A stretch of 35,558 bases of DNA, from NCBI GenBank assembly GCA_913020475.1, contig CAJVZM010000006.1:1-35558 (forward strand). Reading direction: 5' to 3'. The stretch is from an uncultured Flavobacteriaceae bacterium (GTDB lineage Bacteria; Bacteroidota; Bacteroidia; Flavobacteriales; Flavobacteriaceae). Positions 1 to 35,558 of the stretch are shown here, one piece after another; the first letter of the stretch is position 1; the number at the start of each line of letters is the position of its first letter. The position numbers and the translations under genes are program-made. The notes under the pieces were generated by a model, which worked only from the letters and a program-made list of their open reading frames with translations, did no database searches and was not told the DNA's origin.

Positions 1-116
1 TTGTGAGGGTTAGTCTTGGAGGTAAAATCATTGAATATTTGACAACAAAAAGAGAGATATACTGTTAATTTTTAGTTGATTATTGTTTTTTATTGAAGAC
101 TTTTAACCTGAAATTT

Positions 117-245
117 AGAGCAAATTTACTCTTGTTTTATAAATCTTTTCTTTCAAAATTCTATATAGATTTTATATATAATGATAAATTGGTTTTCTAT
201 ATAATTATAATTTAAAATAAATAGTAAATCTACTCTTTGTTTTAT
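117..245. repeat. Two copies of a ~24-nt element with an imperfect 16-bp palindromic core, upstream of the MazG/HNH operon
   Basis: AGAGCAAATTTACTCTTGTTTTAT (117-140) and ATAGTAAATCTACTCTTTGTTTTAT (221-245); the core AGAG-C-AAATTT-A-CTCT is nearly self-complementary. Confidence 0.55.
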
Positions 246-263
246 TTAGTAAATTGAATTATT

Positions 264-614
264 GTGGAAAAAATCAAATTTAAACTTAGGGAATTTGCAA
301 AAGAAAGGGACTGGGATCAGTTTCACAGTCCAAAAAACCTAAGTATGGCATTGTCAAGTGAAGTAGGAGAACTTTTAGATTTATTACAGTGGAAATCTGA
401 AAAAAATAGTGAAGTTGATAAATTATCAGAAAAGGAATTAGATCACATTAGAGAGGAACTTGCTGATATATTTCTATATCTAATAAGAATTGCAGATAAA
501 CTTGATGTAAACCTTATTGAAGTTGCAGAGAAAAAGATAATCAAAAATGGAATTAAATATCCTGTAAAAATTTCAAAAGGAAACTCTAAGAAATATAATA
601 GAAGAGATGAGTAG
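264..614 (+). CDS. MazG-like nucleotide pyrophosphohydrolase (RS21-C6/dCTPase-like), GTG start
   Basis: 116 aa; FAKERDWDQFHSPKNLSMALSSEVGELLDLLQW...EELADIFLYLIRIADKLDVNL matches the all-alpha NTP pyrophosphatase pattern (EVGEL...EELAD). Confidence 0.88.
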   Translation: MEKIKFKLREFAKERDWDQFHSPKNLSMALSSEVGELLDLLQWKSEKNSEVDKLSEKELDHIREELADIFLYLIRIADKLDVNLIEVAEKKIIKNGIKYPVKISKGNSKKYNRRDE

Positions 615-1557
615 AATTATACTACAACCATCAGGGAATAAGGATGCAAGAGAACATTATGATGATACAATTCTAAATCCAGTTGGTGTAAATTCTATTT
701 CTAATTTTTTAAGTGATAAGGAGAAAAACATAATATCAAAAATTTATCCAAATAATAAACTTTTCATTTGGGGTGTTACTCCAGGTGGAAATAATATATC
801 TAAGTGGAATAAAATAAATCAGGGTGACGTCACATTATTTTCAAAAGATAAAAGAATTTATTCGTCAGGAGTAACAACATATAAATTCCAAAATAAAGAT
901 CTTGCACTTTTTTTATGGGATAAAAACTCAAAAAATCAAACATGGGAATATATATATCTTCTAGATGAAATTAAAACTCATAATATTCCATACGTAGATT
1001 TCAATAGATGTATTGGATATAAAGAAAATTATGTAATCCAAGGATTTAATGTTTTAGATAAAGAAAAAAGTGAAAAAGTTCTAAATAGATTTAACCTCTT
1101 TAGTGATACATACATTGAGGAGATAGATGTATCTTACTTTAATAAAATTTCTTTAGACTTAGATATAACAGAACAGTCTTACACTGGTTTAAGAAGACTT
1201 GAGCAAGGATTTTTAAGAAAAAATTTATTTAAAAATCATACTTTATTTAGTTGTTGCTGTTGTAAAAAAGAATATCCTGTTTCATTTTTAGTTGCTGCTC
1301 ACATCAAAAAAAGATCACATTGTAATAATAAAGAAAAATTGGATGAAAACATTGTGATACCACTCTGTAAATTTGGATGTGATGAACTATATGAAAAAGG
1401 TGTTTTAGTTGTTCAAAATGGTGAATTTACCTCGTCAAGGAAAAATGAAAATGAGAATATCAAATTATATATAGATTCAATTAAAGATAAAAGATGTAAT
1501 TATTACGATACAAATACATCCGAATATTTCGGTTGGCATTATGATTTTTACAATTAA
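607..1557 (+). CDS. HNH endonuclease-domain protein with a putative PUA/EVE-like N-terminal domain; possible modification-dependent restriction nuclease
   Basis: C-terminal CCCCKKEYPVSFLVAAHIKKRSHCNNKEKLDENIVIPLCKFGCDELYEKGVLVV is HNH-like. The N-terminal LFIWGVTPG..ISKWNKINQGDVTLFSKDKRIYSSGVTTYKF...ALFLWD...WEYIYLLDEI resembles PUA-like modified-base readers. Overlaps the upstream ORF by 8 nt. Confidence 0.75.
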   Translation: MSRIILQPSGNKDAREHYDDTILNPVGVNSISNFLSDKEKNIISKIYPNNKLFIWGVTPGGNNISKWNKINQGDVTLFSKDKRIYSSGVTTYKFQNKDLALFLWDKNSKNQTWEYIYLLDEIKTHNIPYVDFNRCIGYKENYVIQGFNVLDKEKSEKVLNRFNLFSDTYIEEIDVSYFNKISLDLDITEQSYTGLRRLEQGFLRKNLFKNHTLFSCCCCKKEYPVSFLVAAHIKKRSHCNNKEKLDENIVIPLCKFGCDELYEKGVLVVQNGEFTSSRKNENENIKLYIDSIKDKRCNYYDTNTSEYFGWHYDFYN

Positions 1558-1650
1558 TGTCTACTTTGAAAAAGAATATAGTTTTAGGTAGAAATTTTTT
1601 CTTCGTATTTTAAAATAAGAAAACCCAACAGGATGTTGAGATTGATTTTG

Positions 1651-1725
1651 TGGGCGCGAAGGGATTCGAACCCCTGACCCCTTGGGTGTAAACCAAGTGC
1701 TCTGAACCAACTGAGCTACGCGCCC
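1651..1725 (-). tRNA. tRNA-Val (anticodon TAC)
   Basis: Reverse complement GGGCGCGTAGCTCAGTTGGTTCAGAGCACTTGGTTTACACCCAAGGGGTCAGGGGTTCGAATCCCTTCGCGCCCA folds as a cloverleaf; anticodon loop TTTACAC. Confidence 0.95.
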
Positions 1726-1917
1726 TAATTTTTAATTATAATTCATTAAAACAATAGAAAAAAATTTATTTAACACTTCGAAAAATTTAATTAAATATTA
1801 TTTCAAAGCGACTTTTGAATCGGCTAATATAACATTATTCATTTACAACAAAAATAGTTTTTCATAGCATGTGTCGTTAATTTTTAACAGCTAATTTATT
1901 CATGTAAAAATCAGCAC

Positions 1918-3513
1918 TTAGTTAAAACTTAATTTGGCATTATTTTTTTTAGGATCAAAAAAATTAGTGTCTATTTCCTCAATTTTTTTTCCTTCAATAA
2001 AAACATTTTTTAAATGAACGCTCAAATCTTTCTTTTTGGTCTCGGAGTAGTACCTAAAGAAAGCCAACTTGTTGGGAAAGGCCTCTTCAAAATTACAATC
2101 CTCAATAGTGATGTTTTGGATTTTACCTAAAGAAGAAGTGTACCTATTTCTTTTGGTAATATAAAAGTTGATTGCTGTTTGCTTTCGATCTGGGTGACAA
2201 TGATCAGCGTATATATTTTTAAACAGCACTTCTTTAACCGATGCTCCATCCCTTACGTTGATTCCCATCACTCGGTCAGATTCGATAATGTCATTATTCT
2301 CAAAAACAATATTTTGCATGAGCTCACAATAGGTCTCTGTTCCAATTTTTAAAGCTGATTTTTTAGTTAAAAACACATTATTGCGAATGGTAATTCTCTC
2401 TGCATTGGGAATCATTTCTTGATTCTCACCCCATCCAGTACATTTTATTGCAACAGTATCATCTCCTGCCCAACCAAACGAGTTTTCAATCAATATATCA
2501 CTTGAGCTGTCTGGATCCCATCCGTCCAGACTACCTAGGTATTTACTTTCAGCGGGATTGTTCATGAGTTTACAATATCGAAAGCTAATGTGCTCTGAGT
2601 TGAGAATATGGGTATTCCAACGGCCAGCGTCCTTCAATAAAATTCCTTCTATTTGAACATTTCTTGAACGGTAAATCAGCAACAACCTCATACCTCCAAT
2701 CTTTAAGGACTGATCAGGGTGAGACAGAGCATTAATTTGAGTTCCGTTCCCATCAAGTGTTCCTAAACCTGAAATGTGGAGGTTTTGAACATCTTTTATA
2801 AGAATAAAATGATTGATTTTTGTTTTATCATCGGATATATAACTGCTCAGCGAATGATCATCTGCTATAATTCGTGCATTTTTATTGAGGTGGATTCGAC
2901 TATTGCTTCTAAACTCAAGTTTATAGGACTTATATTTTCCGGGAGGAAAATAGAGTACATTTTCAGTTCCAGAAATATCATCTAATGCCCTTTGAATTTT
3001 TGAGGTTTCATTCTTTTGACCGCTGTTGTCCACATCATAGAAATCCACTATGTTGATCCTTTTCTCGGGAATAACCTCGGGGGCTTCAAACAATAAAACC
3101 AAACGTTTTGTAAAATCTTGATTTTGCTTCAAACGAATTACGACATAACCCAATCGATCTATTATAAATGAAAGTTGATTTCCGGATTTCTCGCCCTTTA
3201 TTTTATATCGCTTTGGCGAGATGGACCATTCAGAATGATTAAAATTAAGTTCAGTAGACTGTAACTTAATACCAATAGGCTTACCTGTGTAGGTAATACG
3301 AGCAAATTTATAACTAGATAGACCGTGAATGGACGGAACATCGTTTTGTTCAAAAACCTCAACAGGTTTATCATCAGCATAAACCTCAAAAGTCTTGGCA
3401 TTAGAATGAAAAGACAATGAATAAATAAAAATCAAAAGTAAAAATCGCAATCCAAAAAATTTTGTGGAAATATAGTAAACTATTTCAAATCCACTTCTCT
3501 TAAAAATCGTCAC
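1918..3513 (-). CDS. Secreted right-handed parallel beta-helix glycosidase, GH28-like
   Basis: 531 aa with N-terminal hydrophobic signal; NIVDFYDVDNSGQKNETSKIQRALDDI, YFPPGKY and DGWDPDSSSDILIENSFGWAGDDTVAIKC are typical of GH28-like folds. Confidence 0.75.
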   Translation of the reverse strand: MTIFKRSGFEIVYYISTKFFGLRFLLLIFIYSLSFHSNAKTFEVYADDKPVEVFEQNDVPSIHGLSSYKFARITYTGKPIGIKLQSTELNFNHSEWSISPKRYKIKGEKSGNQLSFIIDRLGYVVIRLKQNQDFTKRLVLLFEAPEVIPEKRINIVDFYDVDNSGQKNETSKIQRALDDISGTENVLYFPPGKYKSYKLEFRSNSRIHLNKNARIIADDHSLSSYISDDKTKINHFILIKDVQNLHISGLGTLDGNGTQINALSHPDQSLKIGGMRLLLIYRSRNVQIEGILLKDAGRWNTHILNSEHISFRYCKLMNNPAESKYLGSLDGWDPDSSSDILIENSFGWAGDDTVAIKCTGWGENQEMIPNAERITIRNNVFLTKKSALKIGTETYCELMQNIVFENNDIIESDRVMGINVRDGASVKEVLFKNIYADHCHPDRKQTAINFYITKRNRYTSSLGKIQNITIEDCNFEEAFPNKLAFFRYYSETKKKDLSVHLKNVFIEGKKIEEIDTNFFDPKKNNAKLSFN

Positions 3514-3533
3514 AAGAAAACATTTATCGAATT

Positions 3534-4748
3534 TTATAATATCTCTGCCACCACAAAAGTACTTCCCCCTATAAAGATAAAATCATCATCATGGGCTTTT
3601 CTTTTAGCGGCCAAAAAAGCAGCTTTAACCGTTGGAAAAATTTTGTAAGAAATATCTAAATCTTGGGTGATCCTTTTCAAATCATATGTGGCCAAAGCTC
3701 TAGGGATTTGAGGAGCAGAAAGGTAAAATTCAGAATCAGGGGGGAAAAGCCTGATGATTTCATCCACCGCTTTGTCCTTTACAAAGCCCAATACTAAATG
3801 AAGTTGGCGATAGGAGTGCGATTCGATCTGGGGAATAATATATTGTAGTCCCTCTAGGTTGTGAGCTACATCAGCTACAATCATTGGCACTTCGTTCATA
3901 ACTTGCCACCTTCCCTGAATCCCAGTATTGGCCACCACATTCATTAAACCATTCTCTAATTTGTCGGGATGGAGTTCAAAACCCTTTAAATGTTGGAGCC
4001 CAACAACGGCAGTCTTAATATTCTGTCGCTGATAAGTCCCTTTTAAGTCGGATTCGTATTCTATGGATTTCATTTGATCGGCAAAGATGATTTCAGCTTT
4101 CAACTGGCGGGCTTTCTCTTTGAAAACAGCTTGGGTTTCCACTTGGGTCAAACCAACAATCACTGGAATATTAGGCTTGATGATCCCTGCTTTTTCTCGG
4201 GCAATTTCAGCCAGACTATCTCCCAAAAATTGGGTGTGATCCATTCCTATGTTAGTAATTATACAAAACTCTGGTTGGATCAGATTGGTTCCGTCCAACC
4301 GTCCTCCCATGCCTACTTCAATGACCGCTATATCCACATCCTTTTTTGAAAAATAAGAGAATGCCAAGCCCACTGTCATCTCAAAAAAAGAGAGGGAGTG
4401 AGACTCAAAATAAGTGCGGTGCTTTTCAACAAAATCCACGACAAATGCTTTATCAATGGGCTGACCATTAATCTTGATTCTCTCCCTAAAATCTTTTAGA
4501 TGGGGAGAAGTGTACAATCCAACCTGAAGTCCATGGTGTTGTAGAACTGATGCCATCATATGAGCAGTCGATCCTTTTCCATTAGTTCCGGCCACATGGA
4601 TGGTTTTAATTTGGTCTTGGGGTTGATTGAGGTAGTCGCAAAAGTCCTCTATACGTGACAAATCAGGCCGATAGGCTTGGGCTCCTTTTTTTTGATACAT
4701 TGGAAGTTGGGAAAACATCCAAGCCAAAATGGATTCGTAATTTTCCAA
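3534..4748 (-). CDS. folC: Bifunctional dihydrofolate synthase/folylpolyglutamate synthase
   Basis: IKTIHVAGTNGKGSTAHMMASVLQ, YTSPHLKDFRERIKING and IAREKAGIIKPNIPVI are FolC signatures. Confidence 0.95.
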   Translation of the reverse strand: MENYESILAWMFSQLPMYQKKGAQAYRPDLSRIEDFCDYLNQPQDQIKTIHVAGTNGKGSTAHMMASVLQHHGLQVGLYTSPHLKDFRERIKINGQPIDKAFVVDFVEKHRTYFESHSLSFFEMTVGLAFSYFSKKDVDIAVIEVGMGGRLDGTNLIQPEFCIITNIGMDHTQFLGDSLAEIAREKAGIIKPNIPVIVGLTQVETQAVFKEKARQLKAEIIFADQMKSIEYESDLKGTYQRQNIKTAVVGLQHLKGFELHPDKLENGLMNVVANTGIQGRWQVMNEVPMIVADVAHNLEGLQYIIPQIESHSYRQLHLVLGFVKDKAVDEIIRLFPPDSEFYLSAPQIPRALATYDLKRITQDLDISYKIFPTVKAAFLAAKRKAHDDDFIFIGGSTFVVAEIL

Positions 4749-4749
4749 T

Positions 4750-5571
4750 CTATTTTCCCAATTTGAACTGAATCACAACAAAACCGATCTGTTGGGCAGG
4801 TGCTTTGGGATCGGGAAACCATTTGTGCAGTAGAGCGGTTTCTCTAGCGGGTTTAAGTAGGCAGGGATGTGTATTAGTCGATCCCTTGACACCTGGCTCG
4901 GCCTTAACCACATCACCTTGACGGTTAACGGTTATTCTGACCACCACCACTCCATCTTGGTTACACTGTTGGGTCACTTTTCCACGAGACTCCAAGCGGC
5001 GACCATTCAATCCAAATCCTTTGCCCATTCCTCCTGGACCATCAAAATTAAAATAGGTATTCGAATAGGGATTGCCTTCAATTTTACCTTTGTCTCCCGT
5101 AACTTGGTCATTACCCTCTCCCTGATGGCTTGCTTTTTCGGTTAACTTTTTTTGATTGACCAATTTGGACAAAATATTTTTGGTCGCCTGATCTACTTTT
5201 AGCTTAGGTTGCTCCACGTTTTTAGTAACTTCTTTTACAGGGGGAATTTGTTTTTTTTTGATTTTATCTGGAACAGCGACATCACTGCTCTCTTGGGTCG
5301 ACACTTGGGGTTGGGCTACCCTATTGTGTGTTGCTTTTGAGGCCGCTTTTTTTGGAGTCGGTTTTGGAGTGGTTTTAGCTGCAACAGGTTTTTGAGGTTG
5401 TGTCTTTCCCATACCCTGTGTGGTGTTTCCAAAATTTACTTCCATTCCAAAACTTATCGGAGGATCGTAATACTTCAAACCCAACAAAAAAAATAAAAGA
5501 ACCAATAAAGCGGCAATCAGAGTAGTGATGGCTGCCGATTTTTTTTGATGTGGTGTTTCGAAATATTTCAT
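4750..5571 (-). CDS. TonB-family energy transducer
   Basis: Single N-terminal TM helix, Pro/Lys-rich linker, C-terminal CNQDGVVVVRITVNRQGDVVKAEPGVKGS...; directly downstream of exbD. Confidence 0.87.
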   Translation of the reverse strand: MKYFETPHQKKSAAITTLIAALLVLLFFLLGLKYYDPPISFGMEVNFGNTTQGMGKTQPQKPVAAKTTPKPTPKKAASKATHNRVAQPQVSTQESSDVAVPDKIKKKQIPPVKEVTKNVEQPKLKVDQATKNILSKLVNQKKLTEKASHQGEGNDQVTGDKGKIEGNPYSNTYFNFDGPGGMGKGFGLNGRRLESRGKVTQQCNQDGVVVVRITVNRQGDVVKAEPGVKGSTNTHPCLLKPARETALLHKWFPDPKAPAQQIGFVVIQFKLGK

Positions 5572-5963
5572 GGTGCATCAACCGCCAAAACAACTTTGAT
5601 GCTGTTCTGATTGGCAATATTCATTACATAAACCACCTGATCTATGGAGACCTTATCCTCAGCCCTCAGAACAATTGCAGGAGCACTAGAGCCCTTGAAT
5701 TTTGAAATCAACGCTTGTTCAATTCTACCTTTGGAAATCTGTTTGGAATCCAAATAAAATTGAGAGCGGTTGTTGATGGTCAGCGATATCGTGTTTCGGT
5801 TTTCTGTTTTTCCTTTAGCTTGGGGAAGTTTCACATCAATGGTATCCAAGTTTTTAGCCAAAGTTGAAGCAATCATAAAAAAAATCAACAACAGAAAAAC
5901 GATGTCTGTCATAGAGGACATGTTAAATTCAGGGGTGATCTTATTTCTTCCTTTCAGATTCAT
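5568..5963 (-). CDS. exbD: ExbD/TolR biopolymer transport protein
   Basis: ITPEFNMSSMTDIVFLLLIFFMIASTLAK; 131 aa; overlaps tonB by 4 nt. Confidence 0.93.
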   Translation of the reverse strand: MNLKGRNKITPEFNMSSMTDIVFLLLIFFMIASTLAKNLDTIDVKLPQAKGKTENRNTISLTINNRSQFYLDSKQISKGRIEQALISKFKGSSAPAIVLRAEDKVSIDQVVYVMNIANQNSIKVVLAVDAP

Positions 5964-5964
5964 C

Positions 5965-6642
5965 TTAGGCAGGTTCGTTCAGTAAATCGAAAAACTCCAA
6001 AGAAGTAGCCTCCATTTGATAAACTACTTTATTCGTTTTCACCACCAAATGATTGTAGGTGATATAGCCAACAATTCCCACGATAAGACCAGCTACGGTT
6101 GTTGTCATAGCAGTATAAAGCCCATTGGACAGAAGCTGCATATCGATATTCCCACCGGCATTTGAAATCTCAAAAATCGATAAAATCATTCCAATGACAG
6201 TACCCAAAAATCCAATCATGGGTGCAGCTCCAGCAATGGTAGCCAGAATACTAACGTTTTTCTCTAATTTGTATATCTCCAATCTACCGGCATTTTCTAT
6301 TGTGGTTCTGATGTCCTCCAAGGGTCTTCCGATACGCGAGAGTCCTTTGGCGATCAATCGGGCAACGGGTTTGTTTTCACTTATGCATAGTGCCTGGGCT
6401 CCATCGATTTTATCACTTAGAACATAGGTTTTGATTTGAGCCATAAAATTGGGACTGATTTTAGAGGCCGACTTGATGGCAAATAATCGCTCAAAATAAA
6501 TGTAAATGACAATGATCAACAGAAGAAAAAGCAATCCAATAATAAATTGACCCCCCAAACCACCGTCTGTTATTAACTCGATCAGAGAAAGGGTTTTTTC
6601 AGTCTGAAGAGGGGTTTTTTGTATTAATAGCATATAGGCCAA
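5965..6642 (-). CDS. exbB: MotA/TolQ/ExbB proton channel protein
   Basis: LATIAGAAPMIGFLGTVIGMILSIFEI and LYTAMTTTVAGLIVGIVGYITYN; upstream of exbD. Confidence 0.93.
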   Translation of the reverse strand: MAYMLLIQKTPLQTEKTLSLIELITDGGLGGQFIIGLLFLLLIIVIYIYFERLFAIKSASKISPNFMAQIKTYVLSDKIDGAQALCISENKPVARLIAKGLSRIGRPLEDIRTTIENAGRLEIYKLEKNVSILATIAGAAPMIGFLGTVIGMILSIFEISNAGGNIDMQLLSNGLYTAMTTTVAGLIVGIVGYITYNHLVVKTNKVVYQMEATSLEFFDLLNEPA

Positions 6643-6687
6643 AGGTTTATTATTATAACGATGGTAGCGGAAAAAAATTTTACTCCA

Positions 6688-8016
6688 CTACAAAATAAAA
6701 TCTCGCATCAAAATAAAAGTAAGTGAGCCGGCTATAAAACCTGCCATGGCCAACCACGAGATTTTTTTTAAATACCAGAAGAAATCAATACGCTCCATTC
6801 CCATGGCCACAACTCCAGCTGCAGAGCCAATGATAAGCATACTGCCTCCTGTCCCAGCAGAAAAAGCTATGAAGTGCCAAAGTGGGTGATCTATCATTTC
6901 AGAAAACATTCCCATACTAGCTGCCACCAGTGGGACATTGTCAATAATTGCAGAGCCTATACCCAACAACATTACCACAATATCAGCATTGGGAATGGCT
7001 GCATTTAGGGAACCTGCAAATTCAAACAACATTCCCAAGGATTCTAGAGCAGCAACAGCCAATAAAATCCCCAAAAAGAAAAGTATGCTGGGCAATTCGA
7101 TTTTAGATAGAGAACTATGAACTGGGCTGTGACTTGAATATTCCTCATGCTCCGTATCAATCGAGGTAATATTGATTTTGGCACTACTAAAGTATTCAGC
7201 AAAAGTAGCTACAACAGCCAATGAAAGCATCATGCCCACATAAGGAGGTAAGTGGGTTAAAGTTTTGAATACCGGAACAAAAACAATAGCGGAAAGGCCC
7301 AGGTAAAGCATAGCAGCCCCATATTTGTGTGTATCTCCATCTTTATCGTCTAAAAGATCGGAAATATCTCCTTTAAACGCTGGCAGTCTGGAGGCAAGCA
7401 GGACAGGAACCACCATACAGACCAATGAAGGAATTAGTAGGTACTTAATGAGTTTGACAGTAGTAACCTTATTTCCAATCCAAAGCATGGTAGTAGTCAC
7501 ATCACCAATTGGAGACCATGCTCCTCCAGCATTGGCTGCAATGATAATCAAACCTGCAAACCATATTCTGTCATTGTGTTTTTTGACGACTTTTTGGAGT
7601 ATGGTAATCAAAACGATGGTGGCGGTTAGATTGTCGATAATGGCGGAAAGGATAAATGCCAATATAGAGAATATGACGAGTAAGCCCTTTTTGGATTTTG
7701 TTTTGATAAATTTTTTGATAGTCGCAAATCCGTTAAAATAATCGATGATTTCAACAATGGTCATAGCTCCCAACAAGAAAATGATGATCTCAGCAGTTTT
7801 CCCTAAGTGATGCAATAACACCTCCTCTACATGGCTGGGTTTGAGTTCTCTTAGAAGTGTGTCAACTTCGAATACAGGAAGGTGATAAACGGATATGATA
7901 GCCCACAAAATGGACATCATGGCTAAAGCGGGTATTAATTTATCAATTTTAAGGGAATGCTCCAAAGTGATGGCTAAATAGCCTAATGAAAAAATGGTGA
8001 TAAGGGTAATTTCCAT
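6688..8016 (-). CDS. nhaD: Na+/H+ antiporter, NhaD family
   Basis: Multi-TM; LAFILSAIIDNLTATIVLITILQ, AANAGGAWSPIGDVTTTMLWI and AIIDNVPLVAASMGM are NhaD-type. Confidence 0.92.
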   Translation of the reverse strand: MEITLITIFSLGYLAITLEHSLKIDKLIPALAMMSILWAIISVYHLPVFEVDTLLRELKPSHVEEVLLHHLGKTAEIIIFLLGAMTIVEIIDYFNGFATIKKFIKTKSKKGLLVIFSILAFILSAIIDNLTATIVLITILQKVVKKHNDRIWFAGLIIIAANAGGAWSPIGDVTTTMLWIGNKVTTVKLIKYLLIPSLVCMVVPVLLASRLPAFKGDISDLLDDKDGDTHKYGAAMLYLGLSAIVFVPVFKTLTHLPPYVGMMLSLAVVATFAEYFSSAKINITSIDTEHEEYSSHSPVHSSLSKIELPSILFFLGILLAVAALESLGMLFEFAGSLNAAIPNADIVVMLLGIGSAIIDNVPLVAASMGMFSEMIDHPLWHFIAFSAGTGGSMLIIGSAAGVVAMGMERIDFFWYLKKISWLAMAGFIAGSLTFILMRDFIL

Positions 8017-8064
8017 AAGAGTAGGGTTGAATCATGTTTTGGATATCGAAAGTAAAAAATAATC

Positions 8065-9153
8065 TCAATCTCTCCGTGAATTTGGAAAAAATATTTTCCC
8101 CGTAGCATGATCCTTTTCTGCTCCAGTTACACTGGCAAGGCAATTGACGGAACCTTGCCACTTAAGTAGACCCAAAAAAGCAAAAATCAAGGCTTCTTTA
8201 AATTCTACAATTTCGGAATGGGGAATCACTATTTTCGCTTTAGTTCTTTCTTGAATCGCCTTCACTAAAAAGCTATTGAATACCCCACCTCCAGTAATGA
8301 GTACAGATCCATCTTCAGGCAAGCATCTTGCTATCTCTTGAGCGATGTGCTGGGTATAGGTGTAAAGTAAATCTTTTGTGTCCTCATTAGCGAAATCCTT
8401 CAAAATATCAAAAATATGTCCTTGAACCCATTCCATCCCTAATGATTTGGGTGGTTTTTTGGAATAATAATCAAGTTGACTCAATCTATTAGAAAGTGCT
8501 GAGATCATTTTTCCTTCAGCAGCAGCTTTTCCACCAGTATCATATTGCAAATTCAAGCGATGAGCCAAAAAATTAAGAACGGTATTTACGGCACAGATAT
8601 CATAGGCCAAAACTAAATCGTTTTGTAAAATACTGATATTGGAAAATCCTCCCAGATTGACACAAGCCTGATGTTCACTAAAAAGCATCAAATCTCCAAC
8701 GGGAACCAATGGAGCACCTTGCCCACCCATGGCGACGTCCTGGGTTCTAAAGTCACATACAACAGGCCATCCAATGCGATCTGCCAAACGACTTAAATTG
8801 CCGATTTGTAAGGTAAAACCCTCTTGAGGTTGATGAAAAACAGTATGGCCATGAGATGCCACTGCCTCTAGCACTTCAATTTTCTCCTTGGTAATAAAAT
8901 CAGAGATTGTATTTCCTAAATAATCAGTAAACTTAATATTGAGTTTTTCTAGTTTCGCTGGAGCTAATTCAATTGAATTGCTTAAATTATTTTTCCAGAT
9001 TTGACTGTAATCGACGGTTTCAGAAGCTAAAATTTGAAAATTCCATGTCTCCTTTTTCGTAAACTTTACATAAGTAAGGTCTATACCATCCAGTGATGTT
9101 CCAGACATACAACCAATCATGTAATAATTATTAGACTCTCTTTGGGTTGTCAA
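8065..9153 (-). CDS. anmK: Anhydro-N-acetylmuramic acid kinase
   Basis: MIGCMSGTSLDGIDLTYVKF, VASHGHTVFHQP, CDFRTQDVAMGGQGAPLVPVGD and LITGGGVFNSFL. Confidence 0.95.
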   Translation of the reverse strand: MTTQRESNNYYMIGCMSGTSLDGIDLTYVKFTKKETWNFQILASETVDYSQIWKNNLSNSIELAPAKLEKLNIKFTDYLGNTISDFITKEKIEVLEAVASHGHTVFHQPQEGFTLQIGNLSRLADRIGWPVVCDFRTQDVAMGGQGAPLVPVGDLMLFSEHQACVNLGGFSNISILQNDLVLAYDICAVNTVLNFLAHRLNLQYDTGGKAAAEGKMISALSNRLSQLDYYSKKPPKSLGMEWVQGHIFDILKDFANEDTKDLLYTYTQHIAQEIARCLPEDGSVLITGGGVFNSFLVKAIQERTKAKIVIPHSEIVEFKEALIFAFLGLLKWQGSVNCLASVTGAEKDHATGKIFFPNSRRD

Positions 9154-9289
9154 TTTGCAATTGTTTTTTTGTTATTGAAAATAAATTTTAAAAATAAATG
9201 ATTAAAATGAACCATTGATTGGACATTTAATAAAATTTAAAGCTTTTAATCGTAATTTGATAATTGTATTTTATTGTAATTGACAAACT

Positions 9290-9320
9290 TTTGGGCTTAA
9301 ACTTTAAACATTTAATTTTG
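9290..9320 (+). promoter_or_regulatory. Putative Bacteroidota-type promoter for gltBD
   Basis: TTTG (9290-9293) - N19 - TAATTTTG (9313-9320), matching TTTG/TANNTTTG; 27 nt before the gltB ATG. Confidence 0.65.
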
Positions 9321-9347
9321 AGGTCCTATATTTAAAAAACCGACTTA

Positions 9348-12300
9348 ATGTTACCAATAAAACAAGGATTGTATTCTCCTGAGAATGAGCATGACAACTG
9401 TGGTGCGGGTTTTATTTGCAGCCTTCAAGGAAAGAAGACTAATGATATCATACACAAAGCGCTTGATATTCTAGACTGTTTAGAGCATAGAGGTGCTGTT
9501 AGTTCTGATGGGAAGACGGGTGATGGAGCTGGTATCCTAATTGAAATCCCTCACGAATTTTTTAAAGATCAATGTAGTTTTAATTTACCTGAATTTGGTG
9601 AATACGCAGTAGGAATGGTTTTTTTACCAAAAAAAGATAATCAAAGATCATTTTGCATTGGTGTTTTAGAGTCTGAATTTAAGAATCAAGGTTTGAAAGT
9701 TCTGGGATGGAGGAAAGTTCCAGTAAGAACTGAAATCGTAGGAAAGATAGCTGCCCAAACTGAACCAAAAATTATGCAAATTTTTGTAGGTAAAGGAAAA
9801 AATGTAATTACTGAGCAAAATTTTAATAACAAACTATTTTGCGCAAGAAAAATATCAGAGCACAAAATATATGAATCCAACTTATCTCAAAATTCCTTTT
9901 TTTATGTTCCAAGCTTATCAAATCGGACGATTATCTATAAGGGGCTCCTTATACCAAAAGATATTAAAGGATATTACTCTGATTTATCTGATCCTAAGGT
10001 AGTAACAAAACTTGCCCTAGTTCATCAACGATTTTCTACTAATACCTTTCCAACATGGGATTTGGCTCAGCCATTCCGTTACATGTGCCACAATGGTGAG
10101 ATAAATACTTATCGAGGAAATTTTAGCAGAATGGAAACAAGAGAAGAGCTTCTTGAAAGTGAATTTTTCGGAGACGATATAAAAAAAATGCTCCCTATAA
10201 TTCTACCCGGAAAATCTGATTCTTGTTCCATGGATATGGCTGTTGAGCTTCTACTATCGACTGGCAGATCCCTTCCTGAAGTCATGATGATGTTAGTTCC
10301 TGAAGCATGGGAAAAACATACACACATGGATGATGTGAAAAAATCTTTCTATAAATTCAATTCATGTTTAATTGAACCGTGGGATGGCCCTGCTTCAATC
10401 CCATTTACCGATGGTAAATTTATCGGCGCCTTACTTGACAGAAACGGTCTAAGACCCTCTAGATATACAGTTACTAAAGATGGGTATGTTGTGATGTCCT
10501 CAGAAACAGGAGTTTTGGAAATTGATCCGGTCAATGTTCAAATGCATGGAAGACTTGAGCCAGGAAAGATGTTTCTTGTTAATATGGACGAGGGAAGGAT
10601 TGTTGAAGATGATGAAATAAAAAAAATAATTACCTCAAAAAAACCATATGAGAAATGGATTAATGAAAATTTAATTTTACTTAAAAATATACCTTACAAG
10701 AAAAAAAACAATCCTAAAGAAAAAGAAAGTTTTGAAACCAGAATGAGAATTTTTGGTTACACACAAGAGGATATTACTACAATAATATCTCCTATGTTAG
10801 TAAATGGGAAAGAAGCGATTGGTTCAATGGGAATAGATACCCCACTTGCCGTCTTATCTGACAAACCACAATTACTATTTAACTATTTCAAACAACTGTT
10901 TGCTCAAGTTACAAACCCTCCTCTTGATGGAATTAGAGAAGAGATCGTTACTGATATTAGTTTGACTCTTGGTGAAGAATTCAATCTTTTTGAAATTTCT
11001 GACAAACATGCCAGAAAATTATTTATTGAAAATCCAATTATTTCCAATGAGGATCTTGATAAAATTTTATGTCTCGATCAAAATAATTTTAAGGCAGTAA
11101 AAATTCCTATTCTTTACGAGGTTGAAATGGGTTTTAATGGAATTGAGATCTCCTTAGACGAAATAGTAAATAATATTGAAAATGAAATCTCAAATGGTGC
11201 TAATATTATTATTTTATCTGACAGAGGAGTCTCCTCTACGCTGGCGCCTATTCCAGTACTACTAGCTACATCTCATGTACACAACTACTTCAAAAGACAT
11301 AAAAAAAGGTCCTCATTTGGTATTATCATACAATCAGCTGAACCAAGGGAACCCCACCACTTTGCACTACTTTTTGGTTATGGTGCAAGCGCAGTCAATC
11401 CATATTTGGTAAATGAAATAATTCAATATCAGTCTAAAAGCAATAAATTATCTATTAATGCTGATACAGCAGTTAAAAACTTTAACAAAGCAATTGCTAA
11501 AGGTATTGTCAAAATAATGAATAAAATAGGTATATCAACATTGAATTCTTACAGAGGCGCTCAAATTTTTGAGGCTTTAGGTCTATCTCAAAAATTCATT
11601 GATGAATTCTTTACAAATACTCCAACTCGAATTGAAGGAATAGGACTATATGAAATTGAAAAAGACGTAAACAAGAGACACACTAAGGCGTTTATACATG
11701 AATCGAATTTGGGCTTGCCTCTCGAAATTGGGGGAGAATATAGGTGGAGAAGAGATGGTGAAGCTCATGTGGTTAACCCTTCTACAATCTCAACTCTTCA
11801 GCAGGCAGTTAGAAATAAAAGTTTTGACAAATATGAAAGCTTTGCCAAACTTATAAATGATCAAAATCATAGATTAATGACTTTACGTGGGTTATTTGAG
11901 TTTTCTAACTTTGACCCAATTCCAATAAATCAGGTTGAACCTTGGACTGAAATCGTAAAAAGGTTTAAAACAGGTGCTATGTCTTTGGGTTCTATAAGCC
12001 AAGAAGCTCACGAAAACTTAGCAGTTGCAATGAATAGAATTGGAGGAAAAAGTAATTCAGGTGAAGGTGGCGAGGACCTTAGAAGATTTCTTCCTGATGA
12101 AAACGGTGATTTAAAAAACTCGGCAATTAAACAAGTTGCTTCTGGAAGATTTGGTGTTTCAAGCCACTACCTGAGTTCTGCTAAAGAAATACAAATTAAA
12201 ATGGCTCAAGGAGCAAAGCCAGGTGAAGGCGGTCAACTTCCAGGACCGAAGGTAAATCCCTACATTGCCTCAGTAAGAAACTCCACTCCATATGTTGGAT

Positions 12301-13859
12301 TAATTTCACCCCCTCCTCATCACGATATATATTCAATAGAGGATCTTTCTCAGTTGATTTACGATTTAAAGAATGCAAATAGAAAAGCGAGAATTAATGT
12401 AAAGTTAGTCTCTGAAGTTGGAGTTGGAACTATTGCTGCTGGAGTTGCCAAAGCTAAAGCCGATGTGATTTTAATTTCAGGCTATGATGGAGGGACTGGT
12501 GCCTCCCCTTTAACATCTTTAAAACATGCTGGTTTGCCCTGGGAACTTGGAATTGCAGAGGCTCAACAAACTTTAGTCTTAAATGGCCTCAGAAGTAGAG
12601 TCGTTCTTGAGTGTGATGGACAACTGAAAACTGGAAGAGACGTTGCCATAGCATGTTTACTTGGAGCTGAAGAATTTGGTTTTTCAACTGCTCCTTTAAT
12701 TGCAAGCGGTTGTATCATGATGAGAGCCTGCCATTTAAATACTTGTCCAGTTGGAATTGCAACACAAGATCCAGACCTAAGAAAAAATTTTAAAGGAAAA
12801 CCGGAACACGTCATTAATTATATGTATTTCGTTGCAGAAGAATTAAGACAAATAATGTCAGAGCTAGGATTTAGGAAAATTGATGAGATGGTTGGCCAAT
12901 CTCAGAAATTAAATATGAATAAAGCCATTAAGCATTTTAAAGCCGAAGGAATTGATCTCTCCAAAATCCTTTACAAACCGCATAAAAATATTTCAGAAAA
13001 TTTAATTGAGAGAAATACTGAACTTCAAAATCATAATTTAGAAAATGTAATTGATTTTAAAATATTAGATGATGCTAAAAATGCTGTTTTTAACAAAAAG
13101 TCTACTGAATTAAATTACAGAATAAAAAATACTGATAGAACAATTGGTGCAATTCTAAGTAACGAAATTTCAAACTTACATGGACCAGATGGACTCCCAA
13201 AAAACACTTTGAAATTGAATTTTTTTGGAACTGGTGGACAAAGTTTTGGTTGTTTTGCAACTAGAGGTTTGGTGATGAAAATAACTGGAACAACAAATGA
13301 TTATTTTGGAAAGGGGCTATCTGGAGCAACAATTATCGCCAAGGTACCAGATGAGGCTACATTTAATTCTGACGAAAATATAATCACAGGTAATGTTGCT
13401 TTGTATGGTGCTACGAGTGGTGAAGCATATGTAAATGGAATTGCGGGGGAGAGATTTTGCGTTAGAAATTCTGGAGCTAAGGCTGTGGTTGAGGGAATTG
13501 GTGATCATGGATGTGAATACATGACAGGGGGTATAACTGTTATACTTGGGGATTTTGGAAGAAATTTCGCAGCCGGTATGAGTGGTGGTATAGCATATAT
13601 TTTCAGTGAGAATGGTATATTTGATGAGAAAAAATTTAACCTTGAAATGGTTGAATTAGAAGATTTAAATAGTAATGATAAAGATGAAGTTTTATCCTTA
13701 ATTGAAAACCATCAGAGATATACGAACAGTAAAATTGCTGGTAAGATTATAAATGATTGGGCTAATTCTATTAAAAAATTTATTAAAGTAATGCCAACTG
13801 ATTATAAGAGAGCCCTCGAAATTCTTGAAAAAAGTAAAAAAGAGAAAAAAATTAGTTAA
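9348..13859 (+). CDS. gltB: Glutamate synthase large subunit
   Basis: 1503 aa; NEHDNCGAGFICSLQGKKTNDII amidotransferase Cys, QGAKPGEGGQLPGPKVNPYIASVR, ISGYDGGTGASPLTSLKHAGLPWELGIAE, CHLNTCPVGIATQDP. Confidence 0.98.
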   Translation: MLPIKQGLYSPENEHDNCGAGFICSLQGKKTNDIIHKALDILDCLEHRGAVSSDGKTGDGAGILIEIPHEFFKDQCSFNLPEFGEYAVGMVFLPKKDNQRSFCIGVLESEFKNQGLKVLGWRKVPVRTEIVGKIAAQTEPKIMQIFVGKGKNVITEQNFNNKLFCARKISEHKIYESNLSQNSFFYVPSLSNRTIIYKGLLIPKDIKGYYSDLSDPKVVTKLALVHQRFSTNTFPTWDLAQPFRYMCHNGEINTYRGNFSRMETREELLESEFFGDDIKKMLPIILPGKSDSCSMDMAVELLLSTGRSLPEVMMMLVPEAWEKHTHMDDVKKSFYKFNSCLIEPWDGPASIPFTDGKFIGALLDRNGLRPSRYTVTKDGYVVMSSETGVLEIDPVNVQMHGRLEPGKMFLVNMDEGRIVEDDEIKKIITSKKPYEKWINENLILLKNIPYKKKNNPKEKESFETRMRIFGYTQEDITTIISPMLVNGKEAIGSMGIDTPLAVLSDKPQLLFNYFKQLFAQVTNPPLDGIREEIVTDISLTLGEEFNLFEISDKHARKLFIENPIISNEDLDKILCLDQNNFKAVKIPILYEVEMGFNGIEISLDEIVNNIENEISNGANIIILSDRGVSSTLAPIPVLLATSHVHNYFKRHKKRSSFGIIIQSAEPREPHHFALLFGYGASAVNPYLVNEIIQYQSKSNKLSINADTAVKNFNKAIAKGIVKIMNKIGISTLNSYRGAQIFEALGLSQKFIDEFFTNTPTRIEGIGLYEIEKDVNKRHTKAFIHESNLGLPLEIGGEYRWRRDGEAHVVNPSTISTLQQAVRNKSFDKYESFAKLINDQNHRLMTLRGLFEFSNFDPIPINQVEPWTEIVKRFKTGAMSLGSISQEAHENLAVAMNRIGGKSNSGEGGEDLRRFLPDENGDLKNSAIKQVASGRFGVSSHYLSSAKEIQIKMAQGAKPGEGGQLPGPKVNPYIASVRNSTPYVGLISPPPHHDIYSIEDLSQLIYDLKNANRKARINVKLVSEVGVGTIAAGVAKAKADVILISGYDGGTGASPLTSLKHAGLPWELGIAEAQQTLVLNGLRSRVVLECDGQLKTGRDVAIACLLGAEEFGFSTAPLIASGCIMMRACHLNTCPVGIATQDPDLRKNFKGKPEHVINYMYFVAEELRQIMSELGFRKIDEMVGQSQKLNMNKAIKHFKAEGIDLSKILYKPHKNISENLIERNTELQNHNLENVIDFKILDDAKNAVFNKKSTELNYRIKNTDRTIGAILSNEISNLHGPDGLPKNTLKLNFFGTGGQSFGCFATRGLVMKITGTTNDYFGKGLSGATIIAKVPDEATFNSDENIITGNVALYGATSGEAYVNGIAGERFCVRNSGAKAVVEGIGDHGCEYMTGGITVILGDFGRNFAAGMSGGIAYIFSENGIFDEKKFNLEMVELEDLNSNDKDEVLSLIENHQRYTNSKIAGKIINDWANSIKKFIKVMPTDYKRALEILEKSKKEKKIS

Positions 13860-13861
13860 TT

Positions 13862-15328
13862 ATGGGAAAGCTTAGGGGGTTCATGGAATATGACAGAATT
13901 AAAGAACCTGTTGTAGCGCCAAAAAAGCGAGTAAGAAATTATAATGAATTTACGGTTGCTCCAAATAATGAGGAATTACAAAAACAAGGAGGAAGGTGCA
14001 TGGATTGCGGTGTTCCATTTTGCCACAGTGGATGTCCTCTGGGTAATTTGATTCCGGATTTTAACGATGCGGTCCACAAAAATGAGTGGGAGAAAGCCCT
14101 CGCTATTTTACACTCTACAAATAATTTTCCCGAATTTACTGGTAGGCTCTGTCCTGCTCCATGTGAGGAGGCTTGTGTGTTGGGAATCATCAATCCCCCA
14201 GTATCTATTGAATTGATAGAAAAATACATCGTAGAACGCGGATTTTCGGAAGGCTGGATTAAACCTCAAAACCCCGAAACCAGAACGGGTAAAACAGTCG
14301 CTGTAATTGGATCAGGGCCTGCCGGATTAGCTGCCGCTCAGCAACTCAACCGGGCAGGACACAGCGTAACCGTATTTGAAAGAGATAACAAAATTGGTGG
14401 ATTATTGCGATATGGCATACCTGATTTCAAAATGGAAAAAAATGTGATCGACCGCCGATTGGAGATCCTCGAAGCCGAAGGCATCACCTTTAAATGTGAG
14501 GTTGAGGTTGGGAAAACCATCAGTGCAGAGCAGATCGAAAAGGAATTTGATGCCGTAATCCTCTGTACAGGTGCCAGTATCAAACGTGAACTCCCCATTC
14601 CAGGTGCTAAACTAAACGGCGTAACTCAAGCAATGGACTTTTTACCACACAATAATAAAGCCGTTGATGGTCAACACAAACGCGATCCAAAATACTTGGC
14701 CAAAGACAGGAATGTGATTGTTATTGGCGGAGGAGATACGGGGTCGGATTGTATCGGAACTTCCAACCGCCAGGGTGCAAAAAGTGTGACCAATTTTGAA
14801 ATCATGCCAAAACCGGCCGATGGAAGAACAGAAGAAAACCCCTGGCCCTACTGGCCTTTCAAACTCAAAACTAGCTCCTCTCACGAAGAAGGAAGTCACA
14901 GAGAATGGAGTATCTTGACCAAAGAATTTATTGGAGACGGAAAAGGTAACCTTAAAGGCCTAAAAACAGTTGAAGTTACATGGAAAAAAATCCCTGGACA
15001 GCGTCCACAACTGGTTGAACTTGAAGGATCTGAAAAAGAATGGCCTTGCGAATTAGCCTTGTTGGCTCTCGGATTTACAGGCCCTGAAAAATCGCTCCCA
15101 GAACAATTTGGATTGACTTTTGATTCCAGAGGAAACGTCAAAGGAGAGCACCAATACCAAACCAACAAACCCAATATGTTCACTGCCGGAGATGCTCGTA
15201 GAGGACAATCACTAATCGTTTGGGCTATTTCTGAGGGTCGAGAAGCGGCACATCAGATTGACACCTACCTAATGGGTAGTTCCGATCTCCCGAAAAAAAA
15301 TGTAGATGGCGATTTAATGACGGTTTAA
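13862..15328 (+). CDS. gltD: Glutamate synthase small subunit
   Basis: GGRCMDCGVPFCHSGCPLGNLIPDFND, TGRLCPAPCEEACVLG, VAVIGSGPAGLAAAQQLNRAGH; starts just after gltB. Confidence 0.98.
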   Translation: MGKLRGFMEYDRIKEPVVAPKKRVRNYNEFTVAPNNEELQKQGGRCMDCGVPFCHSGCPLGNLIPDFNDAVHKNEWEKALAILHSTNNFPEFTGRLCPAPCEEACVLGIINPPVSIELIEKYIVERGFSEGWIKPQNPETRTGKTVAVIGSGPAGLAAAQQLNRAGHSVTVFERDNKIGGLLRYGIPDFKMEKNVIDRRLEILEAEGITFKCEVEVGKTISAEQIEKEFDAVILCTGASIKRELPIPGAKLNGVTQAMDFLPHNNKAVDGQHKRDPKYLAKDRNVIVIGGGDTGSDCIGTSNRQGAKSVTNFEIMPKPADGRTEENPWPYWPFKLKTSSSHEEGSHREWSILTKEFIGDGKGNLKGLKTVEVTWKKIPGQRPQLVELEGSEKEWPCELALLALGFTGPEKSLPEQFGLTFDSRGNVKGEHQYQTNKPNMFTAGDARRGQSLIVWAISEGREAAHQIDTYLMGSSDLPKKNVDGDLMTV

Positions 15329-15348
15329 TTTTACTATAAACCTATTTT

Positions 15349-15369
15349 AAAAAGGGCTTTTACCTTTTT
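15349..15369 (+). terminator. Putative intrinsic terminator downstream of gltD
   Basis: AAAAAGG-GCTTTTA-CCTTTTT hairpin 21 bp after the gltD stop; short and AT-rich. Confidence 0.45.
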
Positions 15370-15642
15370 ATATAAAATTTACAAATATCCACCTCCTAAA
15401 CCGATTGATTTTTGACTTTAACTAAGAATAGTTAAACACATTTTGACATATTATTGAATAACTGTTATGTTCAATATTTGGATTTAACTGTGTTAAAATA
15501 ATCAATCCATAAAGAGAAAATTTTTGTTTTTAACACACCTAAACTTCAAAAACGAAAGCCCGATATATTTAGGGACTCTTGCCATGACCATCGAGGAAAA
15601 ATTAGTATGTGTGTAATGGAACCTGAAAATTGATTTTAAACT

Positions 15643-18033
15643 TTACTGGAAAAAGTTCCAAACCAAACCAAAGCGAATTGAGGAATCGCGATAGGGCGTA
15701 AAGGGTGCTGAAAAATAGTTGTATCCTGTGGAGTTACTATTGAAATGTTCATACTTTAGAAACAATCGTGTTTGTTGAATTTTCGCGTTGATAAAGAAAT
15801 CTAATCTAGGGAATTCTCCAATTTTTGAATGGTTTTGAGAAACAAACTCTCCCAAATGTGCACTGTATCTGTCAGCGTAAAATTCAGTAAAATACTGGGC
15901 GGTGACTCCGGTTTGTAAGTAGAGTGCCTTGTTAAATAAGTGACTGGAAAAAAGAAAAGAACTCCTCAAATTCCACTTCGGAACATTTAGCGGCTTAAAA
16001 TCAATATCACCATCGTGTGAAACTTTTTGATACTGCGCTGTGTTAACCCAAGTGAATTTCCAAAAATCTAATTGTTGTGAAAAACGTAATTTAAGATAAC
16101 CTATTGTTCCCACATACTGTTCAGGAGAAACCACCAACTCCTCTTCCTTCTTATTGAATCTACCAGAATTGATGTCCTGACCGTAACCCGGCAGAAGATT
16201 CCTAAAATAAGTGTAGTTGTTCAACAATACGTAATGTCCCTCAAGCTTCCCCCACTTGCGATGGCCAAAAGAGAAATTGAGCGAATTGATCAATTGGTTC
16301 TTGAAGTTGGGGTTGTACCAATCGTATTCAACAAAATTACTGCGATTAAGGAAAAAATTAAAATTAGGGACTTGTGACCTTATACTGAGTTTGGCTGTTG
16401 TAAAAATCCCGTTTTCGAAATATCTACTGATTGCTCCTGAAATTAATTGACTGGAGTAGGCCTTAGCGGCAGAAAAATAGCCCTCGGCTTTAAAATCGAA
16501 CTTCAAGAATGTTTTTTTCCAATAGGCAGAAAGTGCCAACTGATTGGCTTTAATTTCAGTGGGATCAGGGCCATAATCAATTGGCTCATCAGAGTTTCTA
16601 GTGTTCTCGGGCATGGTGATGGTATAGTCGGATTGTATTAGTCGAAAACCGGCTTTGAATTCACCCAAGTTTTTTTCATTATAGATGGCATAAAACTCAT
16701 TGTCTATTACCTCCAAAGAGTTTCTAATTCCAAAAAAAGAAGTGCGCGAAACAGTCCCAAAAAATGAATCTCTAGTTAAATTATCGAAATCGAAATGCTT
16801 ACCCTCGTAACTAAATTTGTGTCCAATGGTCAAAACTTTGGGTCTTTCATAGTTCTTCATTTTATCGTTGCCCCCCAACTTAACATCGTACTGATGATCC
16901 AAATAATAACGCCTTCCGATAAGCGTATTTTCAACATTGGTATTGTTGGTCAATCGGGAACGATCCAAAAAACCATCGTAATCAAATTCTTCTACTGCCT
17001 TTTCAAAAAAATACACACTTAACGAATCCAACCCACCATTGGCTTGGTTTTCGAGGCGTTGGGCTGTGAAATGAGAACGCTGGCGATAGCGGTAATTTTT
17101 AGAAGTATATTGGGAGGTAAAACGAAGGTTGGTGGCTCCTCCCAGGGTATTAATATAATTCCCCAAAGAGCGAAAGGCTTTGTGTGCTATGGTAATATTG
17201 AGTCTTGGGGAAGTGTTTACCGTAATCAAGGCGTCTATCAACTGTCCTTGCTCAAAAACTGTTTTAAAAAATAATTCTGTCAATGGAGAGGGCACCTCGT
17301 AATATCCAATTTCATCCTCTTCCATATAGCCATAATGCTTTGCACGAGCACCTATGTCGGGAATTAGTTTTTGATCTTGAAAATCATACCCCAATTTATT
17401 AAAAGTCTCCCCCGTATTGGCAAAGGGAAGTAATTCAAAGTAATCTTTCCGCAGATAATTGAAATGATAATCTTTGTTGATAGTCAAAGAGGTGTCCACA
17501 TGCTTTACCAAACCATCGGAGTAGAAGATTTTGTAGTCCTCTATGGTCACTTCTTCCATTTCCTTAATGGGTTTAGGAGCAATTTCTCTTAATTTCTTTA
17601 ACCTCCTGAGGTAGAGCGTCTTTTGTAAGGAAAAAGAATCCAGTAATTGTATGGTTATAGCATTAGTCAAAAGCCTACTGTCGTGTTCCAAACCAACACC
17701 CTTCATATATCGGTATTGAGGGCGAGGCTTTTCGGAAATGGAATCTGGTATTTTGGCAAGGGTATCCAGAACAACACCTTTTAAAACCTCTAGTTTTGGC
17801 AACCTAAAAGACAAAAATAAAAGAGAGTCTCTAAGACTGATTTTTTTTTCTTCAACAGCCAAACTGTCAATACCAACGGAAAGGCTGTCGCTGACTTCCT
17901 CAACAATCACAGAGAAACCAGTTACTTCAAGCGTATTATTCTCATCGGATGGCGCTTTTAATAAATCCTGGCTCTCTTGCGCATGGGAGAGGTAGCCAGC
18001 CAAAAGCAAAAAAACAAGGAGAAGTCGCTTCAT
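15643..18033 (-). CDS. Putative outer-membrane porin (PF14121-like)
   Basis: 796 aa with signal peptide; beta-barrel-like C-terminus ending in aromatic residues (RFGLVWNFFQ); Tyr/Phe-rich alternating strands. Confidence 0.75.
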   Translation of the reverse strand: MKRLLLVFLLLAGYLSHAQESQDLLKAPSDENNTLEVTGFSVIVEEVSDSLSVGIDSLAVEEKKISLRDSLLFLSFRLPKLEVLKGVVLDTLAKIPDSISEKPRPQYRYMKGVGLEHDSRLLTNAITIQLLDSFSLQKTLYLRRLKKLREIAPKPIKEMEEVTIEDYKIFYSDGLVKHVDTSLTINKDYHFNYLRKDYFELLPFANTGETFNKLGYDFQDQKLIPDIGARAKHYGYMEEDEIGYYEVPSPLTELFFKTVFEQGQLIDALITVNTSPRLNITIAHKAFRSLGNYINTLGGATNLRFTSQYTSKNYRYRQRSHFTAQRLENQANGGLDSLSVYFFEKAVEEFDYDGFLDRSRLTNNTNVENTLIGRRYYLDHQYDVKLGGNDKMKNYERPKVLTIGHKFSYEGKHFDFDNLTRDSFFGTVSRTSFFGIRNSLEVIDNEFYAIYNEKNLGEFKAGFRLIQSDYTITMPENTRNSDEPIDYGPDPTEIKANQLALSAYWKKTFLKFDFKAEGYFSAAKAYSSQLISGAISRYFENGIFTTAKLSIRSQVPNFNFFLNRSNFVEYDWYNPNFKNQLINSLNFSFGHRKWGKLEGHYVLLNNYTYFRNLLPGYGQDINSGRFNKKEEELVVSPEQYVGTIGYLKLRFSQQLDFWKFTWVNTAQYQKVSHDGDIDFKPLNVPKWNLRSSFLFSSHLFNKALYLQTGVTAQYFTEFYADRYSAHLGEFVSQNHSKIGEFPRLDFFINAKIQQTRLFLKYEHFNSNSTGYNYFSAPFTPYRDSSIRFGLVWNFFQ

Positions 18034-18105
18034 TAAAATTAATTTGATGCGAAGTTAAAATAATTGTACTTAATTTGTGTTGACCAAACCAAACGATTAT
18101 AGGTT

Positions 18106-18714
18106 TTGCTAATCAGACAAATTACATCTAATACAGAAGCAGGAACAGATGAGGCTGGGAGGGGTTGTTTGGCAGGGCCTGTAACTGCAGCTGCAGTGAT
18201 ATTGCCTATACATTTTGATTTAAATGAACTGAATGATTCCAAAAAACTGACAGAGAAAAAACGCTACGAACTTCGTCCGTTAATTGAAAACAAATCCATC
18301 GCCTTTTCCTACGCCCATGTATTTCCAGAGGAGATTGACCAAATCAACATACTCAATGCCAGTATAAAAGCCATGCATCTGGCATTGTCAAAACTGTCTT
18401 TACCCATCAATTTTATTGCTGTAGATGGCAATCGTTTTCATTCTTTTGAGTCGGTTCCCCATCAGTGTATCATCAAAGGCGATGGTAAATACCAAAATAT
18501 CGCAGCCGCTTCGGTTCTCGCCAAAACCTATCGAGACGATTATATGGAAAAAATACACCAAAAATTTCCCCAGTATTCTTGGGATCAAAATAAGGGATAT
18601 CCTACCAAGGCCCATCGTAAAGCAATTGCAGAATATGGACCCAATCTCCATCACCGTAAATCTTTTCAGTTGCTACCAAAACAATTGCAGCTCCCCCTTT
18701 CAGCCACCTCCTAA
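18106..18714 (+). CDS. rnhB: Ribonuclease HII (TTG start)
   Basis: [24 protein letters not shown] and [15 protein letters not shown]. An in-frame TAG two codons upstream leaves TTG as the likely start. Confidence 0.95.
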
Positions 18715-18790
18715 AATGTTGAAAAGTCAGTTAAATTAAATCAATCCATTTTAACCTAATCAAAGGCTTGATTTAATATTTTTGGTATTG

Positions 18791-21235
18791 ATGATAAAAA
18801 GAATTTTACCTTTAATTTCCCTCTGGCTTTTGCTGGCTTGTACGTCAAATAGTAGTGTAGAAATTAATTTGATTGATTTGGTTCCCCAAAACACCATTCT
18901 TGTCGCACAGATCAACGATAGTATTTCATTGAAAAGCTCAACGGAATTGTCCAAACTCTTTTCTTTGAACAGGGAATTGAAGAGAACCGTTCAAAACATC
19001 ATCCCCAAAAACACTACCGCTCCTCAACTACTGTTTTTTAGCCCTGTGGGAAAAAACGAAAATGCCGTAAGTCTAATTGTAAAAGGAAGTCCAGAAGACA
19101 GTCTATTAGTTTATCAAAGGACTCTCAAATATGGTAAACAAACGATTGGTGTTCTCAATCGAGACGATCAGACATTTTACACTACTGATTTGGGCCAACT
19201 GAGAATATGGTCTCAATCACAATTGGTGATTGAAAACGGTATTCGAAATTTTGAAAAAGGTCAGCGAGGAATTGTAAGTCCAGCTTTTTATCAATTGGCT
19301 GAAAGCATGGATGAAGACTTAGCGGTTAATTTTTTGATTCACCCCTCCTCCAATCCATTGACACATTTGTTTTTTCCAAAAACACCTTTCTTTCCCAATA
19401 CAGGAAGAGATTGGATTGAATTGGGCATGGAGGTTTCAGAAAAAGCCATCAACCTGAGTGGCGTAGCCTTTCTTAATGACTCCATACCCGATGGTTTGAT
19501 CTTAATAAAAAAACTCAATCCCCAAAAACTGGTAACACCCCAAATTATTCCTGAAAACTTTAGTAGTTATCTCGGTTTTCCAATTGACAATATGCAACAG
19601 TTGGAGGATAATTTTAAACGCTATTGCAGAAGGGTCAATTTACCCGTCAGCAATCTCAATCTTTCTTCATTGAACAGCCTGAAAGAGGTGGCTTGGGTTT
19701 TTGCCGCCAATGAAAAGTCTCTTGTTTTAAGTATTGATAATATTGCAGAAAACTTTCCGGAATTTCTTTCCATGGAAAATGAACCCAAAAAATTTCGGTC
19801 ATTCTCCTATTATCCCATCTCCCTCCCTAACAGCCTAAAAACTTTTGTTAATGTTTTTGGCGATACAATTGACCCTAAATGGGGTTGTTGGCACAAAAAT
19901 CTCTTGATTATGAGTGAGACAGAGTCAGGGTTAAAAAATATTCTAAGAAGTTATATGGATGGAAACACATTGGATCGCCTTCCGGCGTTCCAAAACTTAC
20001 AGGAAAAACTTGCTGACGAAAATTCGTTCTTATGGATCGGAAACAACAAAAATCTGGTCAAATATTGGCAGCAAAATAAAGTGTCCGAAAACATCAAAAA
20101 TTTATCTTTTGAAGCCTTTCCTCTCAGTGCTTTTCAGGGAGTATCAGAAGATAATTTTACCCATCTGTTTTTCAACCTTCAAAAAAACTTACCCTCCAAA
20201 CATAAAGTAGGAGTAAAAAATGCCTACACCCTGGAATTGAACAAACCATCCATAATTCCACCGCAATGGTTCAAAAATCACAGAAACAAGGGAATGGATG
20301 TAGTGGTTCAGGACAATGATAACATTATTTATCTGTTTTCCAATACTGGTAAATTATATTGGAAAAAACAACTATCGAGCAAAATTATTGGTAAAATTCA
20401 TCAAGTAGATCTTTACAAGAACAATCGTTGGCAATTGGCTTTTAGAACTGCAGACCGACTAATTATATTGGATCGCAACGGAAAAATCGTCAAACCCTTC
20501 AACATTAAACTTCCAAAAAGCACTCAACCTCTCCCCCTATCTATTTATGATTATGACAACAATCGCAATTATCGTTTTTTGATTGCTCAAGATCGCTCCT
20601 TATTGATGTTTGACAATCGAGGTAAGCGACTCAATGGCTTTACGCTAAAAAAGGTCAACGCCAATATCATTGCAGCCCCAAAACACATCCGCCTTCAAAG
20701 CAAGGATTATATATTAATCCCCTTGGAAGATAACACTCTCAAAATAGTTTCTCGGACCGGAAGAGATCGCGTCAAAGTCAAAGGAAAAATTGCCTTCTCA
20801 AATAATGAAATTTTTTCCTATCTCAATACCTTCAGCACCACTGATCAGGGGGGAAATTTGATTCAGGTGGATACCAAAGGGAATAAAGTTTCCTCAGCCC
20901 TTCAATTGACATTGGGCCACCGAATCGATGCCACGACGAAAACATTGGTTACACTTTCTGAAAACAAGCTCAACATCAAAGGCATTCCAATTACCCTTCC
21001 CTTTGGAAATTATACGCCACCCAAAATCTTCTACCTCAACAACACTCTATATTTCAGTACCACAGACGCTAGCGAACAAAAAGTCTATTTATTTTACAGC
21101 AATGGGGAAACCGTACCGGGCTTTCCGGTCTTCGGAAAATCTGCAATAGATATGGCAAATAGCGACAAAGATAAAGCGCTGGAAATGATAGTAGCTACAG
21201 AAGACAACAACGTTTTGATCTATGAAATCAACTGA
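18791..21235 (+). CDS. Hypothetical lipoprotein with C-terminal beta-propeller-like repeats
   Basis: MIKRILPLISLWLLLACTSNSS lipobox; C-terminal half has repeated blade-like segments (NIIYLFSNTGKLYWKKQL, RLIILDRNGKIVKPF, SLLMFDNRGKRLNGF, VYLFYSNGETVPGFP). ORF track start is 18782; ATG at 18791 preferred. Confidence 0.7.
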   Translation: MIKRILPLISLWLLLACTSNSSVEINLIDLVPQNTILVAQINDSISLKSSTELSKLFSLNRELKRTVQNIIPKNTTAPQLLFFSPVGKNENAVSLIVKGSPEDSLLVYQRTLKYGKQTIGVLNRDDQTFYTTDLGQLRIWSQSQLVIENGIRNFEKGQRGIVSPAFYQLAESMDEDLAVNFLIHPSSNPLTHLFFPKTPFFPNTGRDWIELGMEVSEKAINLSGVAFLNDSIPDGLILIKKLNPQKLVTPQIIPENFSSYLGFPIDNMQQLEDNFKRYCRRVNLPVSNLNLSSLNSLKEVAWVFAANEKSLVLSIDNIAENFPEFLSMENEPKKFRSFSYYPISLPNSLKTFVNVFGDTIDPKWGCWHKNLLIMSETESGLKNILRSYMDGNTLDRLPAFQNLQEKLADENSFLWIGNNKNLVKYWQQNKVSENIKNLSFEAFPLSAFQGVSEDNFTHLFFNLQKNLPSKHKVGVKNAYTLELNKPSIIPPQWFKNHRNKGMDVVVQDNDNIIYLFSNTGKLYWKKQLSSKIIGKIHQVDLYKNNRWQLAFRTADRLIILDRNGKIVKPFNIKLPKSTQPLPLSIYDYDNNRNYRFLIAQDRSLLMFDNRGKRLNGFTLKKVNANIIAAPKHIRLQSKDYILIPLEDNTLKIVSRTGRDRVKVKGKIAFSNNEIFSYLNTFSTTDQGGNLIQVDTKGNKVSSALQLTLGHRIDATTKTLVTLSENKLNIKGIPITLPFGNYTPPKIFYLNNTLYFSTTDASEQKVYLFYSNGETVPGFPVFGKSAIDMANSDKDKALEMIVATEDNNVLIYEIN

Positions 21236-21929
21236 CTATTTCCGTTTCAAATATTTCGGAAAAGTGGGTCAAAAGCCGATCCTTGACCTCTTGGGTGTCC
21301 AATGATTTTTTTAATTCTTGAGCCAGTGAGGTCACCCCTTTTCCTTGTATTCCACATGGGACAATATGATCGAAATAAGACAAGTCAGTGTTGACATTGA
21401 GCGCAAATCCGTGCATGGTCACCCAGCGACTGGCCCTAACTCCCATAGCACAAATTTTTCGAGCAAAGGGAGTGTCCAAATCCAACCAAACTCCAGTCTC
21501 GCTGACACTACGCGCTCCTTGGAGACCATAACTGGACAAGGTTCTAATAATCACCTCTTCCAAGTACCGCAAGTATTTGTGAATGTCCGTAAAAAAATTA
21601 TCTAAATCCAAAATAGGATAACCTACAATTTGTCCTGGACCATGAAAAGTAATGTCCCCTCCACGATTAGTTTTGTAAAAAGAAATGCCTTTAGCTTCCA
21701 ACTCCTTTTTATTTAACAGCAAATGCTCCATTTTTCCACTTTTTCCAATGGTAAAAACAGGAGGGTGGGTTACCAAAAAAAGATGATTGTCTGTAGGAAA
21801 AGGTTGTTCCAACTTTCGATTTTCCCTTTTACGGGCAATGACTTGAGAAAAAAATTCCTCTTGCCGTTTCCACGCCTCTCCATAGGAGAGCAAACCCCAG
21901 TCCGAAACTCTGACTTTTTTATTCATCAT
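21228..21929 (-). CDS. lipB: Lipoyl(octanoyl) transferase
   Basis: FLVTHPPVFTIGKSG, TNRGGDITFHGPGQIVGYPILDL, GVWLD...KICAMGVRASRWVTMHGFALNVNTDLSYFDHIVPCGI. Confidence 0.96.
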   Translation of the reverse strand: MMNKKVRVSDWGLLSYGEAWKRQEEFFSQVIARKRENRKLEQPFPTDNHLFLVTHPPVFTIGKSGKMEHLLLNKKELEAKGISFYKTNRGGDITFHGPGQIVGYPILDLDNFFTDIHKYLRYLEEVIIRTLSSYGLQGARSVSETGVWLDLDTPFARKICAMGVRASRWVTMHGFALNVNTDLSYFDHIVPCGIQGKGVTSLAQELKKSLDTQEVKDRLLTHFSEIFETEIVS

Positions 21930-22092
21930 CTAACCAATGATCGGGATTGTTCAAAATCACCAAAGCAGCAATAACTCCAGGAACCCAACCGCAAAGGGTC
22001 AGTAAAAAGACAATGAGGACAGAGCCACAACCTTGATCAACGACAGCCAAGGGAGGGAAAAGAATTGATAAAAGAACGCGCCAAAAACTCAA
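21919..22092 (-). CDS. YqaE/Pmp3-family small membrane protein (TTG start); absent from the supplied ORF track
   Basis: Translated by hand: (M)SFWRVLLSILFPPLAVVDQGCGSVLIVFLLTLCGWVPGVIAALVILNNPDHWLDDE*, 57 aa, two TM segments, ILFPPLAVV..G and LLTLCGWVPGVIAA motifs; stop overlaps the lipB start by 11 nt. Confidence 0.85.
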   Translation of the reverse strand: MSFWRVLLSILFPPLAVVDQGCGSVLIVFLLTLCGWVPGVIAALVILNNPDHWLDDE

Positions 22093-22148
22093 AATTCAAT
22101 GCTTTTAGCAAAGATAGGAAATTTGATTCCCGATTACTTTAGTCTGAC

Positions 22149-22156
22149 TATCTTTG
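22149..22156 (+). promoter_or_regulatory. Putative -7 element for lysS
   Basis: TATCTTTG matches TANNTTTG; 18 nt before the preferred lysS ATG. Confidence 0.5.
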
Positions 22157-22174
22157 TACAAATCAAAAGGCCAT

Positions 22175-23869
22175 ATGGCAGCACTTTCAGAGCAAGAAGA
22201 AGTAAGAAGAGAAAAACTAAACGCATTGCGAGAATTGGGCATCAATCCCTATCCGGCAGCCTTATTTCCAATAGATACAAATTCTTACAGCATCAAAAAG
22301 AATTTCGCAGAAGGCAAAAGCGTTACCATCGCCGGCCGATTGATGTCACGAAGGATTCAAGGAAAAGCCAGTTTTGCCGAAATGCAAGACAGTTATGGTA
22401 GAATTCAGGTCTATTTCAATCGGGACGTGATTTGCCCAGGAGAGGATAAAACCCTCTACAATGACGTGTATAAAAAACTACTCGATATTGGCGATATCAT
22501 TGGGTTAAAAGGAAGTCTATTTAACACCCAAGTCGGTGAAAAAACTGTCATGGTTGAATCCTTTGAACTGCTGAATAAAACCCTGCGCCCTCTGCCCTTG
22601 CCCAAAACAGATACTGAAGGAAATATATATGACGAATTTAACGATCCTGAACTGCGCTACCGCCAGCGGTATCTGGATCTGATCGTCAACCCAAAAGTCA
22701 AAGATACCTTTGTCAAACGCACCAAGATCACCAGCAGTATCCGTAATTTTCTAAACCAAAAAGGCTGGCTCGAGGTAGAAACTCCGATCCTACAACCCAT
22801 CCCAGGAGGGGCAGCAGCCAAACCTTTTTTGACCCACCACAATGCCCTCAATATCCCGCTATACCTTAGGATTGCAAATGAGTTGTACCTCAAACGACTT
22901 ATTGTAGGGGGGTTTGACGGCGTTTATGAATTTGCCAAAGATTTCAGAAACGAGGGAATGGATAGAACCCACAACCCCGAGTTTACTGTTATGGAGTTGT
23001 ATGTAGCCTTCAAAGATTATTTCTGGATGATGGAGATGACAGAAAATTTGTTGGAAAAAGTGGCACAAGATATCCACGATTCTACCTCACTCACAGTAGG
23101 AGAGAATAGCATTGAATTTAAGGCTCCCTATCCTAGGGTTCCTATTTTGGATGCCATTCAGATTCATACAGGGATCGATGTATCTGAAATGGAGGAAAAC
23201 CAACTCCGAGAAACTGCAAAAAATTTGGGTATCGAAGTTGACGATACCATGGGTGAAGGCAAATTGATCGATGAGATTTTTGGAGAAAAATGTGAACACC
23301 ACTTCATCCAGCCCACTTTTATAATTGACTATCCCAAATCCATGAGTCCGCTGACCAAAGAACACCGCGACAACCCTAAACTGACCGAGCGCTTTGAATT
23401 GATGGTCAATGGAAAAGAACTCGCAAATGCCTACTCGGAATTGAATGACCCCTTGGATCAACGCAAACGTTTTGAGGCCCAATTGGCTTTGAACGAAAAA
23501 GGAGACGACGAAGCCATGTTTATCGACCAAGATTTTCTTAGAGCTTTGGAATACGGTATGCCCCCCACTTCGGGGATTGGGATCGGGATCGATCGATTAG
23601 TGATGCTGATGACTAACAACAGTTCCATACAGGAAGTGCTATTCTTCCCACAAATGAAACCAGAGCAAAAAGCCATTCCCCTCTCGGAGGAAGAAAAACT
23701 AATTTTGAATATGCTTAAAAAAGAAAGTCCCAAAGATTTAAACCAACTCAAAGAACAGTCGGGATTAAGCAATAAAAAATGGGATAAGGCCATCAAAGGA
23801 CTGACAAAAAACAACAGGGCCAAAGTCACTAAAAATGACCAAGGACTTTGGATAGATTCAGTGTCCTAA
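22175..23869 (+). CDS. lysS: Lysyl-tRNA synthetase, class II
   Basis: YRQRYLDLIVNPKVKDTFVKRTKI, FRNEGMDRTHNPEFTVMELY, GIGIGIDRLVMLMTN; ORF track start 22154, ATG at 22175 preferred. Confidence 0.97.
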   Translation: MAALSEQEEVRREKLNALRELGINPYPAALFPIDTNSYSIKKNFAEGKSVTIAGRLMSRRIQGKASFAEMQDSYGRIQVYFNRDVICPGEDKTLYNDVYKKLLDIGDIIGLKGSLFNTQVGEKTVMVESFELLNKTLRPLPLPKTDTEGNIYDEFNDPELRYRQRYLDLIVNPKVKDTFVKRTKITSSIRNFLNQKGWLEVETPILQPIPGGAAAKPFLTHHNALNIPLYLRIANELYLKRLIVGGFDGVYEFAKDFRNEGMDRTHNPEFTVMELYVAFKDYFWMMEMTENLLEKVAQDIHDSTSLTVGENSIEFKAPYPRVPILDAIQIHTGIDVSEMEENQLRETAKNLGIEVDDTMGEGKLIDEIFGEKCEHHFIQPTFIIDYPKSMSPLTKEHRDNPKLTERFELMVNGKELANAYSELNDPLDQRKRFEAQLALNEKGDDEAMFIDQDFLRALEYGMPPTSGIGIGIDRLVMLMTNNSSIQEVLFFPQMKPEQKAIPLSEEEKLILNMLKKESPKDLNQLKEQSGLSNKKWDKAIKGLTKNNRAKVTKNDQGLWIDSVS

Positions 23870-23932
23870 ACATCCCTAAATATTGAACTTTTTTTAATTT
23901 AAGATACCCTAAATTCTGTTATATTAAAAAAC

Positions 23933-25219
23933 CTACCATTTTGTTATAACACTTGCTAAGGCATTAATTGTTTTTTCAATGTCTTTCGAAGACAAAGCAT
24001 CATTTAGGAAATAACTTTCAAAGGGAGAAGGTGGAAGATATACCCCACGGTCGAGCATGCCATGGAAGTAGTTTTTAAAGAAATCGTTGTTACCCAAAGT
24101 GGCGGTTTTAAGATCTACCACCTCCTGATCCGTAAAATGTAGAGACAACATTGATCCATAGCGATTAATCTTATGGGGAATCCCCTTTTTGTTTAACACC
24201 TCCACCATACCCTTCTCCAGTGTTTTGGATTTATTGTCCAAACTATCAAATATTTCGGGATGATCATTAAGGTGGGTGAGCATGGCAAAACCAGCTGCCA
24301 TAGCCAGAGGATTTCCGCTGAGTGTTCCAGCCTGATAGACTGGTCCTTCAGGAGCCAAATGGCTCATTATTTCTGCTTTAGCGGCAAAAGCGCCAACGGG
24401 TAGTCCCCCGCCCAAAACTTTTCCATAAGTCATGATGTCGGCAACCACTCCCAAGCTTTCTTGGGCACCACCTTTGGCCAATCGAAAACCAGTCATAACC
24501 TCATCGAAAATTAACAAGGCTTGATGATCATCACAAAGTTTTCGCAATCCCTCCATAAAACCATTTTGGGGGGGAATACAGCCCATATTTCCGGCTACGG
24601 GCTCTACAATGATGGCGGCGATTTGTTCGGGATGCTGGTCAAAGTGCAGGCTTACGCTTTTCAGATCATTGTATTGTGCCAATAGGGTATCCTTGGCAGT
24701 TCCCTGGGTCACCCCCGGACTGTTGGGTGCACCAAAAGTAACGGCACCGCTGCCAGCCTGAATCAAAAAAGCATCTGAATGCCCGTGATAACAACCGGCA
24801 AATTTGATGATCTTTTCCCGCCCGGTATAGCCTCTGGCCAAACGGACAGCACTCATACAGGCTTCGGTTCCCGAGTTGACCATTCGGATTTTATCTATAT
24901 TTGGTACCATCTTCACGACCAATTCGGCAATTTGGGTTTCCAGCTCGGTGGGAATGCCATAGGAAGTCCCTCGATCTACCCTTTCTTTTAATACTTCAAT
25001 AACAGCTTCAAAGGCGTGCCCCAGGATCATAGGACCCCAACTGGAAATATAATCAATAAAGGTATTGCCATCCTCATCGTAGAGGTAAGCGCCTTTGGCT
25101 TTCTTGATAAAAATAGGAGTTCCACCAACTGCTTGGAAGGCCCTGACGGGGGAATTTACCCCGCCTGGAATAACTTTTTGGGCGGATTGGAATAGGGCAC
25201 TGCTTCTTTGATATTGCAT
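23933..25219 (-). CDS. hemL: Glutamate-1-semialdehyde 2,1-aminomutase
   Basis: [83 protein letters not shown]. Confidence 0.97.
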
Positions 25220-25220
25220 A

Positions 25221-26045
25221 CTATTGAACTTGGGGGATGATTAGATTTTGACCCATAAATATGATGTTGTTTTCGATTTTGTTTTCTTTTACAATCAGTT
25301 GTAAATCCACTTGGTATTTTTTAGAAATAGAATAGAGGGTTTCTCCTTTTTGTACTTGATGGACTCTCACATAAGCAATTCCAGTAATGCTTTGTGTTTC
25401 TTTTTTAGCCTTCTTTTTTTTGTTATCATAACGATCCAAACGGTAACGCTCGATCAGACTGATAAGTTTGTCGGGATATTTAGGGTCGGTAGCATAACCC
25501 GCTTTTTTAAGACCTTTCGCCCAGGCTTTATAATCATGTTTTTTGTAGTCGAAAAGAAAATCATAGCGCGATCGAGTCGTCAAAAATAGAGAATGATCCC
25601 TGTAGGATTTTCGGGGGTCTTTGTACACCCTAAAACATTCGCCTTTTTCGTCGTCGTCATGATAGATCCGTTTCCCACGCCATTCCTCGTGGCATTTGAT
25701 ACCAAAATGATTGTTGGCTTGGGTGGCCAATCGGCTGTTTCCCATTCCGGATTCCAGTATGCCCTGCGCCAAGGTAACACTAGCAGGAATGTCATATAAT
25801 TTCATCTCCTGCTGGGCCACTTTAGCATAGGTTTTCACATAACGATCAACCTGCTCTGCCACTGATAATTTATTGAAGTTATTGGAGGTCTTAATTTTCT
25901 GGACTTGGGTTATAGTATTCAATTTTTCAGTGGGTTGAACAGGGATTTTAGCGGTATTAATTTTTACCCTTTTGGCACTCCCACAACTGTTGAGGATAAA
26001 TGTCAATGACATCATTGCAAATATCAAATAGCTATAATAGGCCAT
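25221..26045 (-). CDS. Glucosaminidase/LysM-domain cell-wall hydrolase, lipoprotein
   Basis: Lipobox [46 protein letters not shown]-terminal Lys[33 protein letters not shown]. Start at internal ATG 26045 preferred over 26132. Confidence 0.9.
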
Positions 26046-26926
26046 TCTTTTTTTGATAGTTTTTGGTTCATTCCGAGGATTCCTTGTAATCCCCCGGTAT
26101 GAATGACCAATATCTTTTTTCCCCCAATACATTGGTTATTTTTTATAAGATCAAAAATACCAAAAAGGAGCTTTCCTGTATAAACGGGATCTAATGGAGT
26201 TTTAAAATTTTTATTAAAGGTATTGATGAACTCAATCAATGGGGGGGAAACTTTGGCATAACCTCCAAAGGTGTAGTCGTAATTAAGGTTCCAATTTAGC
26301 TTAGAAGTCCATTTACTTATTTCTGTTGCTATATTATGATTTCTTAAGGCTGAAAAACCAATTACTTTTTGATGAGGCAAGGTACTTTCGATTAGGCCAG
26401 CCAAGGTACCCCCTGTACCAACACTACTAGCAATTACATCAAAGTGATCATCTTCTTCCGTTAGTATTTCCTTACAGCCTTTTACGGCTAAGGCGTTACT
26501 TCCTCCCTCTGGAATAAGATAAAAGTCACCGAATTGATTTTGGAGTTGATCGATGAACTCAGCTTGGTTTTTGAATTGGTAGTCCATCCTTGAGATGGGA
26601 TACAAAGACATCCTCTGGTCTCGGCAAAATTGCAGGGTGGGATTGAGATTTCGCGTTTCTTCTCCCCTGACCACACCTATTGATTTTAAACCTGAGATTC
26701 TTGCAGCGGCAGCCGTTGCGGCCAAATGATTTGAAAATGGCCCACCAAAAGTCAATAGAGTTTGGTGTCCCGCCGCTTTGGCCTCTAGAAGGTTGTATTT
26801 TAGTTTTCGAAATTTGTTTCCCGAAACCATTGGGTGCAATAAGTCCTCTCTCTTTAGGGTAATTTCAAAACCATCGATGGAAGTCAGGAATTTGTTGACT
26901 GAATTTTTGCTTTTAAATAAAGACAT
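26024..26926 (-). CDS. PLP-dependent 1-aminocyclopropane-1-carboxylate deaminase/D-cysteine desulfhydrase family protein
   Basis: LKREDLLHPMVSGNKFRKLKYNLLEAKAAGHQTLLTFGGPFSNHLAATAAAA and VIASSVGTGGTLAGLI. Confidence 0.88.
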   Translation of the reverse strand: MSLFKSKNSVNKFLTSIDGFEITLKREDLLHPMVSGNKFRKLKYNLLEAKAAGHQTLLTFGGPFSNHLAATAAAARISGLKSIGVVRGEETRNLNPTLQFCRDQRMSLYPISRMDYQFKNQAEFIDQLQNQFGDFYLIPEGGSNALAVKGCKEILTEEDDHFDVIASSVGTGGTLAGLIESTLPHQKVIGFSALRNHNIATEISKWTSKLNWNLNYDYTFGGYAKVSPPLIEFINTFNKNFKTPLDPVYTGKLLFGIFDLIKNNQCIGGKKILVIHTGGLQGILGMNQKLSKKEWPIIAI

Positions 26927-26964
26927 AATAATAGTAAAATTAATGGATAAACTTTAAATATGGC

Positions 26965-26972
26965 TAAATTTG
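26965..26972 (+). promoter_or_regulatory. Putative -7 element for the DUF5522-like gene
   Basis: TAAATTTG matches TANNTTTG; only 10 nt before the ATG at 26983. Confidence 0.45.
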
Positions 26973-26979
26973 TATTTAA

Positions 26980-27138
<159 letters not shown>

Positions 27139-27178
27139 TTTCGGCATAGTTTTTGTTTTTAAAATTTGAAAAATTATC

Positions 27179-27703
27179 ATGAAAAAATTTCTTCTATTAT
27201 TGTTGACAATTCCAATTTTAGGATGCAGTACCATTAGCGTTTTTACAGATCACGATTCGGGAGTTGATTTTTCGAAATACAAGACTTTTGCTTACTTCAA
27301 GCCCGGAATCGATAAGGTAGAAATCTCAGACCTTGATAAGCGCCGTATTTTAAAGGCCATTGACTTTCAAATGTCCCAAAAATCGTTGATTAAATCAGAT
27401 ATGCCCGATTTGTTGATCAGCATCAATACTACGGCCAAAGAAAAAGTTTATATAAATAACATGAACTATGGCTTTTGGGGTTGGGGTTGGAACCCGTGGA
27501 TGTGGGGGCCAAATCAGAATAACGTTTCAACTAGAACAGAAGGCTCTCTTTACATTGATTTGATCGATGCAAAAACCAAACAGTTGGTTTGGCAAGGCAA
27601 AGGTAAGGGAGGAATCAGTGAATATACCAAAAAACGAGACGAAATGATTGGTATGTTTGTATCCGAAATACTTAAAAATTATCCCCCGGGGCCAACCCTT
27701 TAG
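27179..27703 (+). CDS. DUF4136-like lipoprotein
   Basis: Lipobox [27 protein letters not shown]...; [26 protein letters not shown]. Confidence 0.85.
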
Positions 27704-30315
27704 AGTAAAATGAAATCTTTTGCCGCAATAAGTGCTTTAGGTACTCCGGCAGGGTTTTTTCCACCTGCAGTGGCGAAAAAGGCTTGCCCCCCTCCACTAC
27801 CTTGTATGTATTGACCCAATTCTCTGACGACTCTTCTGGCGTCCATGCCTTTTTCACTGACCAGTTTTTTTGAGATATAGCAGCTTAATATGGGCTTGTC
27901 CCCATTTACAGAGCCTAGCACTAAAAAGAGATCGTCTCTGTCTTTTCCCAAAGCAAAAGCGAGGTCTTTTATAGAATGTGCATCCAAATCAACAGATTTA
28001 GCCAAAAAAGCAACACCATTGTAAATTTGAATTTCTGTTTGTGCCTCTTGGGCCAGTATTTTACTTTTTAACTTTCTCAGTTTGTTGAGTTCCTTTTTAA
28101 GATACGTATTTTCGATTTGCAATTGGGTTACGGCCTTGGATAAATCTTGGGGATTTTTAAGCAAACCATAGACTTGTTTCAAAAGTTGGTTTTGATCTTC
28201 AAAATATTGAAGGGCAGCCTCCCCAGTGATCGCTTCTATCCTTCTGATTCCAGCTGCTACTGCCGTTTCGTTAATGATCTTAAAATGCCATATCTCGGAA
28301 GTGTTTTTTACATGGGTCCCACCACAAAGTTCTATGGATTGTCCAAAGCGTATGGTCCTAACAGTGTCGCCATATTTTTCACCAAAAAGTGCCATAGCTC
28401 CATCAGATAGGGCCTGGTCATACGGAACATTTCTATTTTCTTCTAATGGGATTTGCTCTTTTATTCGAGCATTGACAAATTGTTCAACAGCACCTAATTC
28501 CTCTAAAGTGAGTTTGGCAAAATGTGAAAAGTCAAACCGGAACATACCGGAATGAACCATAGAACCTTTTTGTTCTACATGAGCTCCCAATATGGAGCGC
28601 AAGGCTTGGTGCATCAAATGGGTAGCACTGTGGTTGCAGGCGGTTTTAAAACGTAGGCCACGGTCTACTATTGCATTGAATTTGGCTTTGAGGTCCAGCG
28701 GAAGTGTTTTGGTGTAGTGAAGGATCAGGTCGTTTTCCTTTTTGGTATCTACAATATAGTATTGTGAACCATCGGGGGCTTCGAGATAGCCCTTATCTCC
28801 AAATTGTCCTCCACTCTCTGGGTAGAATGGTGTGATGTTAAAAACCAACTGAAAAATTTCTCCCTCTTTTTTGGAGCTTACTTTACGGTATTTGGTAATA
28901 TGAACATTGGTGTTCAATAGATCATATCCTACGAATTCTTCTTCATCTTCTTTTTTAAGGATTTGCCAATCTTCTATGGAAAAAACCGCTGCAATCCTTG
29001 ATCGTTCTTTTTGTTTTACCATCTGGGTATGAAAGCCCTTTTCATCAACTTCATATCCCCGCTCTCTTCCGATAAGAGCAGTCAGGTCTAAAGGAAAGCC
29101 AAAAGTATCATAGAGCTCAAAGGCCCTGGCGCCTGTAATAACCTTGTCTTTAGAGGACTCCAAAACAGTGTCCAAAAGGGTAAGTCCTTGATCAAGTGTT
29201 TTGAGGAAAGAGGTTTCCTCTTCTCTGATAACGTTGGCTGAAATACTTTTTTGCTTTTCCAGTTCGGGGAAAACAGATTTGAGTTGATTATTTAGGATAT
29301 CAACTAGACGATAAATAAAAGGTTCCTTTTGATTGAGAAAGGTAAAACCATAGCGAATGGCCCTTCTGAGAATCCTTCTAATGACGTAACCGGCCCCAGT
29401 ATTGGAGGGTAATTGCCCATCTGTTATGGCAAGGTAGACGGTTCTAAGGTGGTCGGCAATCACCCTGATGGCCCGATCGATGGTTTGATCTATCCCGTAT
29501 TTTGAGGCAGTAAGGTATTCAATTTCGTTAATCAATGGTGTAAAAACGTCGGTATCGTAATTGGAGGTTTTGCCCTGTAACACCATACAGAGTCTTTCAA
29601 AACCCATTCCTGTATCAACGTGTTTTTGGGGTAAAGCTTCCAAACTACCATCGGCTTTACGATTGAACTCGATGAATACCAAGTTCCAAACTTCAATCAC
29701 TTGGGGATGGTCTTGGTTAACCAAATTGGCACCTGGGATTTTGGATTTTTCTTCCTCATTTCTAAGATCAATGTGGATTTCGGAGCAGGGACCGCAAGGC
29801 CCTTGGTCTCCCATTTCCCAAAAATTATCTTTTTTATTGCCCAATAAAACCCTTTCCTTGGGAATTATTGCCTCCCAAAAGTCGGAGGCTTCAGTATCTT
29901 TTTCGAGCTTTTCAGCAGGGTCTCCTTCAAATATGGTAACGTAAATTTTATCTGGGTCAATTTTGTAAACATCTATCAAAAGTTCCCACGCCCACTCTAT
30001 AGCTTCTTTTTTGAAATAATCGCCAAAACTCCAATTGCCCAGCATTTCAAAGAATGTGTGGTGATAAGTGTCAATTCCTACTTCTTCAAGGTCATTGTGT
30101 TTGCCAGAAACCCTCAGGCATTTTTGGGTGTCAGCTATCCTATTACTTTTGGGTTTTTTATTTCCCAAAAAATAAGGTTTGAATTGATTCATCCCTGCGT
30201 TAGTAAACATCAAGGTAGGATCATCCTTAGTGACCATGGGTGCTGAGGGCACGATTGTGTGAGCTTTGGACTCAAAAAAATCAAGAAATTTTTGTCTGAC
30301 TTCAGCGGATTTCAT
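27700..30315 (-). CDS. alaS: Alanyl-tRNA synthetase
   Basis: [80 protein letters not shown]. Confidence 0.98.
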
Positions 30316-30342
30316 AAGTAGCTTTGATGTTTAAAAGCACTA

Positions 30343-30350
30343 CAAATATA
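30343..30350 (-). promoter_or_regulatory. Putative -7 element for alaS
   Basis: CAAATATA on the plus strand = TATATTTG on the minus strand, 27 nt before the alaS start. Confidence 0.5.
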
Positions 30351-30411
30351 GTTCATTAGATCGATTGGTATGCTGAAAATAACGGGAAGTGGCAATGATT
30401 TAGATAATTTG

Positions 30412-30419
30412 TATATTTG
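30412..30419 (+). promoter_or_regulatory. Putative -7 element for the M23 peptidase gene
   Basis: TATATTTG at 30412-30419, matching TANNTTTG; upstream of ATG 30458. Confidence 0.5.
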
Positions 30420-30457
30420 TGATATAACAATTTCCATTGTGGCTCTTAAAGCCTATT

Positions 30458-31435
30458 ATGCCAAAATTAAAATATTATTATGACCAGGAGTCCCTATCCT
30501 ACCAACCCGTAAATTCGGGCTGGGTTTCTGGGTTTTCTGGAGTGGTTTTATTTCTTTTGTCTTCTGTCTTGTTTGGAATATTGGCCTTATTCATCTTATT
30601 GAATACAGATACGCTAAATACACCTCAAGAACTTTTACAAGCAAGGGAGATCGAAAATTATAAGCTGCAGTTCGAACTACTGAACAAGAAACTTGAAAAA
30701 ATTGAGGATGTAATGGTCAATGTAGCAGACCGAGACAACAACCTCTACAGGGTCTATTTTGAAGCCAGTCCAATTCCCGAAGAACAAAGAAAAATGGGCT
30801 TTGGAGGGGTAAATAGATATAAAGAATTAGAAGGCTATGACAATTCAAAACTGATCATAAATACTACTAATCGTTTGGAGGTATTGACAAAACAATTGGT
30901 AGTTCAATCACGTTCATTGGAAGAATTAGAAAGTTTGGCAATTAATAAAGAAAACCTTTTGGGAGCCATGCCCTCTATACAGCCTATTCACAAAAACGAT
31001 TTAAAAAGGATGGCCTCAGGTTTTGGATATCGAACAGATCCTTTTACCAAAAAAAGAAGGTTCCATCAAGGGATGGACTTTACTGCACCACGTGGGACTC
31101 CAGTTTATGCGACTGGTGACGGAATCATAGGTAGGGCAGACAATAGAGCAGCAGGTTATGGAAACCACGTGAGAATTGAACATAGTTTTGGCTATGTAAG
31201 TCTTTATGCTCATCTGAATAAATACAATGTCAAAAGAAGACAAAAAGTAAAACGTGGAGACATCATCGGTTATGTTGGTAGTACTGGTCGGTCAGTAGGT
31301 CCCCACCTCCATTACGAAATATTTAAAGATGGGAAAAGAGTGAATCCCCTAAATTACTACTCTGGTAATTTGACTGCTGAGGAGTTTGATATTATGCTTA
31401 ATTTGGCCAGTCAGGAAAACCAATCCATGGACTGA
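30458..31435 (+). CDS. M23-family (LytM) peptidoglycan endopeptidase with N-terminal TM and coiled coil
   Basis: SGFGYRTDPFTKKRRFHQGMDFTAPRGTPVYATGDG and YGNHVRIEHSFGYVSLYAHL...GPHLHYEI. ATG 30458 preferred over 30437. Confidence 0.95.
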   Translation: MPKLKYYYDQESLSYQPVNSGWVSGFSGVVLFLLSSVLFGILALFILLNTDTLNTPQELLQAREIENYKLQFELLNKKLEKIEDVMVNVADRDNNLYRVYFEASPIPEEQRKMGFGGVNRYKELEGYDNSKLIINTTNRLEVLTKQLVVQSRSLEELESLAINKENLLGAMPSIQPIHKNDLKRMASGFGYRTDPFTKKRRFHQGMDFTAPRGTPVYATGDGIIGRADNRAAGYGNHVRIEHSFGYVSLYAHLNKYNVKRRQKVKRGDIIGYVGSTGRSVGPHLHYEIFKDGKRVNPLNYYSGNLTAEEFDIMLNLASQENQSMD

Positions 31436-31764
31436 TGCATTTTAAACTCCCCGAAAAAAGGTATTACAGAATTGGTGAGATCGCCAAAGCCTTTAATGTA
31501 AATCCTTCCTTACTCCGCTTTTGGGAAAAAGAGTTTAAGGAAATTCAGCCGAAAAAAAAAGAAGGTGGCGCCCGAAAATTTACCCCAAATGATGTAAATG
31601 CCATTCGAAAAATATATCATCTATTAAAGGAAAAAGGACTGACCATTGAGGGTGCTAAAAAACAACTCAAACTAAAAAACCCCTCTGAAGATGGTAATTT
31701 GAAACTAATTCAGAAATTGGAACAGCTCAAATCTGATCTAGTTCAACTAAGGGAAAATCTCTGA
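31435..31764 (+). CDS. MerR-family HTH transcriptional regulator, DNA-binding domain only
   Basis: KRYYRIGEIAKAFNVNPSLLRFWEKEFKEIQPKKKEGGARKFTPNDVNAIRKIYHLLKEKGLTIEGAKKQL; start overlaps the previous stop by 1 nt. Confidence 0.93.
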   Translation: MHFKLPEKRYYRIGEIAKAFNVNPSLLRFWEKEFKEIQPKKKEGGARKFTPNDVNAIRKIYHLLKEKGLTIEGAKKQLKLKNPSEDGNLKLIQKLEQLKSDLVQLRENL

Positions 31765-33066
31765 CTATTTCTTTCTAAAAAACAATTGAATGGGAATGCC
31801 ATTGAACTCAAAGCTTTCTCTAAGTTTGTTCTCTAAAAATCTTTTATAAGGCTCCTTAACGTATTGGGGAAGGTTACAAAAAAAAGCAAATTGGGGGTGT
31901 GGTGTGGGCAATTGGGTACAGAACTTTATTTTGACAAACTTCCCTTTGTAAGATGGAGGGGGTTGACTTTCCATAATGGGCAGGAGGGTATCATTAAGTT
32001 TTCGGGTTGGGATTCGGTTGGATCGGTTTTTATATATGGTGACAGCAGTTTCTATAGCTTTGAAGATTCTTTGTTTGTTAAGGGCAGAGATAAATACTAT
32101 GGGGACGTCTTTAAATGGAGCTGTTTTTTGATTTATCTCTTCCTCAAAAAGTTTGGAGGATTGGGTTTCCTTTTCAATAAGATCCCATTTGTTTACCAAA
32201 ATGACTATACCTTTGTTGTTTCTGTGAGCCAACCAAAAAATATTTTGAACTTGACCGTCAAAACCTCTGGTAGCATCGACCAATAACAAGCAAACATCGG
32301 AATGCTCAATGGCTCTGACAGATCGCATTACAGAATAAAATTCTATATCTTCTTTTACTTTACTTTTTTTTCTGATTCCGGCAGTATCTACCAGATTGAA
32401 CTCAAAACCAAAACGATTGTATTTGGTGTCAATACTATCTCTGGTAGTTCCTGCAATATCGGTAACAATATATCTTTCCTCCCCTATCAGAGCATTGATA
32501 AAAGAAGATTTTCCAGCATTGGGTCTTCCTACCACTGCAAATCTGGGCAGTGCTTCCTCTGGTTCAATTTGTTCTGGTAAAACCTTGACTAACTCGTCTA
32601 ACAACTCCCCAGTTCCACTCCCATTTATGGAAGAAACGGTGTAAATGTTTTCATAACCCAAAGCATAAAATTCGGTCATATTTTCAATGACCTTTGAATT
32701 GTCTCCTTTGTTGGCGGTAAGAAATACGGGCTTTTGTGAGCGACGCAGCAATTGGGCAATAGTTTCGTCCATTCCTGTTAGACCTTCGGCCACATCGACC
32801 ATAAATATTATGGCATCGGCCTCCTCGATGGCTAAATTGACTTGCTTATCGATTTCCTTTTGAAAAACATCATCGCTTCCTTCGACATAACCTCCAGTAT
32901 CAATCAAACTGAACGATACACCATTCCAGTCAGACTGACCATAATGTCGGTCTCGGGTAACGCCACTCTCCGCATCTACAATAGCCTCTCTTTTTTTAAT
33001 CAAACGATTAAAAAAAGTGGACTTTCCTACATTGGGTCTTCCCACAATTGCGACAATACCTCCCAT
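31765..33066 (-). CDS. der: Ribosome biogenesis GTPase Der (EngA)
   Basis: Two G domains: [19 protein letters not shown] and [30 protein letters not shown]-terminal KH-like domain. Confidence 0.97.
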
Positions 33067-33119
33067 TATGACTTATTTGAGTGCAAAAGTAATTGAATTT
33101 GTGAGATAAGTGAGCGTCC

Positions 33120-34010
33120 TTACTGCTGATAACCAAAACGCTTAAGTTGTTGTGGATTGGAACGCCAATTTTTTTGGACTTTAACAAATAGTTCAATGTG
33201 AATTTTCTTCCCAAAAAATGAAGCCAAATCTTTTCTGGCTCCAATACCTACTTTTTTAAGTTTTTCACCTTTGTGCCCGATGACGATCCCTTTTTGGGTT
33301 TCTCTTTCTACTAAAATGACCGCCCGTATCCTTATAATTTTTTCTTCTTCCTTAAAAGATTCGGTAACCACCTCTACCGCATAGGGGATCTCTTTGTCGT
33401 AATATTCCAAAATACTTTTTCGGATAGATTCATTCACAAAAAATCTTTCTGGCTTATCACTGAGTTGGTCTTTAGGAAAATAAGGAGGCGATTCTGGGAG
33501 GAGATCAATCAACATTTGCAAAAGCTCGGGAATAAAAAAACCTGTCAAGGCAGAAATGGGAATGATTTTCTGATTGGGAAAAATATCAGACCACTCTTGA
33601 ACGGCGGTTTCTAATTCTAACTGAGAAGAGGTATCGATTTTATTGATCAGAACGAACAGCGGAATTTTGGATTTCTTAATGCGGGCTACCAAAGCTTCAT
33701 CCTTGATCTGTTTTTCTTCTATAGAAATCATATAGAGCAATACATCGGCATCAATCAAAGATTCCTTGACAAAATCCATCATGGAGTTTTGCATCTCGTA
33801 TGCTGGCTTAATAATACCTGGGGTATCGGACAATACCAATTGATGATTTTCCCCATTAATCAATCCCAAGATACGGTGGCGAGTGGTTTGTGCCTTAGGG
33901 GTGGTGATGGACAAATCTTTACCCATTAAAGCATTGACCAAAGTAGATTTACCCACGTTGGGATTTCCTAAAATGGTCACATAACCTGATTTATGAGGCG
34001 TTTTTGACAT
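33120..34010 (-). CDS. era: GTPase Era
   Basis: GYVTILGNPNVGKSTLVNALMG, TTPKAQTTRHRILGLINGENHQLVLSDTPGI, KH-domain VIGHKGEKLKKVGIGARKDLASFFGKKIHIELFVKVQKNW. Start at MSKTP (34010) preferred over 34025. Confidence 0.96.
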   Translation of the reverse strand: MSKTPHKSGYVTILGNPNVGKSTLVNALMGKDLSITTPKAQTTRHRILGLINGENHQLVLSDTPGIIKPAYEMQNSMMDFVKESLIDADVLLYMISIEEKQIKDEALVARIKKSKIPLFVLINKIDTSSQLELETAVQEWSDIFPNQKIIPISALTGFFIPELLQMLIDLLPESPPYFPKDQLSDKPERFFVNESIRKSILEYYDKEIPYAVEVVTESFKEEEKIIRIRAVILVERETQKGIVIGHKGEKLKKVGIGARKDLASFFGKKIHIELFVKVQKNWRSNPQQLKRFGYQQ

Positions 34011-34079
34011 GGGGCAAAGATACAATCTTTGAAATAGCCTTTGTGGTGGTCTATAAATTTTGTAAATTCACCGCTTCAT

Positions 34080-34149
<70 letters not shown>

Positions 34150-34152
<3 letters not shown>

Positions 34153-34192
34153 CTAAAACAATAAAACGGTTATACTTTTATAAAGTGTAGCC
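34150..34192. repeat. Direct repeat copy 1, abutting the tRNA-fMet 3' end; contains a hairpin terminator
   Basis: CTACTAAAACAATAAAACGGTTATACTTTTATAAAGTGTAGCC; 40/43 identical to 34998-35040. Confidence 0.9.
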
Positions 34193-34200
34193 TTTTTTTT
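34168..34200 (+). terminator. Putative terminator after tRNA-fMet
   Basis: Stem GGTTATACTT / AAGTGTAGCC (10 pairs, two G-T wobbles) followed by a T8 run. Confidence 0.7.
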
Positions 34201-34216
34201 AACCAGGTTAGTACTT

Positions 34217-34429
34217 CTAAGGAAGTGTGAACAAATCTTCAACCGAACAATTTAAAGTCTTTGAAATTTTCAACGCTAACACGGTAGATGGAACATATAC
34301 TCCATTTTCTATGGCATTAATACTCTTTCTTGAAACCTCCGCTTTCATCGATAATTCTTGCTGAGTTAAACCACAGGATTTCCTAATTTGTTCTAAATTA
34401 TTTAGAAGTTTGGAATGGTTCCTGCCCAT
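34217..34429 (-). CDS. XRE-family HTH transcriptional regulator
   Basis: LEQIRKSCGLTQQELSMKAEVSRKSINAIENGVYVPSTVLALKISKTLNCSVEDLF. Confidence 0.93.
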   Translation of the reverse strand: MGRNHSKLLNNLEQIRKSCGLTQQELSMKAEVSRKSINAIENGVYVPSTVLALKISKTLNCSVEDLFTLP

Positions 34430-34431
34430 AA

Positions 34432-34827
34432 TTATTCCTTTTCATATTGTTCGACTGCATCAGTTAATTCCTTTCCAGTATTTGGATATAGATAGCCTGC
34501 GATCATTGTTCCAATTCCTATTAGACCAACCAAAGCCCCTACTCCTTCTAATACTCTCCCAAGTGCTAGATAACCTAATAAAAAGAGGCCAACTCCAACA
34601 AAAATTGTAATGACTCCATTTCTTCTATAATCTATTGGCTCTTTTTTTCTTTCCTCAAAAATTTGTAATAATTCCTCTATTTTAACGGGGTCATTTAAGT
34701 TTTTAGATATCTCTAAAACAGTCTCTCTCTTTCCCTTTGCGTCTTTATATAGCCAGACAAATACAGCAATTGGAATTATAATTCCAGTAAGCATCCCAAA
34801 AATTGGTATTATAATGTTTTGATCCAT
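34432..34827 (-). CDS. Small membrane protein, DUF6249-like
   Basis: 131 aa, N-terminal TM then KRETVLEISKNLNDPVKIEELL and two C-terminal TM helices; 2 nt upstream of the XRE gene. Confidence 0.65.
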   Translation of the reverse strand: MDQNIIIPIFGMLTGIIIPIAVFVWLYKDAKGKRETVLEISKNLNDPVKIEELLQIFEERKKEPIDYRRNGVITIFVGVGLFLLGYLALGRVLEGVGALVGLIGIGTMIAGYLYPNTGKELTDAVEQYEKE

Positions 34828-34850
34828 AAGTTGATTTTTTAATTAGTGTA

Positions 34851-34900
34851 ACGCAAACGTAACATTTAATTAGATGACACGCAAACGTTACACTTAAATA
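34851..34900 (-). promoter_or_regulatory. Putative promoter/operator of the membrane protein-XRE operon
   Basis: Two 22-bp direct repeats (34851-34872, 34879-34900; 19/22 identical). On the minus strand their TTTG cores form TTTG-N20-TACGTTTG, a Bacteroidota -33/-7 arrangement. Confidence 0.6.
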
Positions 34901-34997
34901 ATTCTTTTAACTTTATGAACCAGTAATTCTATCTGATCATAAGTAGCGTTAAAATCTCTATGGGTAAAACTTATGTTCGATATTTCAATAGAATTAT

Positions 34998-35040
34998 CTA
35001 CTAAAAAAATAAAACGGTTATACTTTTATAAAGTTTAACC
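34998..35040. repeat. Direct repeat copy 2
   Basis: CTACTAAAAAAATAAAACGGTTATACTTTTATAAAGTTTAACC; 40/43 identical to 34150-34192, offset exactly 848 bp. Confidence 0.9.
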
Positions 35041-35045
35041 GTTTT
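35011..35045. terminator. Bidirectional hairpin terminator downstream of the YHYH gene
   Basis: AAAACGGTTATACTT / AAGTTTAACCGTTTT, 15-nt arms with one mismatch, A/T tracts on both sides. Confidence 0.75.
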
Positions 35046-35052
35046 TAATTCC

Positions 35053-35558
35053 TCAAATATCACCCTTTAAACATCTTGTAAAAAAAGGAAAATCATCTGT
35101 AACAACATAGTAATAAATACCATCAGGGAATTCAGGGGTCACTCCAAATCGTCCATTGCATTGATCTAAATCTCCAATTCCTTCAACGAATTCATAATCT
35201 TGTTGAAAAGCACCCATTGGGATTGGTATATTTGGATTGGTTGTTCCCTGACCAGGCCCACCTATTAACGCAGTTAAAGTCGAAGGTCGATTAACATCAG
35301 GCTGAGATTTCAATCTATAACTCGGAATCAGTGACTTGATAGTACTATTAGAATTATTAGGGTCAGAATAACCATATCTTGCATAAACTGGAAACCCATC
35401 AGATGCCCATCCAACAATTGTCATCTCTTGATTGTTGCCAAGAAAATCTACCAATAGTTCTGGCATTCCGTGATAGTGATATGAACCATTCGGTTGCACA
35501 TGAGCATGATTCATATCGTCACCAAAGTCAAATGTGTCATGTCCCAATGCCTCAATAT
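35053..35558 (-). CDS. YHYH domain-containing protein, N-terminus beyond window edge
   Basis: HAHVQPNGSYHYHGMPELLVDFL...IVGWASDGFPVYARYGY...NGRFGVTPEFPDGIYYYVVTDDFPFFTRCLKG; the reading frame runs past the window end. Confidence 0.85.
   Translation of the reverse strand, partial: IEALGHDTFDFGDDMNHAHVQPNGSYHYHGMPELLVDFLGNNQEMTIVGWASDGFPVYARYGYSDPNNSNSTIKSLIPSYRLKSQPDVNRPSTLTALIGGPGQGTTNPNIPIPMGAFQQDYEFVEGIGDLDQCNGRFGVTPEFPDGIYYYVVTDDFPFFTRCLKGDI

Follow-up and report, generated by a model that had tools for sequence, protein, structure and literature searches.

Overlapping genes for a MazG-like pyrophosphohydrolase and a putative modification-dependent HNH nuclease in a Flavobacteriaceae bacterium

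Two overlapping genes at one end of a 35,558-nucleotide stretch of DNA from an uncultured Flavobacteriaceae bacterium (contig CAJVZM010000006.1; the whole stretch is hereafter called the window) were found to encode a small MazG-like protein, which from its sequence probably destroys DNA building blocks, and a larger protein, which from its modelled structure probably cuts chemically modified DNA, such as that of phages. This pair recurs in four bacterial phyla, in prophages and on plasmids, and may thus represent a phage defence of two parts that has been little described. The interpretation preferred here, to which an even chance was assigned, is that the genes form a mobile type IV (i.e., modification-dependent) restriction module in which MazG removes modified dNTPs. 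A candidate two-gene defence module had been proposed from the nucleotide sequence; although its function is still a predicted one, the proposal was supported by the fold of the reader domain, by recurrence and by defence context.

The gene pair and its genomic setting

Both reading frames of the original prediction were present, as was the overlap of 8 nt between them, which is likely to reflect translational coupling (Table 1). The neighbouring tRNA-Val gene was also located, on the opposite strand. The pair had been described as very AT-rich and unlike the genes that follow, and base composition bore this out: G+C was 0.252 for positions 1-1620 (MazG gene, 0.291; nuclease gene, 0.258), whereas the 24 other coding sequences in the window averaged 0.392 (sd = 0.029, minimum = 0.333). 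An earlier hand count of 9 G or C in the line 1441-1500 was correct.

Table 1. Features of the gene pair and adjacent DNA (window coordinates)
Feature	Position	Strand	Basis
MazG-like (DCTPP1/RS21-C6 type) nucleoside triphosphate pyrophosphohydrolase, 116 aa, GTG start	264..614	+	Pfam, PDB matches
First metal motif of MazG, ExxE (E33, E36)	360..371	+	invariant in 30/30 partner MazGs
Second metal motif of MazG, ExxD (E65, D68)	456..467	+	invariant in 30/30 partner MazGs
Overlap of MazG and nuclease reading frames, 8 nt	607..614	+	
Modification-reader/HNH nuclease, 316 aa, ATG start	607..1557	+	PHROG 14240, AlphaFold, Foldseek
N-terminal PUA-superfamily (EVE/YTH-like) reader, residues 1-165	607..1101	+	model, Foldseek, profile match
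Inter-domain helix, residues 189-208	1171..1230	+	secondary structure of model; profile alignment with 6yex
HNH core	1252..1395	+	sequence alignment, profile versus VcaM4I
Left limit of congener homology, at 3' end of tRNA-Val	1621..1650	.	blastn, four congeners
tRNA-Val, anticodon tac	1650..1725	-	same tRNA in congeners

Comparison with four congeners by blastn showed that homology to the window started at 1621, 1637, 1649 and 1650 respectively; to the left of these positions there was no trace of the pair where congener sequence exists, and the interval is a probable island boundary. The MazG gene was not found (at E values up to 1e-10) in 21 other genomes of the genus, many of them incomplete. 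Judged from these comparisons, the pair seems to belong to an island that was acquired recently beside a tRNA gene. Position 1 of the window is the end of the contig, in a metagenome-assembled genome (MAG) that is about 80% complete, and the view is limited to the tRNA side of the presumed island. A repeat search for an attachment-site duplication returned A+T-rich chance repeats only; a classic duplication was not demonstrable because the contig begins at this point.

No methyltransferase gene adjoins the pair, which is in keeping with a type IV enzyme of the EVE-HNH kind, for which no cognate DNA methyltransferase is expected. The host MAG, at about 80% completeness, gave no match to a C5-cytosine methyltransferase, while a fragment of a D12-type adenine methyltransferase was present elsewhere in the genome. 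Two further loci of the host were observed: an MrcB_N domain protein (L253, contig C3:44756-45217, 8.9e-9), which is likely to be a second type IV specificity domain, and another, distant MazG (L089, contig C75:1339-1560, 2.7e-9), probably a housekeeping copy.

The defence context that had been proposed was supported in two ways, since the window pair, which was absent from congeners, occupies A+T-rich DNA at a tRNA 3' end, and relatives in prophages and on plasmids stand beside known defence genes or PADLOC candidates. In one prophage group (L047 and near copies, 1655-5531), the pair adjoins the PADLOC candidate PDC-M62A/B (3e-210, 5e-188), and a further small HNH protein beside the pair matches type IV models. 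PDC-M62A/B at L047 comprises a Septu-like ATPase and an HNH protein. The window genes themselves had no single named system in PADLOC-DB 2.0.0 that matched both; MazG had no match in this database and the nuclease only a weak match to a type II HNH model (6e-4).

Folds and active sites of the two proteins

The identification of the smaller protein as MazG-like was upheld by Pfam (MazG-like, 1.7e-11; MazG, 8e-6; both above curated cut-offs) and by solved structures, of which the nearest were RS21-C6/dCTP pyrophosphatase 1 (1e-23) and the pyrophosphatase 4qgp (5e-20). Alignment with DCTPP1/RS21-C6 (PDB 2a3q, 6sqw) was near end-to-end, covering residues 3-112 of 116; the window protein retains the metal ligands, with E33 and E36 aligned to E63 and E66 of mouse dCTP pyrophosphatase (offset 30), as well as W17, H21, W43, Y72, K91 and N95. 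Among 30 MazGs that partner reader-nucleases, 27 positions were at least 90% conserved, and besides both metal motifs, W17, H21, Q42, W43, Y72, K91, N95, Y99, K110 and Y111 were invariant. The protein therefore carries both the profile and the ExxE...ExxD motifs that define the MazG-like/dCTP pyrophosphatase family. It differs from DCTPP1/RS21-C6 in being bacterial, mobile and encoded in a nuclease operon, with a substrate that is predicted. Human DCTPP1 hydrolyses dCTP and its 5-methyl, 5-formyl and 5-halo derivatives, and loss of the enzyme renders cells hypersensitive to 5-methyl-deoxycytidine (PMC7162842); by analogy, the window MazG may act on dCTP or 5-modified dCTP.

The larger protein is a full-length member of PHROG 14240 (1e-62), a phage family without an assigned function. 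An AlphaFold model based on 26 sequences (pLDDT 88, pTM 0.60) was compared with known structures by Foldseek, which ranked VcaM4I (1.6e-11) above the Thermococcus gammatolerans McrB reader (9e-7), an EVE protein (2p5d, 9e-5) and YTH domains (3e-4). The whole-chain TM-score to VcaM4I was low (0.33) and the rmsd high, which suggests that two domains match but that their relative placement is different. The N-terminus had been called PUA/EVE-like at the level of motifs, and the PUA fold was confirmed by structure prediction and Foldseek. A profile of the reader alone matched the T. gammatolerans McrB reader in sequence (0.0016), to which it is also similar in fold (PDB 6p0f, 6p0g; TM 0.68 by target length). 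This McrB domain has been reported as a 6mA reader (PMC7897488, PMC12707154); unlike the window protein, it is joined to a GTPase, the partner of McrC, and not to an HNH domain. Pfam had no model for the reader and gave no plain EVE match for the window protein, while one archaeal relative matched Pfam EVE below the cut-off (0.0013); NCBIfam matched neither protein of the pair. Weak Pfam matches, among them ATG11, a C2H2 zinc finger and DUF2738, fell below the cut-off and were dismissed.

In a 12-member alignment of the reader, W55, G56, D74, A100, W104, W113, E114 and Y117 were invariant. EVE, YTH and McrB-reader structures all match this domain, and the invariant W55, W104, W113 and Y117 are candidate pocket residues; the pocket that receives the flipped base in VcaM4I consists of P24, W82 and Y130 (PMC7897488). 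The reader is also fused to Mrr_cat in haloarchaea and, in an archaeal provirus, to a McrB-like AAA ATPase beside a PD-(D/E)XK protein; type IV specificity domains are typically found with partners of this sort.

The C-terminal HNH call was marginal by Pfam, but firm by a whole-family profile against the nuclease half of VcaM4I (8e-10), a match that is independent of structure, and firm by structure also. Its catalytic positions, H232 (1300-1302), N248 (1348-1350), D259 (1381-1383) and E263 (1393-1395), correspond to the catalytic H224, N241, D250 and D254 of VcaM4I (PMC7897488). C216, C219, C254 and C258 are probable zinc ligands. Between the domains lies a helix, with R197, E199 and Q200 invariant, at the position where VcaM4I has its auto-inhibitory linker helix. 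The protein thus has the order of reader, linker helix and HNH seen in VcaM4I, an EVE-HNH type IV enzyme (PDB 6yex, PMC7897488), with catalytic H, N and D aligned, and the composition that characterizes EVE-HNH type IV enzymes in general, i.e., a PUA-superfamily reader at the N-terminus and an HNH domain with intact catalytic residues at the C-terminus. It differs from VcaM4I in having only 16% identity (Foldseek alignment), E in place of D254 and the four probable zinc cysteines, while MazG is absent from the VcaM4I paper (PMC7897488). The nuclease can thus be placed in a known kind of enzyme, of which it forms a new branch.

Recurrence of the pair and exchange of partners

Genome-neighbourhood survey, which the original prediction had made a test of the pairing, recovered the pair in Bacteroidota, Bacillota, Pseudomonadota and Actinomycetota, as well as in prophages and on plasmids. 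When the nuclease served as query, MazG was directly upstream in all eight chromosomal relatives that were found (from Flavobacteriaceae, Thioglobus, Terribacillus, Neobacillus and Paenibacillus), and so the arrangement is not due to chance; the same order was found on Nocardiopsis and Streptomyces plasmids and on many viral or prophage contigs. The spacing between MazG and nuclease in relatives ranged from -5 to +50 nt. Both genes of this conserved, mobile operon have been under purifying selection (dN/dS 0.04-0.25, where computable), with a frameshift or stop in one gene at a few loci (L008, L009, L014, L015). Full-length members are rare and patchy, occurring in 3 of 396 Bacteroidota genomes, including that of the window.

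When pairing was defined as a MazG gene no more than 150 nt from the reader gene and in the same orientation, it was observed (mostly at <20 nt) at 33 of 52 reader loci, non-redundant after clustering at 80% identity, and at none of 13 loci possessing the nuclease domain only, which were unclustered save for one near-identical pair counted once (Fisher p = 2e-5). Where the reader was fused to another HNH domain (such as L073, L076, L078, L084, L091 and L092), MazG was present in 10 of 20 clusters. Since these loci carry MazG and nuclease-only loci do not, the association tracks the reader rather than the nuclease. Of the 52 reader loci, 19 had no MazG, among them each of the five from archaea; MazG is therefore not obligatory.

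Several loci departed from the usual arrangement. On a Nocardiopsis plasmid (L013, 7523-7878), a frame-broken MazG lies downstream, not upstream, of the nuclease. At L032 (5473-5970), the position of MazG is occupied by a DUF1643 protein (1.6e-33), which ends ~3 nt before the nuclease ORF and is possibly a functional substitute. At L055, L056 and L069 (5151-5636), an extra, stand-alone reader domain replaces MazG just 5' of the reader-nuclease.

A second survey was seeded with MazG rather than the nuclease. The same MazG subfamily was found to adjoin a second reader-HNH class (EVE2-HNH), including one instance in a Vibrio phage, MrcB_N-HNH proteins at two independent loci (Pfam 1e-50), and a PUA-like/NOV_C protein. 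The N-terminus of EVE2-HNH matches EVE proteins (E = 9e-5), the model being of modest confidence (pLDDT 68). The pairing of MazG with both EVE2-HNH and MrcB_N-HNH makes the reading of modified DNA the common trait of its partners. In the MazG phylogeny, partner types were interleaved within supported clades, with the nuclease type of the window alternating with the alternative, and well-supported branches required at least 3-4 changes of partner; moreover, MazGs that are 95% identical accompany reader-nucleases of different nuclease type. It follows that MazG is the more constant element and that the reader-nuclease is exchanged. A model of fitted pairs, in which each MazG is tuned to one reader, was opposed by these near-identical MazGs and by the weak correlation of distance matrices (Mantel r = 0.29, with 3 of 5000 permutations as high).

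The subfamily also occurs beside SLFN-type helicase/GIY-YIG-like proteins and phage methyltransferases. Its association with readers is therefore strong but not exclusive, and its role may extend beyond modified dCTP. At L246 and L247, which have the gene order of the window (minus strand, 1-1848), MazG is situated directly 5' of a protein with a GIY-YIG-like start and an SLFN/DUF2075-type helicase; at L162 it occurs with an SLFN-g3 helicase (Pfam 1e-90). A Priestia aryabhattai plasmid (L227, NZ_CP083270.1, 1388-5294) carries, in order, mutT, MrcB_N-HNH, MazG (with a 4-nt overlap between the last two) and a DUF2075 helicase, such that two nucleotide hydrolases flank one type IV-like nuclease.

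No description of the pair was found in the open-licence literature, and in the same literature, as searched, there was likewise no account of a MazG dedicated to several classes of reader. The nearest remarks there are the listing of MazG as a predicted, unvalidated defence domain (PMC13092281) and the occurrence of MutT homologues beside SauUSI homologues (PMC7641849, Fig. 9). The latter provides a precedent for pairing a modification-dependent nuclease with a nucleotide pyrophosphohydrolase; however, both protein families are unrelated to those of the window, and the passage on this pairing proposes no mechanism.

Proposed function and alternative explanations

We infer the following division of labour. 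The EVE/YTH-like domain would flip out and recognize a modified base of incoming DNA, for which a 5-modified cytosine is the likeliest candidate, and the HNH domain would thereby be freed to cut. MazG would hydrolyse the matching modified dNTPs to monophosphates, 5-modified dCTP being the best guess, and so keep modified bases out of host DNA, such that the nuclease spares the host, while simultaneously starving phages that make modified dNTPs. Cleavage of modified incoming DNA by the reader and HNH domains was judged probable, from the fold, active site, fusions and context. If that half is correct, the dual role of MazG in protecting the host and starving phages is somewhat more likely than not; depletion or policing of nucleotides, as originally suggested, is plausible.

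A 5-modified cytosine was preferred because 5mC/5hmC is recognized by VcaM4I (PMC7897488) and by McrB readers of the E. coli type, because the MazG groups with the dCTP pyrophosphatases, and because the host has an adenine methyltransferase fragment and no match to a C5-cytosine methyltransferase. The reader fold is nonetheless intermediate between EVE (5mC/5hmC) and YTH (6mA, in T. gammatolerans McrB). On a Peribacillus simplex plasmid (L135, pSHB26), a relative that combines this reader with another HNH nuclease has as neighbours a shortened MazG and two genes for DNA cytosine methyltransferases. The two C5-cytosine methyltransferases argue against plain 5mC as the target of that relative and, together with the YTH-like features, they keep 6mA and other bases as candidates.

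Depletion of dNTPs is an established principle of defence, and MazG might itself be the antiviral effector, depleting dCTP or another dNTP during infection while the nuclease acts independently or as a trigger. The occurrence of the same MazG beside effectors other than modification readers favours such a role, as does a 2026 machine-learning study that lists MazG as a predicted, unvalidated defence domain (PMC13092281). It was considered unlikely, however, given a bare, single-domain MazG with no visible sensor or switch, and given that partner MazGs track the reader domain and not the nuclease. Direct regulation of the nuclease was thought more doubtful still, whether MazG were to act like an antitoxin or to hydrolyse a nucleotide signal that the nuclease needs; while the genes overlap with the small protein first, and VcaM4I has an HNH domain that is toxic when free (PMC7897488), the association of near-identical MazGs with different reader-nucleases disfavours a fitted protein interface, MazG is missing from many relatives, and its catalytic residues are invariant.

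It is slightly less probable again that MazG is a hitch-hiking metabolic gene of phages or mobile elements, unrelated to the nuclease. Phages commonly carry MazG genes, and members of the subfamily adjoin phage methyltransferases in some cases, but the tight, same-strand spacing (usually <20 nt) in four phyla, the survival of adjacency through partner exchange and the contrast between reader and nuclease-only loci all count against coincidence. Finally, the presence of YTH domains, which are usually m6A readers in RNA, among the structural matches raises modified RNA as the target, rather than DNA; this was held to be very improbable, because VcaM4I and the McrB reader, which head the structural matches, are enzymes of DNA, because DNA is also what such HNH domains cleave, and because the reader is fused elsewhere to Mrr_cat and McrB-type partners.

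The preferred reading, a restriction module assisted by a pool-cleaning MazG, can be extended to a class of two-tier immunity, a generalization rated somewhat below even odds. One MazG-like subfamily would then be the constant, exchangeable partner of many unrelated readers of modified DNA (the two EVE classes, MrcB_N and others, with several HNH types), and modified bases would be policed both before incorporation, in the dNTP pool by MazG, and afterwards, in DNA by the nuclease. Type IV enzymes have usually been presented as lone proteins or McrBC-like complexes whose reading is confined to DNA. Retention of a conserved pool enzyme beside them while the nuclease is swapped would explain how such nucleases are carried safely, despite modified nucleotides entering the cell's own pool, and MazG domains, so far predicted defence domains, would gain a concrete, testable role.
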